From positions 1 to 64,000 of the forward strand of contig ONKF01000014.1 in NCBI GenBank assembly GCA_900318335.1: 64,000 nt of DNA, in the 5' to 3' direction. The DNA comes from an uncultured Prevotellaceae bacterium (lineage in GTDB: Bacteria > Bacteroidota > Bacteroidia > Bacteroidales > Muribaculaceae). The translations under genes and the position numbers were made by a program. Below the pieces are notes generated by a model that was given only the letters and a program-made list of their open reading frames with translations, made no database searches and had not been told where the DNA came from. Below, piece after piece: positions 1 through 64,000 of this stretch (its first letter is position 1; the number at the start of each line of letters is the position of its first letter).

Positions 1-1994
1 TTTACACGGTAGCCGGCGAGTGTGCCGTTGTAGTCCGAGATAGCCCATTCGGTAGAACTGCCATAGTCCAGGCTGGTGGAGTTAACAGCGTGCAGATAGT
101 TATCGCCAAGTGCGAGGGTGTAGTGGTTCAGAGTTCCACCCAGGGTCATGATAGCAACAGTGTTATCGCTGATAGTAACCTCATCACCAGCAGTGACGTC
201 GATCGCAGTGAGGAAGTTGCCGGTGGGAGCAACACCCAGAGCCTTGTTACCACAGACGATGATGTACTTCTTGCCGGCAACGAGTTGATCGGCAGCATTC
301 ACCTTAACGAACGTCATGGGCTCAAAGGGCTGGGGAGCGACTTCCTTGGTGTAGGTAGCGCTGACAACCTGGCTCTCAGCATCGCCCAGAACGGCCTTGG
401 CATAGAGGGTGGTCGTCTCATCAATCACGATGGGTGCAGTGTAGTTGGTGAAGTACTCGCCATTGTTGCTGTACTGGATAGTAGCACCAGCGGTAGCACA
501 GGTCAAGGTAACCGTGAGGTTCTCCTCAAAGGTTGTGCCATCCTCAGGATTAAACACGGGTGCATCTACATTGACAACAGGAGGCTCATCGGTATCCTCA
601 AATCCGATGGTCACCTTCGGCAGGAATTTAGACCTTGTTTTAGTGGTTTTACCAGAGGTGTAATAGCTCTGGTAGGTCGTTTGGTTGGCTCCAAGGAAAT
701 AGGTGCTACCATAAGAACCAACAATTGTTTCAACGTTCAGAAGCAAATCACCACCACTGTAAACGAACGGCTGGTCAAATGTAACGGTCCATTCGCTCAG
801 GGAGCTGTTTTTCACAACTGTTTCAGTCTTGACTGCGGTATATCCCTCGATGGGCACAGGTGTGCTCTCATATTCAGGAGTGTTGGCATCCAGATTCTTT
901 AATGAGAATGTCACAGTTGTTCCGAAGTTTATGCCACTGTTGGGATAGAATGTCAGTGATGTGATTGCCTTGCCTTTTATGCTTTGCAGCATTTCGGCAG
1001 GATAAATCATCTGAGTGTTCTGTGCATATTCGTCAACATACAATCCATAAACAGGCAGATATGCATTTGTGGTCGTTCCTTCACACACGGTCATCTCATA
1101 TGCTGCTTGACCAGCTAATGTGACATTTAGGTCGATGTCTTCGCTCTCCTGAGCTCCAATGTGCAAGGTGCTGTTAAAAGAGCCGGCAGTCGTCGGATTG
1201 AATTCAATGGTAATCGTTGCGGTCTCACCAGCTGCAATTGAGGCAGGGATGTTGGTGGCGCTGAATGGAGCATCCAGACCGCTTACCGTCGGGGTAATTG
1301 CGTTCTCACCAATGTTCTTGATGGTCACATTTTGGGTGTGAGATGTGTTAGGCGCTACCTTGCCGAAATCTATGCTCTTGGGGTTTACTGAAGCGGCATA
1401 AGGTTTCGACTCGGCGGTGTAGGCGATAGTGAGCTTGGGCAAATAGTTAGTAGCCTTCTCAGTAGAGCCATAGGAGTAGAATCCATAATAATCGCCGAGT
1501 TGCTTAGAGTAGAAGGTATTATCTCCATAAGTCTTACCGGGGGTAGTGACATCTATGAGAAGATCTCCTCCATCGTACTGAAATGGTTCCGCTAACTCGA
1601 TTGTCAAGATTGTCTGACCGGCTGGAGTCATAGTGCCAACAGTGGTCACAGCGACATCAAGGGGGGAGGAATAGCCATAGCCGTCGACCTCAAAAGGAGC
1701 CGCTCCTTCCAGATTGGCCATGGAGAACGTCACATCCGCACCCTTAAATTCTATGGCGCTGGTCGGATAGAACGTGATAGAAGTGATGAAACATCCGGTG
1801 GGCAGTCCAGACAACTCGCTCAGAGGATAAATCATCTGATTGTGCTGGCTATAATCAAAGTTATAACCGTAGACAGGCAGGTAAGTTGTGCCTGATGTAC
1901 CGTCACAGACGGTCACTTCATCGGCCTGGGCTGGCGGTAGCGCCAAGGCCAGGGCGAAGAACAAAAGTAGAAATTTTAGCCTAAAGATCTTCAT
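1..1994 (-). CDS. Large secreted modular protein (ASH-like and chitobiase-type Ig domains), C-terminus outside window
   Basis: The reading frame opens at an ATG on the minus strand at 1994 and is still open at the left edge, so at least 664 codons are present and the C-terminus is missing. It begins with a signal peptide (a LLLFFALALALPPAQA-like core). Two copies of a roughly 150-residue module follow, each starting with a T-V-C-[DE]-G-T...YLPVYG motif and a QMIYP motif. Between them, at about residues 196-295, is an ASH/HYDIN-like beta-sandwich (VNPKSIDFGKV...). After the second copy, at about 470-550, is a chitobiase C-terminal type Ig domain (APVFNPEDGTTF...ATIQYS...TTTLYAKAV). This is the layout of a secreted or surface Bacteroidales protein; its substrate cannot be told. 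Confident on export and modules, not on role. Confidence 0.8.
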   Translation of the reverse strand, partial: MKIFRLKFLLLFFALALALPPAQADEVTVCDGTSGTTYLPVYGYNFDYSQHNQMIYPLSELSGLPTGCFITSITFYPTSAIEFKGADVTFSMANLEGAAPFEVDGYGYSSPLDVAVTTVGTMTPAGQTILTIELAEPFQYDGGDLLIDVTTPGKTYGDNTFYSKQLGDYYGFYSYGSTEKATNYLPKLTIAYTAESKPYAASVNPKSIDFGKVAPNTSHTQNVTIKNIGENAITPTVSGLDAPFSATNIPASIAAGETATITIEFNPTTAGSFNSTLHIGAQESEDIDLNVTLAGQAAYEMTVCEGTTTNAYLPVYGLYVDEYAQNTQMIYPAEMLQSIKGKAITSLTFYPNSGINFGTTVTFSLKNLDANTPEYESTPVPIEGYTAVKTETVVKNSSLSEWTVTFDQPFVYSGGDLLLNVETIVGSYGSTYFLGANQTTYQSYYTSGKTTKTRSKFLPKVTIGFEDTDEPPVVNVDAPVFNPEDGTTFEENLTVTLTCATAGATIQYSNNGEYFTNYTAPIVIDETTTLYAKAVLGDAESQVVSATYTKEVAPQPFEPMTFVKVNAADQLVAGKKYIIVCGNKALGVAPTGNFLTAIDVTAGDEVTISDNTVAIMTLGGTLNHYTLALGDNYLHAVNSTSLDYGSSTEWAISDYNGTLAGYRV

Positions 1995-2329
1995 AAGTGT
2001 TATTATTAAATGGTTAATAAAGAGGTGAATTCATTGATGGAAGTTTACGGAATAGAGGTGATGACAGGTAATGGACAGTATGGGTTAAGAGATGAATAAC
2101 CTTACCCTACCACCGGGTGTGGCTGGGTGAGAATGATTGAAGTGTACATGTCTTTTCCACAAGGCTGCTCATTTCATCAACGAGAATTATGATACAAGAT
2201 TGCATTGATAATACGTCCCCTTGTAAGGTCATGAATGGTAATGATACAAGTTATTGATACTTATATGTTTAGTACCAGCAAACTTGACAAGAAGGTATAA
2301 ATCACACAAGTTGTAGTTTTTAGTATCCG

Positions 2330-2361
2330 CAAATATAATACATATATTTGAAGCAAACAAG
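2330..2361 (-). promoter_or_regulatory. Bacteroidetes-type promoter for the left-edge secreted protein
   Basis: On the minus strand a -7 box TATATTTG occupies 2330-2337, and a -33-like CTTG lies at 2358-2361, 20 nt upstream. The predicted transcript would start near 2324, leaving about 330 nt of untranslated leader before the ATG at 1994. The gene-free stretch 1995-2466 holds this promoter and leader. I saw no convincing ORF or recognisable riboswitch in it. Confidence 0.5.
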
Positions 2362-2466
2362 CAATCATGACTATTTTTATTGAAAGCTCAAGCGGATATC
2401 TGTACTCCTGCCATCATGGTGATTGCGGCAGGACGGGCCGTTAGCCGGTCTCGATGGTAATTGTTG

Positions 2467-3816
2467 TCAGGCAGTGGTTTGCTGGCGCTTGAAGCGCTGC
2501 ATGATGACCACTGCGACGAGAAAAGCGACAAAGTCGCTGGCGGGAAGCGAGAACCACACGCCATCGAGGCCCCATATCGAGGAGAATACCAGGAGCATGG
2601 GCAACAGGAACAGCAACTGGCGCGAGAGGGACATGAAGATGCTGATACGCACCTTGCCGATGGTCTGGAAAAAGTTGGTTACCACTGCCTGATAGCCGAT
2701 GACAGGGAAAACAAGCATGTTGATGCGGATGCCGCGGACTGAGATATCGATGAGGTTTTGGTCATCGGTGAAAAGGCGTGTGCAGGGACCAGGCAACAAT
2801 TCGCCTATCACCCAACCGACTGTCATCGCCACGACCGATGCGGTGATGGTGAGACGCAGCACATGCTTGACGCGCTCCATGTTGCGTGCCCCATAGTTAT
2901 AGCCCGCAATGGGCTGGAAGCCTTGGCAGATGCCCATAATGACCATGAAGAAGATGAATCCCAAGCGATTGGCGATGCTATAGGCTCCTACAGCGAGGTC
3001 CCCGCCATAGGTCATTAAGGCGTTGTTCATGAAGATGGCGACGACACAGCCCGTGAGCTGCATGGCAAACGGCGATATGCCGATGCTCACGATATCCTTG
3101 ACAATGGCGCGGGCTGGCTTGAGGTATTTCCACTCCAGGTGGAGGAGTTCGCGCTGGCGCGAGAACTGCCATAACTGCCAGCACAGCACGATGACCTGCG
3201 CCAGGATAGTCGCAATGGCCGCACCCTTGATTCCCATGTGCAGGGGCCAGATGAAGATGGGGTCGAGGATGGTGTTCAGCACCACGGTGACAATGGTGGC
3301 TATCATTGCCGCTCGTGGCTTGCTGGCCGATCTCAAGGCTGCATTCAGGCCCAGGTAGAGGTGGGTGATGACATTGCCCAATAGCAGGATGAACATGTAG
3401 TCATGGGCATGAGGCAGTGTCTGCTCACTTGCCCCGAAAAAGGTAAGGATGGGATCCAGGAAGATGATCGATACGATGCCCACCAGCAGACCCATGATGA
3501 TATTCAGGGCGACCATGTTGCCCAGCACGTTGTTGGCCTTGTCATATTGGCGTTGTCCCAACCTGAGGGACATCAGTGTGGCGCCTCCGACGCCCACCGC
3601 GGCACCAAAGGCCGCACCGATGTTCATCAACGGAAACGAAATACCCAACGCAGCCAGTGCCATCGGCCCGACACCGTGACCGATGAAGATGCTGTCCACC
3701 ATGTTGTAGAGGGACGAGGCTGTCATTGCGATCACACCGGGCAGGGCATATTGCCACAGCAGCCGGCCTACTGGCTGCGTTCCCAGCGCTAATGTCGCTT
3801 CCTTGTTGTCTTTCAT
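2467..3816 (-). CDS. MATE family efflux transporter
   Basis: This 449-residue polytopic membrane protein has the MATE signature at its N-terminus: GRLLWQYALPGVIAMTASSL, then a NMVDSIFIGHGVG segment, which matches the first helices of NorM/DinF-type exporters. About 12 hydrophobic segments are visible and the length is usual for the family (440-460). It probably exports cationic drugs or metabolites in exchange for Na+ or H+ at the inner membrane; the substrate cannot be predicted. It lies 78 nt downstream of the ATPase-DUF4435 gene on the same strand, so co-transcription is possible but not shown. Confidence 0.93.
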   Translation of the reverse strand: MKDNKEATLALGTQPVGRLLWQYALPGVIAMTASSLYNMVDSIFIGHGVGPMALAALGISFPLMNIGAAFGAAVGVGGATLMSLRLGQRQYDKANNVLGNMVALNIIMGLLVGIVSIIFLDPILTFFGASEQTLPHAHDYMFILLLGNVITHLYLGLNAALRSASKPRAAMIATIVTVVLNTILDPIFIWPLHMGIKGAAIATILAQVIVLCWQLWQFSRQRELLHLEWKYLKPARAIVKDIVSIGISPFAMQLTGCVVAIFMNNALMTYGGDLAVGAYSIANRLGFIFFMVIMGICQGFQPIAGYNYGARNMERVKHVLRLTITASVVAMTVGWVIGELLPGPCTRLFTDDQNLIDISVRGIRINMLVFPVIGYQAVVTNFFQTIGKVRISIFMSLSRQLLFLLPMLLVFSSIWGLDGVWFSLPASDFVAFLVAVVIMQRFKRQQTTA

Positions 3817-3894
3817 TTCCGAGCCTATAGTTTTATGGTTTCAAGTCCTTAGTTAGGGTTTATTGTTTACTGTGATTGAAAAACATGGGACATC

Positions 3895-5460
3895 TTACTC
3901 TTCAAGGCCGAAGCAGGCCTTGATGGCGCGGCGGATGGCACGGGCATTCTCGCTGCCACCCTTGAGGATGTTGAGCACGCCACGGATGTAGTCGTCCTTG
4001 CTCTTGAAGCCGCACAGTGTGGCCACCTTGCTCTCGTTAATCATGAGTTTCTGGTTATAGACCCTGAGGATGCTGGCATAGTCGTTGTTGTCCTCATACA
4101 CGTGAAACTCCCTGCACAATTGGTCGTACATACCGCGCGGGTTGATTTCGCTCACCAGTTCCACCATGTGGTTCTCGAGGGCGTTGATGCTGGTGAATTT
4201 CATGTCGATGCGCAGTTCCACGTCGTGCTTCACGCGGTGGCGCACGTGCATGAGTGCCTGCTGCTTGAGCTCGCGGGTAAACATGGCGATGACATGCTTC
4301 TTGACCTTGGGAAAGACGATATCCTCGTTGCGGTGCTTGTGGCGGGCAACGGCACGGATCACGCCTTCGAGCATCAGGATGTTCTCAATCTCGGCGACAT
4401 TAGGCACGAGGATATTCTTCTTACGCAGGTATTCCACCTCCTCCTCGCTGCGGCGGTCGCGGTCCACGATACCACGGCTGTCCAGCTGGTGGAAGTTCTG
4501 CAGGTCGTTAAACGAGCGCACTGTCTCGATGACCTTGTTGCAGCTGCCTAGGGGCTTAACGGTGTACTCGGGGAAGATGAGCGGGTAGAGCCTGGAGTCA
4601 ATGCTGTGCTTGTCGTCTCCCTCGATAAACAGGACGGGCTTGCGGCTGCCCAGCAGGTCGAGTAGGGCAGAGTCAAGGTCTCGGCTGCTGGTCATAACCT
4701 CATAGTCCCACGCGACAGCCTCGGGGTCAAATTCCTTGACCCACACGCACTGGTTGTCGATGCGTGAGCTGGCAAACCCTACGTCATGGGTGTTGTAGAT
4801 GAAGGTGCAGTCGGGGCGCATCTGCTCCAGCACGTTCCACAGTGTGCGCATGATGCTACTGTGGATAAAGGTCTCAGGATCATCGACCAGGATGGCGGCA
4901 TCAGGCATGGCATAGAGTACCGCTCCGATGTAGTAGAGCACCGACTTCTCACCGTCGCTCAGGCGCATCAGCGGGTATTTGTCCTCATATCCCTCGCTGG
5001 TGAACATCAGCTTGCCGTTCTCGCGCAGCACCTTGTTCTTGGGGAACACTTCCTGCCATTTCTTGACGGTGATGTCGAGCTTGGTCTTGGGAAACTCAAT
5101 CTGCTCATCCATGAGCTGGTGGGCCTTGAAGTTCATCAGTTCACGGAATTCCTCATTCAGCATGACATAGAACAACTTGTCAAACTCTGTCTCGGCAAGG
5201 TTCTTGACCTGAGGGTTGGCTGCGTTCATGCGGTTGAACAGGTCCTCGATGGAACCTGGCAACGTCTTGGCGCTGGCAGGGCTGGGGAAGAGGGCCTTGA
5301 GGGCCGAGATGCGGTATGCCTTGTCGCCCAAATTATCAACAAGCGCCGAGCAGAAGAGGCTCTTACCAGAACCATTGGCGCCGATAATCGTGATCTGTTT
5401 TGACTCGAGCAGCACCTCGGGCTGCTTGCCATCTATTCTTTTTGGTAGTTTGATGTCCAT
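3895..5460 (-). CDS. ABC/SMC-type AAA ATPase fused to a DUF4435 (TOPRIM-like) domain
   Basis: The 521-residue protein has two parts. The N-terminal ATPase shows Walker A GANGSGKS (27-34), an ABC-like signature LSDGEKS (167-173), Walker B ILVDDPE (189-195) and an H-loop NTHD (223-226). The C-terminal part begins with PVLFIEGDD (275-283), followed by GIVDRDRR (330-337) and an E-I-E-N segment. This is the acidic residue pattern of DUF4435, a TOPRIM-like nuclease domain of the OLD superfamily. In the PARIS anti-phage system the same two activities are AriA (ATPase) and AriB (DUF4435), sometimes fused. This protein is shorter than I would expect for that fusion, and its neighbours are not defence genes, so a PARIS-like or a housekeeping OLD-like role are both open. 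Confidence 0.8.
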   Translation of the reverse strand: MDIKLPKRIDGKQPEVLLESKQITIIGANGSGKSLFCSALVDNLGDKAYRISALKALFPSPASAKTLPGSIEDLFNRMNAANPQVKNLAETEFDKLFYVMLNEEFRELMNFKAHQLMDEQIEFPKTKLDITVKKWQEVFPKNKVLRENGKLMFTSEGYEDKYPLMRLSDGEKSVLYYIGAVLYAMPDAAILVDDPETFIHSSIMRTLWNVLEQMRPDCTFIYNTHDVGFASSRIDNQCVWVKEFDPEAVAWDYEVMTSSRDLDSALLDLLGSRKPVLFIEGDDKHSIDSRLYPLIFPEYTVKPLGSCNKVIETVRSFNDLQNFHQLDSRGIVDRDRRSEEEVEYLRKKNILVPNVAEIENILMLEGVIRAVARHKHRNEDIVFPKVKKHVIAMFTRELKQQALMHVRHRVKHDVELRIDMKFTSINALENHMVELVSEINPRGMYDQLCREFHVYEDNNDYASILRVYNQKLMINESKVATLCGFKSKDDYIRGVLNILKGGSENARAIRRAIKACFGLEE

Positions 5461-5593
5461 GTCCTTAACCCCGTTTTGTTTAGGGCACGTAAAATTAACC
5501 TTTTATTTTCATCGTACCAAGGATTTGGTCCTCAAAGTGCCGAAAATGGCTTTTTTTCACATTTTTGTCATGCGCTCTATCCCGTTTTATTAG

Positions 5594-5601
5594 TAATTTT
5601 G
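5594..5601 (+). promoter_or_regulatory. -7 promoter box, apparently leaderless
   Basis: TAATTTTG ends only 8 nt before the ATG at 5610. With a usual Bacteroidetes start point about 5-8 nt past the box, the mRNA would begin at or next to the start codon. No good TTTG lies at the normal -33 distance. Its position argues against the longer reading frame that opens upstream at 5565. Confidence 0.5.
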
Positions 5602-5609
5602 CCGCTGTT

Positions 5610-6851
5610 ATGATGGATTATGTCAACGCATTTGTGTCGATGCTAAACGGCATGTCGCCCTATCTGCTGTTAGGTTTCTTTATCGCGGGACTGCTTCACG
5701 CGTTTGTGCCGTCATCGATCTACAGCCGCTATTTAGCGGGAACGGGTCTGCGCTCGGTGGCTACAGCGGCGGCCTTTGGCATCCCGTTGCCGTTGTGCTC
5801 ATGTGGCGTGTTGCCTACAGCGGTGGCTCTGCGCCGCAGTGGCGCCTCTCGTGCCGCCTCGACGGCGTTTCTCATCGCCACGCCCCAGACGGGCGTCGAT
5901 AGCATTGCGGCAACCTATTCGATGATGGGGCTGCCGTTTGCCATCCTGCGTCCTGTGGCGGCGTTGGTGACCTCGTTGATTGGGGGACTGGCTGTCGGCC
6001 ATTGGGAGCGCAAGGGGGCCCTCGGCGACGTGCATGAGGAGGCCAACTATGAGTTCAGTGAGTTGCCCAAGGGCTTGTGGAACAAGATGGTTGAGACCTT
6101 CAAGTATGGATTCTTTGATATGATGCAGAGCATCGGACGATGGCTGCTGATAGGCCTCGTGGTAGCCACGCTCATCACTGTGCTGCTACCCGACGATTTC
6201 TTCTCGACCTATGCCCGCTGGCCCCTGTTGAATATGTTTATCATCGTTCTGGTGGCGGTGCCCATGTATGTGTGTGCCACGGGATCTATTCCCATTGCTG
6301 CGGCCCTCATGCTCAAGGGAATGTCGCCAGGCTGCGCCCTGGTGTTGCTCATGGCTGGTCCTGCTGCCAACATGGCATCGATGTTTGTCGTGAACAGCGC
6401 TTTCGGCCGCAAGGCGACCATCGTTTATCTGCTTTCGATTATCGGAGGGGCGGTAGGCTTCGGTGTGTTGGTTGACTATCTGCCAGGCTTGCGTGGGATG
6501 TTCATGGACGCTTTGCCTTGCCACACCATGCACCACCACATGGGCGCCTCATGGCTCAACACCGTCTGCAGCATTGCCCTGCTTGGCATGATAATTGTGT
6601 CACTGGGAGCAAAATATTGGAAATCTTATCAAATCAAGCAAAATAAAACCACAACAATGAAAGAGTACAAAGTAAAAGGTATGATGTGTGTGCACTGCAA
6701 GGCTAATGTCGAGAAAGGCCTTGCTGCTCTTCCTGGTGTCGAAAAAGTGACTGTTGACCTCGCCAAGGGTACCGCATTGGTCGAGGGTAGTGTCCCCGAT
6801 CAGCTCGTTATCGATTGTATCGAGGATCTGGGTTACCAGTATGTGCCTTAA
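5610..6851 (+). CDS. SO_0444/YraQ-type metal permease with fused C-terminal HMA domain
   Basis: The first 345 or so residues form a polytopic permease with the family motif GIPLPLCSCGVLP and a repeat-like C-A-T-G-S-I-P-I-A-A-A segment in the second half, as in SO_0444-type Cu/Zn efflux permeases. A histidine-rich loop (HTMHHHMG) precedes the last helix. From about residue 350 a heavy-metal-associated domain follows, with the M-x-C-x-x-C motif GMMCVHCKANVEK and a full beta-alpha-beta length of about 65 residues. The permease probably exports Cu, Zn or a related metal, with the HMA delivering or sensing the ion. I chose the start at 5610 (or 5613) because the promoter box lies at 5594-5601. Confidence 0.88.
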   Translation: MMDYVNAFVSMLNGMSPYLLLGFFIAGLLHAFVPSSIYSRYLAGTGLRSVATAAAFGIPLPLCSCGVLPTAVALRRSGASRAASTAFLIATPQTGVDSIAATYSMMGLPFAILRPVAALVTSLIGGLAVGHWERKGALGDVHEEANYEFSELPKGLWNKMVETFKYGFFDMMQSIGRWLLIGLVVATLITVLLPDDFFSTYARWPLLNMFIIVLVAVPMYVCATGSIPIAAALMLKGMSPGCALVLLMAGPAANMASMFVVNSAFGRKATIVYLLSIIGGAVGFGVLVDYLPGLRGMFMDALPCHTMHHHMGASWLNTVCSIALLGMIIVSLGAKYWKSYQIKQNKTTTMKEYKVKGMMCVHCKANVEKGLAALPGVEKVTVDLAKGTALVEGSVPDQLVIDCIEDLGYQYVP

Positions 6852-6891
6852 GGAGTCAGGAATTCCCGCTTTCTAACACCACACCTAACGC

Positions 6892-7644
6892 CTATTTAAC
6901 GGCCGTGTAAATGGTGCAGACGCCCAGCGTGAGGCGTTTGTACAGGGTCTTGCGCAGCCCTGCGTTCCGCATCAGTTGCAGCATGTCGTCACCCTGGGGG
7001 ACGGCCGCGATGCTCTGGGGCAAGTAGCGGTAAGCGGTCTTGTCGCCGCTCTTGAGGGAACCTACCCAGGGAATGATGTGCATCGAGTATAGGTCATAGA
7101 ACCAGCGTATCAACGGATTGGTGGGCGTGGACAACTCCAGCACGCACAACATGCCACCAGGCTTGAGCACACGCGCCATCTCTTGATACCCCTGCTGCAG
7201 ATGCTCGAAATTGCGCACCCCGAAGGCCACAGTTACCGCATCAAACGTTTCGTCCTGCATGGGTAGCGCCATGCAGTCTCCTTGCTCAAATGTGATGATG
7301 CTTTCCAGCCCTTTTTCCTTAACCTTACGGCAGGCTTCGTCAAGCATCCCCTGTGAGAGGTCAATGCCCGTGATGTGCTGCGGTTGCAGGGACTCGTTCA
7401 ACTGGATGGCAAAATCGCCCGTGCCTGTCGCCACATCCAGGATGCGGGAGGGGCGCAATCGTTTCAACCGCTTGACGGCGAGTTTTCTCCACCAGATGTC
7501 GATGCCCAGGGTCATGGCACGGTTCATGAAGTCATAGGCGGGGGCGATGCTGTCAAACATCTGTTTCACCTGTTCGGTCTTGGCCGTGTCGTGAGTGCCG
7601 TAAGGGGTCACTTGCTCAACCCTGTTGCCCTTGTCCTCGCTCAT
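6892..7644 (-). CDS. ubiE: Demethylmenaquinone methyltransferase
   Basis: This 250-residue class I SAM methyltransferase has the UbiE/MenG pattern: FDSIAPAYDFMNR..LGIDIWWRK near the N-terminus, the SAM-binding ILDVATGTGDFAI (68-80), and VTVAFGVRNFEHLQQG. It carries out the last C-methylation of menaquinone synthesis, using SAM, and the length is normal for the family. Its start overlaps the end of phoH by 4 nt (ATGA), so the two are probably translated from one message. Confidence 0.95.
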   Translation of the reverse strand: MSEDKGNRVEQVTPYGTHDTAKTEQVKQMFDSIAPAYDFMNRAMTLGIDIWWRKLAVKRLKRLRPSRILDVATGTGDFAIQLNESLQPQHITGIDLSQGMLDEACRKVKEKGLESIITFEQGDCMALPMQDETFDAVTVAFGVRNFEHLQQGYQEMARVLKPGGMLCVLELSTPTNPLIRWFYDLYSMHIIPWVGSLKSGDKTAYRYLPQSIAAVPQGDDMLQLMRNAGLRKTLYKRLTLGVCTIYTAVK

Positions 7645-8651
7645 GCCTGCTGATCGTTGTCGGGTTGCTTGTAGTCGTCACGGCCCTCGCGGCGTTCGGC
7701 GTTATAGAGCTTGTTTTCCTCCTGGAAACGCTCGTAGGCCTCGACAATGCGCTGCACCAGTTGGTGGCGCACAATGTCCTTTTTCTCAAATTCCACCTTG
7801 CCTATGCCCTTTACTCCGTCCAGCACGCGCAGGGCGTGAATCAGGCCACTGGTGACGCTGCGGGGCAAGTCAATCTGGGTCGTGTCGCCCGTGACAATCA
7901 TTTTGGAGCCCATACCTAATCGGGTGAGGAACATCTTGATTTGGTGGGTAGTGGTGTTCTGGGCCTCATCGAGCACGATGATGGCGTCATTGAGGGTGCG
8001 TCCGCGCATGAATGCCAGTGGCGCGATCTGAATGACGTTGTTCTCCATGTATTCCTTGAGTTTGGCCTGTGGTATCATGTCCTCGAGCGCGTCATATAGT
8101 GGCTGCAGGTAGGGGTCAATCTTGTCCTTCATGTCACCAGGCAGGAAACCCAGTTTCTCGCCGGCTTCGACGGCGGGGCGGGAAAGAATGATTTTGCGTA
8201 TCTCGCGGTTCTTCAACGCGCGCACGGCCAGCGCTACAGCAAGGTAGGTCTTACCCGTGCCGGCAGGACCCAAAGCGAATGTCAAGTCATTGTGCATGAA
8301 TGTCTTGACCAGCAGCTGCTGATTGGGCGTACGGCCGCTGATGGGCTTGCCGTTCACGCCATAGACGATGACGTCGTCCATCTTCAACTGCTTGGGTGGT
8401 GTTCCCTTGATGGTGTCGATTATGACATCCTCGGGCAGGGTGTTATAGGTGGCGCAGTAGTCGGCAAGAGCATGGATTTTTTGCTCAAACTCGGCCGTGT
8501 CGCTGTCGTCTCCGATAACGGTAATGACGCTGCCCCGAGCTGCCATGCGCAGTTTGGGAAACAGGTTGCGTATAAGTTGAATGTTACTGTTATTTACCCC
8601 GTAGAAGGTCACGGGATCCACGTTGTCGATGATAATGTGCCGTTCAATCAT
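7641..8651 (-). CDS. phoH: PhoH family protein (P-loop NTPase)
   Basis: The 336-residue protein has the PhoH/YbeZ core: Walker A GPAGTGKT (128-135), the family motif ILSRPAVEAGEKLGFLPGD, and Walker B with VLDEAQN. PhoH proteins are cytoplasmic ATPases related to helicases and linked to RNA metabolism; the exact role is not settled. The N-terminal 110 residues form the small KH-like region usual in bacterial PhoH. It is the first gene of a pair with ubiE. Confidence 0.95.
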   Translation of the reverse strand: MIERHIIIDNVDPVTFYGVNNSNIQLIRNLFPKLRMAARGSVITVIGDDSDTAEFEQKIHALADYCATYNTLPEDVIIDTIKGTPPKQLKMDDVIVYGVNGKPISGRTPNQQLLVKTFMHNDLTFALGPAGTGKTYLAVALAVRALKNREIRKIILSRPAVEAGEKLGFLPGDMKDKIDPYLQPLYDALEDMIPQAKLKEYMENNVIQIAPLAFMRGRTLNDAIIVLDEAQNTTTHQIKMFLTRLGMGSKMIVTGDTTQIDLPRSVTSGLIHALRVLDGVKGIGKVEFEKKDIVRHQLVQRIVEAYERFQEENKLYNAERREGRDDYKQPDNDQQA

Positions 8652-8676
8652 TCAATATCCTTAATGAAATCTACCA

Positions 8677-8707
8677 CAAAATTACATAATATATTTGTCC
8701 CCACAAT
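8677..8707 (-). promoter_or_regulatory. Promoter of phoH-ubiE
   Basis: On the minus strand TAATTTTG (8677-8684) is preceded, 19 nt upstream, by ATTG at 8704-8707, one base from the -33 consensus TTTG. The ATG of phoH follows about 25 nt downstream of the box. The divergent gap 8652-8949 holds this and the plus-strand box at 8911-8918; no other feature was seen. Confidence 0.5.
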
Positions 8708-8910
8708 AACTGCCGCCACATTTTATCACATTTTGAATAAAACATGGCGGCAATTAAGACGGATTAGTTACGATAATTGTATCGATGCCAAGTTGATCAT
8801 TATTTTCAATGACTTTTCCATGTCCCGTGTTTTTTATGGATGATTCCTGTTGTGGCTTATTCTTTTGTGATAAGAGTTAATTAAATGTAACACATGTATG
8901 GATTTTTTAT

Positions 8911-8918
8911 TATCTTTG
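8911..8918 (+). promoter_or_regulatory. -7 box for the RsmI-like gene
   Basis: TATCTTTG lies 31 nt upstream of the ATG at 8950. No clear -33 TTTG is visible at the usual distance. Confidence 0.45.
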
Positions 8919-8949
8919 CATTTAATTTGAATTATAGCTGCCATTATTT

Positions 8950-9669
8950 ATGGAAATCGAGGTCGGTTTATACTTGATTCCCTGCCAGTTGAGCGATGGA
9001 CCGCTGGATGGGGTGCTGCCTGCACGCAACGTGGAAGTTGTGCGCGGTCTGCGGCATTTTGTCGTCGAGAGCTTGCGCTCGGCACGGCGTTTCATCAAGA
9101 AGTGTGACCGCAACATCGATATCGATAGCCTTACCCTCAACGAGCTCAACGAACACACTGACCTTAAGGACACAGCCGCCATCGAGGCGTTGCTGGACCC
9201 CATCGGCCGTGGCGAGTCGGTTGGCGTCATCAGCGACGCGGGCTGCCCTGCTGTTGCCGACCCGGGCGCCGACTTGGTAGCCATCGCTCAGCGTCGTGGC
9301 TACAAGGTGTTCCCGCTGGTGGGACCGTCAAGCATCCTGTTGAGCCTGATGGCATCGGGCTTCAATGGGCAGCGGTTCGCCTTCGAGGGCTATCTGCCTG
9401 TTGACAGTCAGGCCCGCCAGGCCCGACTCAAGGAGATGATCCGACGCATCGACCGTGAGCGCCAGACCCAAATTTTTATCGAGGCGCCCTACCGTAACAA
9501 CCAGCTTATTGCCGACCTGGCCAGCCACATGCCGCCGCGAATGCGCCTATGTGTGGCCAGCGACATCACTGGCGAGAATCAGAGCATCATCACCCGCACG
9601 ATCGAGGAGTGGAAACGGGCCAAGTATGATTACCACAAGATACCTACCATCTTCCTGTTGTTCCAATAA
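8950..9669 (+). CDS. Tetrapyrrole methylase family SAM-dependent methyltransferase (RsmI-like)
   Basis: This 239-residue protein has RsmI-type motifs: GLYLIPCQL at the N-terminus, a D-L-K-D segment, SDAGCPAVADPGADLVAIA, and PLVGPSSILLSLMASGFNGQ. RsmI 2'-O-methylates C1402 of 16S rRNA. Bacteroidetes often carry a second, shorter relative, and this one (about 240 aa, against about 280 usual for RsmI) looks like that form. The C-terminal RsmI extension is missing, so an rRNA role is inferred, not shown. It is followed 15 nt later by the metallo-beta-lactamase gene. Confidence 0.85.
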   Translation: MEIEVGLYLIPCQLSDGPLDGVLPARNVEVVRGLRHFVVESLRSARRFIKKCDRNIDIDSLTLNELNEHTDLKDTAAIEALLDPIGRGESVGVISDAGCPAVADPGADLVAIAQRRGYKVFPLVGPSSILLSLMASGFNGQRFAFEGYLPVDSQARQARLKEMIRRIDRERQTQIFIEAPYRNNQLIADLASHMPPRMRLCVASDITGENQSIITRTIEEWKRAKYDYHKIPTIFLLFQ

Positions 9670-9684
9670 ATCACACGACACGAT

Positions 9685-10716
9685 ATGCCAGGACACAAAT
9701 ATAAAGGATACACTAACGATGGTCGCCCGTTGAAGATCTCATTTGACGTGGATGGCAACGACACCCCCTCGGCCTTCGAGGAGGCCAAGGAAACACAGTC
9801 TGCCGAGCCCCGATACACGGGGGTGGGCAAGGGGTTGTGCTTCATGAGCTTCAGTAGCGGCAGCAGTGGCAACTGTGCCTATCTGGGCACCCCGCGTGGC
9901 GGTATTCTCATCGACGCTGGCATCAGGGAACCTGTTAAGTATCATCGCAAGAAGAAAAACCCCGAGCGGCAGGATATCCCCACGCTCGACCAGGCCTTTG
10001 CTGAACTTGAGCGCAATGGCATCGGCCGTGACATGATCAAGGGCGTGCTGTTGACCCATGCCCACCAGGACCACATGAGATGCCTGTATGCCGCCGTCAA
10101 CAACTGCAAGTGCAGCGTCTATTGCACGATGGGCGTAATGGCCCAGATGCTGCAACGTTGCCGCATCAGCGGACGCATCCGCGACCATCATGTCCCCATC
10201 TTCAAGGAGATACCGTTCCGCATCCTGGATATGGAGATCACCGCCTTTGAGACGATGCATGATGTGAAGAGCGTGGGTTTCAGCATCGAGTATGAGGGCG
10301 AACGCTTTGTCGTGGCGACCGATATGGGCGTCATTACCGAACGTGCGGCCCATTACATGAGCCGCGCCAACTACTTGATGATTGAGTGCAATTACGATGC
10401 CCAGATGTTGCTCACTGGCAGCTATCCACAGATGCTAAAGGACCGTGTGATGGGCGAAAAGGGCCATCTGGACAACGCGGAGGCGGCACGGTTTGTCGCC
10501 GAGCATTACCATCAGGGACTCCATCACGTGTTCCTGTGCCACTTGAGCAAGGACAACAATACCGAGGAAATTGCGCTGTCGACGATGCGAGATGCGCTTG
10601 AGTCACGCGGCCTTAGCGTCGGCGACGGCTCCAATGATGTCTCGCAGCGCGACCGTAATGTCCAGATCTACGCTTTGCCCCGTTATACCTCGTCTTCTTG
10701 GTTCGTTTTGGCCTAA
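9685..10716 (+). CDS. MBL fold metallo-hydrolase, YycJ/WalJ-like
   Basis: The 343-residue protein carries FSSGSSGNCAYL (the YycJ-type opening strand motif), ILIDAG, and the zinc motif LTHAHQDHMR (H-x-H-x-D-H). Further ligands appear in F-E-T-M-H-D and LCHLSKDNN. YycJ/WalJ proteins are zinc-dependent exonucleases thought to act in mismatch repair. A 60-residue N-terminal extension before the core is unusual. The last residues (YTSSSWFVLA) are encoded by a 27-bp tandem repeat shared with the convergent gene, and the two genes overlap by 104 nt. Confidence 0.88.
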   Translation: MPGHKYKGYTNDGRPLKISFDVDGNDTPSAFEEAKETQSAEPRYTGVGKGLCFMSFSSGSSGNCAYLGTPRGGILIDAGIREPVKYHRKKKNPERQDIPTLDQAFAELERNGIGRDMIKGVLLTHAHQDHMRCLYAAVNNCKCSVYCTMGVMAQMLQRCRISGRIRDHHVPIFKEIPFRILDMEITAFETMHDVKSVGFSIEYEGERFVVATDMGVITERAAHYMSRANYLMIECNYDAQMLLTGSYPQMLKDRVMGEKGHLDNAEAARFVAEHYHQGLHHVFLCHLSKDNNTEEIALSTMRDALESRGLSVGDGSNDVSQRDRNVQIYALPRYTSSSWFVLA

Positions 10717-11764
10717 CCGTCTTCTTGGCTTGTTTTGGCGTAACCGTCTTCTTGGTTGCGGCAGGGTGATTTACTACCGACTTGACGGCAGGAGCCGCAG
10801 TGCGCGGGTTGATGTCCTCGGGCTTGGGATTTTCCTTATAAAGCCAGTAGCCTTCGTTATTATCCACCAGTAGTTCAAAGTCCTTGGTCATGAACTCTTT
10901 AACCTTGTCGTAATCCAACAGGATTTCGATGGGGCTGCTCGAGATGGAACCGTGCTTGAACTGGAAGATGAGTCCCTTCTTGCTGCAGCACACCTCGGCA
11001 GGCACATTGATGGCATGTTGCAACTGGTTGTTCTCACCGCGGCTCTTATTGAGGTCATCAATCTTCTTGTTGATGAGTTTGAGCAGCTTGCTCTCCTTGT
11101 CCACGTCGGCCATGAGGATATCCAGGCGTGAAAGCACGCGATGGTTCTGCCTGTCATAGTGGATGCAAGAAGTGTTCTCGGTCGTGGTGCTGCCATTGTA
11201 CTCCACCTTGTCGATTTCCATGACGAGCAGGCGTTGCGAGGTCATGTAGGGATAAACGAGCACCTGGCTCACGTTGCCATACACGGGATAGACCCTGGGC
11301 GCCTTCACGATCGAGTGGTACTCGCCTTCGCCGAGGGGCTTGTTGAAATTGGGTGTGTTCAGATAGACATACCGGGCGTCTTTCATCTTGCTCTGGCTGT
11401 TGCCGAAAGCTTTCTTGATCAGTTCCTTGTTGAGGGTCTCGAACTCATCATCACCGTTCACCTTCTTGGGCCAGCGTACCTTCACGTGCTTGGTGCTTGT
11501 GTAGTAGGAGGTCTCGTCACCCTTGATGTTAGGCGAGTTGGCAATGAAGTAGTAGGTATTGTGCTGCAATTTGTCAAACACATCGGCCTGGGATGCCGAC
11601 GTGACGGTGTCGGCCATGGCGATGACCTCGGTGGAATCGCGCTGGTCAAACAGGTTTTGGCTCTTGCCGCTGGCTTCGATGCGTCGTGACATATACCAAC
11701 CTGCAGCCAGCATGTCGATGATGGCAAGCAGGATGATGACGATGATGAGGTTCTTTTTGGTCAT
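10613..11764 (-). CDS. Membrane-anchored DUF3298-like protein with basic repeat tail
   Basis: A single N-terminal membrane segment (residues 5-25) is followed by an exported domain of about 290 residues. Its end (VCCSKKGLIFQFKHGSISS...IEILLDYDKVKEFM) resembles the DUF3298 domain of RsiV-type proteins, and the domain's function here is unknown. The last 60 residues are rich in Lys, Arg, Thr and Pro (KKTVTPKQAKKTVRPKRTKK) and end in an Arg/His-rich tail encoded partly by the 27-bp repeat. It sits 2 nt after ispH on the same strand, so it is probably the last gene of cmk-ispH-DUF3298. The tail may be a recent repeat expansion. Confidence 0.7.
   Translation of the reverse strand: MTKKNLIIVIILLAIIDMLAAGWYMSRRIEASGKSQNLFDQRDSTEVIAMADTVTSASQADVFDKLQHNTYYFIANSPNIKGDETSYYTSTKHVKVRWPKKVNGDDEFETLNKELIKKAFGNSQSKMKDARYVYLNTPNFNKPLGEGEYHSIVKAPRVYPVYGNVSQVLVYPYMTSQRLLVMEIDKVEYNGSTTTENTSCIHYDRQNHRVLSRLDILMADVDKESKLLKLINKKIDDLNKSRGENNQLQHAINVPAEVCCSKKGLIFQFKHGSISSSPIEILLDYDKVKEFMTKDFELLVDNNEGYWLYKENPKPEDINPRTAAPAVKSVVNHPAATKKTVTPKQAKKTVRPKRTKKTRYNGAKRRSGHYGRAARHHWSRRRR
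10691..10756 (+). repeat. 27-bp tandem repeat at the 3' ends of two convergent genes
   Basis: Two full units (10691-10717 and 10718-10744) and a partial third (10745-10756) start with CGTCTTCTTGG and run to TAAC. The first unit supplies the stop codon of the plus-strand metallo-hydrolase. On the minus strand the units encode a 9-residue basic repeat (around KKTVRPKRT) in the tail of the DUF3298-like protein. Confidence 0.8.
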
Positions 11765-11766
11765 GT

Positions 11767-12657
11767 CTATTGTTTGCTTGGTTTATTGTCGATTAGATTC
11801 TGTATGGCTTCGCTCACTCGCTGCATCAGCCAGCGGGGCGTCGATGTCGCTCCACAGATGCCGATGCGCTCCTTGCCCTGCAGCCATGACGGGTCGATGT
11901 CACTCTCGCTGCTGATGAGGTGGGAGTCAGGGTTCGCATCCTTGCACTCGGCAAACAGGATTCGTCCGTTACTGCTCTTGGCTCCACTGACAAACAGGAT
12001 CAGCTCATGCTGGGTGGCAAATTGGCGTATCTGCGGGATGCGGTTTGCCACTGAGCGGCAGATGGTGTCAAAACTGCGGAAAGTCACTCCAGGCTGTACC
12101 CGGCGCTTGATTTCCTCGACGATATGTTGGAATTCCTGTACGCTCTTGGTCGTTTGGGAGTACAGATAGATGTCTCTCGAGTAGTCAATCTTGTCGATTT
12201 CATCGATGTTCTCGATGACGGTGGCGCGACCCTGGGTCTGTCCCACGAGTCCCAGCACCTCGGCGTGGCCACGCTTGCCGTAGATGACAATCTGAGGCGC
12301 GGGCTGGTTGGACTCGCCCCCGTGATAGGTGGCGTTGATGCGTTGCTGCAGCTTGAGCACAACGGGGCAAGTGGCGTCAATAATCTCGATATGGTTGTTA
12401 TGGGCAGTCTCATAGGTCTCGGGCGGTTCACCATGGGCGCGGAGCAACACTTTCACGTCATGCAGTTGCTTGAGTTGCTCGTGGGTGATGGTTTCCAGAC
12501 CACGGCTTGCCAGACGATCGACTTCGGCGGTATTGTGCACGATATCGCCCAGGCAGTATAAGTGCCCGGTTTCGTTGAGTTCCTCCTCGGCCTTGCGGAT
12601 GGCGGTTGTCACCCCAAAGCAGAACCCCGACCCCTTGTCTATCTCTATAATCGCCAC
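11767..12657 (-). CDS. ispH: 4-hydroxy-3-methylbut-2-enyl diphosphate reductase
   Basis: The 296-residue protein is IspH/LytB, the last enzyme of the MEP isoprenoid pathway, which reduces HMBPP to IPP and DMAPP with a 4Fe-4S cluster. Visible signatures are GFCFGV with Cys13, RAHGEPPE, DATCPVV with Cys97, a later conserved TIC, and GICGATSTPRWL near the end. The three conserved cysteines match the cluster ligands. It lies downstream of cmk. The polyprenyl synthase that would use its product is encoded nearby at 14559-15524. Confidence 0.97.
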   Translation of the reverse strand: MAIIEIDKGSGFCFGVTTAIRKAEEELNETGHLYCLGDIVHNTAEVDRLASRGLETITHEQLKQLHDVKVLLRAHGEPPETYETAHNNHIEIIDATCPVVLKLQQRINATYHGGESNQPAPQIVIYGKRGHAEVLGLVGQTQGRATVIENIDEIDKIDYSRDIYLYSQTTKSVQEFQHIVEEIKRRVQPGVTFRSFDTICRSVANRIPQIRQFATQHELILFVSGAKSSNGRILFAECKDANPDSHLISSESDIDPSWLQGKERIGICGATSTPRWLMQRVSEAIQNLIDNKPSKQ

Positions 12658-12735
12658 AATCCTCAGTCCTCAGTCTTCAGTCAAGCAGAATGTTAAACTC
12701 TTAACTATTAACTATTCACTATTAACTATTCTCTG
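12658..12735. repeat. Short AT-rich tandem repeats between cmk and ispH
   Basis: The 78-nt gap consists of two types of short direct repeat: CTCAGTC-like units next to ispH and repeated TAACTATTCAC/TAACTATTAAC units next to cmk. No promoter or hairpin terminator was seen in it. Confidence 0.6.
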
Positions 12736-13437
12736 TTAACTATTCACTCTCTCCAGGTACAACTGGTACAGCCATTCATTCTGCTCCTCGAGTGTCATGT
12801 GGGAGTTGTCGAGTACAACGGCATCATCGGCCTGGCGCAGGGGACTCTCCTTGCGGGTGCTGTCGATACGGTCACGCTCGGTGACGTTGGCGAGCACTTC
12901 TTCAAGGGTCGTCGTGGTGTCACCCTTAGCGCGCAACTCGTCATAGCGGCGCTGGGCGCGAACCTCGGCGCTTGCAGTGGCAAACACCTTCATCTCGGCA
13001 TCAGGGAACACCACCGTTCCGATATCGCGGCCATCCATCACCAGACCCTTGTCCTTGCCCATGGCTTGCTGTTGCTTGACCATCGCCTTGCGCACAAATC
13101 CGATGGCGGCAATGATGCTCACCACGTTACTCACGCGCATCGAGCGGATGTAACGTTCCACATTCTTGCCATTCAGGCATGTCACGCTCTTTCCCTCCTT
13201 GGTGGGGCGGAAGGTGATGGCGATGTCGCCTCGTTTCAAGTGCTCCTTGAGAGCCTTCTCATCCACCTTGCCGCGCTTGATGAGGTGTTCACGCAGGGCG
13301 AACAGGGTTACGGCACGGTACATTGCGCCCGTGTCGACATAGGCGTAGCCGATGCGCTTAGCGAGCGCTTTGGCCATCGTGCTCTTGCCCGTTGACGAGT
13401 GACCGTCAATAGCAATCGTGATTCTTTTTTGTGCCAT
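12736..13437 (-). CDS. cmk: Cytidylate kinase
   Basis: This 233-residue protein is (d)CMP kinase, which phosphorylates CMP/dCMP with ATP. It shows the P-loop [21 protein letters not shown], the nucleotide-binding [14 protein letters not shown], and a C-terminal R-x-D-S-T-R-x-x-S-P-L segment typical of Cmk. I use the ATG at 13437; the frame can be extended to a TTG at 13446, which is less likely. It heads the cmk-ispH-DUF3298 group. Confidence 0.96.
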
Positions 13438-13528
13438 TGTTTCCAATTAATGTTGATTACTTGCCGACAAAGATAGCAAAAAAAACATAAAAACAGGGAG
13501 GAACATTCATGTTTGTGTCAATTATTTG

Positions 13529-13536
13529 TAATTTTG
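13529..13536 (+). promoter_or_regulatory. -7 box for the small lipoprotein pair
   Basis: TAATTTTG lies 20 nt upstream of the ATG at 13557. Because it falls inside the longer reading frame that begins at 13509, it supports the later start. Confidence 0.5.
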
Positions 13537-13556
13537 TGGCATTACAGAATCACGAC

Positions 13557-13868
13557 ATGAAATATTTGTTGCACATATTACTCATGATGGCATTGTTGCT
13601 GGTGGGATGTGGTGAGAAGAAATCACCGCTCGACGCCGAGGCGCGCGACAGCGGCATGAGGGCCGCGGCAGCGCTGGTGGCAGTGGATCACACCGACACG
13701 ATGTCGATGGAACGTGCCGTGATGGATGCCAAGGCCAAGCAGAGCGTCTATGCGCTCAAGCGTGACTCGGCAGCCGTCAGGGCTTTTGACGAGGCTTTCC
13801 GTTCCTACCTCAAGGAGAAAGACCGCTTGTTGTACCAATCCATATTCCCGGAGGATCAGAAACGATGA
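13557..13868 (+). CDS. Small lipoprotein, unknown function
   Basis: From the ATG at 13557 the product is 103 residues. It has a lipoprotein signal peptide ending in LLVGC (lipobox Cys at residue 18), followed by a short, charged, mostly helical region rich in Ala, Asp, Lys and Arg. No family was recognised. It overlaps the next gene by 4 nt (ATGA), so the two are very likely translationally coupled and may work together at the membrane. Confidence 0.75.
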   Translation: MKYLLHILLMMALLLVGCGEKKSPLDAEARDSGMRAAAALVAVDHTDTMSMERAVMDAKAKQSVYALKRDSAAVRAFDEAFRSYLKEKDRLLYQSIFPEDQKR

Positions 13869-14527
13869 GACGATTACCATTGATATTCATAGGCTTAATG
13901 CTGCTGTTGACTGCCTGTAGCGAAGCTGCAAGGCGGGGAGAGGCAGCCGGACGTGATTTTCTGTCGGCCTGGGGTGACACGGCTGCGATGCGCCAGTCGG
14001 TCCAGCGGTTCAATGCCCTGCGTAATGACAGCCTGCACTGGCCATGGGATGTCAAAGCGGCCAACCGCGCATTTGCCGGCGTGCTGATGGACGACGGCCG
14101 TGACTCCTTGTTCCAGGCGTCACACGTCATTGTGCTGTCTCCTGTCGAGTTGGCGCAATTGAAGGTGCCCCGCATGCTCGAACTGCTCAGGTTGCGCGAG
14201 TTTGATACCGACTCGGCCGCCGATTACCTGTCACTCATCCACTGGTTGTGTCACACCGTGGGCTATGAGCGTCATGTCGAGGTCTATGACAGTATGATCC
14301 AAGTCACGGTTGACGGCTTCTCGATGTATGAGCAGATGTGCGTTTATGCCCAGTCGGCAAGGCCTGCCGCATTGGGCGAGGCGCTTGCCGATGATGCCAA
14401 TCAGCCTAACGCCGACATGAAGGACATTAATGCCCGCATCGAGGTGCTACGTGACCGTGTTTACACAGTCGAGGAGTTCGCTGCCTTCGAGGCTGCCTAT
14501 AAGTCGGCGCTGAAGGCCGCCAACTAA
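13865..14527 (+). CDS. Lipoprotein, unknown function
   Basis: The 220-residue product starts with a lipoprotein signal (LLLTACS, Cys at 18). The mature part is predicted to be mainly helical, with no motif I recognise. It is coupled by a 4-nt overlap to the small lipoprotein upstream and precedes polyprenyl diphosphate synthase by 31 nt on the same strand. The pair looks like a Bacteroidales-specific envelope operon. Confidence 0.75.
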   Translation: MRRLPLIFIGLMLLLTACSEAARRGEAAGRDFLSAWGDTAAMRQSVQRFNALRNDSLHWPWDVKAANRAFAGVLMDDGRDSLFQASHVIVLSPVELAQLKVPRMLELLRLREFDTDSAADYLSLIHWLCHTVGYERHVEVYDSMIQVTVDGFSMYEQMCVYAQSARPAALGEALADDANQPNADMKDINARIEVLRDRVYTVEEFAAFEAAYKSALKAAN

Positions 14528-14558
14528 CCGTAAGAATTTTCAATTAATAGCTCTAACT

Positions 14559-15524
14559 ATGAAATCATTTCAAGAATACCTCGCTATCGTTAACGATGCG
14601 ATTGCCTTGATTCCTTATCCCTCTCGTCCTAACCAGTTGTATGAACCTATCGCCTATCACATGGCACTGGGCGGCAAGCGTGTGCGCCCCGTGTTGGCAT
14701 TGATGGCGTGTGATGCAATGGGCGGCGACCCGTCGATGGCGCTTGATGCCGCTGTTGGCCTGGAAATGTTCCACAACTTCACCTTGCTGCACGACGACGT
14801 GATGGATAATGCCGATGTGCGCCGTGGCAAAGCTACTGTTCATCGCCGTTGGAATGATAACACCGCTATCCTTAGCGGCGACACGATGTTGACCATCGCA
14901 ACCCAGTACATCGCCCGTTGTGCCAACTGGCAGGTGATGAACCTGTTCAACAAGACCGCTATTGAGATTTACGAGGGTCAGCAATGGGATATGGACTATG
15001 AGAACCGCAACGATGTGTCGGTCGAGGAATACCTCATGATGATACGCCTGAAAACCTCGGTTCTGCTGGGTTGTGCCCTCAAGATGGGAGCCCTCATCGC
15101 TGATGCCGACGACAAGCAAGCCGACCTGCTCTATGATGCTGGTGTGAATATGGGTCTGGCATTCCAGCTCAGGGACGATGTCCTTGACGTGTGGGGAGAC
15201 CCGGCAACCTTCGGCAAGGAGATTGGCGGTGACATCATGAACAACAAGAAGACTTTCTTGCTCATCAATGCCATGCTGCTTTCCAAGGGGGATGACGCTG
15301 ATGAGCTTCGCCATTGGCTCAACGACCCCTATGTCACACGTGATGATAAAGTGGCTGGCGTGACGGCCCTCTATGAGCGCTTGGGAGTGCGTCAATTGGC
15401 CGAGGACGCTATCGCCCACTATAACGACTTGGCCGTCGCCGCCTTCAACCGAGTGAAAATGAGCGATGACGACAAACAGTCGTTTATCCAGCTCGCTAAT
15501 AAGCTCGCTGGACGACTGTTTTAG
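14559..15524 (+). CDS. Polyprenyl (octaprenyl-type) diphosphate synthase
   Basis: This 321-residue trans-isoprenyl diphosphate synthase has both aspartate-rich motifs: LLHDDVMDNADVRRGK (first, with the downstream Arg pair) and FQLRDDVLDVWGD (second). GGKRVRP near the N-terminus binds the allylic substrate. It elongates FPP with IPP to the side chain of menaquinone. The length fits the long-chain (ispB/hepT-like) class better than FPP synthase. It precedes the four-helix bundle cassette. Confidence 0.93.
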   Translation: MKSFQEYLAIVNDAIALIPYPSRPNQLYEPIAYHMALGGKRVRPVLALMACDAMGGDPSMALDAAVGLEMFHNFTLLHDDVMDNADVRRGKATVHRRWNDNTAILSGDTMLTIATQYIARCANWQVMNLFNKTAIEIYEGQQWDMDYENRNDVSVEEYLMMIRLKTSVLLGCALKMGALIADADDKQADLLYDAGVNMGLAFQLRDDVLDVWGDPATFGKEIGGDIMNNKKTFLLINAMLLSKGDDADELRHWLNDPYVTRDDKVAGVTALYERLGVRQLAEDAIAHYNDLAVAAFNRVKMSDDDKQSFIQLANKLAGRLF

Positions 15525-15529
15525 TGAGG

Positions 15530-15546
15530 AATTAGGAGTTAGGAGT
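15530..15546 (+). repeat. Left arm of heptamer inverted repeat framing the four-helix bundle gene
   Basis: Directly after the polyprenyl synthase stop, two copies of a TTAGGAG-type heptamer occur, grading into related AAGTTTAAGTTATAAG units. This is the reverse complement of the CTAACTC array found downstream of the four-helix bundle gene. Confidence 0.7.
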
Positions 15547-15578
15547 GAGAAGTTTAAGTTATAAGTGCAAAAGTTAAT

Positions 15579-15938
15579 ATGGACAGCGCGATTAGAAATA
15601 AAAGCAAACTTTTTGCCATCCGGATAGTGAAGTTATATCGCTATTTGTGTAGTGAAAAAAAAGAATATGTCCTCTCAAAACAATTGCTGCGCAGTGGCAC
15701 AAGTATTGGAGCCAATGTTGTTGAAGCACAGGCTTCTATCAGTAAAAAAGAATTCTTGGCTAAGATGTATATCTCATTTAAAGAGTGTAATGAAACTGAG
15801 TATTGGCTTGAATTGCTACACGATACAGAATATCTCTCTGACGATGAATTCGTGTCAATTTGCCAAGATAACCTTGAATTGAAAAAACTGCTAAGTAGTA
15901 TCACTTATACCACATGCCAAAATCTACAAAACTCCTAA
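15579..15938 (+). CDS. Four-helix bundle protein (S23 rRNA intervening-sequence family)
   Basis: The 119-residue product has the family signature LLRSGTSIGANVVEAQAS, followed by the EF-x-x-KMYISFKECNETEYWLELL helix. Relatives are encoded in 23S rRNA intervening sequences, and others (Avd) bind RNA in diversity-generating retroelements; the role of free-standing copies is not known. The gene is distinctly more AT-rich than its neighbours. Its stop codon lies within the first unit of the downstream heptamer array, and the matching inverted heptamers lie upstream. Together these suggest an acquired cassette. Confidence 0.93.
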   Translation: MDSAIRNKSKLFAIRIVKLYRYLCSEKKEYVLSKQLLRSGTSIGANVVEAQASISKKEFLAKMYISFKECNETEYWLELLHDTEYLSDDEFVSICQDNLELKKLLSSITYTTCQNLQNS

Positions 15939-16003
15939 CTTCTAACTTCTAACTTCTAACTCCTAACTCCTAACTCCTAACTCCTAACTCCTAACTCCTA
16001 ACT
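15931..16003 (+). repeat. Heptamer array CTAACTT/CTAACTC, about ten units
   Basis: About three CTAACTT units and then six or seven CTAACTC units fill all the sequence from the end of the four-helix bundle gene to the ATG of tatD at 16004. The array leaves no normal leader or ribosome binding site for tatD. It is complementary to the heptamers at 15530-15546, so RNA across the gene could fold end to end. Confidence 0.9.
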
Positions 16004-16774
16004 ATGATAGATTCTCATTCTCATATTTATTGTGACGCGTTCGATGAGGACAGGGACGCGGTTGTGCAAAGGGCCCGTGAAGCGGGCGTGCGCCACATCA
16101 TCCTGCCCAACGAGAACCTGGAGAGCGTTCCTCGTTTGGCGGCCATGCATGAGCAGTATCCCGACTACATCTCGATGGCGCTGGGCGTGCACCCCGAGGA
16201 CGTACATGAAGATTACCTTGACGTGCTCGGCAAGATGCGCCCCTTGCTCGATCAGTATCCCGTTGTAGCAGTCGGCGAAATCGGCATCGACCTTTATTGG
16301 GACAAGACCTACCGCGAGCAGCAGCGGCATGCACTCGACATCCAGCTCCATTGGTGCCACGAATTGGGTGTGCCTTTCATCATGCATTGCCGCAATGCTC
16401 TCGACGACATCCTCGATGTCATCGACCATCTTGATTGTCCAGTGCCGCAAGGTGTCTTCCACTGTTTCGTCGAAACACCGGCCGACGTTGAGCGTGTCCG
16501 CCGCAGGGGGGACTTCTACTTTGGCGTGAATGGTGTGGTCACTTTCAAGAAGAGCGCCGTGCCCCAACTGCTGCCGGTCATCGGCCTTGACCGCCTGTTG
16601 CTGGAAACGGATTCCCCTTATCTGACCCCCAAGCCCCACCGTGGCGAGCGCAACGAGAGCGCCTACATTCCCCACATCAACGACTTCATCGCCCAATCTC
16701 TCGGCATTTCCCCCGAGGACGTGAGCGCTGCCACCGACCGCAACGCAGCCGCACTGTTTGGTTTGAAGCTGTAA
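16004..16774 (+). CDS. tatD: TatD family metal-dependent hydrolase
   Basis: This 256-residue TIM-barrel deoxyribonuclease-like enzyme shows IDSHSH at the N-terminus, a G-x-H-P-E-D motif, GEIGIDLYWD, FIMHCRNA, FHCF and LLETDSPYLTP, which together make up the two-metal site. TatD proteins are 3'-5' exonucleases with roles in DNA repair or RNA turnover. Its start codon directly abuts the heptamer array. It ends at a strong hairpin shared with the convergent peptidase. Confidence 0.95.
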   Translation: MIDSHSHIYCDAFDEDRDAVVQRAREAGVRHIILPNENLESVPRLAAMHEQYPDYISMALGVHPEDVHEDYLDVLGKMRPLLDQYPVVAVGEIGIDLYWDKTYREQQRHALDIQLHWCHELGVPFIMHCRNALDDILDVIDHLDCPVPQGVFHCFVETPADVERVRRRGDFYFGVNGVVTFKKSAVPQLLPVIGLDRLLLETDSPYLTPKPHRGERNESAYIPHINDFIAQSLGISPEDVSAATDRNAAALFGLKL

Positions 16775-16792
16775 TTGCAGGAACAATATCAC

Positions 16793-16832
16793 AACAAAAA
16801 AGAGCCCACAAGCTTGTGGACTCTTTTTTGTT
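16793..16832. terminator. Bidirectional hairpin terminator between tatD and the M13 peptidase
   Basis: Two 20-nt arms (16793-16812 and 16813-16832) pair with one G-T mismatch and no loop bases. A-rich and T-rich outer ends give a U-tract in both directions. It lies between two convergent genes. Confidence 0.9.
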
Positions 16833-16848
16833 ATTGGTGGTAGTCGGA

Positions 16849-18873
16849 TTACCAGATGATGGCGCGGTCGGCGGGATCGAGCCACATCTTCTCACCAGCC
16901 TTGATGCCGAATGCGTCAAAGAAGGTGCCGATGTTCCTCAGCGTGGCGTTCACGCGGTAGCGGCCGATGGAGTGGGGGTCACTCTTGGTCTGCTGGAAGA
17001 TGGCTTCCTCGGTCATGTTGTCGGCCCAGATGCGGCCATAGCTCAGGTAGAAGCGCTGAGCAGGAGTGAAACCGTCAATCATCTTACCTTCGCGGAACTG
17101 CTGCGTGTTGCGGAAGGCATCATAGGCGATGCGCAGGCCGCCCTGGTCAGCGATGTTCTCGCCCAGGGTCAGGTGACCGTTGGCGTGCTGGTCCTTGACA
17201 ACCACAATCTGGTCAAACTGTGCGGCGAGCTTCTCGGCAGCCTCCTGGAACTTCTGGCTGTCTTCCTCGGTCCACCAGTCCACCATGTTGCCGTACTGGT
17301 CAAACATGCGGCCTTGGTCATCAAAACCGTGGGTCATCTCGTGGCCAATCACAACACCGATGGCGCCGAAGTTGGTGGCATCGTCGGCCTCCACGTCAAA
17401 GAAGGGAGGTTGCAGGATGGCAGCGGGGAAGCAAATCTCGTTGGTGGTGGGGTTGTAGTAGGCGTTCACCGTCTGCGGAGTCATGCCCCACTCGTCGCGG
17501 TCAACGGGCTTGCCCATCTTGTCGAGGTTACGGCGGGTCTCATACAGGCTGGCGGCCTTGATGTTGTCATACATGCTCTTGCTGGGATCAACGGTCAGAC
17601 CGCTGTAGTCACGCCACTTGTCGGGATAACCGATCTTGACGGTGAAGGCATTGAGCTTCACGAGGGCGTTAATCTTGGTCTGCTCGCTCATCCAGGTCAG
17701 GCCGGCGATGTGGGCGGCCAATGACTTGCGCAGTTCACCGATGAGCTTCAGCATCTTCTCCTTGCTGCCATGGGCAAAGTACTTGTTCACGTAGATTTCA
17801 CCTACTGCCTCACCCAACAAACCGTTGGGCAGGCCCAGGGCGCGTTTCCAGCGGGGCTTGCGCTCCTTCTGTCCGCTCAGCATGCGGCCGTAGAAGTCAA
17901 ATGAGGTCTCACCGAACTCATCGCTCAGGTAACTGGCAGAGCCTGTGATGAGCAGACCAGCCATGTAGTCACGCATCTGTTGCTCGGTGAGCTTGGTCAT
18001 CATGTCGTTGGCAACAGCCATCACCTTAGGCTCGGTCAGGATCACCCATTCTGTCTGGGGCACGCCCATCAGGTTGAAGTACTGCTTCCAGTCGATAGCG
18101 GGATAATCCTTCTGGAGCTCTTCCACGGTGCGGATGTTGTACAGTTTGTTGTAGTCACGGGCCTCGGCGCGGTCCATCTTGGCCTGGGCAAACTTGTACT
18201 CGATGTCATAGATGGTCTTGCTGGCGCGGGTTGCCTCTTTCTTGCTGTAACCGGCGAGCTTGAACATCTTCACCAGGTAGTCGCGGTAAGCCTGCTGGAT
18301 TTTCTTGCTGTCGGCGTCGGTGTTCAGGTAGTAGTCCCTGTCAGGAAGACCGCTGGTACCGGCGCTGAGCCACATCACGTTCATGTCACTGTTCTTGAGG
18401 TCGGTTTCCACACCGATACCGAAGAACGGATTACCGATCTTCAGGTGCTGATCAGCAATGAAGCTTGTCAAGTCCTTCTTCTTGAAAGCCTTGATATTGG
18501 CCAGGTCGGCCATCATGGGTTGAGCGCCCTCACGGTTCAGGCGGTCGCTGTCCATCGCCATCTTGTACAGGTCGGCGACTTTCTGGTCAACGGTGCCGAA
18601 CTTGTGGTCGGTCTTACCCAGCTCCAGGAACATGTCGCGCAGACGGTTCTCGTTCTCTTCGGCGATTACATTAAACACGCCGTAGCTGGAATACTCAGGG
18701 TGCTTGCTCAGTGGGTTGGCTTTCATCCAGCCACCACCGGCATACTCATAGAAATCCTCACCTGGCTTAACAGTCAGGTCCATGTCGGCACGGTTCACGC
18801 CGTGCGTTACTTGTGCCTGTACACCAGGCATAGCAGCCATCAGAATGGCCATAGCTAATAACATTTTCTTCAT
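16849..18873 (-). CDS. pepO: M13 family zinc metallopeptidase (PepO/neprilysin-like)
   Basis: The 674-residue protein has a cleavable signal peptide (LLAMAILMAAMPGVQA), the zinc motif VIGHEMTHGFDDQGR (HExxH at about 509), and the third ligand in GENIADQGG (about 572). A conserved W at the C-terminus also fits the M13 family. It should act in the periplasm or outside the cell on oligopeptides. It is of full length and shares the terminator with tatD. Confidence 0.95.
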   Translation of the reverse strand: MKKMLLAMAILMAAMPGVQAQVTHGVNRADMDLTVKPGEDFYEYAGGGWMKANPLSKHPEYSSYGVFNVIAEENENRLRDMFLELGKTDHKFGTVDQKVADLYKMAMDSDRLNREGAQPMMADLANIKAFKKKDLTSFIADQHLKIGNPFFGIGVETDLKNSDMNVMWLSAGTSGLPDRDYYLNTDADSKKIQQAYRDYLVKMFKLAGYSKKEATRASKTIYDIEYKFAQAKMDRAEARDYNKLYNIRTVEELQKDYPAIDWKQYFNLMGVPQTEWVILTEPKVMAVANDMMTKLTEQQMRDYMAGLLITGSASYLSDEFGETSFDFYGRMLSGQKERKPRWKRALGLPNGLLGEAVGEIYVNKYFAHGSKEKMLKLIGELRKSLAAHIAGLTWMSEQTKINALVKLNAFTVKIGYPDKWRDYSGLTVDPSKSMYDNIKAASLYETRRNLDKMGKPVDRDEWGMTPQTVNAYYNPTTNEICFPAAILQPPFFDVEADDATNFGAIGVVIGHEMTHGFDDQGRMFDQYGNMVDWWTEEDSQKFQEAAEKLAAQFDQIVVVKDQHANGHLTLGENIADQGGLRIAYDAFRNTQQFREGKMIDGFTPAQRFYLSYGRIWADNMTEEAIFQQTKSDPHSIGRYRVNATLRNIGTFFDAFGIKAGEKMWLDPADRAIIW

Positions 18874-18930
18874 CGTATATAAATAAACTATAGTTTAGGT
18901 TATATGGTTTAGTCAATTAATACCAGCCCG

Positions 18931-18938
18931 CAAAATTA
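18931..18938 (-). promoter_or_regulatory. -7 box for the M13 peptidase
   Basis: TAATTTTG on the minus strand, 57 nt upstream of the ATG at 18873. No clear -33 box was seen. Confidence 0.4.
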
Positions 18939-18994
18939 ACAAAAATAATAATGCTCACCCCAGTTGTGCTGGAAATTCTGGGCTATCCAGTGTT

Positions 18995-20572
18995 TTAGAA
19001 GGGTGTATTGGGGTCTTCGGGGCCTTGCAGGAAGTCCACATTGGGGGGTGGAGGGGAGAATCCGTCATTGATGGGCGATGCGCCTCCTGGGGCTGGACCG
19101 CCGGCGTTCATCTTGGATTCATAGGTGCTCTCGCCACCCACGAGATCTTGCTCATCCTGGTTCTCGAAGCGGGCATACTTGCTGACAAAGTGCAGGTTGA
19201 TGGTGTCGGTGGCACCGCTGCGGTGCTTGGCGACGATAAACTCGGCCAAGCCGCGGATGTTGTTGCCCTCGGCGTCCTCGCTGGAGCGGGTATAGTACTC
19301 GGGACGGTGGATGAAGCACACGATGTCGGCATCCTGCTCGATGGCACCCGACTCACGCAGGTCGCTCAGCTGCGGGCGCTTGCCCAGTTTGTCATCGGCG
19401 GCACGGGTCTCGACACTGCGGTTCAACTGCGACAGGGCAATGATGGGGATGTCCAGCTCCTTGGCTAACTGCTTGAGCGAGCGTGAGATGGTGCTCACCT
19501 CCTGCTCACGACTGCCGAACTTCATGCCCGTGGCGTTCATCAACTGCAGATAGTCGATGATGATGATTTTGACGTTGTGTTCACGCACCAGGCGGCGCGC
19601 CTTCGTCCTTAACTCAAAGATGGAGAGTGACGGCGTGTCGTCAATGTAGAGTGGGGCAGTGCTGAGCGCGCGGGTGCGGGTCATCAGGTTTTCCCATTCG
19701 GGCTGGGTGAGCTGGCCACTCTTGATTTTTTCGCCTTCGAGCGAGCACACGTTACTGATAAGGCGGTTGACGAGCTGCAGGCTTGACATCTCCAGCGAGA
19801 ACACAGCAACGGGATAGTTGTAATCCACGGCCATGTTCTTGGCCATCGACAGGACAAAGGCTGTCTTACCCATGGCGGGGCGGGCAGCAATGATGATGAG
19901 GTCGCTGTTCTGCCAGCCGCTGGTCAGGCGGTCAAGCTTGTGATAGCCCGACTCTAAGCCGCTTAGACCGTTCTCGCGGTTAGCTGCTTCCTCAATTTTC
20001 TTGATGGCGTCCTGCACGGCGTTCTCGATGGGGATAACGTCGCGCTTCAGGGTGTTCTTGCTAATCTCGAACAGCTTGCCCTCGGCCTCCTGCATCAGGT
20101 CATATACATCGATCGACTCGTCGAACGCCAGCGACTGAACTTGACTGCTGTAGCTGATGAGCTCGCGTGCCAGATACTTCTGGGCCACGATGCGTGCGTG
20201 GAATTCGGCATTTGCGGCACTCGAGACCATACCTGTCAATTCGCTGATGCGGATAGCCCCGCCCACCTCGTCGAGCGCCTTGTTGGTGCGCAATTGGTCG
20301 GTGACGGTAAGCATGTCGATGGGCTTGCCGTTGGCCGCGAGCGTCTGGATGGCCTCATAGATTTTCTGGTTCGCGGGATTGTAGAAGGCTTCGGGTTTGA
20401 GAATCTCGCATACGTTGTTATATGCGTCCTTCTCAAGCATCAGTGCGCCCAGGACTGCATCCTCGAGCGAGGTGTCCTGAGGTGGCAGCTTGCCGAATTC
20501 CCCTATGATTTCGGGCTCATGAGTGGGGCGCGTGCGGCGGCGCGCCTGTTTGCCGGTCTCAAATTCTTCCAT
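18995..20572 (-). CDS. dnaB: Replicative DNA helicase
   Basis: The 525-residue protein is DnaB. The N-terminal domain (LPPQDTSLEDAVLGALML) is followed by the RecA-like motor with Walker A AARPAMGKT (about 230), Walker B IIIIDYLQLM, and LSQLNRSVETR with the motif-4 region. It unwinds DNA at the replication fork as a hexamer. The C-terminus ends in a flexible Gly/Pro-rich tail of about 35 residues, typical of Bacteroidetes DnaB. The gene is 121 nt upstream of the M13 peptidase and appears to have its own promoter. Confidence 0.97.
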   Translation of the reverse strand: MEEFETGKQARRRTRPTHEPEIIGEFGKLPPQDTSLEDAVLGALMLEKDAYNNVCEILKPEAFYNPANQKIYEAIQTLAANGKPIDMLTVTDQLRTNKALDEVGGAIRISELTGMVSSAANAEFHARIVAQKYLARELISYSSQVQSLAFDESIDVYDLMQEAEGKLFEISKNTLKRDVIPIENAVQDAIKKIEEAANRENGLSGLESGYHKLDRLTSGWQNSDLIIIAARPAMGKTAFVLSMAKNMAVDYNYPVAVFSLEMSSLQLVNRLISNVCSLEGEKIKSGQLTQPEWENLMTRTRALSTAPLYIDDTPSLSIFELRTKARRLVREHNVKIIIIDYLQLMNATGMKFGSREQEVSTISRSLKQLAKELDIPIIALSQLNRSVETRAADDKLGKRPQLSDLRESGAIEQDADIVCFIHRPEYYTRSSEDAEGNNIRGLAEFIVAKHRSGATDTINLHFVSKYARFENQDEQDLVGGESTYESKMNAGGPAPGGASPINDGFSPPPPNVDFLQGPEDPNTPF

Positions 20573-20606
20573 TATATCAAATATTTGATGTCTATTTGGT
20601 AAGGTC

Positions 20607-20623
20607 TCACGCTAAGTCGCTAA
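20607..20623 (+). repeat. Dispersed 17-nt repeat, copy 1
   Basis: TCACGCTAAGTCGCTAA occurs here, in the dnaB leader, and again identically at 60060-60076, both on the plus strand and between genes. It contains an internal GCTAAG duplication. Function unknown. Confidence 0.6.
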
Positions 20624-20720
20624 TAGCAGGGACAACACATTGAACAAATATGACAATTCACTACTATTGTTGTGTTGGTTGTCTTTAATTGTTACTCTGG
20701 TTGTTTGGCATTAGCGAGGG

Positions 20721-20728
20721 CAAAGGTA
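20721..20728 (-). promoter_or_regulatory. -7 box for dnaB
   Basis: TACCTTTG on the minus strand would give a leader of about 140 nt before the dnaB ATG at 20572. The rest of the divergent gap 20573-20937 holds the 17-nt repeat, a CAAATATTTG palindrome near the dnaB start and the Nudix gene promoter. Confidence 0.4.
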
Positions 20729-20853
20729 GTTAAAATCGTTGGATTATTCCGCAGGGGTTATCTACATTATTTTGACATGATGTTGACAATTGGGCATCAA
20801 GCCTGTGATGTTGTCTGTGTCAATGGGGGCAAAAAGAAAAAAACAGCAATAAA

Positions 20854-20870
20854 TGTGTAAAAAGTACACA
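20854..20870. promoter_or_regulatory. Operator 1: TGTGT-N7-ACACA
   Basis: Palindromic site (TGTGT at 20854-20858, ACACA at 20866-20870, 7-nt spacer), 5 nt upstream of the -33 box of the Nudix regulator gene. It has the same geometry as the sites at 20909-20923 and 21743-21767. Confidence 0.75.
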
Positions 20871-20875
20871 AAAAT

Positions 20876-20906
20876 TTTGCCAGTTCAAAAATTGGCATTA
20901 TTTTTG
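20876..20906 (+). promoter_or_regulatory. Consensus promoter of the Nudix regulator gene
   Basis: A -33 TTTG (20876-20879) and a -7 TATTTTTG (20899-20906) are separated by exactly 19 nt, matching the Bacteroidetes consensus. The promoter lies between two copies of the operator. Confidence 0.75.
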
Positions 20907-20908
20907 CA

Positions 20909-20923
20909 GTGTAAAAAATACAC
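20909..20923. promoter_or_regulatory. Operator 2: GTGT-N7-ACAC over the transcription start
   Basis: GTGTAAAAAATACAC lies 2 nt downstream of the -7 box, covering the expected start of transcription. Binding here would block the promoter, suggesting autorepression by the gene product. Confidence 0.75.
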
Positions 20924-20937
20924 AAAGGACGCTCATC

Positions 20938-21669
20938 ATGAAATATAACGAGAAAACCAAGTTATGGGAATCGCCCTACTGGCACCCGGCTGTGACCACC
21001 GATGCGGTGGTGTTCGGGTTTGATGGCGAGCAGTTGAATGTACTGCTCATCCAGCGTGGCTTGGAGCCTTACAAGAACATGTGGGCTCTGCCTGGTGGTT
21101 TTATGCGTCCTGATGATGAGAGCGCACAAGCTTGCGCCTCTCGCGAGCTTCGTGAGGAGACCGATGTTTCCGATATCTACATGGAGGAAATGCAGACATT
21201 CTCTCACTGCAATCGCGACCCTCGAGAACGTGTGATCACCATTGCCTTCTTTGCTCTTGTGGCCAAGGACCAGTACCACGTCAGGGGAGGTGATGATGCG
21301 ACCAAGGCCAAATGGTTCTCCATCAAGGATCTGCCGGAATTGGCCTTTGACCACAAGGATATCGTAGCTCTGGCCCTCGAACGCCTACGGCAGCGCATCC
21401 ATTTTGAACCCATTGGATTTCACTTGCTTGGCAAGGAATTCACAATGCCCCAATTACACAATATATATAAAGCGATTTTAGACCCACCCGAGAATGACAC
21501 AAAATTAGGAGACAGAAGAAATTTTCAAAAAAAGATGCTGAATCTCGGGTACATCAGGGAGACTGGAAGAAAGGAGACAGGAAACCCTCACCGCTCTCCC
21601 AAGTTGTACACTTTTGACGAGGAAGCCTACCAGCAAGCCAAGAAGATAGGTATGCGCCTGGAATTCTGA
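20938..21669 (+). CDS. NrtR-like regulator: Nudix domain with C-terminal winged helix
   Basis: The 243-residue protein has a Nudix domain (about 15-150) with a recognisable but altered Nudix box: GGFMRPDDES...RELREETDV has one extra residue in the first loop and Asp in place of the final Gly. The last 80 residues (FTMPQLHNIYKAIL...NFQKKMLNLGYIRETG) are the winged-helix domain of NrtR-family regulators, which bind ADP-ribose or sugar derivatives and control NAD or sugar genes (AraR in Bacteroides is one). Two GTGT-N7-ACAC sites bracket its promoter and another precedes the vWA gene downstream. It is probably an autorepressor with a degenerate, ligand-sensing Nudix site. Confidence 0.9.
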   Translation: MKYNEKTKLWESPYWHPAVTTDAVVFGFDGEQLNVLLIQRGLEPYKNMWALPGGFMRPDDESAQACASRELREETDVSDIYMEEMQTFSHCNRDPRERVITIAFFALVAKDQYHVRGGDDATKAKWFSIKDLPELAFDHKDIVALALERLRQRIHFEPIGFHLLGKEFTMPQLHNIYKAILDPPENDTKLGDRRNFQKKMLNLGYIRETGRKETGNPHRSPKLYTFDEEAYQQAKKIGMRLEF

Positions 21670-21742
21670 CGCGACTGCTGGTGACGGAATCGACCTTGAT
21701 CTACCCCTGTTACAACGGGGGCTGGATACTTGACTAAAAAGC

Positions 21743-21767
21743 TCAATGTGTGAATTTTACACATTGA
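21743..21767. promoter_or_regulatory. Operator 3: extended palindrome upstream of the vWA-macro gene
   Basis: Two 9-nt arms (TCAATGTGT at 21743-21751 and ACACATTGA at 21759-21767) are perfect complements around a 7-nt spacer. The core TGTGT-N7-ACACA is identical in geometry to operators 1 and 2. It is the strongest of the sites. Confidence 0.8.
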
Positions 21768-21803
21768 ACAAGGTCAAGAATTTGTGTGCCCAATTTTGTC
21801 AAT

Positions 21804-21818
21804 ACGTAAAAAATACAA
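21804..21818. promoter_or_regulatory. Possible degenerate operator 4
   Basis: ACGTAAAAAATACAA resembles operator 2 with changes only in the outer half-sites. It lies 36 nt downstream of operator 3. In the gap 21670-21966 a -7-like TAGCTTTG (21862-21869) is also present, without a clear -33 box. Confidence 0.4.
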
Positions 21819-21966
21819 TTTGGCAAGGTTGCAGAAATAAGGATTATATTCGATTATGGTATAGCTTTGTGGCATCAATCATGACAACGACTTAGATATC
21901 ACCTGATCATGTAAGCAATGGTTTGAATTAACAATTTGGTTATTAACAGTTTATTAAATTACGATT

Positions 21967-23157
21967 ATGAAAAATCCGTTTAAGAGAAGCAACAACGAGA
22001 ATGCCCCGGCAGCAGTAACTGGCTATGTGATAAGCGAGAACGTCAATCGAGGAACTATCAGTAAGGATGCTGAGTGCCAACTTGACCCCAAGAAGGCTCA
22101 CATCTACAACCTCATTATCGTTGATGAGAGTGGCTCCATGGGTGGCTTGGAGGCAGTAACCATCAGTGGTATCAATGAAACCATCGCCACCATCAGGAAG
22201 GCGCAAAAGGACTTTGCTGACAAGCAGCAGCAGTTCCTCACGCTGGTGTGCTTTGATTCGCACCATGGTGAATTGCCTCCCATCCGCACCCACATCGATG
22301 CTATGCCCATCGACAGCGTTCAGGATTTCCATGATTACAATCCCACGGGCTGCACACCGTTGTTTGACGCGATGGGCGAGTCGATGACGACCTTGTATGC
22401 GCGCATCAAGGACGATGAGAATGCCTCTGCTGTAGTGACAGTTATCACCGACGGCTTGGAGAACGACTCCCGCAAGTGGTCTGGCCCGGCTTTGCGCAAG
22501 CTCATCGAGCGCCTCAAGGAAGAGGGCTGGACCTTCTCCTATATGGGCTCGTGCCATGATGTAGAGGAGGTGACCAGGAATTTGTCCATCGACCATGTCT
22601 TGGAGTTTGACCACGATCAAATGGGGGCAAGGAACACATGGCACCGCGACAGTTCGTCCAAGTTTGCTTATTATCAGCGCATGAGCCGTGAATTCCATGC
22701 CGATGACAGCTTGGAAGAGAAAATGGCGATCCGACGAGCCAATGCCCGCGCTTACTATGCCAACCGCATCACTCCCGATTGGATTGAAAATCTGACTGAC
22801 GCCGAGGTGTTTGTCTTCGGCAGCGACCCCCAGGGTAACCATGCTGGTGGCGCTGCTGACTATGCTGTGAAGCATTTCGGCGCCATTTATGGTCAAGCCG
22901 AGGGTATACAAGGTCAGAGCTACGCCATCCCCACCACAGGCGATTATGGCCTTTTTGTCCAGGCGGTACGCCGTTTCGTGGCCTATGCTGCCGGGCATCC
23001 CCGCACGCGCTTCTATGTCACTCGCGTGGGCTGCGGCAACGCCGGCTACGACGTCCATGAGGTGGCTCGGCTCTTTGTCGAAGCCATTAGGGTCGAGAAC
23101 ATCTGCCTGCCCGAGAGTTTCTGGGAGGTCCTTGGCCTCAAATTCTTCAAAAAATGA
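21967..23157 (+). CDS. vWA domain protein with C-terminal macro-like (A1S_2505-type) domain
   Basis: This 396-residue protein has no signal peptide, so it should be cytoplasmic. The vWA domain (about 45-230) keeps the MIDAS residues: D53-E-S-G-S57, the Thr in NPTGCTPLFDAMG, and VITDGLEND. From about 275 the sequence reads VFVFGSDPQGNHAGGAADYAVKHFGA and EGIQGQSYAIPTTGDYG, then YVTRVGCGNAGY. This is the pattern of small phage and bacterial macro-like proteins (A1S_2505 type) that I believe bind ADP-ribose-type ligands. The fusion is uncommon in my experience. The upstream NrtR-like gene and shared operators point to NAD/ADP-ribose signalling, an inference. Confidence 0.8.
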   Translation: MKNPFKRSNNENAPAAVTGYVISENVNRGTISKDAECQLDPKKAHIYNLIIVDESGSMGGLEAVTISGINETIATIRKAQKDFADKQQQFLTLVCFDSHHGELPPIRTHIDAMPIDSVQDFHDYNPTGCTPLFDAMGESMTTLYARIKDDENASAVVTVITDGLENDSRKWSGPALRKLIERLKEEGWTFSYMGSCHDVEEVTRNLSIDHVLEFDHDQMGARNTWHRDSSSKFAYYQRMSREFHADDSLEEKMAIRRANARAYYANRITPDWIENLTDAEVFVFGSDPQGNHAGGAADYAVKHFGAIYGQAEGIQGQSYAIPTTGDYGLFVQAVRRFVAYAAGHPRTRFYVTRVGCGNAGYDVHEVARLFVEAIRVENICLPESFWEVLGLKFFKK

Positions 23158-23255
23158 GCCAGGAAGGACGCCCTCAAGGTTACCAATAGTATTGAATAAC
23201 TGTTTTACCCTGCAAGACTAAAGAAAAAACACACACCCACTTGTTTACCCCGATT

Positions 23256-23296
23256 GGAGGGCTTGCCAAACGACCTTGGCGGGCCCTCCATTTTTT
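23256..23296 (+). terminator. Intrinsic terminator after the vWA-macro gene
   Basis: GGAGGGC-TTGCCAA pairs with TTGGCG-G-GCCCTCC (stem 23256-23289), followed by a run of six T at 23291-23296. Confidence 0.85.
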
Positions 23297-23369
23297 CGTT
23301 CCTGATGTCCTCAGGACTGACCCCTTTCTTTTTTTAACAAATTGTCATCGTTTTATTGGATATTTCTTT

Positions 23370-23377
23370 TATCTTTG
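23370..23377 (+). promoter_or_regulatory. -7 box for the membrane protein gene at 23405
   Basis: TATCTTTG ends 27 nt before the ATG at 23405. No clear -33 box was seen. Confidence 0.4.
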
Positions 23378-23404
23378 CGGATGTTAACATGAAATTTCAA
23401 AACG

Positions 23405-24070
23405 ATGGAAGCCGAAGAAAGAAAAAAAGAGATTGACTGGTTGATGGAATCGATCAAGCGATCAAATGCCAAGAGGAATGGTACGATTAGTTGGATTATC
23501 TTATTATCAATTATACCTTTTGCCATTGGCGCTTTCCTTTTATTCTATAATGGCAGTGAAGGCAGTCGAGCAGTGCCTGTCTTTTTTGCCATTGGGTTGC
23601 TCTTGCTTCTTTACGCGCTTACCAATTACGTTTTTACCAAGAAAATTGCCCGTGCCCAGACTCCTCAGCAATTATTGGCAGCCCATGACAGGATGTGGAT
23701 AGCACTGTCTGTTTTTTTTGTAGTAATTATGAGCGGCGTGGCCTTTTTGAATGGCGGTGATCTCATATCCAGTGCATGTTTAGTGCTGGCCATAGTATTG
23801 ATTGTGTTTGCTGCTTGGCAGGCCATGCACATGAAGTTAAGGCTATGGGTGGCGATTTTCATGTTGCCGGTAGTGGGTGCTTTGCTCTATTTCTCGAGAA
23901 TGGGCCTCCTTGAGGGTTTGCCCCTGTTATTATTGATGTTAGCGGTTTTTAGAGGGGATAATTCAGTGTTTGGAGGTGGATATGGAGAAGATAAAGAAGA
24001 GGACCAATCTATTCAACAAGAGATTAAGCAATTGCGCGCACTCATGAACGAGAGCCAAGGAAATGCCTGA
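23405..24070 (+). CDS. Small polytopic membrane protein, unknown function
   Basis: The 221-residue product has a charged N-terminus with a helical start, about five or six hydrophobic segments, and a soluble C-terminal helix (QQEIKQLRALMNES). No family was recognised. The design (charged N-terminal helix, membrane core, C-terminal EI-x-x-LR-x-x-M helix) is the same as in the protein at 27046-27567, suggesting distant paralogs. It precedes the GH31 gene by 50 nt on the same strand. Confidence 0.7.
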   Translation: MEAEERKKEIDWLMESIKRSNAKRNGTISWIILLSIIPFAIGAFLLFYNGSEGSRAVPVFFAIGLLLLLYALTNYVFTKKIARAQTPQQLLAAHDRMWIALSVFFVVIMSGVAFLNGGDLISSACLVLAIVLIVFAAWQAMHMKLRLWVAIFMLPVVGALLYFSRMGLLEGLPLLLLMLAVFRGDNSVFGGGYGEDKEEDQSIQQEIKQLRALMNESQGNA

Positions 24071-24120
24071 CTTCAATGTTTATTGTCTGAGAATTATTAA
24101 TTAGAATCACTATAGAAACT

Positions 24121-26490
24121 ATGAAACTTTACAGAATGATATCAATTCTCGCCGTGGCGATGTTGGCAATGACTGCCCTTGCACAGCAGGCAACGATGAC
24201 GTTTAGCGACGCGTTACGCCACCAGACTGTCACAGTGACTGCCGTGGGCGAGGACATCGTCCGTGTGGATGTGGTGCCTGACGGGTGGAGCGGCACACGG
24301 TTGCCCTCGTTGGCGCTGGACAAAACCGCCAAAGTCGAAGCCAAGGTCGAAGACTTGGAGGACATGAGCGTGATGCGCACGGCTGGCGGCTTGAAGGTGC
24401 TGCTTGACAAGAACACGGGCAGCATCACGGTGGGCTGTAGAAATATTTTCTACATTGCCGACCTGTGCGACCGCAGTTCATCGACCTTGACGCTGCTGCA
24501 CCAGGGCCAGGAATCGTTCTACGGCGCTGGTGAGCGCGGCTACTCGTTCAACTTGGCTGGCGACACGCTCATCAACTACAATGCCCAGAACTACGGCTAC
24601 CAGATGGGCGAGAAGCGCACCAAGCAGATGGGCATCACCATGCCGATGGTGATTTCGTCCAAGGGCTATGGCATCTTCTTTGACGACTTCTGCAAGTCGT
24701 CTCTCTATCTGGGCGAACAAATCCAATATACCTCCACCTCTCCCCAACCGCTGTCCTATTACGTCATCAGCGGCAACGGCAAGGTCGAGAACGTGGTCCG
24801 TAACTTCACGTGGCTCGTCGGCCGTCAGGAACTGCCGCCGCTGTGGACGCTGGGCTACATCACCTCCAAGTATGGATACCGTGACCAGCGCGAGAGCGAG
24901 GGCGTGGTCGATACCCTCAAGCGCGAGGGCTATCCGTTGGACGGCATCGTGTTTGACCTCTACTGGTACGGCAAGGAGGAGGACATGGGCCGCCTGGAGT
25001 GGGACAAGCAGCAGTGGCCCGACCACCGCAAGATGCTGCGCGACTTCAAGCAGCAGGGCGTCAACGTGGTGACCATCTCTCAGCCCTATGTCCTCACCAA
25101 TGGCCGCGCCATCGACAACTACCGCCTGCTGGACCCTCAGGGCATATTCTGCAAGACCGACGGTACCGACACGACCCACACGGTTACCATCTGGGTTGGT
25201 CAGGGTGGCATGTTTGACGTGTCTAACCCCGCTACCCGTCAGTGGTTGCGTGCCCGTTATAAATCGCTCACCGAGGAAGGCGTCACCGGCTGGTGGGGCG
25301 ACCTGGGCGAACCCGAGAAGCACCCGTTGGAGATACGCCACTATAACGGCCTCACCGCCGAGCAGTATCATAACATGTACGGCAATGACTGGAGCCGCAT
25401 CATCTACGACCTCTTCAAGGAGGACTATCCCGACCGTCGCCCCATGGTGATGATGCGCGCCGGCACGGCTGGCTTGCAGCGTTACTCGGTATTCCCCTGG
25501 TCCACCGACGTGTCCCGCTCGTGGGGTGGCATGCAGCCGCAGGTGAACATTATGCTCAACACGGGCCTGAGTGGTCTGGGCTATATGTCCCACGACGTGG
25601 GCGGCTTTGCCGTTGATCCCGCCAACAAACGCGATGGCGAACTCTACATCCGCTGGCTGCAATTGGGCCTGTTCTCACCCGTGTTGCGTACCCACTCGAC
25701 CTATCAGGCCGAGCCTTACCACTACAAGGAGTTCGGTGACCTGACCCTGCGCCTCATCAAGGAGCGCTACACCTGGTTGCCCTATAACTACACGCTGGCC
25801 TATGATAACGCGCGCAACGGTCTGCCGATGGTGCGTCCGCTGGGCTTCTACGAGGATGATAATAATATCAGCCGCTACGACGGCATCTGGGATCAGTACC
25901 TGTGGGGCCGCGATGTGATGGTGGCTCCCGTGATGCAGCAGGGTGCCGTGAGCCGTGACATCACCTTCCCCGACGGCACTTGGGTCGATATCAACCATCC
26001 CGAGAAGCGTTACCAGGGTCACACGACGGTCAATTATGCCGCGCCCATCGAGGTGCTGCCGCTGTTTGCCCGTGCTGGAGCTTTCATCCCCCAGGCCAAC
26101 TACGAGATGGGCAATGTGGGTGACTACAACCCCGACAAACTCGATATCTTCTATTACACCAGCGACTCGCCGTCGACCTACACCTTGTTTGACGACGATC
26201 TTCATTCCACGGGCACGCTGGCCCGTGACAGGCATCGCGAGATCCAGTTTATCGCCACACCCCAGGAGAAGACGTGCTTCATTACCATCCAGGGCAGGGG
26301 AAATATCGAGAATGACGTCCCCAGCAAGGACTACCGCATTATCATCCCGGCATCGGCCAAGCCCCGTCAGGTGAAAATCAACGGCACCAAGGCTGCTGGC
26401 GTGACTTATGATAAGCGCACGGCCACCCTGACCATTCCCGTTTCGATTCCCGACATCACCGTGGCGACCATCATCGAGCTCGTCAAGTGA
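24121..26490 (+). CDS. Exported glycoside hydrolase family 31 (alpha-glycosidase)
   Basis: The 789-residue protein has a signal peptide (ILAVAMLAMTALAQ), an N-terminal galactose mutarotase-like sandwich, and the GH31 TIM barrel: IVFDLYWYGKEEDMG, the nucleophile motif GWWGDLGEPE (Asp at about 394), and a later THSTYQAEPY. A C-terminal DUF5110-like domain follows. GH31 enzymes release glucose or xylose from alpha-glucosides or xyloglucan; the exact substrate cannot be told. No SusC/SusD genes are adjacent, so it is not in a typical polysaccharide utilisation locus. The length is normal. Confidence 0.95.
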   Translation: MKLYRMISILAVAMLAMTALAQQATMTFSDALRHQTVTVTAVGEDIVRVDVVPDGWSGTRLPSLALDKTAKVEAKVEDLEDMSVMRTAGGLKVLLDKNTGSITVGCRNIFYIADLCDRSSSTLTLLHQGQESFYGAGERGYSFNLAGDTLINYNAQNYGYQMGEKRTKQMGITMPMVISSKGYGIFFDDFCKSSLYLGEQIQYTSTSPQPLSYYVISGNGKVENVVRNFTWLVGRQELPPLWTLGYITSKYGYRDQRESEGVVDTLKREGYPLDGIVFDLYWYGKEEDMGRLEWDKQQWPDHRKMLRDFKQQGVNVVTISQPYVLTNGRAIDNYRLLDPQGIFCKTDGTDTTHTVTIWVGQGGMFDVSNPATRQWLRARYKSLTEEGVTGWWGDLGEPEKHPLEIRHYNGLTAEQYHNMYGNDWSRIIYDLFKEDYPDRRPMVMMRAGTAGLQRYSVFPWSTDVSRSWGGMQPQVNIMLNTGLSGLGYMSHDVGGFAVDPANKRDGELYIRWLQLGLFSPVLRTHSTYQAEPYHYKEFGDLTLRLIKERYTWLPYNYTLAYDNARNGLPMVRPLGFYEDDNNISRYDGIWDQYLWGRDVMVAPVMQQGAVSRDITFPDGTWVDINHPEKRYQGHTTVNYAAPIEVLPLFARAGAFIPQANYEMGNVGDYNPDKLDIFYYTSDSPSTYTLFDDDLHSTGTLARDRHREIQFIATPQEKTCFITIQGRGNIENDVPSKDYRIIIPASAKPRQVKINGTKAAGVTYDKRTATLTIPVSIPDITVATIIELVK

Positions 26491-26520
26491 TAAACTGCCA
26501 ATGGCACAAATTAACCGAAT

Positions 26521-26558
26521 AGCATCCGCGCCCAATCAATCAGATGGGCGCGGATGCT
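26521..26558. terminator. Hairpin between GH31 and ybjQ genes
   Basis: A perfect 14-bp stem (26521-26534 with 26545-26558) with a 10-nt loop lies between convergent genes. There is no long T-run, so it may act mainly by structure. Confidence 0.65.
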
Positions 26559-26590
26559 TCCGTTAAATTCGTGTAATTTGTAGTCTTCTG

Positions 26591-26908
26591 TCAGATGACT
26601 ACGGCGGTGCCGCTGGTGGCGACCATGAGCATCGAGTTGCTCTCGCCGATGGTCTCGTAGTCGATGTCAATGCCCACGATGGCGTTAGCGCCCATAGCCT
26701 GGGCACGTTCTATCATTTCCTGCATTGCGGTATCCTTGGCTTGTCGCAGCACTTTCTCGTAGCTGGCCGATCGGCCGCCCACGATGTCGCGGATGCCTGC
26801 AAAGATGTCCTTCATGAAGTTGGCGCCAATGATGGTCTCGCCAGTAACGATGCCCTTGTACTCACGGATGTTGTAGCCCTCGATTTGGGGCGTTGTTGAT
26901 AGTATCAT
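26591..26908 (-). CDS. ybjQ: YbjQ/UPF0145 family protein
   Basis: This 105-residue cytoplasmic protein matches YbjQ over its whole length: [23 protein letters not shown], the [11 protein letters not shown] segment, and the [17 protein letters not shown] core. The family is annotated as a putative heavy-metal-binding pentamer, with no firm function. A -7-like TATTTTTG on the minus strand at 26955-26962 could serve it. Confidence 0.93.
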
Positions 26909-27045
26909 ATCTTTATCTCAATTAATTGTTAAAAATCTCCTATTTTCATGATGGCAAAAATAATGCCAAAAAAAATTGATCCCTTGTGTAGTTTTTCGTT
27001 ACCTTCGTGCGTCTAAAGGACAGAAACAACTAAAATTCAACGATT

Positions 27046-27567
27046 ATGGAAGAAGAAAAGAAAGATTGGGTCGAGAAATTCAGCAAGGATGAACTGATTG
27101 AGGACATTCAGCGCGAGTTTGCCTCCGATGCACAGAATGACATCGGCTGTGGAGGTTTTCTCATCCTCCTTTTAGTGTACAATCTTGTCAATGGCTTTAT
27201 CACAGGCGATTGGTTGTCTCAACTATGGTCTTTTCCGGTTCTTCTCCTTCCACTCTTCGTCTTTGAGATTTGGTGGAAAAAGAGAATGAGCAAATGTGAA
27301 GACGCTCATCAGCTGGTGGACATGTACGCAAAGTATAATAAGGCCAATAAAACCTTGGGCTACACAGTAGCGACTGCGTGGATTTTGTTCATGTGTTATG
27401 ACTTCTATTCTGATCTCGGAGAAGCCAGTATGACAAGAATTGTGGTGTTTGTCGCTTTTATTGTTATCATTATTGGTATTTTAATTTGGTCCCTGTTCCG
27501 CAAGAGAGGCAAGCGGCCCGTTGAAAAAGAAATAGATCGCCTGCGCGACATGATTTCTAAAGAATGA
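27046..27567 (+). CDS. Small polytopic membrane protein, unknown function
   Basis: The 173-residue product has an acidic/basic N-terminal helix (KDELIEDIQREF), about four hydrophobic segments, and a C-terminal helix (VEKEIDRLRDMISKE) resembling that of the 23405 protein. No family was recognised. It stands alone on the plus strand, with TTACCTTCG near 27000 as a weak -7-like element. Confidence 0.7.
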   Translation: MEEEKKDWVEKFSKDELIEDIQREFASDAQNDIGCGGFLILLLVYNLVNGFITGDWLSQLWSFPVLLLPLFVFEIWWKKRMSKCEDAHQLVDMYAKYNKANKTLGYTVATAWILFMCYDFYSDLGEASMTRIVVFVAFIVIIIGILIWSLFRKRGKRPVEKEIDRLRDMISKE

Positions 27568-27699
27568 TTCCCCGAGAATAAAGAATTGGCGCCAAGCCAT
27601 CAGGGACAACTTAAAAAAACTGTTATTAGTTGCAACTTTTTGTATGGCATCCACGTCTATTCTATAGGAACAAAAACTAACTAAACTCAAATAAATAAT

Positions 27700-30255
27700 A
27701 TGAAAACTACATTGGTAAAAAGATTGTTGTGCGCCTTGCTGGTCACCCTGATGAGTCTTATCACGGTGGCACAGGATTTCACTGGCGCTTGGAAAGGCAA
27801 CATTGTGGCTGGTCCGTACACTGTCCCCATCGTGTTAAACCTGCAACAGACCGATGAGGGCGTGACCGCCACGCTCGATTCGCCCGAGCAGAAAGCCTTT
27901 GGCATCAAGGCCAAGGCGACCATCAAGGGCGACCAGATCAGTGTCGATATCAACGAGATCGGCGCCAACTACAAGGCGACCCTCAAGGACAACACCCTGG
28001 ACGGTACCTATAGCCAGATGGGCTATTCCACCTCCCTGAAGCTGACCCGTGAGGTTCCTGCGGTCGCCGATAACGGCGACGAGGACTGGATCAACGACTC
28101 GCTGCTGAGCGTGTTTGACAACATCCAGCTGAAGGATGTTACCGTCACCGCCCAGCGCCAGCTCATCAAGCAGGAGGTGGACCGCATCGGTTACAGCGTC
28201 GCCGATGATGCCGACAGCAAGACCAACAACGTGTTGACCATGTTGCGCAAGGTGCCCATGGTCAGTGTGGACGCCCAGGACGAGATCCGCGTCAACGGCC
28301 AGACCAACTTCAAGATCTTCCGCAACGGTCATCCCGATCCCTCCCTGTCGCGTAATGCCAAGGACATCCTCAAGGCGATGCCCGCCAGCAGTGTCAAGCG
28401 CATCGAGGTCATCACCGAGCCGGGCGCTAAGTATGACGCCGAGGGCACGACCCTGATTCTCAACATCGTTATGGCCGACAATTCCACCATCAAGGGCGTG
28501 TCGGGCATGGCATCGGCCAGAACGGACCACAAGGGATCGCTCGGAGGCTCGTTGAACATGACCACTCAGCTCGACAAGGTGGTGATGTCGGTTGACTACG
28601 GCATCATGTATGATGGCAATAACGGCCAGGGTTATAAGACTTCCTCGTTGTCACACTACAAGGAGAGCGGGGCCGACCTGTTGAGCGACGGCACTGTCGA
28701 TGTGAACAAGATGACGGTCCACTTTGGCGACGTGAGCGCCAGCTGGGAGCCCGACACCTTGAACCTCGTCTCGTTGTCGTTGGGCGGATTTGCCTATGAT
28801 TACACGGCAAATAGCCATAACACCAACCGCATGCTTGATGCGGTCGGCCAGCCCATCTACAGCTACGGCATGGGCAGCAAAAACACCGCCGACAGCTACA
28901 GTTTCGATAGCCGCCTGGACTACCAGCGCCGCACCCGCCTCAAGGGTGAGGCCATCACATTCAGTTACATGCTCTCGGCATGGCACAACAAGAATAAGGA
29001 CTATTCACTCTATAACGACGTGGTCAACATGCCCGTGCTCTATTACGGCATTGACTCTAACGGCAAGGAAAACTTCAACGAGCACACCTTCCAGCTCGAC
29101 TGGACCCGCCCCCTGGCCGAGAAGCACACCCTCGAGACCGGCGCCAAGTACATCTACCGCCTGAACCGCAGCCACAACGTGCTTGACTACCTGGGCACCG
29201 AAGATATTACCGACATGCGCTACAAGCACGTGACCCAGGTGGGCGCCGCCTATGTGAGTTACACCTTCACCAGCGGTCCGTGGAGCGCCCGTGCCGGCCT
29301 GCGCTATGAGCACAGTTACCTGCGTGCCACCTATCCTGATGGCCAAATGGTCCCCTACGAGGCCCACCTCAATGACTTCGTGCCCAGCGCCAGCCTGCAC
29401 TACAAGTTCAACTTCGCCAACAGCCTCAAGCTGTCCTATGCGGCCAGCATCAACCGTCCGGGCATCAGTTACCTCAATCCTGCCGTAATCGAGAGCCCCA
29501 CGACCCGTTCCTTTGGTAATACCGACCTGGGTAGTGTCCACTACCACTCCGTGAGCCTGACCTATATGCGTGTGGGTCCCAAGTTGACCTTCAACATCAC
29601 GCCGCAGTTCCAGTTCAGCAACAACGGCATCGGTGCCGTGAAGTGGGCCGACGGTCTGGTGCAGGTATCGACCTATGCCAACACCCTCAAGACCTACTCG
29701 ACCACCCTGTCCGCCTTCGTCCAGTGGATGATGGCCCAGAAGACAAACATCATGCTCAACGGCTCCATCGGCTACAATTATTACAAGAGCAACGAGTTGG
29801 GACTCAAGAACGACCGCGTCAGTGGCAACTTCTTTGCCAACGTCACCCAGTTCCTTCCCTGGAAACTCCAGCTGTCGGGCTTCGCCGGCATGTGGGGTGG
29901 TGGCATCAGCGATCTGTACGGCCGCATGGGAACCATCTTCTTCCACGGCTTCAGTCTGCAGCGCTCCTTCCTCAAGGAAGACCGCCTGACGGTCCAGTTG
30001 CAGGCAATAGTGCCCTTCAGCGGCAAGTACATGAGCATGAAGAACTATGTCACTCAGGGCGATGTGACCGGCTGGAGCCGTTACCAGCAGCAGTCACGCC
30101 GATTTGGCATCAACATCAGTTACCGCTTCGGTTCGCTCACGACCCACGTCAAGAAAGCTGATAAGACCATCGAGAACGACGACCTCATCGGCAGCGGCAA
30201 GCAGTCAGGTGGCACCGGCAACAGCCCCACCGGCGGCATGGGCGGCCAAAACTAA
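27700..30255 (+). CDS. Outer-membrane beta-barrel protein (TonB-receptor-like) with lipocalin-like N-terminal domain
   Basis: The 851-residue protein has a signal peptide ending near VAQ. Residues 24-120 form a small beta-rich domain (FTGAWKGNIVAGPYTVPIVLNL...) in place of the carboxypeptidase-like domain usual in this family. A plug domain follows (LKDVTVTAQRQLIKQEVDRI, MLRKVPMVSVD, ITEPGAKYDAEGTTLILNIV), then an outer-membrane barrel of about 600 residues. The C-terminus is rich in Gly and Ser (SGGTGNSPTGGMGG). The family probably transports or docks a ligand at the outer membrane; no partner lipoprotein is adjacent. Confidence 0.88.
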   Translation: MKTTLVKRLLCALLVTLMSLITVAQDFTGAWKGNIVAGPYTVPIVLNLQQTDEGVTATLDSPEQKAFGIKAKATIKGDQISVDINEIGANYKATLKDNTLDGTYSQMGYSTSLKLTREVPAVADNGDEDWINDSLLSVFDNIQLKDVTVTAQRQLIKQEVDRIGYSVADDADSKTNNVLTMLRKVPMVSVDAQDEIRVNGQTNFKIFRNGHPDPSLSRNAKDILKAMPASSVKRIEVITEPGAKYDAEGTTLILNIVMADNSTIKGVSGMASARTDHKGSLGGSLNMTTQLDKVVMSVDYGIMYDGNNGQGYKTSSLSHYKESGADLLSDGTVDVNKMTVHFGDVSASWEPDTLNLVSLSLGGFAYDYTANSHNTNRMLDAVGQPIYSYGMGSKNTADSYSFDSRLDYQRRTRLKGEAITFSYMLSAWHNKNKDYSLYNDVVNMPVLYYGIDSNGKENFNEHTFQLDWTRPLAEKHTLETGAKYIYRLNRSHNVLDYLGTEDITDMRYKHVTQVGAAYVSYTFTSGPWSARAGLRYEHSYLRATYPDGQMVPYEAHLNDFVPSASLHYKFNFANSLKLSYAASINRPGISYLNPAVIESPTTRSFGNTDLGSVHYHSVSLTYMRVGPKLTFNITPQFQFSNNGIGAVKWADGLVQVSTYANTLKTYSTTLSAFVQWMMAQKTNIMLNGSIGYNYYKSNELGLKNDRVSGNFFANVTQFLPWKLQLSGFAGMWGGGISDLYGRMGTIFFHGFSLQRSFLKEDRLTVQLQAIVPFSGKYMSMKNYVTQGDVTGWSRYQQQSRRFGINISYRFGSLTTHVKKADKTIENDDLIGSGKQSGGTGNSPTGGMGGQN

Positions 30256-30296
30256 ACCGATAAGAAAAAATAGCTTCGTCGATAACATCTTTCAAA

Positions 30297-30331
30297 TTAA
30301 GGTGCTAAATCCCAGCGATTTAGCACCTTAA
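30297..30331. terminator. Bidirectional hairpin terminator
   Basis: A perfect 15-bp stem (30297-30311 with 30317-30331) and 5-nt loop lie between the convergent barrel and LRR-protein genes. Confidence 0.85.
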
Positions 30332-30343
30332 TCATTCCCTCAT

Positions 30344-32488
30344 TCAAAAACACCCCGCCTGCCAATGTTTTATCGATATGGGTACCGAAGGTTTAGACAT
30401 CTCCTCGAGGGGGACTGGTGCCATTGCACGTTCCTTCTCGGGTAGAACGGTTCCACCGAGCAAGGCGTCAATCAGTCTTGTGAGATCGGTGATGGTCACT
30501 TTTCCATCATTGTTGCAATCGGCATTCTCGGTGCTATAGACGTTACCGCCGTCCAGTAGCGCATCAATCAATGACGTGGCATCACTGATGTTGACAAAGC
30601 CATCACAATTCACATCACCCCGTTCAGTATAAACCTCAACGAGGCAGGAGTCAGAGAATGCGTAGCCATCGGCTGAGTTGACGTAGATTGTTGCGGTGCC
30701 CTCGGTAATGCCCATCACTTGAATTGTGTTCCCAGCCAGGCGTGCAGCGGCAACCGCTGGGTTGCTTGATGTCACGACAAGGTCGGTCTCTACAGGCGTA
30801 ATCGTCGGTGTGAGCGTTATCAAATGATTAGGCAACAATCGGGTCTCGTGCTGGTCGAGGGTGATGTAAATCAAGTGTTCCAGAACAGTCAGGTGGCAAA
30901 TGGCCTGCTTATTACCACAAGTGGCTACAATGTTACACTCGCCAGGCGCAACAGCAGTTACAACGCCATTATCGACGATTGCCACAGTGCTGTTTGTCGT
31001 TGACCAAATCACGGTCTGGTTCATTGCGCTCGCGGGCATTATGGTCGCTGTGAGTGTTAACTGGCTGCCCACCTCCATTTTTATATTGTCTTGATCGAGT
31101 GTTAGCCCCGTAGCCATGACAGCATCACCGATAATATTGGTGAAGTTGCACCAATAAGGAGCGGTGAAATAAGCGGCCATAGACGATGCCGGTACATGAA
31201 GTTCCGCATCATAGCCAGTAAACGAATTCTCGTCGCAAACGGGAGGAGTGGTGGCGTAAGAATAGATCTTCTCGGGATTTGCCTGCATTCCCTTAACACC
31301 AGTCACTGTGTCATCAATGTGGAGTGTCTTAATACCCTCTGGCAACGCTCCAGCCTGCCATTCACCCTCACCAGTGATAAACACAGATTCAAGGTTGATA
31401 CCATAAAATGTACTATGAGCTATTTTTTTTATTGTTACAGGAATGGTCAAATTATTAAATTCACTACCATAGAAAGCATTGTCGCTTATCCCTGTGACTA
31501 AATAAGTTACTCCTTGATAAGTAACCTCACTTGGAATTATCACTGCATTTTGATATGGAATTGGACCTAATGTCAATTCTGCTTCATTTTCTGAAGTTTT
31601 TTTATAATAATACCCATTAACTTCAAAAACACTATCACAAGGAAAAACATAATCGTTGATAAAGCATCTGTTGGCATTGATTGCTTGACGATTGTTCTTA
31701 TACACAACTACGGCGATCACATGCAGGTTGTCCTTGTTCTGGATGAGTGAAGGTTTGGGTAGCCTACTCAATTCGAACGTATAGTTAGTGTTGTATTCGT
31801 CATAGGCCACGATGCTAGTGGGTAGGCTGTTATCGATAACGCCGCTGAAGCCCACCAGCACGTCATTGAAGTGAACGCCAGTGATAGTTTCCGGCTCCCT
31901 TACCCATGGAGCCAGATAGTAATCCTGGGCATACTCGGTATATCCCGAGTAATAATTTCTCTGGTTCCAACTCGAACCGCTTCCATACAGGTCATCGGCA
32001 ATGAGCATCACTTCGATCGCGTAATCGGCATTGTTGTAATCGGATGTGAAATAGCTGGTCACATTCACGTCGATTGCGGTCTTGGCGTCACTGGTCCACT
32101 TGGCAGTCACGTCAATGCCGGCTATAACTTCCATTGCAGCTATCTCTTGCATGACATCAATAATCTCTCCAGATACATCGCCAAAACCATACAGGGGATC
32201 GACGGAGTAGTTCCTCTCTATAAATGCACTAGGAAATCCAGTGACATTGTTGGGATATTTGGTCGTGATTTGCATAGCATCGCCATTGTGGTAGGCAACA
32301 CCGATGAAATCGTCACCAAAGGTTTCTCTCATTAATTCCATGCCCACAAGGCCGCGAATGCACCAGCCACACCATGTGCCGATGTACTCCTCGATAAGCG
32401 GACGATGAACAGGAGTTGTGTTGTTGGCCATTACTGTCAGGTACATAAGCCCTACTGCAAAGGATAGTAAAAGTTTTGTTTTTTTCAT
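30344..32488 (-). CDS. Secreted thioredoxin-like / BspA-LRR / Big_2 / dockerin-like protein
   Basis: The 714-residue protein begins with a signal peptide. An Omp28/thioredoxin-like domain follows, with the active-site-like CGWC (Cys40 and Cys43) in EEYIGTWCGWC. The middle (about 310-470) has short BspA-type leucine-rich repeats (VTYLVTGISDNAFYGS...LTIPVTIKKIAHSTF). Next are two Ig-like domains (about 480-640; a Big_2-like GVVTAVAPGECNIVATCGN). A dockerin-like pair follows (GDVNCDGFVNISDATSLIDALL and CNNDGKVTITDLTRLIDALLGG), then a short tail with a final Cys. It is probably a surface protein; redox activity is unproven. Confidence 0.85.
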   Translation of the reverse strand: MKKTKLLLSFAVGLMYLTVMANNTTPVHRPLIEEYIGTWCGWCIRGLVGMELMRETFGDDFIGVAYHNGDAMQITTKYPNNVTGFPSAFIERNYSVDPLYGFGDVSGEIIDVMQEIAAMEVIAGIDVTAKWTSDAKTAIDVNVTSYFTSDYNNADYAIEVMLIADDLYGSGSSWNQRNYYSGYTEYAQDYYLAPWVREPETITGVHFNDVLVGFSGVIDNSLPTSIVAYDEYNTNYTFELSRLPKPSLIQNKDNLHVIAVVVYKNNRQAINANRCFINDYVFPCDSVFEVNGYYYKKTSENEAELTLGPIPYQNAVIIPSEVTYQGVTYLVTGISDNAFYGSEFNNLTIPVTIKKIAHSTFYGINLESVFITGEGEWQAGALPEGIKTLHIDDTVTGVKGMQANPEKIYSYATTPPVCDENSFTGYDAELHVPASSMAAYFTAPYWCNFTNIIGDAVMATGLTLDQDNIKMEVGSQLTLTATIMPASAMNQTVIWSTTNSTVAIVDNGVVTAVAPGECNIVATCGNKQAICHLTVLEHLIYITLDQHETRLLPNHLITLTPTITPVETDLVVTSSNPAVAAARLAGNTIQVMGITEGTATIYVNSADGYAFSDSCLVEVYTERGDVNCDGFVNISDATSLIDALLDGGNVYSTENADCNNDGKVTITDLTRLIDALLGGTVLPEKERAMAPVPLEEMSKPSVPISIKHWQAGCF

Positions 32489-32531
32489 TGTTAGTTTTTT
32501 TGATTGGCGTTGTGTTTTTATTCTATCGCTG

Positions 32532-32539
32532 CAAATTTA
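32532..32539 (-). promoter_or_regulatory. -7 box for the thioredoxin-like/LRR protein gene
   Basis: TAAATTTG on the minus strand, 43 nt upstream of the ATG at 32488. No -33 box was found at the usual spacing. Confidence 0.45.
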
Positions 32540-32611
32540 ATGAAAATAATGTGGTGTTGCATGGGTTGCTATGGAAAAAAACAGGATGGAACGAGGAAAA
32601 TTTCATTATTG

Positions 32612-32820
32612 TGCAAGGCGGAGCCTTGCAATACGTTGACACTAGGGGCTGTGGCTCAGCCACGGCACGGGGGACCTGGGGGCGGGGCGCTGAGCTGCGG
32701 TGAACGGGATGGTGCCGCGGGAAGCGTTGAGCTGCCTTGAAGGCTGATGGGCAGCGATGGCATCGCTGCATACTGGACAGTGCTGCATACTGGGCATCGC
32801 TGCTTACTGGACAGCGCTGC
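32612..32820. repeat. REP-like hairpin repeats, downstream flank of the RepA-like gene
   Basis: A perfect TGCAAGGC-GGA-GCCTTGCA hairpin (32612-32630) is followed by AATACGTTGAC. A second hairpin GTGGC-TCA-GCCAC is nearby, and from about 32763 TACTGGACAG-GCTGC-type units recur about three times. The same words (hairpin, then AATACnTnGAC, then GGCTGC) recur at 33996-34112. The last residues and stop of the RepA-like gene fall within these units. Confidence 0.65.
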
Positions 32821-33898
32821 GGGCGGATGGGTGGGGCGGAAGTGTTAATGGATTGTTAATTGATGGGGATAAATTGCTGGGGTTGAGGGTGTAGTGGGTG
32901 GCGCCTTCTATCTCGACGGGGTGGATGAGGTTGAGAGTGAGGGCTTGGGTGATGAGGTCATCGGTGCGTTGCTGGTGGTTGAGCTGACGGTGGCGCTGAG
33001 TGACCTGCTGGAGGAGGTCGTCGGGGGTGACTGGCTGGTCTGGCTCGAGGACGTCGTTGATGATGCCGCTGAGTGTCTGGTCATCAATGCGGGTGCGCTT
33101 AGGGATGGCTCCGACCTCGTGGGGGAGGTTGTCGGTGCCAATGGTGAAGCTGAAGAGGGAATCGATGGGGCGGCAGCTCATGTTGTAGCTGTTGACGAGG
33201 CGGACGGTGGTGACGTCGCGCTGGGTGGAGAGGGAGAACACGTCGGTGGCGTTGAGGAAGAGGAACTTGCCGAGGTTGCCCGTTGTGGAGGCTTTCTTGC
33301 CGAGGTGGTTGTAGCCGATGAAGAGGAAGGCGGTCTCGGAATGGTTGGTGATGTCACGGACGATGCGGCAGAAGTCGGTGGCGACTGTGACGCCGCAGAA
33401 GGGCATGAAGTGGTCGATGTCGTCAACGACGACGAGGTCGGGCTCGAGGCGCTTGATGAGGGCCTCGGTGTAACGGTTGATGGCATAGACGTTGTCGCGC
33501 TGGCCGCCGAGGATGTCGAGGCAGACGAAGTGGAGATCGCTGCCGGAGGTGGCATGGGCCGCGAGTTCATGGTAGATGCTGGCGCAGACGTGGGGGCCGT
33601 GGAGGGTGTCTATCCAAAGGACCTTGCAGGAGCCTTCGGGATTGCAGGAGCCTTCGGGATTGCTGGAGCGTGCGGAAAGGAGCTGGATGGCGAGGTGCTT
33701 GGCGAAGTGATGGGCATGGCAGGTCTCCTTGCCAGTGAGGTAGGTGACGTGGTGCTGGCGCAGGATGGGCTGGCCGTTGATGGTGACCAATGGGTTGACG
33801 GTGAAGGCGCTGAGGTCGGTCTCGCTGGTGAACTGGCAGTTCTGCCAGGACTCGTCGGTGCCGGCAGTGGTGGGAATACGATAATAGTTGATCTCCAT
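32804..33898 (-). CDS. RecA/RepA-like P-loop ATPase with C-terminal winged helix, Walker A degenerate
   Basis: The 364-residue cytoplasmic protein reads as a RecA-fold ATPase: a strand plus degenerate P-loop (HVTYLTGKETCHAHHFAK, lacking the normal GK[ST]), Walker B LVVVDDIDHF (about 153-162), and FLFIGYNHLGKKASTTGNLGKF followed by DVFSLS, as in RepA-type helicase loaders. About 275-340 looks like a winged helix (DDLLQQVTQRHRQL...HYTLN). Such proteins usually belong to plasmids, phages or integrated elements, but no integrase or relaxase is nearby. It contains an 18-bp in-frame repeat (NPEGSC) and is flanked on both sides by hairpin repeats, so it may be a domesticated or decaying element gene. 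Confidence 0.55.
   Translation of the reverse strand: MEINYYRIPTTAGTDESWQNCQFTSETDLSAFTVNPLVTINGQPILRQHHVTYLTGKETCHAHHFAKHLAIQLLSARSSNPEGSCNPEGSCKVLWIDTLHGPHVCASIYHELAAHATSGSDLHFVCLDILGGQRDNVYAINRYTEALIKRLEPDLVVVDDIDHFMPFCGVTVATDFCRIVRDITNHSETAFLFIGYNHLGKKASTTGNLGKFLFLNATDVFSLSTQRDVTTVRLVNSYNMSCRPIDSLFSFTIGTDNLPHEVGAIPKRTRIDDQTLSGIINDVLEPDQPVTPDDLLQQVTQRHRQLNHQQRTDDLITQALTLNLIHPVEIEGATHYTLNPSNLSPSINNPLTLPPHPSARSAVQ
33603..33668. repeat. 18-bp in-frame tandem repeat in the ATPase gene
   Basis: Two copies of a GGAGCCTTCGGGATTGC-type unit and part of a third encode S-N-P-E-G-S-C-N-P-E-G-S-C-K on the minus strand. Copy number changes would keep the frame. Confidence 0.8.
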
Positions 33899-33941
33899 GG
33901 TGTTTTTCTGGTTTAATGTGTTTAACTTGGTTTATCGGGTG

Positions 33942-33974
33942 CAAAGATAATGCTTGGGGAGGGGGCTTGTCAAG
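33942..33974 (-). promoter_or_regulatory. Promoter of the RepA-like ATPase gene
   Basis: On the minus strand TATCTTTG (33942-33949) is preceded, 21 nt upstream, by CTTG (33971-33974). The ATG is about 44 nt downstream of the box. Confidence 0.5.
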
Positions 33975-33995
33975 AGATGGGGAGGTTTTTTTCCT

Positions 33996-34112
33996 GCGAG
34001 CCACAGGCTCGCAATACATCGACGGGCAGCTGCTTTACGAGCTGGTGGCTTGTAGTACTTGGACGGGCTGCTACTACTTTACGAGCCAGCGGCTCGTAAT
34101 ACTTGGACAGCA
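33996..34112. repeat. REP-like hairpin repeats, upstream flank of the RepA-like gene
   Basis: Three units with 41-44 bp period begin at about 33996, 34038 and 34082. Each starts with an imperfect CGAGCC-NNN-GGCTCG hairpin, followed by AATAC-TTGGAC-GGGCTGC-type sequence. The first and third hairpins are perfect; the middle one has mismatches. The gene-free stretch 33899-34120 holds these units and the ATPase promoter. Confidence 0.75.
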
Positions 34113-34120
34113 CTGAGGGG

Positions 34121-34723
34121 TTACAGGGTGCAGAAGAAGGTGACGAGGAAGGGGACGGAGAAGTCGACGAGGAAGCCGTGGAAGAGGGAGAGGATGACGA
34201 AGTCCTGGCCGCTGGTGCGGGTGATGATGGGCAGGGTGGTGTCCATGGTGGTTGCGCCGCCGCAGGAGATGGGGGACAAGGGGCCGAAGTGCTTGACCAG
34301 CAAGGGGGCGCCAAGCAGGGTGAACACCTCGCGGATGATGTTGGCGAGCAGGGCGATGGTGCCCAGTTCGGGTCCACGGTACTGGGTGATGAAGATGCTG
34401 GACAGGGAATAGTAGCCGAAGCCTGATCCGATGGCGAGGCAGTCGGTGAGGGAGCGGTGAGGCAGTCCGATTGATGCCACGGCGGTGGCCGAGAGCGTGC
34501 CGACGATGGTCATCAGGGGCAGAAGCATCAGGCGGCGGTCGAGTTTTCGGAAGGTGTCGATGATGGTCGTGTTGTTGCCCACCGTGATGCCCACGCAGAA
34601 GAGCAGCGCGCACAGGGTGAGGAAACTCACGTTGCCCAGCGCCTTGAGGTCGGGCAGCCAGTGCATGATGCCGCACACGATGCCCAGGATGAAGAAAGCG
34701 ATGATGATGAGGCTGCCTTTCAT
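34121..34723 (-). CDS. lysO: LysO family lysine exporter, large subunit-like part
   Basis: From the ATG at 34723 the product is 200 residues with about six membrane segments and the LysO core: GITVGNN, SGFGYYSLSSIFIT, and the GGATTMDTTLPIITR motif. LysO (YbjE) exports L-lysine and thialysine in other bacteria, where N- and C-terminal parts form one protein of about 300 aa. Here the N-terminal part is a separate gene, overlapping by 4 nt (ATGA). The upstream in-frame extension lies within that gene and is not expected to be translated. Confidence 0.88.
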   Translation of the reverse strand: MKGSLIIIAFFILGIVCGIMHWLPDLKALGNVSFLTLCALLFCVGITVGNNTTIIDTFRKLDRRLMLLPLMTIVGTLSATAVASIGLPHRSLTDCLAIGSGFGYYSLSSIFITQYRGPELGTIALLANIIREVFTLLGAPLLVKHFGPLSPISCGGATTMDTTLPIITRTSGQDFVILSLFHGFLVDFSVPFLVTFFCTL

Positions 34724-35004
34724 GAGCGGCCTCCTTTCTTCTTCTTGCCTCCAGCCCATCGCCATAGTGCCCACGAGAACAGGATGGTTCCCGCAATGCC
34801 CGTCAAGGAGAGCCACAGGGCCTCAAGCCCGAGGTCGCGGATGCCGTTGATGACCTGCGGATTCTCGCCCACCTCGACGCCTAAGAAAAACAGCAACAGC
34901 CAGATGAGCACCGTCACCGCGTGAGGCACCACCCGGAGTCGCCGCTTCCTCAAGAGGTAGCCCACAGCGATTCCACTGAACATGATGGCAACGACCTTCA
35001 ACAT
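34720..35004 (-). CDS. LysO family exporter, N-terminal (DUF340-like) part
   Basis: This 94-residue protein has three membrane segments. It corresponds to the N-terminal third of LysO (GIAVGYLLRKRR, LLFFLGVEVGENP). It ends overlapping the start of the larger part by 4 nt, so the two should be made together and assemble in the inner membrane. A -7 box lies immediately upstream of its ATG. Confidence 0.85.
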   Translation of the reverse strand: MLKVVAIMFSGIAVGYLLRKRRLRVVPHAVTVLIWLLLFFLGVEVGENPQVINGIRDLGLEALWLSLTGIAGTILFSWALWRWAGGKKKKGGRS

Positions 35005-35011
35005 AATGCTG

Positions 35012-35039
35012 CAAAATTAAAGAAAAAATACTACCTTTG
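35012..35039. promoter_or_regulatory. Divergent -7 boxes for lysO pair and DUF3828-like gene
   Basis: On the minus strand TAATTTTG (35012-35019) ends 7 nt before the lysO-N ATG at 35004, implying a nearly leaderless transcript. On the plus strand TACCTTTG (35032-35039) lies 31 nt before the ATG at 35071. Confidence 0.55.
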
Positions 35040-35070
35040 CCACGAAAGACAGATATAAAAAACTTGAAAA

Positions 35071-35619
35071 ATGAAGAAATTGATTTTGATTGCGGCAGTA
35101 GCCGCCGTTATGGGTGCCTGCACGACAGGTAATCACGTAGCTGATGCAGAACAGCAGTCCCTTGACACTGCCGGGCTGATTGAGCGAGTAAACAGCATTT
35201 ATCAGGGCGCGTTTGAGCAGTATAACCGCATGGACTCGCTCAGGAAGGCAGGAGAGGCCAGCATCACCATGGCCAACCTCGACAGCCTGTATTGCACCCA
35301 GGACTGGAACGAATGGGTCAAGCGGGTGAACGAATATGACGCGAAAAACAGTGACGGCATGGTGGGCTTCTTTGAGGCCGACTACTGGATTATGGGCCAG
35401 GACTGGCAAGATCTGGGCGTGACCGACGTGGCTGTCACCGCAATGACCGACTCGACCGCTACCGTCGAGCTTAATCTGCACAACTGCGGCAGCGTGACTC
35501 CAGTGCGTCTCGACATGGCCAAGGTGGCAGACGAATGGCGAATCGATGACTTTGTGAGCAAAGACCCCGCCGTTGACTGGAAAGCATCCATGAAGGAATA
35601 CCTGACCGATAAAAAATGA
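35071..35619 (+). CDS. Lipoprotein, DUF3828-like
   Basis: The 182-residue product has a lipoprotein signal (IAAVAAVMGACTTG, Cys at 17). The mature domain with YWIMGQDWQDL and VRLDMAKVADEWRIDDF resembles DUF3828-type Bacteroidales periplasmic proteins, which have no established function. Its stop codon overlaps the ATG of the M6 protease (35616), so the two are probably coupled, and the lipoprotein may support or inhibit that protease. Confidence 0.75.
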   Translation: MKKLILIAAVAAVMGACTTGNHVADAEQQSLDTAGLIERVNSIYQGAFEQYNRMDSLRKAGEASITMANLDSLYCTQDWNEWVKRVNEYDAKNSDGMVGFFEADYWIMGQDWQDLGVTDVAVTAMTDSTATVELNLHNCGSVTPVRLDMAKVADEWRIDDFVSKDPAVDWKASMKEYLTDKK

Positions 35620-37349
35620 ATGAAATGAAGAAGGCACTAACGGCGATGCTGGCCGCGGTGGCGACCTGCGTAATGATGACGGCAGCGCCAGCCAAGCCCG
35701 GGAAGTTTGTCCACGTGCAGCGTGACGGCTCGACCGTGACCCTGATGATGCAGGGCGGGGAGTTCCAGCGCTCGATGGTAACGGCCGATGGCCTGACCGT
35801 AGCCTTGGACGAGAATGGCGACTACTGCTATTGCGCCGGAGGCGTGCTGAGCGATGTCGTTGCCCATGACGCGGGACACCGCAGCGTGGAGGAGACCGCA
35901 TTTGTGGTCGCCTACCGTGAGCAGATGTCAGCCGATGCCCGGCCCAGCCGCGCTCCCCGTCGCGGCGAGAACGACAACCCGCAGGTGCCCACCACTGGGT
36001 CGCCCCGCATCCCCATCATCCTCGTGAACTACAGCGACATCCGTTTCAAGAGCGATGACCCCGTGGCCACGTTCCAGAACCAGTTCAACGAGATGGACAA
36101 GAGTTGCCTGCACTACTTTGAGTCGCAGTCACGTGGTAGGTTTTCCCCTGTGTTTGACATCCTTGGTCCCGTTGACCTGCCGCAAAACAGGGCCTACTAT
36201 GGCGACAACATACGCAAGTATGGCACCGAGGTGGACGAGCAGATCGGCACGATGGTATATGAAGCCTGCACGGGGTTGACCGGGGTGGACTTCTCCCAAT
36301 ATGACAACGACGGTGACGGCTACGTTGACGTGGTGGTCGTGCTCTATGCCGGCGTGGGCGAAGCGCAAGCATGGAGTACGGTGCCCGAGAGCATCTGGCC
36401 CTGCCAGTGGGACATGCAGGAAACCTATGAATGGGGCTGCAGCACGACGGGTCCCTTCCAACTCAACGGCGTGACCATCGACCGATATGCGGTGTTCAAC
36501 GAGCTTGAGGGACTGTTTGACACCAACGACCAGATAGACGGCATCGGCACCTTCTGCCACGAGTTCGGTCACTGCTTGGGCTTGCCGGACTTCTATCCCA
36601 CCAATGGCGGCAATTATTATGGCATGAGCAACTGGGACATAATGGATCACGGCTGCTATCTGGACAACGGACACACTCCCGTGGGTTATACCTCCTATGA
36701 GCGACACTTCATGGGCTGGATGGACCTCACCGATGCTGTCGAGAACACCCATTACACCCTTGCACCGCTCAACACCGACGAGGGTACCGCGGTCAAGGTG
36801 ACCAACGACGCCAACCCCGACGAGTATTACCTGCTCGAATACCGGGTGCGCACGGGGTGGGACGCCTATCTTGCCGCCGAGGGCATCATGGTGCTGCATG
36901 TGGACTATGACAAGGATGCCTGGGAGAACAACTCGCCCAATAATTCGGGCACTCATCCCCGCATGACGATTATCCCTGCCGATGGAGTGAAGTCGGGTAG
37001 CAGCAACAAGGGTGACCTGTGGCCCTATCAAGGTAATGACGAGCTCACTGACACGAGCACGCCTCCCGCACGGGTTTATGCCGGTGGGTTTATGCACAAG
37101 CCGATCACGGGCATGAGCGTGAGCGATGACGGCAGCACGGCATCGTTTGACTTCATGCTGCAGTCGCTGCCCACTGGCGACGCCAACGGCGACGGTGAGG
37201 TGAACATCGCCGACGTCAACACCGTCATCGATGCCATCCTGTCGGGGAATCCCGATGCCAGCACCCAGCAGCGCTGTGACATCAACAATGACGGTGAAAT
37301 CAGCATCGCTGATGTACAGGTCATTATCGATATTATCCTGAATCAGTAA
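35616..37349 (+). CDS. Secreted M6 family metalloprotease with dockerin-like tail
   Basis: The 577-residue protein has a signal peptide (starting MKKALTAMLAAVATCVMM from the second Met), a propeptide-like region, and the M6 (immune inhibitor A-like) catalytic motif FCHEFGHCLGLPDFY (HExxH at about 314) followed by a M-S-N-W-D-I-M-D-H Met-turn. The last 60 residues are two dockerin-like calcium repeats (GDANGDGEVNIADVNTVIDA and CDINNDGEISIADVQVIIDI). The start codon overlaps the upstream lipoprotein stop. It is one of three secreted proteases in a row with this tail. Confidence 0.92.
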   Translation: MNEMKKALTAMLAAVATCVMMTAAPAKPGKFVHVQRDGSTVTLMMQGGEFQRSMVTADGLTVALDENGDYCYCAGGVLSDVVAHDAGHRSVEETAFVVAYREQMSADARPSRAPRRGENDNPQVPTTGSPRIPIILVNYSDIRFKSDDPVATFQNQFNEMDKSCLHYFESQSRGRFSPVFDILGPVDLPQNRAYYGDNIRKYGTEVDEQIGTMVYEACTGLTGVDFSQYDNDGDGYVDVVVVLYAGVGEAQAWSTVPESIWPCQWDMQETYEWGCSTTGPFQLNGVTIDRYAVFNELEGLFDTNDQIDGIGTFCHEFGHCLGLPDFYPTNGGNYYGMSNWDIMDHGCYLDNGHTPVGYTSYERHFMGWMDLTDAVENTHYTLAPLNTDEGTAVKVTNDANPDEYYLLEYRVRTGWDAYLAAEGIMVLHVDYDKDAWENNSPNNSGTHPRMTIIPADGVKSGSSNKGDLWPYQGNDELTDTSTPPARVYAGGFMHKPITGMSVSDDGSTASFDFMLQSLPTGDANGDGEVNIADVNTVIDAILSGNPDASTQQRCDINNDGEISIADVQVIIDIILNQ

Positions 37350-37393
37350 TTAATTATTTCCATTATTAAAGTATCATAAAAAAAAGAAGAGCT

Positions 37394-39523
37394 ATGAAGA
37401 ATCGAGTAGTAACAATAATCATCATGGGTGCCGCGTTGCTGACGGCGCTCAACGGCTGGGCAGCAAGTGTCGATGAGAACGAGGCCCGAGCAACAGCCAT
37501 GCGTTTCCTGAATGAACGCGCGGCACATCAGGCACCGGCAACGTTCCAACCGCTGACCGTGGCCCATGTGCAGCCCTCGGCTGTGAAGGCCGATGCCGCC
37601 GACTACTATGTGCTGAATGCCGAGGATGGCAGCGCGTTTGTCATCGTGGCTGGTGATGACCGTGCCCGTGAGGTGCTGGCATGGGGCGACCACGCCCTGG
37701 ATATGACGGACATCCCCTGCAACCTGGAGAGTTGGCTGAGCCATTATGCCGAGCAGATGGAATACCTGCATGCTCACCCCGATGCCCAGGTGCAGCGCCA
37801 GGCATTCACCTCGACGCTGGTTGTGAATCCGTTGGTGGTGTGTACCTGGAGCCAGGGCACTCCCTATAATGACCAGTGCCCCACCTATAAGGGCAAACAC
37901 TGCGTCACGGGATGTATCGCCACGGCGATGGCCCAGGTGATGTATTACTGGCGTTATCCCGACGAGCTGCCCGACCTTCCCGCTTACATCTCCCGCACCT
38001 ATATGCTCCAGGTGCCCGCGTTGCCCGGCACGACCCTCGATTGGGATAATATGCTTGATGGCTACTCTTATCACTTCGATGCCGAGCATGGCGAGGCCGT
38101 AGCCACGCTGATGCGCTACTGCGGCCAGGGCGCATCGATGGACTATGGCACCGACGGCAGCGGATCGGGCTGTTGGAACCAGATGGTGGGCATGCAGGTG
38201 TTCGGCTATAACCTGATCGCCCGCCTGGTGCACCGCGACGATTACAGCAACGAGCAGTGGGAAGCCCTGTTGCAGGAAGACCTGGCGGCAGGTTATCCCG
38301 TGCTCTATTCCGGCTACGGTGACGCGGGCGGACACGCCTTTGTCGTTGATGGCTGCACATATGGTGGCTATTATCACGTGAACTGGGGCTGGGAGGGGTC
38401 CGGCAATGACTACTTCGCTATTGATGCGTTTGTCGTGGGTGGCATGTCGTTCCAGTACGGGCAGGAGATGATACATAACCTGTACCCCGTGCAGTATGGC
38501 GTTGACATCAAGCCCTATGACTTTGAATCGGATGGCATCTGCTATAAGGTGCAAGGCAATGAGGTTGCGGTTGTCAACCGCGAGGAGCGATATGGCTCCT
38601 ATAGCGGTGCGGTGACCGTTCCTGACAAGGTGAGCTGGGGCGGCGTCAGCTATCCCGTGACGGCTGTCGCTTACGGTGCGTTCCGCGAGAGTAGAAGTCT
38701 GACCAGTGTCGTCCTGCCATCAAGCGTGAAGACGATTGGCAAATATGCCTTCAAGAACTGCACAGCGCTCTCCAGCGTCACTCTGCCTGACGGACTCGAG
38801 TCAATCGACTATGCCGCATTTTATGGCTGCCGTAACCTGAAAAGCATCTCGTTCGGGTCGCATCTGGAGAATATCGGCTACTTTGCTTTCTATGACTGCC
38901 GCCGCTTGGGGTCACTGGTTATTCCCGCAAGTGTCAAGACGGTAGGGGAGTGTGCCTTCATGTTGTGCAGTGGCATAAAGAATCTCAATATCCGTGGTGG
39001 CGCCGAGGAAATCGGTTATGCCGCGTTTGCCTACTGTTCGGCGCTGCGCGAGGCCAATTTAGGTGACGGCATGGTGACTCTGGGCGAAGCGGCTTTCTAT
39101 GGCTGCTATAACCTTGAGGATGTGACGATGGGACTGAGCACCGACTCGATTGGGCCGCTCGCATTTGCCGGCTGTGACTTGTCGCGTCTTGTCGTGATGC
39201 CCGAACTGCCACCGACGGTAGCCGACAAGAATGCCTTTGAGGACTATCATTATGCTTTGACCAAGCTGGTGGTGACCCGCGAGGCACGGGATAACTACAT
39301 CTGTGACGAGATTTGGACCGACTTTGAGAATCTCGTCTGCCTGGAGGATGAAATGGTACCTGGCGATGTGAACGGTGACGGTGAGGTCGGTATTGCCGAT
39401 GTCAACGCCCTGATTGATATGATCCTGGACGGCGTTGCCTCGCCCTATGGCGACGTGAACGGTGACGGCGAGGTGAACATCGCCGATGTCAATGCGGTGA
39501 TAGATATGATTCTTAACGAGTAG
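37394..39523 (+). CDS. Secreted C10 (streptopain-like) cysteine protease with BspA-LRR and dockerin-like tail
   Basis: The 709-residue protein has a signal peptide, a Spi/C10-type propeptide (YYVLNAEDGSAFVIVAGDDRA), and the C10 catalytic domain with Cys174 in VTGCIATAMAQVMYYW and the His in GGHAFVVDGC, followed by YHVNWGW. From about 390 to 620 are BspA-type leucine-rich repeats (YGAFRESRSLTSVVLPSSVKTI and so on), likely for adhesion. Two dockerin-like repeats close the protein. Such proteases include Prevotella interpain and Bacteroides Bfp enzymes. It is paralogous to the next gene. Confidence 0.93.
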   Translation: MKNRVVTIIIMGAALLTALNGWAASVDENEARATAMRFLNERAAHQAPATFQPLTVAHVQPSAVKADAADYYVLNAEDGSAFVIVAGDDRAREVLAWGDHALDMTDIPCNLESWLSHYAEQMEYLHAHPDAQVQRQAFTSTLVVNPLVVCTWSQGTPYNDQCPTYKGKHCVTGCIATAMAQVMYYWRYPDELPDLPAYISRTYMLQVPALPGTTLDWDNMLDGYSYHFDAEHGEAVATLMRYCGQGASMDYGTDGSGSGCWNQMVGMQVFGYNLIARLVHRDDYSNEQWEALLQEDLAAGYPVLYSGYGDAGGHAFVVDGCTYGGYYHVNWGWEGSGNDYFAIDAFVVGGMSFQYGQEMIHNLYPVQYGVDIKPYDFESDGICYKVQGNEVAVVNREERYGSYSGAVTVPDKVSWGGVSYPVTAVAYGAFRESRSLTSVVLPSSVKTIGKYAFKNCTALSSVTLPDGLESIDYAAFYGCRNLKSISFGSHLENIGYFAFYDCRRLGSLVIPASVKTVGECAFMLCSGIKNLNIRGGAEEIGYAAFAYCSALREANLGDGMVTLGEAAFYGCYNLEDVTMGLSTDSIGPLAFAGCDLSRLVVMPELPPTVADKNAFEDYHYALTKLVVTREARDNYICDEIWTDFENLVCLEDEMVPGDVNGDGEVGIADVNALIDMILDGVASPYGDVNGDGEVNIADVNAVIDMILNE

Positions 39524-39590
39524 TGCCGTTTGCTTCGTCAAGAGACAATGCATGTGTTTTTTATCTATATACCTGAGTACAATAAAAATT

Positions 39591-41651
39591 ATGAATTACT
39601 TGAAGTCTTTATTATTGATGGGATGCGCCCTCGTGGCTCTGAATCTGGCAGCCGGCGAAGTGCGTGTCCATGATGCGCAAATCAAGGCGTCGCAGTTCCT
39701 TAATCAACACACTGGCGTCTTGTCTGCGATGTCCCCACAAGAGTTGAAACTCATCCACGTGGAGCCTGCTCAGGTTGACCGAAACGTGGCTGATTACTAT
39801 GTGTTTAATGCCAAGGACGGCAATGCCTTTGTCATTGTCGCGGGCGATGACCGGGCGACCGATGTGCTGGCCTATGGTCCTCATGCCCTGGATATGGATA
39901 ACGTGCCTTGCAACATGCAGTGGCTGCTTAACCAGTACAAGCGTCAGATGACCTTCCTGAGAGAGCACCCTGAAATGCGCGTCAGCAAAGCCACGGAGCG
40001 TTCGGCTGCCGTGCCTGTGTCACCGCTTCTTTCCTGTACCTGGAACCAGCGGTCGCCGTTCTATAACCAATGCCCGACCAGCGGCTCGCAGCATTGCCTC
40101 ACCGGATGCATTGCCACGGCGATGGCCCAGGTGATGTATTACTGGAAATTTCCTGCCGAGGCGCCTGCGATGGATGGCTATACCTCAACGATTAATGGCA
40201 TGACGGTGGAAGCGTTGCCAGGTGGCGTGCTGAATTGGGACAATATGCTCGACGCATATACCACCACCGCTACTGCCCAGCAGAAGGACGCAGTTGCCAT
40301 GCTCATGCGCTATTGCGGACAGGCCTGTCACATGGCATACGGCACATCGGCCAGCGGCGCTTACAGTGACGATGAGTTGGAGGGCATGAAACTGTTCGGC
40401 TACAATGCCGACGCAGCCCTGCTATCACGCGATGACTACTCTGCCGAAGAGTGGGCGGGAATGATTGAGGCCCAACTGGCAGCCGGGTGCCCAATCCTAT
40501 ATGGCGGTGTTGACCCGAACAAGGACATGGGCCACGGTTTCGTCGTGGATGGCTGTGGCGGCGGCATGTATCATATCAACTGGGGCTATAGCGGCTCGGG
40601 CGATGGCTACTTTGTGCTGGATGCCTTTACGACGATGGGCTATCAGTTCTCGAGCGAACAAGAGATGCTCTATCAGGTGTATCCGACGGGTTATATGTAT
40701 GACAGGCACGCTGCGGTGATGGAAGAGGCCGCACAGGTGACTTCTACATCGTTTACCGCCGATTGGACCGACACGACCCCCGATGAGTATGTGACTGGTT
40801 ACACCCTGTATGTGCAGCCTTATGATCCCACGGCCCACGAGATGTTGCTGAACGAGACTTTCAGCCCGATTGATGTGAACGTTGACGCGACGACGGCTTT
40901 GTCGGCCAACAAGGTGGGGGATTACTGTGATAACCCGGGTTGGACTGGCAGCTTTGTTTATCTGGGTGGCGGTGGCTGCTTCATTGTCGGTGGACAGAAG
41001 TATGTGGGCACGCTCACGACACCGCCGCTGAGTGTGGGTGGCGATGGCGTGATTACCGTCAGGTTCTGGTCGCGGTACTCAGGCAGCAACAGCAGTCCCG
41101 CTATTGTGACGTGTGGTGACGTGGAGCAGGTGGTTGAGTTGTCCAGGATGGCACGGGAGCATGTCGTCGTGTTTGAAAACGTCGAGGACGGCGCGACGGT
41201 GAGCTTCGGCAGCACAGGCCGGTATTTGGGCTTCTATCTCGATGATGTGGTCGTGACAACGGGCGATGACCGTGATCCTGTCGAGATGACAACACTTGGC
41301 GACGGTTGCCTCGTGTTCCCTGATCTCACCTCCACTGACTATGCTGTTACAGGACTCGAGACAGGAGGAACCTATCGTTTCCTGGTTGTTTCCCATTATG
41401 CCGATGGAACGACCAAGAAGTCCAATAGCCAAGTGGTCACCTTGAGCGAACAGCCCGAGCACGCCTATGGATTGGGCGACGTGAACCATGACGGCAAAGT
41501 CGCCATTACCGATGTGACGGCAATGATTGACTACTTGTTGGGCGGCAGCGAGGTCATCTGTCCCATCTGTGCCGACGTCAATGGCAGGGATGGTGTGAAC
41601 ATTGCCGACATCACCGCCTTGATAGACCTTCTCCTCGGCGGGAATGAGTAG
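39591..41651 (+). CDS. Secreted C10 cysteine protease with Fn3-like and dockerin-like tail
   Basis: I chose the ATG at 39591, which gives 686 residues and starts the signal peptide (MNYLKSLLLMGCALVALNLA); the longer frame from 39552 has no supporting signal. The propeptide (YYVFNAKDGNAFVIVAGDDRA) and C10 domain (LTGCIATAMAQVMYYW with catalytic Cys; MGHGFVVDGC with His) closely match the preceding protein. The C-terminal half differs: a carbohydrate-binding-like sandwich and an Fn3-like region (TDYAVTGLETGGTYRFLVVSHY) replace the LRRs. Two dockerin-like repeats end it (DVNHDGKVAITDVTAMIDYLL and the next). Confidence 0.93.
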   Translation: MNYLKSLLLMGCALVALNLAAGEVRVHDAQIKASQFLNQHTGVLSAMSPQELKLIHVEPAQVDRNVADYYVFNAKDGNAFVIVAGDDRATDVLAYGPHALDMDNVPCNMQWLLNQYKRQMTFLREHPEMRVSKATERSAAVPVSPLLSCTWNQRSPFYNQCPTSGSQHCLTGCIATAMAQVMYYWKFPAEAPAMDGYTSTINGMTVEALPGGVLNWDNMLDAYTTTATAQQKDAVAMLMRYCGQACHMAYGTSASGAYSDDELEGMKLFGYNADAALLSRDDYSAEEWAGMIEAQLAAGCPILYGGVDPNKDMGHGFVVDGCGGGMYHINWGYSGSGDGYFVLDAFTTMGYQFSSEQEMLYQVYPTGYMYDRHAAVMEEAAQVTSTSFTADWTDTTPDEYVTGYTLYVQPYDPTAHEMLLNETFSPIDVNVDATTALSANKVGDYCDNPGWTGSFVYLGGGGCFIVGGQKYVGTLTTPPLSVGGDGVITVRFWSRYSGSNSSPAIVTCGDVEQVVELSRMAREHVVVFENVEDGATVSFGSTGRYLGFYLDDVVVTTGDDRDPVEMTTLGDGCLVFPDLTSTDYAVTGLETGGTYRFLVVSHYADGTTKKSNSQVVTLSEQPEHAYGLGDVNHDGKVAITDVTAMIDYLLGGSEVICPICADVNGRDGVNIADITALIDLLLGGNE

Positions 41652-41662
41652 AGTGAATGTGA

Positions 41663-42565
41663 ATGAATGAAATGAAGCGTGAACGGGAAATATATAAAGT
41701 GACGCTTGTGGGCAGTGCCGCCAACGCGGCTCTGATGTTGTTCAAGTTTGTGGCGGGCGTGTTGGGTCACAGTTCGGCAATGATTGCCGATGCCGTGCAT
41801 TCGCTGTCCGATTTCGCCACCGACCTGGTTGTGCTGGTGCTGGTTCATATCAGCGCCAAGCCCCAGGACGCCTCCCACGACTATGGCCATGGCAAGTATG
41901 AGACGATGGCGTCATTTATCGTGGGATTGGCCCTTGTCGCCGCTGCCACTGGTATTATCCTGACTGGGGTGATGAAACTGGTGGACTGGTATCATGGCGT
42001 CCAACTTCAGGCTCCGGGCCGTCTGGCGCTGTGGGCCGCCCTGATTTCGATTCTGGTCAAGGAGGTATTGTACCGATACACCGTGGCCCGTGGCAAGCAC
42101 CTCAATTCCCAAGCAGTAATCGCCAATGCGTGGCATCACCGCAGCGATGCCCTGTCGTCGATAGGTGCTGCGATTGGCATCGGGGGCGCTATCCTGCTGG
42201 GTGACCGCTGGACGGTGCTCGATCCCATTGCCTCGGTTGTCGTGGGTCTGATGCTTGTCAAGGTGGCTGTCAGCCTGCTGCGTAGCAGCATGGGCGAATT
42301 GACCGAGTCATCATTGCCTGCTGACGTCGAACGTGAGATAGAGAACATTATCCGTTCGTTCCCTGACGTCAGTGAGCCGCACAACCTGAGGACGCGCCGC
42401 ATCGGTAACCGCATCGCCATCGAGGTGCACGTGCGCATGGATGGCAATTTGCCTCTTTCACTCGTTCATGACCGCGCATCAAGCATCGAGCGGGCCATCC
42501 GTGAGCGTTTTGGTTCAGATACCCATGTCTCCGTGCACATGGAGCCCCTCACGCCCCATAACTGA
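41663..42565 (+). CDS. Cation diffusion facilitator family transporter
   Basis: This 300-residue protein has six membrane segments and a C-terminal ferredoxin-like cytoplasmic domain. Metal-site residues appear in ADAVHSLSDFATD (helix 2) and in WHHRSDALSS (helix 5: H-x-x-x-D), the CDF pattern. It exports Zn, Fe, Co or Mn using the proton gradient; the helix-2 His suggests zinc specificity (inference). It starts 11 nt after the C10 protease stop, with in-frame ATGs at 41663 and 41672. Confidence 0.93.
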   Translation: MNEMKREREIYKVTLVGSAANAALMLFKFVAGVLGHSSAMIADAVHSLSDFATDLVVLVLVHISAKPQDASHDYGHGKYETMASFIVGLALVAAATGIILTGVMKLVDWYHGVQLQAPGRLALWAALISILVKEVLYRYTVARGKHLNSQAVIANAWHHRSDALSSIGAAIGIGGAILLGDRWTVLDPIASVVVGLMLVKVAVSLLRSSMGELTESSLPADVEREIENIIRSFPDVSEPHNLRTRRIGNRIAIEVHVRMDGNLPLSLVHDRASSIERAIRERFGSDTHVSVHMEPLTPHN

Positions 42566-42634
42566 TCAACAGTTGTGACGAAAAATGAAGTGATGAATCA
42601 GGCATGATGGACTGAGATCTATCAATGGAATAAT

Positions 42635-42697
42635 TAAGGACGACAAGCGTCGATGTCTTTCAGTATCAATCCTGTGACACGACGCTTGTCGCCCTTA
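42635..42697. terminator. Long-loop hairpin after the CDF gene
   Basis: Arms at 42635-42652 and 42680-42697 (TAAGG-CGACAAGCGTCG and its complement) pair with one mismatch around a 27-nt loop. It sits between convergent genes. The rest of 42566-42749 shows nothing else. Confidence 0.55.
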
Positions 42698-42749
42698 TAG
42701 AAAAAAAGAATAATTTACGGTACTGCTGTCGATACAGCGGGATAGGTGA

Positions 42750-42926
42750 TTACTTCTGGGCGGGTTCCCACTTGCAGCGAACGGGCGACACAATAGCGCC
42801 TTCCTTCTTCAGGGCGGCGAAAGCCTTGTCCACTTCCTTGCGGTCGGCACCCAGTGCCTTGGTCACGTCACCAGCAGACACGGGCTTGCCAGCCTCGCGC
42901 ATTGCATTTAATACTTGCTCTTTCAT
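42750..42926 (-). CDS. 58-aa winged-helix-like small protein
   Basis: The minus-strand frame from the ATG at 42926 encodes 58 residues with a helix-turn-helix pattern: VLNAMREAGKPVSAGDVTKAL, then GADRKEVDKAFAALKKEGAIVSPVRCKWEPA. It looks like the helix-turn-helix and wing of a small transcription factor, a type I have seen conserved in Bacteroidales as stand-alone genes. Codon use is like that of the neighbours. It lies 36 nt downstream of the OhrR-like gene on the same strand and may be part of its message. No target is known. Confidence 0.75.
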   Translation of the reverse strand: MKEQVLNAMREAGKPVSAGDVTKALGADRKEVDKAFAALKKEGAIVSPVRCKWEPAQK

Positions 42927-42962
42927 TGTCAGTAAAGTTTTAAGAATTTAACTATTAGGTAA

Positions 42963-43400
42963 TTATCTCAATGATTCAATAATGTTGTCAAGTTCTCCAG
43001 CCAGCTGCTGGTAATCATCGGTCAGCATCGGGCATAGTGCCAGGCTCTTCTTCATTCCGTCAGGGACGGTGTCGTAGGCCTGCTGCTCCAGTGCCTTGCC
43101 TTTCTCGGTCAGTGACACGATGTGCTGCCGCTTGTCCTGCTCTCCACGCTCACGGGTGACAAAACCCTGTTTCTCCATGCGCTGGAGTAGGGGAGTGACC
43201 GTATTGGTCTCCAACAGGAGCCGATGGGCGATATCGTTGACGGGCTGGTTATCTTTCTCCCACAGTACCATCAGCACCAGGTACTGTGGATAGGTGATGC
43301 CCAGCTGGGTCAGCAGTGGCGTGTAGGCCTGCATAACCAGCCGAGCAGCCGTGTAGAGGCGAAAGCATACCTGATTGTCAAGCTTTAGTTCCTCGTGCAT
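42963..43400 (-). CDS. ohrR: OhrR-type MarR family peroxide-sensing regulator
   Basis: From the ATG at 43400 the product is 145 residues. DNQVCFRLYTAARL near the N-terminus carries the single reactive Cys (residue 12) in the sequence context of OhrR, which loses DNA binding when this Cys is oxidised by organic peroxides. The winged helix follows (ITYPQYLVLMVLW, LLLETNTVTPLLQRMEKQGFVTRERGEQDKRQ). It lies 15 nt downstream of glutathione peroxidase, and TATCG/CGATA palindromes upstream of that gene are good candidate sites. It probably represses its own operon. Confidence 0.9.
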   Translation of the reverse strand: MHEELKLDNQVCFRLYTAARLVMQAYTPLLTQLGITYPQYLVLMVLWEKDNQPVNDIAHRLLLETNTVTPLLQRMEKQGFVTRERGEQDKRQHIVSLTEKGKALEQQAYDTVPDGMKKSLALCPMLTDDYQQLAGELDNIIESLR

Positions 43401-43415
43401 GGTCAACACTTTTTA

Positions 43416-43958
43416 TTACAGCATCGCCTCGATGTCCTTCTCAAAGTTCTTGGGCTCGGTAGTGGGGGCGTAGCGGTTGATGGTCTTACCGTCCTTAGAG
43501 ATGAGGAATTTGGTGAAGTTCCACTTGATGTCGCTGTCTTTCTCCACGCTCTTGCTGATGGCCTTGAACAATGTTGCGGCACCTTTGGCTTTCAGGCCAT
43601 GGTACTCCTCGGTGGGGGCCTGGGCCTTCAGGAATTCGAAGATGGGTTCGGCGTCAGGACCATTCACGTCGTTTTTCTTCATGATCTGGAACGTTACGCC
43701 GTAATTGATCTGGCAGAACTCCTCAATCTGGCTATCAGAGCCGGGATCCTGCTCCTTAAACTGGTTGCAAGGGAATCCGATGATTACCAGTCCCTTGTCC
43801 TTATACTTCTGGTTCAGCTCTTCCAGTCCTGCAAATTGCGGGGTGAAACCGCATTTGCTTGCCGTGTTGACAATCAGCAGGACCTTACCTTCGAAGTCTG
43901 AAAAAATGAGTTCTTTACCTCTGCTCGTGAGAGCCTTGAAATCATAAATTGTTGCCAT
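43416..43958 (-). CDS. Glutathione peroxidase family (thiol peroxidase)
   Basis: The 180-residue cytoplasmic protein shows the family motifs NTASKCGFTPQF (peroxidatic Cys36), GFPCNQF, and WNFTKFLI; the active-site position is Cys, not selenocysteine. It reduces hydrogen and organic peroxides, in these bacteria probably with thioredoxin. The ATG at 43958 is preferred; the upstream extension to 44030 runs through the promoter and operators. It is the first gene of an operon with ohrR. Confidence 0.95.
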   Translation of the reverse strand: MATIYDFKALTSRGKELIFSDFEGKVLLIVNTASKCGFTPQFAGLEELNQKYKDKGLVIIGFPCNQFKEQDPGSDSQIEEFCQINYGVTFQIMKKNDVNGPDAEPIFEFLKAQAPTEEYHGLKAKGAATLFKAISKSVEKDSDIKWNFTKFLISKDGKTINRYAPTTEPKNFEKDIEAML

Positions 43959-43970
43959 AATACTCTTTTT

Positions 43971-44070
43971 TATATCGTTTACGATACAAAGGTATGTCAA
44001 CTTTTTTATACGGCAAGCGATATGACCCAAACTTTAGGACTTTTTAACAATATATCGCACGCGATATATT
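43971..44070 (-). promoter_or_regulatory. OhrR-like operators and promoter of the gpx-ohrR operon
   Basis: On the minus strand the -7 box TACCTTTG (43987-43994) and -33 CTTG (44014-44017) are 19 nt apart. Three TATCG-N4-CGATA sites are visible: 43973-43986 downstream of the -7 box; a degraded one at 44009-44022 over the -33 box; and a near-perfect one at 44049-44070 with AATATATCGC arms around two bases. This layout suits repression. Confidence 0.75.
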
Positions 44071-44168
44071 GGTGAGGTCAGGCCAGTCAACTTGCGTTTT
44101 GGTAGGCTCGGATTGGCTCGTTCTGGGTAACCGGTTTTGAAGTGGGAGGTTTACTTGTTGTCGGTTTC

Positions 44169-45203
44169 TTATTTGTTTTTTGCGGCTGATACCCACACGG
44201 GGTCAGAGTCCATGACAGGCTTGTTGACGGCCATCACGCCCGAGAGGTTGTGCGGCACGTAAGGCTCTTCGAGATAGCGGATGTCGTCGGCTGTCAGGCG
44301 GATGTCAAGCGCGCGGACGGCGCCCTCGATGTGGTGGAGTTTGGTGGCTCCCACGATGGGCGATTCTACCTTGGTCAGCAGCCAGGCCAACGAAATCTGC
44401 GTCATCTCCACACCGTAGCGGTCGGCCAGTTCCACGACGCGCTCCACGATGCGGTTGTCCTGCTCGGCGGTGGCGTCATACTTGAAATGCATGAAGGCGT
44501 CTTTCTCCTGTCGTGGGGATGTCTCTCCGGGTCGTTTTGCCAGTTTGCCAGAGGCCAGGGCGCTGTAAGGCGTCTGTGCAATGTTGTCCTCGCGGCACAG
44601 CGGCTGCATCTCGCGTTCCTCCTCGCGCATAATCAGGTTATAGTGGTTCTGCACACTGATGAACTTCGCCCAGCCGTTTTTCTCGGCCAGTGCGTTCATC
44701 TTAGCCAACTGGTAGGCATAGGCGTTGGCGATGCCGATGTAGCGGGCCTTGCCCGTACGGACCGCCTCGTTCATGCCCTCCAGAATTTCCTCGGCAGGCG
44801 TCTTGTAGTCCCAGATGTGGTAGATGTACAGGTCAACATAATCCATGCCCAAGTGCTGCAGGCTGCTGTCGATGTTGTTCAGCACGTGCTGGCGGCCATC
44901 GATGCCAGCGGCAATCTCCTCGTCGGTGCGCGGCAGGAATTTGGTAGCCACGACCACATCGTCGCGCCGTGCCATGTCTCGCAAAGCCCGTCCCACATAT
45001 TGCTCAGATGTGCCCAACTGGTAGGCGATGGCGGTGTCAAAAAAGTTCACGCCAAGGTCGAGGCTACGGCGGATGATTTCCCGTGTCGGCTCCTCGCCGA
45101 TGGTCCATGAATGCTGGCCGATGGTCGGGTCTCCGAATCCCATGCAGCCCAGACAGATGCGCGATACACGCAAGTCAGAATTTCCCAGTTTTACGTATTC
45201 CAT
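44169..45203 (-). CDS. Aldo/keto reductase
   Basis: The 344-residue TIM-barrel oxidoreductase shows the AKR tetrad: Asp in NFFDTAIAY, Tyr nearby, Lys in VVVATKF and His in LYIYHIWD. The NADPH-binding C-terminal part (PIVGATKLHHIEGAVRAL) is intact. It reduces carbonyl compounds with NADPH; the substrate is unknown. A -7 box TATTTTTG on the minus strand at 45233-45240 precedes it. It is distinct from the AKR at 48749. Confidence 0.92.
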   Translation of the reverse strand: MEYVKLGNSDLRVSRICLGCMGFGDPTIGQHSWTIGEEPTREIIRRSLDLGVNFFDTAIAYQLGTSEQYVGRALRDMARRDDVVVATKFLPRTDEEIAAGIDGRQHVLNNIDSSLQHLGMDYVDLYIYHIWDYKTPAEEILEGMNEAVRTGKARYIGIANAYAYQLAKMNALAEKNGWAKFISVQNHYNLIMREEEREMQPLCREDNIAQTPYSALASGKLAKRPGETSPRQEKDAFMHFKYDATAEQDNRIVERVVELADRYGVEMTQISLAWLLTKVESPIVGATKLHHIEGAVRALDIRLTADDIRYLEEPYVPHNLSGVMAVNKPVMDSDPVWVSAAKNK

Positions 45204-45301
45204 AACCCAAATGATTTATCGTTTGAAAGACACAAAAATACAAAATTTCCTGTGAATCTCCCTCAAAACCGTTGTCATTATTGAGAATTCTGGTCTTTTT
45301 A

Positions 45302-45332
45302 TTTGTTTTTCATCAATTAATATGTATATTTG
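45302..45332 (+). promoter_or_regulatory. Consensus promoter of the carboxypeptidase-like domain gene
   Basis: TTTG (45302-45305) and TATATTTG (45325-45332) are 19 nt apart, and the ATG follows 23 nt after the -7 box. Confidence 0.7.
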
Positions 45333-45355
45333 TGGCGAATTATTAAAAGGATTGG

Positions 45356-46036
45356 ATGATGAGACAGATATTGCTATACATATTCATTTTATTCGCCTGT
45401 GGTTTAAGTGCCGAGCAGTTTATGATAACGGGTAAGGTGGTTGATGCAAGAGACAGCTTGCAATGTATCGGTGCGAGTGTTATGGTTGTGGGTACCAACC
45501 GTGGTACCGCCACCGATGGTGATGGCAATTTCAGCATTGAGGTTGAAAAAGGTGAAATCCTTAAGTTCTCTTTTGTGGGATTCTATTCCAAGGTAGTAGA
45601 GGTCTTGAATGATTCTGCTCTTTTCGTTGAAATGAAAGCGTGGCATGAATTCTGCTTCTGTCCCATCAAGCATCTTGTTCTTCCTGACAATCATCTGAAA
45701 AGTTCACTCAAAGAATTACAGATTTTGTTCCCTGATTTGAACCAATGCAATGATAAAAGCAAAATGCTCACGTATAAGTCAGGATCAATTTTGTTCTCTG
45801 TGTGTAATGGCATCGTGTGCAAGCAATATTATACTTTAGACAAATATAAAAATGAAGTTTTAGAAAGGGTATTTCATGGTTTTGTGAATAGTTTTAAAGG
45901 ATATGACTCATCCAAGAAAAGTAAATCAGGAAAAGAGATAACCTTTTACTATCCAGAATATAGCGTACACATTCAATATAAACCCCAAAAACACCTTTCA
46001 GTAACTTATGAGTTAAACCCAGAATACTACAAATAG
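45356..46036 (+). CDS. Exported protein with carboxypeptidase regulatory-like domain
   Basis: The 226-residue product has a signal peptide (ILLYIFILFACGLSAEQ) and then a CarboxypepD_reg-like domain (ITGKVVDARDSLQCIGASVMVVGTNRGTATDGDGNFSIEV). This is the domain that usually heads TonB-dependent receptors, but here it is followed by an unrecognised region of about 120 residues rather than a barrel. The gene is more AT-rich than those around it, perhaps indicating acquisition. Periplasmic or surface location is likely. Confidence 0.8.
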   Translation: MMRQILLYIFILFACGLSAEQFMITGKVVDARDSLQCIGASVMVVGTNRGTATDGDGNFSIEVEKGEILKFSFVGFYSKVVEVLNDSALFVEMKAWHEFCFCPIKHLVLPDNHLKSSLKELQILFPDLNQCNDKSKMLTYKSGSILFSVCNGIVCKQYYTLDKYKNEVLERVFHGFVNSFKGYDSSKKSKSGKEITFYYPEYSVHIQYKPQKHLSVTYELNPEYYK

Positions 46037-46103
46037 AATCTGATTAGTACAATAATTCGGACAGATTCTTTGAGAAAATATTGGTCTGAAATGTGAGAAA
46101 ATG

Positions 46104-46135
46104 GGCGGTCGGTGAACCGCCTATGTTGTTTTTTT
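46104..46135 (+). terminator. Intrinsic terminator
   Basis: GGCGGT (46104-46109) pairs with ACCGCC (46116-46121), and a T-rich run reaches 46135. It lies after the carboxypeptidase-like domain gene. Confidence 0.6.
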
Positions 46136-46172
46136 GATTACTTTTGGAGCAGGTAATCAATTTAATAATCAC

Positions 46173-47708
46173 ATGAAGAGGATATTGACATGGATGCTGG
46201 CGCTGGCTGTGGTGGCTGGCGCGAGCGCTAAGACCAAGGCGGTGAAAACGCCGCCGCAACTGAAGTTTGACCCGTCAATCGGCGAGACGAGGGTCCTGAC
46301 GATGCCCGATGGCACGGAGGTGAACTACACGGCCTATGAGGGCATGTTCTTCGTGACAAACGTAGAGGACTCCGCCTATCAGACCATCAATGTGTATGTG
46401 CCCGTCGGGGCGACCCAGCAAACCCCGATATTGCTGCGCACCTATGTGGGCGGCTATATGGCAGCGCCAGCCCAGCAGCCCAAGGCCAGCGATGCCACGG
46501 GCAGGGCATTGAAGGAGGGCTATGTGGTGGCCATTCCCGGCAGCCGTGGCCGCAACTCGACTGTGGTTGCTACTAAAACCGACAAGAAGGCCGGCATCAA
46601 GAAGGGACAGACTATCTACACGGGCCGTGCTCCTGCCGCGATTTTGGACCTCAAGGCCGCTATCCGTTACTTGCGCCAGTTTGACGACGTGATGCTCGGC
46701 GACGCCGAGCGGATCATCACCGACGGTACCAGTGCCGGTGGAGCGATGTCGAGCCTGATGGGTGCAACAGGCAACAATCCCGCCTACGAGCCGCTGTTGC
46801 GTGCCATGGGTGCTGCCCAGCAGCGTGACGACGTGTTTGCCTCGGTGTGCTATTGCCCGATTATCGACCTGGACCATGCCGACATGGCCTACGAGTGGCT
46901 CTATAACGGCACCGACAGCCGCCAGCAGGGCGACCCAGAGGTACTCGCCGTGAGCAACGAACTTAAGGCTCAGTTCCCTGCCTATCTGGCAAGCCTGAAC
47001 CTGCACACGCCTGACGGCACACCGCTTACTGCCGACAACTATCTGGATTACATCAAGCGCGAACTCATCCGCTCAGCACAGATTGCCAAGAATGCCGGTG
47101 CCGACCTGCCCGACAGCCTCGGTTTCAAGTTCAGCAAGGAGGAAATGGGCGGAATGCCTCCCATCAACGGCGGCGTGCGACAAGGTGGCGGTCAGATGCC
47201 GCCTATGATGCAGCGCGGTGGCCGTGGTGGCGGCAAGCCGGGGGAGTACATCACCGACTTGGATATGGCCACCTACCTCAATTATGTCGTTTCAACCCAG
47301 CCGTTGAAGACTGCGCCAGCCTTTGACACCCAGGGCGTGGCAGGCGGCCGTGCGTCTGGCGAGAACGATGAGTTTGGTGACAAGACTGGCAGCAAAGTCA
47401 ACTTTACAGATTACAGCGCGACCAAGACCGGCTCGGTGCTGACTGATGAAATCCGTGAAAACGTGCGTCTGTTGAACCCGATGAATTTCATCGGCGACGG
47501 CGTGACCGACGTGGCTCCCCACTGGTACATCCGCCACGGTGCCCGTGACCGCGATACCTCCTTCCCCATGCCTATCAACCTCGCCCTCAAGCTCCAGAAT
47601 GCGGGCAAAGACGTGAACTTCCTATTAGCCTGGAACCGCCCCCACAGCGGTGACTACGCCCTCGACGAACTCTTTGAGTGGATTGGCGGCATCGTGAACA
47701 GGAAATAG
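46173..47708 (+). CDS. Exported tannase-like (subtype B) serine esterase
   Basis: From the ATG at 46173 the product has 511 residues, with a signal peptide (WMLALAVVAGASA). The alpha/beta-hydrolase nucleophile is Ser187 in TDGTSAGGAMS, and H-S-G-D-Y-A near the end carries the probable catalytic His. LRTYVGGYMAA and the YTGRAPAAILDLKAAIRYLRQF segment match subtype B tannases, which release gallate from galloyl esters; related family members act on other hydroxycinnamate esters. A Gly/Met/Pro-rich loop at about 330-355 is an insertion. It is convergent with the AraC gene, leaving one base between stops. Confidence 0.85.
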   Translation: MKRILTWMLALAVVAGASAKTKAVKTPPQLKFDPSIGETRVLTMPDGTEVNYTAYEGMFFVTNVEDSAYQTINVYVPVGATQQTPILLRTYVGGYMAAPAQQPKASDATGRALKEGYVVAIPGSRGRNSTVVATKTDKKAGIKKGQTIYTGRAPAAILDLKAAIRYLRQFDDVMLGDAERIITDGTSAGGAMSSLMGATGNNPAYEPLLRAMGAAQQRDDVFASVCYCPIIDLDHADMAYEWLYNGTDSRQQGDPEVLAVSNELKAQFPAYLASLNLHTPDGTPLTADNYLDYIKRELIRSAQIAKNAGADLPDSLGFKFSKEEMGGMPPINGGVRQGGGQMPPMMQRGGRGGGKPGEYITDLDMATYLNYVVSTQPLKTAPAFDTQGVAGGRASGENDEFGDKTGSKVNFTDYSATKTGSVLTDEIRENVRLLNPMNFIGDGVTDVAPHWYIRHGARDRDTSFPMPINLALKLQNAGKDVNFLLAWNRPHSGDYALDELFEWIGGIVNRK

Positions 47709-47709
47709 C

Positions 47710-48609
47710 CTATTTGGACCGTTGCTTGAGATAGGCGCTGGGTGAGATGCCATAGAATTTCTTGAACACACGTGTAAAGTGTTGCGGATAGTCGAATCCA
47801 AGTTGTTCGGCTGTCTGGGCGATGTTTGCTCCGCTGATGAGCAATTTCTGCGCACGCTGCATGACGAAACGACGGATGGCATTGCTGGCAGTGTCATCGG
47901 TCATCTGATGAATCAAGTCACCGAAATAGTTAGGCGATAGGAATAGTTCCTGGGCGCAGTATTTTACCGTGGGTAATCCATGTGTTCGATAGATGCCGTC
48001 GGCATAATACCGATTCAGCAGATTCTCGAATCTGGTCAAGAGGTCGTTGGTCTTTGCCGTCTGCAATGAGAGTTGCTTGGCATAGAAGCGCGCCACGTGT
48101 TCAAGCACCAGTTCAAGATAGGACACGATGATGTGCTGCTGGTGCTCGTCATCATTGCCACGCAGTTCATTTCTTAAGGCTTCTAACAAGGTGACGATAA
48201 TCTGCCGCTGGTCATCTCCCATTAGCAGGGCCTCGTTGGTGTTATAAGAGAAAAAGCTGTAGGTGGGCATCTGTTTCTCCAGGTCGGTACCGTGTGTTAG
48301 TAAGGGATCGAATAACAGGGCCCAACCCTTGGTCTGTATCTCCTCTCCTGTGTCTGCCTTGCCGCCGATCTGCCCAGGCGAGACACACATCAGGGCATGG
48401 CGGTGCAGGTCATAGGTTGTGAGTCCATAGGTCAGTTCCTCCAGCGTTTCGTCGGCAATGAACATTCCATAGACGTCGTAATTGTTCAACGAGTGCCGGC
48501 AATGCTCCAGCTCGTCGTAGTGGATGACCGAAACGAGCGGATGCAGCACAGGCGCATCGATGTACCTGGCATAGTCGTTGACATTATGGACCTTTAAGAT
48601 TTTCTCCAT
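47710..48609 (-). CDS. AraC family transcriptional regulator
   Basis: From the ATG at 48609 the product is 299 residues. The C-terminal 100 residues contain the two helix-turn-helix motifs of AraC (VKYCAQELFLSPNYFGDLIHQ, and NIAQTAEQLGFDYPQHFTRVFKKFYGISPS). The N-terminal ligand domain is of cupin type and lacks obvious specificity residues. It is divergent from the oxidoreductase cluster at 48749 and likely controls it through the ATCAGTAAAA repeats at 48642-48672. A -7 box TATTTTTG (minus strand, 48618-48625) ends 8 nt from the ATG, so its mRNA may be leaderless. Confidence 0.92.
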   Translation of the reverse strand: MEKILKVHNVNDYARYIDAPVLHPLVSVIHYDELEHCRHSLNNYDVYGMFIADETLEELTYGLTTYDLHRHALMCVSPGQIGGKADTGEEIQTKGWALLFDPLLTHGTDLEKQMPTYSFFSYNTNEALLMGDDQRQIIVTLLEALRNELRGNDDEHQQHIIVSYLELVLEHVARFYAKQLSLQTAKTNDLLTRFENLLNRYYADGIYRTHGLPTVKYCAQELFLSPNYFGDLIHQMTDDTASNAIRRFVMQRAQKLLISGANIAQTAEQLGFDYPQHFTRVFKKFYGISPSAYLKQRSK

Positions 48610-48641
48610 CTCAGGTGCAAAAATAATCATTATTTTTGATA

Positions 48642-48672
48642 ATCAGTAAAAAAGGTTGATTTATCAGTAAAA
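48642..48672 (+). promoter_or_regulatory. Candidate AraC-type operator: two direct repeats 21 bp apart
   Basis: ATCAGTAAAA occurs at 48642-48651 and 48663-48672, identical and in phase by two helical turns. They lie directly upstream of a promoter with TTTG at 48676-48679 and TACCTTTG at 48702-48709 (22-nt spacing). This is the usual position for an AraC-type activator. Confidence 0.65.
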
Positions 48673-48748
48673 CGATTTGGCTCTAAGTTTGGATTTCGCC
48701 ATACCTTTGCATCCAGAAAACAAACATTCATTTTAATTAAGAAAAACT

Positions 48749-49693
48749 ATGATGAAGGAAGCAAAGATTGCATTGGGTACCTGGGCTTGGGGCGCAGGCG
48801 CTTTTGGCGGAGATGCCGTGTTCGGTTCCAATACCGATGTTGAGAATCTGAAACCCGTTTTTGAGGCAGCGATGAAGTCCGGACTGAACCTGTGGGACAC
48901 AGCCACAGTTTATGGCATGGGCGAATCGGAGCGCATCCTCGGCACGCTCGCCAAAGGCGTGAACCGTGACGATTTGGCGATTTCAACCAAGTTTACACCT
49001 CAACTTGCTGAAATATATGAGAATAGCGTTGAGAAGATGGCCGATGCATCCATCGAGCGCATGGACTGCGGTTACATCGACATCTACTGGATTCACAATC
49101 CGATGGACGTTGAGCGCTGGACACCAGGGCTTATCCCCTTGCTCAAGAGTGGTAAGGTGAAACGCGTGGGCGTATCCAACCATAACATCCAGGAGATTCA
49201 GCGCGCCAACGAAATCCTGGGTGAAGCAGGCTTCAAGGTGAGTGCTGTCCAGAACCATTTCTCGTTGCTGTACCGCTCCAGCGAGAAAGGCGGTGTGCTT
49301 GACTACTGCAAGAAGAACGGCATCGAATTTTGGGCTTACATGGTGCTCGAGCAGGGTGCGCTCAGCGGAAAGTATAACAAGGAGAACCCGCTGCCCGAAG
49401 AGAGCGACCGCGGCAAGAAGTATAACCCCGTGCTGCCGCAGTTGGAGGCTCTGACGAATGAAATGTCGGCAATCGGCCAGAAATATGGCGCCTCGTGTTC
49501 GCAGATTGGCATCGCTTGGGCCATCGCCAAGGGGACGTTACCCCTCATTGGCGCGACCAAGGAGCATCACGTCATTGAGGCTGCCAAAGCCGCAAAGATT
49601 CAGCTGACAGATGATGAGGTTGCAAGGTTAGAAAAACTGGCTGAGGCCACTGGTATCGATACCCGCGGTGGCTGGGAGCACAGTATGGAATGA
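48749..49693 (+). CDS. Aldo/keto reductase
   Basis: This 314-residue AKR has Asp in NLWDTATVYGMGESE, Lys in ISTKFT and His in YWIHNPMD, and ends with the NADPH-binding PLIGATKEHHVIEA. It is the first gene of the run transcribed away from the AraC regulator, and its stop is followed one base later by the ATG of the amidohydrolase gene. It may reduce or oxidise an intermediate of the same pathway. Substrate unknown. Confidence 0.92.
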   Translation: MMKEAKIALGTWAWGAGAFGGDAVFGSNTDVENLKPVFEAAMKSGLNLWDTATVYGMGESERILGTLAKGVNRDDLAISTKFTPQLAEIYENSVEKMADASIERMDCGYIDIYWIHNPMDVERWTPGLIPLLKSGKVKRVGVSNHNIQEIQRANEILGEAGFKVSAVQNHFSLLYRSSEKGGVLDYCKKNGIEFWAYMVLEQGALSGKYNKENPLPEESDRGKKYNPVLPQLEALTNEMSAIGQKYGASCSQIGIAWAIAKGTLPLIGATKEHHVIEAAKAAKIQLTDDEVARLEKLAEATGIDTRGGWEHSME

Positions 49694-49694
49694 G

Positions 49695-51038
49695 ATGAGA
49701 ATCAGAGTCACGTTTCTATATATGGCTATAGCATTCAGTGCATTGGCCCAGGGAGTGATGGATGTGCATAGCCACATCATCACTTCTGGCTTCGTTTCTG
49801 CGCTGGAGGAGGAAGGCCGGCTTATGGAGGAGGGCTTCCCGCTGCCGCAGTATGACGTGGAGAGCCACTTGAGGTGGATGGACGAGGCGGGTGTCGAGAC
49901 CTCGGTGTTGACGCTTGCTGCCCCGCAGCCGAAATCGGCTGACGTGGTGAGAGTCACCAATGTGGAGGCGGCCCGCATCAAGCGGGAGCATCCCGGGCGA
50001 TTCCTGTTCTGCGCCGCACTGCCACTGCCCGATGTTGAGGCTGCCATCCGCGAGGCCGTCTATGCACTCGATACGTTGGGTGCCGACGGCATCAAGTTGG
50101 CGACTAATGTTCAGGGACAATACTTGGGTGTACCGGAACTGGACACACTCTTTGCCGTGCTTAACGAGCACCGGGCGGTCATCATCCTGCATCCTCACCG
50201 TCCTGACCCCGTCAACAGCGAGGTGATGGCGCAGACGCCGCTCGCCATGCAGGAATACCTGTCTGAAACGACCCGCGCCGTGACTAACATGATCAGCCGC
50301 AATGTGCTGGCCCGTTATCCCAACGTGAAGGTGGTCGTGCCTCATTGCGGAGCCTATCTGCCGTTGGCCGTGCCGCGCATGAAGTCGCTCGTGCCCGTCA
50401 TGCAGGCCAACAAGATGGTGGGCAACATCGATTGGGAGGCCAACCTGGCCGCGCTTTACTATGACCTGGCTGGAGCCCATTCGCCCGAAACCATCCGCAT
50501 GATGCTCACCATCACCACCCCCGACCATCTGTTATATGGTTCGGACTATCCCTACGTGGCCCCGCAGGTGCTCACCCAGAGCCTGGCGAGGATGAAGCAA
50601 TACCTCACCAGTGAACCTGACCTGGCACCGTTTAAGGAAATGTTCCTGTGGAAGAATGCTGCTTGGCTGTTTCATGAGGCGGGTGAGAAGCCTTCGGCAG
50701 CGGCAAGTGATGCAAAAATGATTGTGCGCATTGCTGAAATTGAGGTGTATCCGCAATATCTGGAGGAATATCTGGCGTTTGCCAACGAGGTGGACCGCCT
50801 GAGCATGGAGCGTGAGCCTGGTGTCATCTGCCTGTTCCCGATGCAGAGTGCCGAGGATACCACACAGATCCGCATCCTCGAAATCTACGCCTCGGATGCC
50901 GCCTACCAGGCACACCTCAAGACGAAGCATTTTCAGAAGTACAAACAGGGCACGCTGCACATGGTGAAGTCATTGAGCCTCCCCACCATGAAGCCGCTCG
51001 ACCCCGAGGCAATGAAACTGATTTTTAAGAAAAAATAA
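49695..51038 (+). CDS. Amidohydrolase (ACMSD-like) fused to an ABM-type monooxygenase domain
   Basis: The 447-residue product has two domains. Residues 20-335 form an amidohydrolase_2 barrel with metal ligands in MDVHSHI, ILHPHRP, VVPHCGAYLP and LLYGSDYPY, as in ACMSD-type decarboxylases/hydrolases. Residues 340-440 (KMIVRIAEIEVYPQYLEEYLAF...REPGVICL...LEIYASDAAYQAHLKTKHFQKY) are an antibiotic-biosynthesis-monooxygenase (YgiN-like) dimeric domain. The N-terminus MRIRVTFLYMAIAFSALAQ looks like a signal peptide, which would export the enzyme; alternatively translation starts at the Met of MDVHSH. It lies between an AKR and two flavoproteins in the putative AraC-controlled group. Confidence 0.85.
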   Translation: MRIRVTFLYMAIAFSALAQGVMDVHSHIITSGFVSALEEEGRLMEEGFPLPQYDVESHLRWMDEAGVETSVLTLAAPQPKSADVVRVTNVEAARIKREHPGRFLFCAALPLPDVEAAIREAVYALDTLGADGIKLATNVQGQYLGVPELDTLFAVLNEHRAVIILHPHRPDPVNSEVMAQTPLAMQEYLSETTRAVTNMISRNVLARYPNVKVVVPHCGAYLPLAVPRMKSLVPVMQANKMVGNIDWEANLAALYYDLAGAHSPETIRMMLTITTPDHLLYGSDYPYVAPQVLTQSLARMKQYLTSEPDLAPFKEMFLWKNAAWLFHEAGEKPSAAASDAKMIVRIAEIEVYPQYLEEYLAFANEVDRLSMEREPGVICLFPMQSAEDTTQIRILEIYASDAAYQAHLKTKHFQKYKQGTLHMVKSLSLPTMKPLDPEAMKLIFKKK

Positions 51039-51062
51039 TTTGAAATAATAATAGATAAGAAT

Positions 51063-51599
51063 ATGAAGAAAGTTGTTGTTATCTCTACCAGCCTGCGTCC
51101 TGGCTCGAACAGCCACGCAATGGCTGAGCAGTTTGCAGCGGGCGCCGAAGCCGCTGGTCATGCGGTGGAACTTATCTCGCTGCGAGGAAAAGAAGTCAAG
51201 TTCTGTATCGGTTGCCTGTCGTGCCAAAAGACCGGTGCCTGTGTCTTCAAGGACGATGTGCCTGCCATCATGGACAGCGTGCTCAATGCCGATGTGGTGT
51301 GCTGGGCAACACCGATTTACTACTATGAGATGTCGGGGCAGATGAAGACGCTCATCGACCGCATGAATGCCATGTACCCCAAGGATTACCGATTTCGAGA
51401 CATCTACCTGTTGACCACAGCCGCCGAGGACGAGGAATTCACACCGAAGCGTGCTGAGATCGGTCTGCAGGGTTGGATAGACTGCTACGGGAAATCCATG
51501 CTGAGGGGACATCTATTCTGCGGCGGTGTGAACGATGCGCGTGACATCGCTGGCAATGACAAGTTGCTGGAGGCGTTTAAATTGGGCAAAAACATTTGA
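51063..51599 (+). CDS. Flavodoxin-fold NAD(P)H-dependent oxidoreductase
   Basis: The 178-residue protein has the FMN phosphate-binding loop TSLRPGSNSHAMAEQF and a C-x-x-C-x-x-C pattern (FCIGCLSCQKTGACVF) typical of the iron-sulfur flavoprotein/NADPH-FMN reductase family. ATPIYYYEMSGQMKTLIDR forms the second FMN loop. It lies 24 nt after the amidohydrolase gene, probably in the same operon. It is a paralog of the next gene. Confidence 0.9.
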   Translation: MKKVVVISTSLRPGSNSHAMAEQFAAGAEAAGHAVELISLRGKEVKFCIGCLSCQKTGACVFKDDVPAIMDSVLNADVVCWATPIYYYEMSGQMKTLIDRMNAMYPKDYRFRDIYLLTTAAEDEEFTPKRAEIGLQGWIDCYGKSMLRGHLFCGGVNDARDIAGNDKLLEAFKLGKNI

Positions 51600-51645
51600 C
51601 CATGAATCTGGTTGGCTCAACGTACAGTCTCAGAAGTACAGGCCG

Positions 51646-51676
51646 TTTGGATAATCAGAAAAAAGTTGTATATTTG
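51646..51676 (+). promoter_or_regulatory. Internal consensus promoter with an AraC-site-like spacer
   Basis: TTTG (51646-51649) and TATATTTG (51669-51676) are 19 nt apart. The spacer, 51650-51668, reads GATAATCAGAAAAAAGTTG, which matches the AraC-site region 48638-48658 except for two missing bases. Confidence 0.65.
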
Positions 51677-51710
51677 CGCTGAAAACCATCAACTCTAAAT
51701 ATTAACCATT

Positions 51711-52226
51711 ATGAATATCCTGATTTTACAAAGTTCACCCAGAGCCAACGGCAATACCGCCTGGATGGCCGAAGAGTACAAGAAGGCTGCCGAGGCTGCA
51801 GGTCATGAAGTGACACTGGTGAATGTGTCGAAGAAGAAAATTGCAGGCTGTCTGGCCTGTGAGTATTGCCACACCAAGGGCAACGGAGCCTGCATCCAGA
51901 AGGACGACATGCAGGAACTCTATCCGCTGATGGCCGAGGCCGAGGCGCTGGTACTGGCTGCCCCGATCTACTACTTCACGATGAATGCCCAGATTCAGGC
52001 GCCCATCCAGCGTATGTACTGCGTGAACAGCCCCGCCAAGGTGAAGAAGATGGCGATGCTATTGTCCTCTTATTCGCCTGGCGTGTATGACGGCGCCAAG
52101 GCCGAGTACCGCGACATCTGCAACTACTGGAAAGTCGAGGACACCGGTATTGTGACCGCTACCGTTGACGAGCAGAAGACCGATGCCACCAAGCAGAAGA
52201 TCCAAGACCTGGTCAACAAGTTGTAA
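51711..52226 (+). CDS. Flavodoxin-fold NAD(P)H-dependent oxidoreductase (second copy)
   Basis: The 171-residue protein has the FMN loop QSSPRANGNTAWMAEEY, the cysteine cluster GCLACEYCHTKGNGACIQKDD and AAPIYYFTMNAQIQAPIQR. It belongs to the same family as the preceding gene but is clearly diverged. It has its own promoter at 51646-51676 and precedes the metallo-beta-lactamase gene by 39 nt. Confidence 0.9.
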   Translation: MNILILQSSPRANGNTAWMAEEYKKAAEAAGHEVTLVNVSKKKIAGCLACEYCHTKGNGACIQKDDMQELYPLMAEAEALVLAAPIYYFTMNAQIQAPIQRMYCVNSPAKVKKMAMLLSSYSPGVYDGAKAEYRDICNYWKVEDTGIVTATVDEQKTDATKQKIQDLVNKL

Positions 52227-52265
52227 TTAATCCGAGAAATTTCACGTAACTAAATCAAGGAAATT

Positions 52266-53012
52266 ATGATTATCAAAGCAATCCGTATGTTTGACGGCGG
52301 CTTCATGAATGAGCCGTTCGCATTTGGCGGCGAGGAGGGCAGGGAAGCCTTTGACGACCAGATTATCTATCGCAGCAGCCTGCAGAATTTTCTCATCGAC
52401 ACTGGTGATGAGGTGATATTGATTGACACGGGTTTCAAGGCCGATTTCAAGGCACCGGCCAAGAAGTATGGCGCTCCGCTCTATATGGGCGATAAGGTGG
52501 CCGACTATATGGAAGCGTTCGCTGCCTCAGGCTACAAGCCCGAGCAGGTGACTAAGATTCTGATCACCCACAAACACCCAGACCACAGCGACTGCATTGG
52601 CGAGTTTCCTAATGCCAAGGTGTATATCGCCCCTGAGGATGCCGACGCGATGAAACTGGAGGGTGAAAACATCGTCAGTGCCGAGTACGGCCAGGCCTAT
52701 CACAACTTCCCCAATGCGATGCAAGTGGCCGAAGGCCTGTGGTTCATCGAGGCCAAGGGTCACACCAAGGGCAACAGCATCGTCATCCTGGAGCATGAGG
52801 ACCTCTACTACATGTTCCACGGCGACGTGACTTATTGCGACGCCGCGTTAAAGGCCAACAAACTCTCGATTGTGTTCGAGGACCTGGCGGCAGCCCGTGA
52901 GACCCTGGACCGCGTGCGCGAATTCATCAAGCAGAACCCCACTGTCTATCTCTCCACCCATTGCCCCGAGGGCTATGAGAATCTGGAGATGAAGCGGGTG
53001 ATGAAACTGTAA
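52266..53012 (+). CDS. MBL fold metallo-hydrolase
   Basis: The 248-residue protein has ILIDTGFK, the zinc motif ITHKHPDHSDC (H-x-H-x-D-H), GHTKGNS and MFHGDVTY with the bridging Asp, then STHCPEG. It is close to the AHL-lactonase/flavo-MBL branch of the fold; substrate unknown. It is the last gene of the run, followed by a bidirectional hairpin. Confidence 0.9.
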   Translation: MIIKAIRMFDGGFMNEPFAFGGEEGREAFDDQIIYRSSLQNFLIDTGDEVILIDTGFKADFKAPAKKYGAPLYMGDKVADYMEAFAASGYKPEQVTKILITHKHPDHSDCIGEFPNAKVYIAPEDADAMKLEGENIVSAEYGQAYHNFPNAMQVAEGLWFIEAKGHTKGNSIVILEHEDLYYMFHGDVTYCDAALKANKLSIVFEDLAAARETLDRVREFIKQNPTVYLSTHCPEGYENLEMKRVMKL

Positions 53013-53035
53013 TTTCTACTGGTTCAGAGAATAAC

Positions 53036-53077
53036 AAACGGCGACCTCACTGCTATGGCATGGTGAGGCCGCCGTTT
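53036..53077. terminator. Bidirectional hairpin terminator
   Basis: AAACGGCG-A-CCTCAC (53036-53050) pairs with GTGAGG-C-CGCCGTTT (53063-53077) around a 12-nt loop, between convergent genes. Confidence 0.8.
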
Positions 53078-53096
53078 GGCTATCTGGTGTGGAGGA

Positions 53097-53678
53097 TTAC
53101 TTCTTCCAGGCTCCGATGATTTCGCCGATATAGACAGCGTGGATGCCTGCTTCGAAGCCGTCATAGAAATTGCGAGGGGTATCGTTGCGGAAGTCTTTTT
53201 CCTGCTGGTGGAAGGCGGTAATGATTTCACACTCGATCACGGTCTTAGCCTCGGTGTAGTAGGGCGTTCCGCTGGGCGTGTAGGCCACATGAAGGCCAAG
53301 CGCCGCGGCTTTGTCGCCGTCACGACCGCTGTGGCTACCCATGTAACGTGCTACCTGCCCGTCGTCAAACTCCATGATGGTGAACCTGGGGTAGCGCTCC
53401 ATGAATTCATAGGTGTAACGTGCTGGAGCCACATAGACGCTCACGGTCAAGCGGTTGTAACCCAGATAATTGCCCAAACTGCCCCAACCGATGGTCATGG
53501 CATTGTGGGCCGTCTTGTCACCGGACAGCAGGATGGGAGCACGGGAAAAGAACGTGAACGCATTGACGGTGAACTTCTCTTTCAGGTTGATGGCCTGGTA
53601 GCCCTCAAGGGACTGAGCAAAAACGTCTTGCATCGCAAACATAGTCAACAAAATGGCTAAAATGATATACTTCTTCAT
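53097..53678 (-). CDS. Exported flavin reductase-like (FMN-binding split barrel) protein
   Basis: The 193-residue product has a signal peptide (ILAILLTMFAMQDVFAQ) followed by the split-barrel pattern of flavin reductase-like proteins: PILLSGDKTAHNAMTIGWGSLGNYL, LTVSVYVAPARYTYEFM, and ECEIITAFHQQEKDF. Such proteins are usually cytoplasmic, so the signal peptide is notable. It ends at the same hairpin as the redox cluster on the other strand. It has a consensus promoter of its own. Confidence 0.87.
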   Translation of the reverse strand: MKKYIILAILLTMFAMQDVFAQSLEGYQAINLKEKFTVNAFTFFSRAPILLSGDKTAHNAMTIGWGSLGNYLGYNRLTVSVYVAPARYTYEFMERYPRFTIMEFDDGQVARYMGSHSGRDGDKAAALGLHVAYTPSGTPYYTEAKTVIECEIITAFHQQEKDFRNDTPRNFYDGFEAGIHAVYIGEIIGAWKK

Positions 53679-53706
53679 GATGTGAATCTTTGGTTGTTAT
53701 CTCTGG

Positions 53707-53774
53707 CAAAGATACAAAACTCTCAAGATTGTTCAAAATGAGTACTTAAAAAACACGAAAAGATGCTAACTTTG
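53707..53774. promoter_or_regulatory. Divergent promoters for flavin reductase-like and GNAT genes
   Basis: On the minus strand TATCTTTG (53707-53714) is 19 nt from TTTG (53734-53737), a full consensus. On the plus strand TAACTTTG (53767-53774) faces the GNAT gene and leaves a leader of about 100 nt. Confidence 0.6.
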
Positions 53775-53811
53775 CGTGAATGTTTAAATTAAAAATGGCA
53801 TATCTATAATT

Positions 53812-53886
53812 ATGGATAAGATAAAGATACATGTATTGTGCACAGGTGAGGTTAGCGCTATTGTGCCATTCATTTCTGCGATATGA
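53812..53886 (+). other. 24-codon leader ORF coupled to the GNAT gene, possible gene remnant
   Basis: The frame MDKIKIHVLCTGEV...ISAI ends in a TGA that overlaps the GNAT ATG (ATATGA), so it could couple translation. The first 14 residues look like the N-terminus of lactonase-type MBL proteins, so it could instead be the decayed start of such a gene. Whether it is translated is unknown. Confidence 0.35.
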
Positions 53887-54371
53887 TTACGATTAGGGAA
53901 TATAAGAGGCAGGACGCGGCCCTGGCCATGGAAATATGGAACGAGGTGGTGCGTGAGGGCGTGGCATTCCCGCAGGTCGAGGAACTGACCGAGCAGGAGG
54001 CTGACGGTTTCTTCAGCAGCCAGTCCTATACAGGCGTTGCCGAGGATAGCGAGACGGGCGAGATTGTCGGTCTCTACATTCTGCACCCCAATAACGTGGG
54101 CCGCTGCGGGCACATCGCCAATACCAGCTATGCCGTCAAATCGGGCAAGCGTGGGCTGCACATCGGTGAGCAACTCGTGAAAGATTCGCTGGCAATGGGT
54201 GCCCGATTGGGTTTTCGCCTCATGCAGTTCAACGCGGTGGTTGCGGCTAACGTCCATGCCCTGCATCTGTATGAGCGCCTGGGGTTCACGCGACTGGGCC
54301 GTATTCCCCAAGGCTTCCTCATGAAAGAGGGACACTACGAGGACATCATCCTCTTGTATATAGAACTATGA
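53883..54371 (+). CDS. GNAT family N-acetyltransferase
   Basis: This 162-residue protein has the GNAT fold: IREYKRQDAALAMEIWNEVV (strand 1/helix 1), GHIANTSYAVKSGKRGLHIGEQLVKDSL (the acetyl-CoA-binding R/Q-x-x-G-x-G/A region) and ALHLYERLGFTRLGRIP (motif B). It acetylates an amine using acetyl-CoA; the substrate is unknown, and phosphinothricin- or antibiotic-acetyltransferase-like roles are possible. It overlaps the leader ORF by 4 nt. Confidence 0.92.
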   Translation: MITIREYKRQDAALAMEIWNEVVREGVAFPQVEELTEQEADGFFSSQSYTGVAEDSETGEIVGLYILHPNNVGRCGHIANTSYAVKSGKRGLHIGEQLVKDSLAMGARLGFRLMQFNAVVAANVHALHLYERLGFTRLGRIPQGFLMKEGHYEDIILLYIEL

Positions 54372-54424
54372 TGGCTGTATTTTCCTTTCATTCCACCCGA
54401 AAGGCTGATTTTTTCAGTTCAGAA

Positions 54425-54454
54425 TTTGTTTTTTGAGAAATATCACTACCTTTG
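54425..54454 (+). promoter_or_regulatory. Promoter of the His/Cys-rich protein-TonB receptor pair
   Basis: TTTG (54425-54428) and TACCTTTG (54447-54454) are 18 nt apart. The ATG at 54461 is only 6 nt after the -7 box, so the mRNA is probably leaderless. Confidence 0.6.
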
Positions 54455-54460
54455 CGGCCA

Positions 54461-54835
54461 ATGAGGTGCAAGTTAACACATAACGGCTTCACTCGCAGGC
54501 AACAGTTGTTTGCCTGGATAATACTGTTGGTCTATGTGCCGATGGTATTGCTAGCTTCGCTTCATGTGCATTCTCTCGACGATTTCTCCAAGGCTGTCGA
54601 TTGCGACCAATGCCATACTGCAGTCCACCATTCGGGCCACATCACCGCAAGCAACCACCACATTGATGAGTGCCTGTCGTGCCGATTCCTCAGCACGCAG
54701 ATTGATGTTCCCCGCACGGTAGCCAGCTTTGTGGTAAAGCCTCTTGCGGCCCAATTGGAGTTTTTCTTGGCTTGCGAGCCTGTTGTCAGGGTCGTGGCCC
54801 ATCCGTCGTTGCGTGCGCCTCCATTCGTTCTGTGA
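54461..54835 (+). CDS. Small His/Cys-rich membrane protein upstream of a TonB receptor
   Basis: From the ATG at 54461 the product has 124 residues, with one membrane segment (LFAWIILLVYVPMVLLASL) and then a short exported domain: CDQCHTAVHHSGHITASNHHIDECLSC, with four Cys and several His. It resembles the DUF2946-like proteins placed next to metal-related TonB receptors. Metal binding is likely; the start at 54461 is fixed by the promoter box ending at 54454. It precedes the TonB receptor by 84 nt, on one strand. Confidence 0.75.
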   Translation: MRCKLTHNGFTRRQQLFAWIILLVYVPMVLLASLHVHSLDDFSKAVDCDQCHTAVHHSGHITASNHHIDECLSCRFLSTQIDVPRTVASFVVKPLAAQLEFFLACEPVVRVVAHPSLRAPPFVL

Positions 54836-54919
54836 TCTTTTTTTAGAGCATGCCAGATAGTCTTAGACAGGTTATCTGGCCCTATCAACATCCCATTTAA
54901 TCATTAAAACAATCACAGA

Positions 54920-57019
54920 ATGAAATCATACTTATCGATTCTGCTGCTGGCGTGCGCGTGCACGATAGCAGCGCAAGATGCGGTCGTGCTTGACTCGACC
55001 GACGTGTTCTTTCGCCACATAGAACTCAAACAAGTGGTTGTCACCGGTCCTACCGGTGCAGTGAAGATGCAGGACATGTCGATGCCTGCAGGTATCGTTG
55101 ACCGCAATAGCCTACGTATGACCCCTGCCACCAACATTGTTGACGCGGTGGCCAAGTTGCCCGGCGTGTCGCAAGTGAGCACCGGAAGCGGCATTTCCAA
55201 GCCCGTTATCCGTGGATTGGGTTATAACCGTGTGGTCGTTGTTGCCGACGGCGTGCGCCAGGAGGGGCAGCAGTGGGGCGACGAGCACGGTGTGGAAATT
55301 GACGGCAATGCCGTGAGTTCGGTCGAGGTGCTTAAAGGCCCAGCAAGTCTGCTCTACGGCTCGGATGCCCTGGCGGGAGTACTCAAACTCAACACCGATC
55401 CTGTGGTGCCACTGGGCAAGATGCGCCTGAACGTGAACTCCGAATACCACACCAACAGCGGTCTCGTGAATTACTCGTTCAACTTTGGCGGCAACAAGCA
55501 GGGTCTGTCGTGGAACATCCGCTACGGCGACAAGTTTGCCCATGCCTACAAGACTCCTATCGATGGCTATGTGCCCAACTCGCAGTTCCGCGAGCGTGCC
55601 TTGTCGGGCATGCTGGGCGTCAACAAGGCTTGGGGTCACACACGTCTGATAGGTTCCTATTTCCACCTCACTCCCAGTATTGCCGAAGGTGAGCGTGACC
55701 CGCTGACAGGCAAACTGGAGCAGCCCTATGCCGACGCAAAGACCTATCACCATGGTCTGCCTTACCAGCAGGTATATCACTACAAAGCCGTGCTTGACAA
55801 CGCGTTCTACCTGGGGGAGGGGAGACTCAATGCCGTGCTGGCTTACCAGCAGAACCGCCGTCAAGAATTTGAGGAGCCTGACGAATACGGGCTTTACCTC
55901 AAGCTGCATACAGTCAATTACAACGTCCACTACGTTACGCGGCGCCTGGGAGAAGACTGGCGCATCACCAGCGGCGTGAGCGGCATGTGGCAGCGCTCGC
56001 TCAACCAGGGCGACGAGTTCCTGATTCCGGACTATAGCCTGTTTGACTTCGGCGTCTTCGTCACAACGACGGCCAACGTAGGCAGTTGGGCTCTGAACGG
56101 AGGTCTGCGCTTCGACAACCGCCACCTCGACAGTCGCGAGCTGATGGATGACGGCGAGATGCGTTTTCAGGCTTTCAAACGTAATTTCAATGGCTTTACC
56201 GCCAGTGTGGGTGCCGTGTGGCATGCCACCGAACATCTGGACTTGAGGGCCAACGCGGCCCGTGGTTTCCGCGCCCCCAACATCAGTGAGTTGGCCAGCA
56301 ACGGTGTTCATGAGGGTTCTTTGCGCTACGAGGTGGGCAACCGCGACCTCAAGCCCGAGTTCAGCCTGCAGTTTGACTTGGGTGCGGAATTGACTACTCC
56401 ATGGTTGGATGCACAGCTATCATTGTTCAGCAACCGCATCGACAACTACATTTTCATCCACCGCACGGTCGAGGTCATCGACGAAGGGTTCATGACCTAC
56501 CGCTACGACAGCGGTGACGCCCAGTTGCTGGGTGGTGAGTTTGCCGTGGACATCCATCCCTGGCACTTCCTGCACTTGGGTACCAGCTTTGCCATGGTCA
56601 ATGCCGTACAGCTGCACCAACCCGAGGAATCGAAGTATCTACCGTTCACTCCTGCACCGCGTTGGCAGTCGGACATCAAGTGGGAAGTCCTGCATGACGG
56701 GCGTGTGCTCAACAATGCTTTTATCTCACTGGGCGTGGACTATAACTTCAAGCAGGACCATTACTACCGTGCCGATAACACCGAAACCGCCACGCCAGCC
56801 TATTGTCTGCTCAATGCCGCCATCGGCACTGATATCATGTACAGGGGACATCGTGTGGCATGCTTGAGCATCATGGGGACCAACCTCACCAACAAGGCTT
56901 ATCAAAGCCACTTGAGCCGCCTCAAGTATGCCGATGTCAATCCGGTTACGGGGCGCCAGGGTGTATTGAACATGGGCCGCAACATCATCTTCAAGCTCAC
57001 CATCCCGCTCGAGTTCTGA
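54920..57019 (+). CDS. TonB-dependent outer-membrane receptor
   Basis: The 699-residue protein has a signal peptide, a plug domain (IELKQVVVTGPTGAVKMQ; IVDAVAKLPGVSQVSTGSGISKPVIRGLGYNRVVVVADGVRQEGQQWGDEHG with a typical TonB plug pattern; LKGPASLLYGSDALAGVL) and a barrel of about 22 strands ending in F. No carboxypeptidase-like domain is present. The GDEHG plug sequence and the His/Cys-rich neighbour suggest metal-complex (Cu, Zn or haem) import. The ligand is an inference. Confidence 0.93.
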   Translation: MKSYLSILLLACACTIAAQDAVVLDSTDVFFRHIELKQVVVTGPTGAVKMQDMSMPAGIVDRNSLRMTPATNIVDAVAKLPGVSQVSTGSGISKPVIRGLGYNRVVVVADGVRQEGQQWGDEHGVEIDGNAVSSVEVLKGPASLLYGSDALAGVLKLNTDPVVPLGKMRLNVNSEYHTNSGLVNYSFNFGGNKQGLSWNIRYGDKFAHAYKTPIDGYVPNSQFRERALSGMLGVNKAWGHTRLIGSYFHLTPSIAEGERDPLTGKLEQPYADAKTYHHGLPYQQVYHYKAVLDNAFYLGEGRLNAVLAYQQNRRQEFEEPDEYGLYLKLHTVNYNVHYVTRRLGEDWRITSGVSGMWQRSLNQGDEFLIPDYSLFDFGVFVTTTANVGSWALNGGLRFDNRHLDSRELMDDGEMRFQAFKRNFNGFTASVGAVWHATEHLDLRANAARGFRAPNISELASNGVHEGSLRYEVGNRDLKPEFSLQFDLGAELTTPWLDAQLSLFSNRIDNYIFIHRTVEVIDEGFMTYRYDSGDAQLLGGEFAVDIHPWHFLHLGTSFAMVNAVQLHQPEESKYLPFTPAPRWQSDIKWEVLHDGRVLNNAFISLGVDYNFKQDHYYRADNTETATPAYCLLNAAIGTDIMYRGHRVACLSIMGTNLTNKAYQSHLSRLKYADVNPVTGRQGVLNMGRNIIFKLTIPLEF

Positions 57020-57215
57020 TTAGGCAACTCGCCGTGATGACACATCATCCTGTTGTAGGGGCTGTACCAAAATATGTCTCTGGTTATTCAATCGGCCTGG
57101 CGGCCGAGAAATTGAGCATAATTATGAATAAAATTAAAGATATCGTCTTGCTTGATTTCTCGCGCGAAGCGCGATGATAGTTGCGACGAATTTTCCCCGT
57201 TGCCGATAATAAGCG

Positions 57216-57248
57216 AGGGGAACAGGACTATGGCAGTCTTGTTCCCCT
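57216..57248. terminator. Hairpin after the TonB receptor gene
   Basis: AGGGGAACAGGACT (57216-57229) pairs with AGTCTTGTTCCCCT (57235-57248) with one G-T pair. It lies between convergent genes. Nothing else was seen in 57020-57276. Confidence 0.75.
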
Positions 57249-57310
57249 TGTGTGTAATGTGGCGATTGGCTAATCGTTATAATGCATAGAACGGCATTTC
57301 GCGTCCATTA

Positions 57311-57772
57311 TCAATCTTGAGGATGAGTTCCTTGTTGGTGAGCGAAACGATCTTCATGTTGTGCATCTTGGGCCTTTTTGAATTCGCCTTTCATGCCGTT
57401 GAGTTCGCCCCTGATTTGCTTGTCCATCAAGGCCTTGGTCTTGGCGTCCATGCCCTTGATTTCATAGTCAAAATCGACCTCAGCCTGACCTCTGCTCAGG
57501 TCCATTGTCAAGTCTTTGCCATTCAGGGTGTAGGTGCCGGGAACGGCCACGCTTCCCAGGATATTGACGGGCACACCGTCCTCCTTCATTTGGTGCTCGG
57601 CCCCAACCAGGAGTCCACAAGTTCCGTCTTTCTCAAAGGTTAGCTCCACGAGCACTTCTTGGTTGTCATCGGAGATGAGTTTCGTGCCCCATTGATGGGC
57701 GGTCAAGCTCTGAGCGTTAAGAACGATAGCCGACATGAGCATCAGCATCAAGGTGAAAATTGATTTCTTCAT
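57311..57772 (-). CDS. Small exported protein, probably frameshifted near its C-terminus
   Basis: The 153-residue reading frame has a signal peptide (LMLMLMSAIVLNAQ) and a lipocalin-like beta-rich domain (SLTAHQWGTKLISDDNQEVLVELTFEKDGTCGLL). After GEFKKA the frame gives an unlikely basic/His tail (QDAQHEDRFAHQQGTHPQD). In the next frame the same DNA reads KMHNMKIVSLTNKELILKID and then NGREMPFYAL to a stop at 57277, a plausible end for the protein. A 1-nt shift near 57365-57378 would join the two. A -7 box TAATTTTG (57860-57867, minus) lies upstream. Confidence 0.75.
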   Translation of the reverse strand: MKKSIFTLMLMLMSAIVLNAQSLTAHQWGTKLISDDNQEVLVELTFEKDGTCGLLVGAEHQMKEDGVPVNILGSVAVPGTYTLNGKDLTMDLSRGQAEVDFDYEIKGMDAKTKALMDKQIRGELNGMKGEFKKAQDAQHEDRFAHQQGTHPQD

Positions 57773-57927
57773 AGTCTGAATTAATTGAATTGTTGGCGTT
57801 TATTGATTGTTGGAATCTCATTGCAGGTCATGATAGAACTGCCATGGAGATTGCCGCCACAAAATTAAAAAAAAATGCTGAATCGGGCATAATTTCTCAG
57901 AAAACAGTTGCTTAGCGAAAAAATCGT

Positions 57928-57935
57928 TATCTTTG
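57928..57935 (+). promoter_or_regulatory. -7 box for the lipoprotein gene at 57963
   Basis: TATCTTTG lies 27 nt upstream of the ATG. The -33 region has only a weak TTG. Confidence 0.45.
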
Positions 57936-57962
57936 CCCACTGAGAAAGATAAATTCTGATTT

Positions 57963-58334
57963 ATGAAATACATTGTCATATCATCTGTATTGGTGGCTGT
58001 GCTATTTTGTTCATGCCACAGGAACAAAACGGATATAGCGCAGTCATCAGGAATCACGGCCGAAATGGCCTATGAAGGAGTAAACAACTATTGCCATAGC
58101 GAATATGACTGGAGCGTTGCTGCCGAGAATCCCTCGATAATGTCTGTGACAATGGGGGATGAGACAGCAACTGAATACAAGGTGATATTCCGCAGTTATA
58201 CGGGTGCATTGGTGAATTTCTATGTCGATAAATCAAGCGGCAAGACGCGCGTGGTGGAGTCTGTTCCGGCTCTTGATGTCGATAGCGTTGCAGGCACCAT
58301 CGATTTGCTTGATTACTTAGACAAGTCGAACTAA
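57963..58334 (+). CDS. Small lipoprotein, unknown function
   Basis: The 123-residue product has a lipoprotein signal (VAVLFCSCHRN; lipobox Cys at about 18) and a small exported domain of about 100 residues with YDWSVAAENPSIMSVTMGDET and VNFYVDKSSGKTRVVES. It resembles small Bacteroidales lipoproteins of unknown role. The Nim-like gene starts 106 nt later on the same strand. Confidence 0.7.
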   Translation: MKYIVISSVLVAVLFCSCHRNKTDIAQSSGITAEMAYEGVNNYCHSEYDWSVAAENPSIMSVTMGDETATEYKVIFRSYTGALVNFYVDKSSGKTRVVESVPALDVDSVAGTIDLLDYLDKSN

Positions 58335-58440
58335 AAATTGGAATTCATGGTAATAAAAAACAGGCCGAACCCTAACATCCCAAGCCTTTGCTTCATCAAG
58401 CACGTTGTGAAGAACCCTCGTATCATGATACAGTGGAGAT

Positions 58441-58938
58441 ATGAAAGAATTTAGACCCATGCGCCGTAACCGGCAGCAACTATCCAGAGAAGAATGTGAG
58501 CGCATCTTAGGCCGTTGCACCTCGGGAGTGCTTGCGTTGGCGGGTGATGGCGGATACCCTTATGCCGTGCCCCTCAGCTATGTGTATGCCGATGGGGCGA
58601 TTATATTCCATTCGGCGGTGCAAGGGCACAAAGTTGATGCCATCAAGCGAGATTGCCGTTGTTCGTTTTGCGTCATCGAGCAGGACGAAATCAGGCCTGC
58701 CGAGTTCACGACCTACTTCAGGAGCGTGATTGCGTTTGGCCGCATCCACATTCTGGAGGATGCCGCCGAGAAGGTGCAGGCCTTGCGTCTCTTGGGACGC
58801 CGATACTCGCCCGACGATGAGCCCGGACTGCAACACGAAATCGACAAATCCATGCACCACGTCCTGCTCCTGCGCCTCGATATCGAACACCTGTCAGGCA
58901 AAGAAGCCATTGAACTGACACGAGCACGAACCCAGTAA
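58441..58938 (+). CDS. Nim-like pyridoxamine 5'-phosphate oxidase family protein
   Basis: The 165-residue protein matches Nim-type flavoproteins: MRRNRQQLSREECERILGR, GVLALAGDGGYPYAVPLSYVY, FHSAVQGHKVDAIKRD and FTTYFRSVIAFGRIHIL. In Bacteroides the Nim proteins are linked to 5-nitroimidazole resistance, but chromosomal relatives of unknown physiological role are common, so resistance cannot be claimed. The length and core motifs are intact. No insertion sequence with promoter activity is upstream. Confidence 0.9.
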   Translation: MKEFRPMRRNRQQLSREECERILGRCTSGVLALAGDGGYPYAVPLSYVYADGAIIFHSAVQGHKVDAIKRDCRCSFCVIEQDEIRPAEFTTYFRSVIAFGRIHILEDAAEKVQALRLLGRRYSPDDEPGLQHEIDKSMHHVLLLRLDIEHLSGKEAIELTRARTQ

Positions 58939-58976
58939 TATCTGGTGTCGATATTATTTTTTTCAGTAAAAATTGC

Positions 58977-58984
58977 TATATTTG
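58977..58984 (+). promoter_or_regulatory. -7 box for the acid phosphatase gene
   Basis: TATATTTG lies about 137 nt upstream of the ATG at 59121, giving a long leader. The -33 region is T-rich without a clear TTTG. Confidence 0.4.
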
Positions 58985-59120
58985 CAGCGAGATTTGGATG
59001 TGGTGTCCATGGAAATGCGGTGGTACCAGCATCTGATCATTTCGACGGAAACTAAATACAGTCGGCTGACTGAATGGGTAATATTTAATTATTTGTAATA
59101 ACATTTAACTTTTTATTGTT

Positions 59121-59987
59121 ATGAACAGAATCAACAAATTTATTTTTGCCACCCTTTTCTTTGTGTGTGGCACAATGACGGTCTTTGCCGGTCAAGACGA
59201 GGTTAATGGTCATCCGTATTTCACTCAGGCGGAGTTGCCTAACATGGCAATCTTCCTGCCGCCCCCTCCTGAATTTGAGTCATCGCGCTTCGCTGCCGAC
59301 CAGACCCAATACCTCTGGGGCATTCGTCAACGCCAAGACGAGGAGCGCGCTGCAATGGCCATCCGCGACGCTGTCTATGGAATGCAAACCATCATCCAGG
59401 AGTTCTGCCCGATTCTGGGCCTCATGATCACCAAGGAAGATACGCCCGAGTTGTACACCCTGTTGCAGGACGTGGGAGCCACATGCGACAGCATCAGCAA
59501 CCGCGCTAAAGAGACATATATGCGCACACGCCCCTTCGTGTACTACAATCAGCCGACCCTCGTTCCCGAGCAGGAAGAGGAGCATATCACCAATGGTTCT
59601 TATCCTTCGGGACACACTGTCCTGGGTTGGACGATGGCCTTGTTGCTGTCGGACATTAACCCCGCTGTTGCCGACGCACTGCTGGCCCGTGGCTATGAGT
59701 ATGGTCAGAGCCGTGTCATTGCCGGATATCACTGGCAGAGCGACGTGGATGCCGGACGACTGGGCGGATCGGTGCTTTATGCGAAATTGCAAGGCAACGA
59801 GCGCTTCCGCGAGCAGTTGGCCAAGGCCAAGCAGGAGTTTATAGATAAGACCGAAGGTCCGAGCAAGGTGAAAGAGGTCAACGCCCCCGTTGGCACCTCA
59901 AGGGCTTACACCATCACCGGTGTTCCCGCCACGAGTGAAACACGCGGCATCATCATCCAAGATGGGAAAAAGACGCTCAGGCCTTAA
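59121..59987 (+). CDS. phoN: Exported class A acid phosphatase (PAP2 superfamily)
   Basis: The 288-residue product has a signal peptide and the complete PAP2 signature: K-E-T-Y-M-R-T-R-P (K-x6-RP), GSYPSGHT (PSGH) and SRVIAGYHWQSD (SR-x5-H-x3-D). The order and size match class A nonspecific acid phosphatases (PhoN/PhoC), which act in the periplasm on phosphomonoesters. A C-terminal extension of about 40 residues is present. PhoN is used by family resemblance only. Confidence 0.9.
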   Translation: MNRINKFIFATLFFVCGTMTVFAGQDEVNGHPYFTQAELPNMAIFLPPPPEFESSRFAADQTQYLWGIRQRQDEERAAMAIRDAVYGMQTIIQEFCPILGLMITKEDTPELYTLLQDVGATCDSISNRAKETYMRTRPFVYYNQPTLVPEQEEEHITNGSYPSGHTVLGWTMALLLSDINPAVADALLARGYEYGQSRVIAGYHWQSDVDAGRLGGSVLYAKLQGNERFREQLAKAKQEFIDKTEGPSKVKEVNAPVGTSRAYTITGVPATSETRGIIIQDGKKTLRP

Positions 59988-60059
59988 TCCACGGCAGTGT
60001 CTCAAGTTATTCAAACAACGATAACAACTTAGATTCTGGCATCCGAACACCCTGGAGGA

Positions 60060-60076
60060 TCACGCTAAGTCGCTAA
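60060..60076 (+). repeat. Dispersed 17-nt repeat, copy 2
   Basis: Identical to 20607-20623. It is followed by two copies of a CAACTTGGACAAC-type direct repeat (about 60091-60121). Confidence 0.6.
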
Positions 60077-60133
60077 GTTTTTCAGGCAACTTGGACAACA
60101 AGGGTTGACAACTTGGACAACTTTAAATGATTT

Positions 60134-60176
60134 GCATCCGCATTCTGTTTTCGACTTGAATGCGGATGCTTTTTTA
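60134..60176 (+). terminator. Intrinsic terminator after the acid phosphatase
   Basis: GCATCCGCATT (60134-60144) pairs with AATGCGGATGC (60159-60169) around a 14-nt loop, followed by a T-run to about 60175. Confidence 0.85.
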
Positions 60177-60196
60177 TGTTTAATCAATGATGGTCC

Positions 60197-60577
60197 TTAT
60201 CTGTGTTTTTGTTCCCCAAGGACAAGAACGATTCCATGAAAGAATTGTATTGCTAACATACTAATGGAAAAGACCCTCATATTAAACCCCCAGATGTAGA
60301 AATCATGGGCAAGAAGACAATACAATAGGCATGGAGCAAATAGTGTGACCATAATAATCGTAGTTGCCATATTAGCGCCAGGCTTTGATACGTCTTTCAG
60401 TCTGTTCCTATGGTAGCACATAAAGCCGATTATGCTAATGTTGATGCCAATGAGCATACCATAAATAATCCAGCGGTAATCTCTATAAAAACCTGCAGCA
60501 ATGCATCCTCCAATGAAGAGAAGAATACCTAAAGTCATTAATGCGACTCCTAATACTTGTTTCCTTTTTGTTTCCAT
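60197..60577 (-). CDS. Small membrane protein, four membrane segments
   Basis: From the ATG at 60577 the product is 126 residues with four hydrophobic segments (VALMTLGILLFIGGCIAAGF, WIIYGMLIGINISIIGFMCY, ATTIIMVTLFAPCLLYCLL, VFSISMLAIQFFHGIVLVL). No family was recognised. The upstream frame to 60631 is less likely to be used. It is divergent from the DUF3667 gene. Confidence 0.65.
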   Translation of the reverse strand: METKRKQVLGVALMTLGILLFIGGCIAAGFYRDYRWIIYGMLIGINISIIGFMCYHRNRLKDVSKPGANMATTIIMVTLFAPCLLYCLLAHDFYIWGFNMRVFSISMLAIQFFHGIVLVLGEQKHR

Positions 60578-60719
60578 AATATCGATGTTTTTTAAATTGA
60601 TTTCACACTTTAGACGCAAGGGCTTGCCCAAAAACTACAAGAAAGTAATTCTTTTTTTGATAATTCTTGTGTCACCTGAGACGGTCATTGAATGAATCTA
60701 ATTTTTTAAAGAAAATCAT

Positions 60720-60727
60720 TATCTTTG
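60720..60727 (+). promoter_or_regulatory. -7 box for the DUF3667 gene
   Basis: TATCTTTG lies 16 nt upstream of the ATG at 60744. No -33 TTTG was seen. Confidence 0.45.
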
Positions 60728-60743
60728 CAAAAAGATTATTTAG

Positions 60744-61709
60744 ATGACTTTAAAAGAAAGATATAAACGATTCAAGGCATGGCAGCTCGAACCCTTCGAT
60801 TGGAGTTATGACGAGAACGAGCGCCATCATTGCGAGAATTGCGGGAATGACTTTGCTGGCAAGTTTTGTCCGCATTGCGCGCAGAAGGCCGGTTTGAAAA
60901 AGGTATCATGGAAGAGCGTGCTTCAAAGCACCGCCGAGGTGTGGGGAATGGGCAACCGTTCTTTGCTGTACTCCCTGTGGCAGCTGATTTGGCGTCCCGG
61001 ATATTTCATCAGCGATTATATCAACGGCAAGCGGAAAGTGTCGTTCCCGCCAGTGAAAATGCTGGTTGTCATGGGAGTGATCAGTGTCCTCATTGATCGT
61101 TTGTTCGGCTCTCATGAAGTCAAGGCAGTTCAAGGCGACACGTCATTGGTCGCTCAGTTTTTTGCCTGGATTGAGGGCAGTCCGGGATGGGGATCGTTGA
61201 TCCTGACATGCTTCTTAATTTTTCCCACATGGTGTCTTTTCCGCTATGCGCCACGCAACACCAAGCACACACTACCGCAAGGTTTCTTCATCACAGTGTT
61301 CATGGCCATTCTTGCTCTGTTTGTGGATGACCTTGCCGACTTTTTCGGTGACTATTTTTATATTTTGCTTCCCTTATGCTATTTTTATGTCTACAGGCAG
61401 TTGTTTGGCTATGACTTCTGGGGGAACTTCTGGAGAGTGGTTTTTACATTGGAAAGCGGTTTCTTCTTAGCCGTTATGGCGATGACCATAGTCGACCTGC
61501 TGACGACGACTCCAAAGTCTTATGTTAGCGAATTCAAGGCAATCGTGCAGTCGATACCTTATTGGGGAATCCCCATTCTTGTCGGTGTGTTTATCAGCAA
61601 AAAAACATTTGAGTTGAGGGAGAAAAAGAAACAAAGCGTATTCCAATACTTGAAAATGAAATTTCAAGAGATCAAACAGAGGGCAAGACAAAAAAAACAT
61701 GAAGAATAG
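60744..61709 (+). CDS. DUF3667-like zinc-ribbon membrane protein
   Basis: The 321-residue protein begins with a soluble zinc ribbon (HHCENCGNDFAGKFCPHCAQKAG, two CxxC pairs), then W-R-P-G-Y-F-I-S-D-Y-I-N-G-K-R-K and about five membrane segments, and ends in a Lys-rich helix. This is DUF3667, common in Bacteroidetes; function unknown. Its stop overlaps the start of the decayed frame at 61699. Confidence 0.9.
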   Translation: MTLKERYKRFKAWQLEPFDWSYDENERHHCENCGNDFAGKFCPHCAQKAGLKKVSWKSVLQSTAEVWGMGNRSLLYSLWQLIWRPGYFISDYINGKRKVSFPPVKMLVVMGVISVLIDRLFGSHEVKAVQGDTSLVAQFFAWIEGSPGWGSLILTCFLIFPTWCLFRYAPRNTKHTLPQGFFITVFMAILALFVDDLADFFGDYFYILLPLCYFYVYRQLFGYDFWGNFWRVVFTLESGFFLAVMAMTIVDLLTTTPKSYVSEFKAIVQSIPYWGIPILVGVFISKKTFELREKKKQSVFQYLKMKFQEIKQRARQKKHEE

Positions 61710-62007
61710 ACTATTACAAATCATATTATTTGCCATTATTGCCTGTTCTTGCTCCCTCATGACGAGTGCTCACAACAAACTCACTCCTAACGCGCAACTG
61801 CCGTTACTGCAATAACAGACAGCAAAATATGACTCCAGTGGCAAGAAGGTTAGAGCACCTGATGCCAACCCAGGCATCAGGCTTGTGGTGGAGGTTGATT
61901 GCAAAGATGCGGCGGGCACGTTTGCCATAATCCGTGAGGCAGGTGGTACCGTGTTGTCTAAACTCAGGCAAGAAATACATCATCAAGTAGGAACGACCAC
62001 CTGTTAG
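61699..62007 (+). pseudogene. Decayed N-terminal fragment of an exported (S8-protease-like) protein
   Basis: The frame starting at the ATG at 61699 reads a lipoprotein-like signal (LFAIIACSCSLMTSAHN) and then LTPNAQLPLLQ, hits a TAA at codon 39, and continues with QTAKYDSSGKKVRAPDANPG, then IRLVVEVDCKDAAGTFAIIREAGGTVLSKL, to a stop at 62005. Signal, LTPNAQL and the propeptide motif D-A-A-x-x-I-x-x-A-G-G-x-V match the prodomain of Bacteroidales S8-family proteases. The catalytic domain is absent. This is a remnant with an in-frame stop; the protease family is a moderate-confidence guess. Confidence 0.65.
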
Positions 62008-62051
62008 ATGGGTGATGTTGCCCTTTTATGATTCAATTTGGATATTAATTA

Positions 62052-62083
62052 TTTGCAGTTTTTTGAAATTATTTGTATTTTTG
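62052..62083 (+). promoter_or_regulatory. Consensus promoter of the right-edge protein
   Basis: TTTG (62052-62055) and TATTTTTG (62076-62083) are 20 nt apart; the ATG is at 62131. Confidence 0.7.
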
Positions 62084-62130
62084 TGCCATATTTCCTATGA
62101 GTTTTACTTTCAATTTCTAATGTTTTTACT

Positions 62131-64000
62131 ATGTCAAAAGGTTTACGAATTCTATGGTGTGGAGTGCTGGCAGTGCTAATGCTGGCTTTGCCGGCAATGG
62201 CCCAGGCTTCACAAGATAGCGACCTGTCGAGTGGGTCGCAGAAGGGCCGGCAAACGTACGCTCAGTTGAGTACTTTGCGTTTGTCTCCGGCTCAGGTGAG
62301 CAACCTGAATAGTCCCAGCCGCAACGCTGCTGGCGAGGTGGTCGATGACCATGGCATCATCATTCAGCCTGCCGAGGGTGAGTCGAAGACTTACGAGCGT
62401 ACGGGTCAGGGAATGCTTGGTGAGGATTACGGGGACGGCATGTTCCTGTATTATGAGGCCCAGGACGGCACGATAGAGGTTGTGGAGTGCAGTGACGGTA
62501 CCGTGTACTTCAAAGACCTCATCTACGGCTATCAGCGTGGCTATTGGGTGAAGGGCACAAAGGTTGGCAACACGATTAAAGTCGCTGCCAATCAGCCCGT
62601 GTCTTATTCCGAGGACTACAATGCCTCCATCAATCTGCGTTGGGCTCACGGCATCGGTGACGGAACCATTGAGCCTGCCGACAGTTATGCTGATGGCTTT
62701 ACCTTCACCATCGGCGACGATGGCAGCCTGACGCTGGAAGGCACGACCGAGTTCAAGATGGGGGGCGAGAACTACTTCATAGGCCTGTTCTGGAGTGACA
62801 ACAATGAGTATGCCATCTATGGCGACGCCTTGACGGTGTATAAGCCGATTAACATCGTCACTCAGGTAGATGTGCTGCCCTATGTCAACAGCTTCACGAC
62901 GTTGGGCGACCAGAAGTCGTTTACCATTGTCGATGGTAATGAAGACAGCAGCACATGGTATCCATTTGACGGGAAGTTCTCACATTTCGGCAGCTATGAT
63001 TATGATGCTGACGACTGGCTGATCTCGCCCGCCATCAAGCTGGAGGCCGGCAAGAACTACTATGTGGCCTTCGACACGTGGAAGAACACCGATGATGCTG
63101 AAAAGACCATCGAACTCAAGATGGGCACGAGCGCCTCTCCTGCAGCATTGACGCAGGATGCCATTGCTGCTGTCGCTGTCGAGTCATTGGGTGCAGTCAC
63201 GTTGGAAAACGACAGACTGACTGTTGACGAGACTGGCTACTACTACTTCGGCATCCACGACATCAGCGTGGCTGGAGGCTATTCGTTGTATGTTGACAAC
63301 TTCGTTATTGAGGAGGGCGCTGCCGACAATGCCCCTGCCGCCATTACAGACATGCAGGTGGTTCAGGATGCCGACGCACTGAAGGCTACCGTCAGCTTCA
63401 CAGCTCCGACTAACGCCTTTGACGGCTCGGCGCTGACAACGAACCTGACGAAGATTGAGGTGATGCGTGATGGTGTGGTGGTGAAGACTCTGGAGGATAT
63501 CGCTCCTGGAGCCGCCGTGCAGTTTGAGGATGAAGGCATGACTATCGGTAATCACACCTACACCGCCATTGCCTACAACGAGAACGGAAGAGGACAGAAG
63601 TCGCCGATGCTCACCGTGTTCTTCTTTGAGGCTCAGGATATTCCCTATATCGTTGAATTTACTGACCCGAGCGTGCTCAACGTGCTGAACGTCATTGATG
63701 CCAATGGTGACGGCAACACATGGGAATGGAATGACTACGAGAACGGATTGATATATCCTCCCAGCTACAATGACGACGCTGACGACTATCTGGTTGTGAT
63801 GCCCGTCAGGGCTGAAGCCGGCAATAACTATAAAGTGACATTTACGGCTCACACCGGATACGCAGCCGAACGCTTTGAGGTGCTGGCAGGTCGTCAGGGC
63901 ACACCCGATGCCCTCACCATGACCGTTATTCCTGCAACGGCGTTCCAGGCTGACGAAGCCACCGACTTTGAAGGCAGCTTCACGGCCGATGAAAGCGGAC
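62131..64000 (+). CDS. Secreted choice-of-anchor J / Fn3 protein, C-terminus outside window
   Basis: The frame is open from the ATG at 62131 to the right edge (about 623 codons). It begins with a signal peptide (CGVLAVLMLALPAMAQA). The C-terminal part seen has the repeated pattern of choice-of-anchor J (cleaved adhesin) domains: F-T-I-V-D-G-N-E-D-S-S-T-W...YDADDWLISPAIKLEAGKNYYVAFDTW, then an Fn3 domain (AAITDMQVVQDADALKATVSFTAP...), then a second copy (VIDANGDGNTWEWN...DDADDYLVVMPVRAEAGNNYKVTFTA). This is a large surface protein; its ligand or enzymatic activity is not visible. Confidence 0.85.
   Translation, partial: MSKGLRILWCGVLAVLMLALPAMAQASQDSDLSSGSQKGRQTYAQLSTLRLSPAQVSNLNSPSRNAAGEVVDDHGIIIQPAEGESKTYERTGQGMLGEDYGDGMFLYYEAQDGTIEVVECSDGTVYFKDLIYGYQRGYWVKGTKVGNTIKVAANQPVSYSEDYNASINLRWAHGIGDGTIEPADSYADGFTFTIGDDGSLTLEGTTEFKMGGENYFIGLFWSDNNEYAIYGDALTVYKPINIVTQVDVLPYVNSFTTLGDQKSFTIVDGNEDSSTWYPFDGKFSHFGSYDYDADDWLISPAIKLEAGKNYYVAFDTWKNTDDAEKTIELKMGTSASPAALTQDAIAAVAVESLGAVTLENDRLTVDETGYYYFGIHDISVAGGYSLYVDNFVIEEGAADNAPAAITDMQVVQDADALKATVSFTAPTNAFDGSALTTNLTKIEVMRDGVVVKTLEDIAPGAAVQFEDEGMTIGNHTYTAIAYNENGRGQKSPMLTVFFFEAQDIPYIVEFTDPSVLNVLNVIDANGDGNTWEWNDYENGLIYPPSYNDDADDYLVVMPVRAEAGNNYKVTFTAHTGYAAERFEVLAGRQGTPDALTMTVIPATAFQADEATDFEGSFTADESG

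What the first reader, a model, noticed from the sequence alone, without database searches (positions are those of the whole stretch)
20854..23157. NrtR-like Nudix regulator and vWA/macro-like fusion sharing GTGT-N7-ACAC operators
The regulator at 20938-21669 has a Nudix domain with an altered Nudix box and a C-terminal winged helix. Two palindromes flank its consensus promoter, one covering the start of transcription. A longer palindrome with the same core geometry, and a weaker one, lie upstream of the next gene. That gene joins a MIDAS-type vWA domain to a domain with FGSDPQGNHAGGAA and GQSYAIPT motifs, which I read as a macro-like, ADP-ribose-type binding module. Nudix-winged-helix proteins sense ADP-ribose or sugar derivatives, so a two-gene NAD/ADP-ribose response unit is the natural reading. 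I know of no described system with this pair.
Basis: partly seen in the sequence, partly recalled or inferred. Interest (0 to 1): 0.8.

Follow-up and report, generated by a model that had tools for sequence, protein, structure and literature searches.

The report
ADP-ribose-type regulon with a vWA-macrodomain fusion
A Nudix-type gene switch and a protein joining a metal-binding vWA domain to a predicted ADP-ribose-binding domain share the same DNA control sites, and relatives put ADP-ribose-removing enzymes under those sites, pointing to a little-known bacterial ADP-ribose response.

Summary
20938-21669 encodes an NrtR/AraR-family regulator (Nudix plus NrtR winged helix). 21967-23157 fuses a MIDAS-intact vWA domain to an 'A1S_2505' domain whose AlphaFold2 model matches macrodomains (best TARG1; BT1257 third). 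Sites of the form TGYGTA-N5-TACRCA flank the regulator's promoter and precede the fusion gene.

In 14 same-genus genomes (own included) with 81-100% identical regulators, 25 of 25 strict genome-wide operator matches lie at this locus. In 28 further genomes 49 of 58 lie at regulator or fusion genes; six of the other nine precede ADP-ribose-linked or vWA genes. Sixteen of 16 testable fusion genes unlinked to the regulator carry operators. Operator-controlled operons in relatives add ADP-ribosylglycohydrolase, NADAR, sirtuin and, in one or two operons each, PARG, KptA and a CCA-adding enzyme. In the window's own clade, sirtuin and glycohydrolase genes examined lack operators, so the unit found is two genes.

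Best reading: the regulator represses an ADP-ribose-handling regulon and is released by ADP-ribose or a relative; the vWA-macro protein binds or de-modifies ADP-ribosylated molecules. DNA binding, ligand and activity are untested. Iyer et al. 2022 predicted a related class in other phyla; this is a Bacteroidales variant.

The parts
20854..20870 (.). Operator 1, TGTGTAAAAAGTACACA, upstream of the regulator's -33 element
   Evidence: aligned in the 14-genome clade
20876..20906 (+). Bacteroidetes-type promoter: TTTG (20876-20879), 19 nt, TATTTTTG (20899-20906)
   Evidence: read from sequence; TAnnTTTG found; conserved in clade alignment; consensus recalled
20908..20924 (.). Operator 2, AGTGTAAAAAATACACA, just after the -7 box, over the likely start of transcription
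   Evidence: the one strict genome-wide match in this genome
20938..21669 (+). NrtR/AraR-family regulator: Nudix sensor domain (about residues 18-144) and C-terminal winged helix (about 160-226)
   Evidence: Pfam; NCBIfam (NF050029 134.6 bits, below its cut-off of 400); PDB; Nudix box
21747..21763 (.). Operator 3, TGTGTGAATTTTACACA, upstream of the fusion gene
21803..21819 (.). Weaker operator 4, TACGTAAAAAATACAAT, 56 bp from operator 3; stronger in several clade members
   Evidence: read; clade alignment
21862..21869 (+). TAGCTTTG, candidate -7 box of the fusion gene, about 40 bp downstream of the end of operator 4
   Evidence: similar boxes at this position in most rows of the alignment
21967..23157 (+). 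vWA-macro fusion protein, 396 aa
   Evidence: AlphaFold2 pLDDT 91.9
22096..22611 (+). vWA domain (about residues 44-215) with intact MIDAS D53-S55-S57, T130, D162
22759..23136 (+). A1S_2505 domain (about residues 265-390), predicted macrodomain fold, loops FGS(N/D)xxGxHxGGAA and IGCGxAG (VGCGNAG in this copy)
   Evidence: NCBIfam NF049995; AlphaFold2 and Foldseek; alignments

Best explanation
An ADP-ribose response unit under an NrtR-type repressor. The regulator binds tandem TGYGTA-N5-TACRCA operators as a dimer, shuts off its own promoter (sites flank the -33/-7 elements) and controls the vWA-macro gene. When ADP-ribose, or a derivative such as O-acetyl-ADP-ribose, builds up, it binds the Nudix domain and releases the DNA. 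The induced vWA-macro protein then binds or strips ADP-ribose from modified macromolecules: the macrodomain handles the ADP-ribose, and the metal-dependent vWA part holds the protein or nucleic-acid target or partner. In related species the same operator also governs glycohydrolase (ARG), NADAR, sirtuin and, less often, PARG and KptA genes, so this genome holds a reduced two-gene version of a wider regulon. Shown by comparison and prediction: domain make-up, predicted fold, operators and their conservation in cis and in trans, regulon content. Inferred: repression, the ligand, the enzyme activity and the purpose (undoing ADP-ribosylation by phage or competitor toxins, or clearing sirtuin and RNA-repair products).
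For: Domains. Macrodomain fold: A1S model pLDDT 92.9; Foldseek top hits TARG1 4j5s/4j5q (E 5e-4, TM 0.62), third BT1257 2fg1, and the 50 rows listed of 351 matches are macrodomain-type entries or designed hydrolases (for 1spv and the designs the macro fold is recalled). Operator: 25 of 25 strict genome-wide matches at this locus in 14 genomes, control pattern 5; 49 of 58 at regulator or fusion genes in 28 more, 6 of the other 9 at ADP-ribose-linked or vWA genes, control 9. Sixteen of 16 testable unlinked fusion genes keep operators. In 18 of 26 promoters examined, sites lie on both sides of a TAnnTTTG box, a repressor layout. Regulon content: PARG, CCA-adding enzyme, phosphatase and ARG (L115), NADAR (L124), PARG and KptA (L339), sirtuin in 10 of 20 further regulator loci, ARG in 11 of 36 named fusion loci. 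NrtR precedent: ADP-ribose releases MsNrtR from DNA (PMC6800001, passages).
Against: No binding or enzymatic data. The A1S profile is not significantly similar to Bacteroidales MacroD-type domains by hhalign (probability 0.3), and BT1257 is matched by sequence only at E 0.8; the macro relation rests on predicted structure. The window's copy has Asp where Asn is nearly invariant in FGSN. In its own clade ARG (11 of 11 loci from 9 genomes) and sirtuin genes (14 of 14) have no operator. G010 has a fusion gene with three operators but no detected regulator. Three of 58 strict sites precede other genes, two of them ECF-sigma-like. Eight of 26 promoters examined lack the two-sided layout, the window's fusion gene among them. 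Five of 36 named fusion loci have no site (some are cut by contig ends).
Confidence: 0.66

Rival explanations
1. An endogenous NAD-product clearing unit rather than a defence: sirtuin or RNA-repair reactions make O-acetyl-ADP-ribose or ADP-ribose-phosphate, the macro, glycohydrolase and PARG enzymes clear them, and the Nudix regulator measures the product.
For: A sirtuin gene (NAD-dependent protein deacylase/CobB models hit, below their cut-offs) follows the regulator in 10 of 20 loci; KptA (L339) and a CCA-adding enzyme (L115) sit in operator-controlled operons; 30 of 43 regulators outside the clade keep a canonical Nudix box, so they may also hydrolyse the signal.
Against: NADAR and PARG members point to adducts on macromolecules; operon content shuffles strongly between relatives, as in conflict systems; the sirtuin is outside the regulon in the window clade.
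Confidence: 0.3
2. A classical NrtR or AraR: controls NAD biosynthesis or arabinose use, with the vWA-macro gene as a bystander.
For: Closest solved homologue is AraR; both winged-helix models hit above their cut-offs. In one named locus, L143, an arabinose operon with its own NrtR/AraR-type regulator lies about 4.5 kb from a fusion gene.
Against: Strict operator matches in the 14-genome set occur only at this locus; unlinked fusion genes keep operators in 16 of 16 testable cases; in L143 the sites found lie before the DUF6717 and fusion genes, not in the arabinose cluster; I recognised no NAD-biosynthesis family among the operator-linked genes that I scanned, but one search shows only 25 of 73 families.
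Confidence: 0.06
3. A domesticated phage anti-defence cassette: the A1S and vWA domains are phage families taken up by the host with a host regulator.
For: phrog_7371 and phrog_2072 match the two halves; 80 of 80 kept viral loci carry an A1S hit (339 relatives were found, 80 kept); IMG/VR contigs L215, L218 and L243 carry vWA, A1S, short Nudix and ARG genes, L243 also a Sir2-like ORF.
Against: No phage record held the whole fusion in one place (0 of 492 matching records with 80% coverage), and the pair sits beside dnaB and other chromosomal-looking genes in the window (names recalled). Origin does not contradict the ADP-ribose role.
Confidence: 0.2

Closest known systems
ARG-centric counter-ADP-ribosylation systems (Iyer, Burroughs, Anantharaman, Aravind 2022, PMC9503650, section 3.8; author names recalled)
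   Same: Nudix-HTH repressor thought to sense ADP-ribose, vWA partner, Macro and NADAR accessories, phosphatase in some operons
   Different: [quoted passage not shown] there ARG is the core. In the window clade ARG is outside the regulon, vWA and macro are fused, and a defined operator links genes in trans
NrtR regulators of NAD metabolism (e.g. MsNrtR, PMC6800001)
   Same: Nudix sensor plus winged helix, palindromic operator, own-promoter control, ADP-ribose as anti-repressor
   Different: No NAD-biosynthesis genes found among the targets; NCBIfam equivalog score far below its cut-off (134.6 of 400)
BtAraR (PMC4666351, PDB 5bs6; passages)
   Same: Closest solved homologue; two tandem semipalindromic sites before its operon in most species
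   Different: Effector L-arabinose and ara genes; its Nudix box has lost glutamates, here REXXEE is kept
TARG1 / SCO6735 / BT1257, ALC1-like macrodomain class (PMC9411070; passages)
   Same: TARG1 and BT1257 are the best structural matches of the A1S domain; IGCGxAG loop shared with BT1257 in the weak alignment
   Different: No significant sequence similarity; the catalytic residues described for TARG1 (Lys84, Asp125) could not be mapped onto the A1S domain here

Membership tests
NrtR family regulator | Nudix-like domain plus NrtR winged helix | tested here: met
   Pfam PF00293 and PF21906 above cut-off
NrtR family regulator | Palindromic operators at its own promoter | tested here: met
   Sites present and conserved; binding itself untested
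NrtR family regulator | Impaired Nudix box | tested here: inconclusive
   Canonical box in 0 of 14 clade regulators but REXXEE in 14 of 14; canonical in 30 of 43 others
NrtR family regulator | Controls NAD biosynthesis genes | tested here: not met
   25 of 25 strict genome-wide sites in 14 genomes lie at this locus; with one mismatch allowed the scan does not discriminate
NrtR family regulator | DNA release by ADP-ribose | not testable with these tools
   needs purified protein
AraR | Regulates arabinose genes, binds L-arabinose | tested here: not met
   No arabinose genes at the strict sites followed up; the one arabinose cluster seen (L143) has its own regulator; ligand itself untested
Macrodomain superfamily | Macro fold | tested here: met
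   By predicted structure only:
Macrodomain superfamily | Sequence-profile similarity to known macrodomains | tested here: not met
   No Pfam Macro hit; hhalign probability 0.3 against MacroD-type domains; BT1257 E 0.8
Macrodomain superfamily | ADP-ribose binding or hydrolysis | not testable with these tools
   needs assay
vWA domain | MIDAS DxSxS...T...D and vWA fold | tested here: met
ARG-centric system (Iyer 2022) | ADP-ribosylglycohydrolase as operon core | tested here: not met
   In the window clade ARG is elsewhere and lacks operators; met in several relatives
ARG-centric system (Iyer 2022) | Nudix or WYL repressor, vWA, Macro or NADAR partners | tested here: met
   Macro by predicted fold
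ARG-centric system (Iyer 2022) | No coupled ADP-ribosyltransferase | tested here: inconclusive
   53 operon neighbours scanned, 25 of 73 families shown: no ART by name except KptA in L339, an ART-fold enzyme (recalled); G017 C75 has an ART-PolyVal-like ORF beside NADAR and a weak PARG hit, without operator

The most novel reading that the evidence does not exclude
A Bacteroidales-wide ADP-ribose stress regulon: one Nudix repressor family measures free ADP-ribose and, through a single operator code, switches on a mix-and-match set covering known ways of removing ADP-ribose from proteins, DNA and RNA (macro/ARH, NADAR, PARG) plus RNA-end repair (KptA, CCA enzyme), with the vWA-macro protein as a new class of metal-dependent ADP-ribose reader or eraser.
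Probability: 0.35. Interest if true: 0.82.

Novelty: new variant of a known kind. Interest (0 to 1): 0.62.

Why it matters
If right, gut and rumen Bacteroidales carry an inducible programme against ADP-ribosylation, a modification used by phages and by competitor toxins (for example the Bacteroides toxin Bxa and its ADP-ribosyl hydrolase immunity protein, PMC11699363, outline with abstract seen). It would give a likely role to A1S_2505, a domain widespread in phages; a library search for that name returned two papers, seen as a listing only, neither about this function by title or abstract start. It would extend NrtR control beyond NAD synthesis and supply an operator code with which to find the rest of the regulon in sequenced species.

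Tried and rejected
A one-mismatch genome scan for the operator in the own genome was uninformative (105 matches against 449 for the control); strict AT-spacer patterns were used instead, and these catch only one of the four window sites. Profile comparison of A1S with MacroD-type domains gave nothing significant. PADLOC gave a Nudix hit to PDC-S07 (4e-10) and a weak PDC-M10B hit (0.024). Foldseek with the full-length model showed vWA-type folds in the 50 rows listed, so the A1S domain was modelled apart. Arabinose and NAD-synthesis regulation were considered and set aside. Two loci (L124, L388) first looked like PARG carriers by tblastn; a recheck showed the match lies outside the PARG domain, and Pfam finds none in L124, so PARG is claimed for L115 and L339 only. 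An ECF-sigma target was seen in two genomes and not pursued. Literature: 9 library searches listed no title or abstract start naming a vWA-macro fusion under a Nudix regulator; figures and supplements of Iyer et al. 2022 were not available, so it may be drawn there.

Not-adjacent fusions: G028 and G068 start at contig ends and could not be tested for operators. Of 54 operon-neighbour ORFs listed, 53 were scanned (L163:7-2019 left out). NADAR was sought genome-wide in 16 of the genomes only (no match in the own genome) and ARG in the same 16.
Full report
OBSERVATION. Two genes, 20938-21669 and 21967-23157, lie in tandem on the + strand. The first is a Nudix plus NrtR-winged-helix regulator, closest in the PDB to AraR 5bs6. 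The second carries a vWA domain and, over residues 281-385, the NCBIfam domain A1S_2505 (5e-35), named there a phage non-structural protein. The two halves match separate PHROG families, 7371 and 2072.

FOLD. The full fusion was modelled from 65 aligned sequences at pLDDT 91.9; Foldseek finds integrin-I/vWA-type folds. The MIDAS residues are invariant in 20 aligned proteins. The A1S domain modelled alone (48 sequences, pLDDT 92.9) finds TARG1 first (E 5e-4, TM 0.62), BT1257 third, and macrodomain-type entries or designed hydrolases through the 50 rows shown. In PMC9411070 (passages) BT1257 shares 54% identity with SCO6735, a thymidine-ADP-ribose hydrolase. By sequence the link is weak: hhalign to MacroD-type domains probability 0.3, BT1257 at E 0.8 with IGCGiAG over IGCGLAG. 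The own genome has no match to the Pfam Macro model.

OPERATORS. The palindrome is TGYGTA-N5-TACRCA. In L031-L060 the commonest spacing between neighbouring sites is 56 bp (17 of 37 pairs under 80 bp). In a 14-genome clade (own included; regulators 81-100% identical) the upstream sites and the promoter between them are conserved, site 2 better than site 1. Strict matches genome-wide: 25 of 25 at this locus in those 14 genomes, against 5 for the reversed control pattern. In 28 further genomes, 49 of 58 lie at regulator or fusion genes; six others precede an A1S-PARG operon, ARG genes (two), A1S-DUF1810 fusions (two) and a truncated vWA gene; three precede other genes, two of these ECF-sigma-like; control 9. 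In 18 of 26 promoters examined one operator begins 45-49 bp before TAnnTTTG and another 6-9 bp after its start, a repressor layout; several unlinked fusion genes have a third site between. The other eight, the window's fusion gene among them, have no site pair around such a box: there the two sites lie upstream of the nearest TAnnTTTG.

PAIRING. Of 150 genomes, 99 have some match to the fusion protein and 41 a match reaching into both domains. In 23 of the 41 a regulator lies in the same gene cluster. Of the 18 others, 16 have upstream sequence and all 16 carry operators. One of them, G010, has no detected regulator, a result against a strict pairing. Among 36 named Bacteroidales fusion loci, 25 have the regulator within 6 kb (26 by tblastn; L143 is not counted because its regulator lies beside arabinose isomerase and kinase genes), 31 have a site scoring 11 or more somewhere in the locus, and 11 have an ARG gene; some loci are cut by contig ends.

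REGULON. Operons behind such sites in relatives: NADAR-NrtR-A1S (L124), NADAR-NrtR-A1S-PARG-KptA (L339), A1S::PARG-CCA enzyme-phosphatase-ARG (L115), NrtR-ARG-vWA::A1S (L132), NrtR-vWA::A1S-ARG (L122), NrtR-ARG::A1S (L125), NrtR-sirtuin-A1S-ARG (L379, L392). The A1S gene of L124 shares a C-terminal part with that of L115, but not the PARG domain. Of 20 further regulator loci picked from the list (L375-L394), 18 have at least one sirtuin, ARG, A1S or NADAR gene nearby (misses L385, L391), 10 have the sirtuin, and 19 have an operator scoring 10 or more (miss L387). In the window's own clade the ARG genes (11 of 11 loci from 9 of the 14 genomes, L325-L335) and the sirtuin genes (14 of 14) have no operator, so there the regulon found is regulator plus fusion, with a DUF6717-type ORF between them in 7 of 14 genomes (Pfam run on two of the seven).

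MECHANISM. The layout fits a repressor. NrtR precedent (ADP-ribose releases MsNrtR from DNA, PMC6800001, passages) and regulon content make ADP-ribose or a derivative the likeliest ligand. The Nudix box is canonical in 30 of 43 regulators outside the clade and in 0 of 14 within it, so the ancestral regulator may also have hydrolysed its signal; MsNrtR, in which no such activity was detected, also ends its box in Asp instead of Gly. NADAR removes ADP-ribose from guanosine in RNA and PARG from RNA 2'-OH, and macrodomain- and ARH-like enzymes act on phosphate ends (PMC11833690, abstract, outline headings and passages seen). Members of all these superfamilies occur behind this operator across relatives, counting A1S as macro by predicted fold. 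This favours a broad de-ADP-ribosylation programme; the sirtuin and KptA members keep an endogenous clearing role open.

KNOWN. Iyer et al. 2022 (sections 3.4.1 and 3.8 read whole, other passages seen) predicted ARG-centric systems with Nudix regulators and vWA, Macro and NADAR partners in other phyla, as defence against viral ADP-ribosylation. The present locus is a variant: fused vWA-macro, A1S macrodomain, operator code in cis and trans, Bacteroidales. Hence 'new variant of a known kind'.

Noticed in passing
L129:447-1091 (G066:C8) and L131:1970-2638 (G077:C262): ORFs with sigma-70 region matches (ECF-like) sit directly behind the same operator in two genomes, so the regulon may include a sigma factor.
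   Followed up: partly
L215, L218, L243 (IMG/VR), about 4800-8650: Viral contigs with a vWA gene divergent from a 352-358 aa gene ending in an A1S domain, plus a 145-147 aa Nudix ORF too short for the winged helix and an ARG gene (Sir2-like ORF in L243): the same functional set without the regulator's DNA-binding half.
   Followed up: partly
L116:6144-7199, L117:4420-5541 (G049): A1S-type domain fused to DUF1810 (PF08837) behind the operator; DUF1810 may be another ADP-ribose-linked domain.
   Followed up: no
L124:2678-3184, L388:5000-5467, L115 about 8340-8850: A shared C-terminal domain without a Pfam match (67-69% identical), fused to or beside A1S and NADAR genes; could be another ADP-ribose-linked function.
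   Followed up: no
L042:2488-2913 and six other clade loci; also L143:4921-5361, L158:7072-7437: DUF6717 genes recur next to the regulator or the fusion gene; function unknown, likely regulon member.
   Followed up: partly
L335 (G017:C75) about 5900-10100: ARG, NADAR, an ART-PolyVal-like ORF and a weak PARG hit clustered without operators, possibly a separate writer-eraser module.
   Followed up: no
window 21823-21838 and clade alignment L031-L044: A block GCAAGGTTGCAGAAAT just after operator 4 is conserved, with one or two changes in a few rows, in 13 of 14 genomes (not L043); it fits no promoter element that I know and may bind another factor.
   Followed up: no
G000:C37:11381-11872: A second Nudix protein, 51% identical to the regulator over residues 14-182, in a 195-aa open frame too short for the whole winged helix; similar hits recur across the genus.
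   Followed up: no
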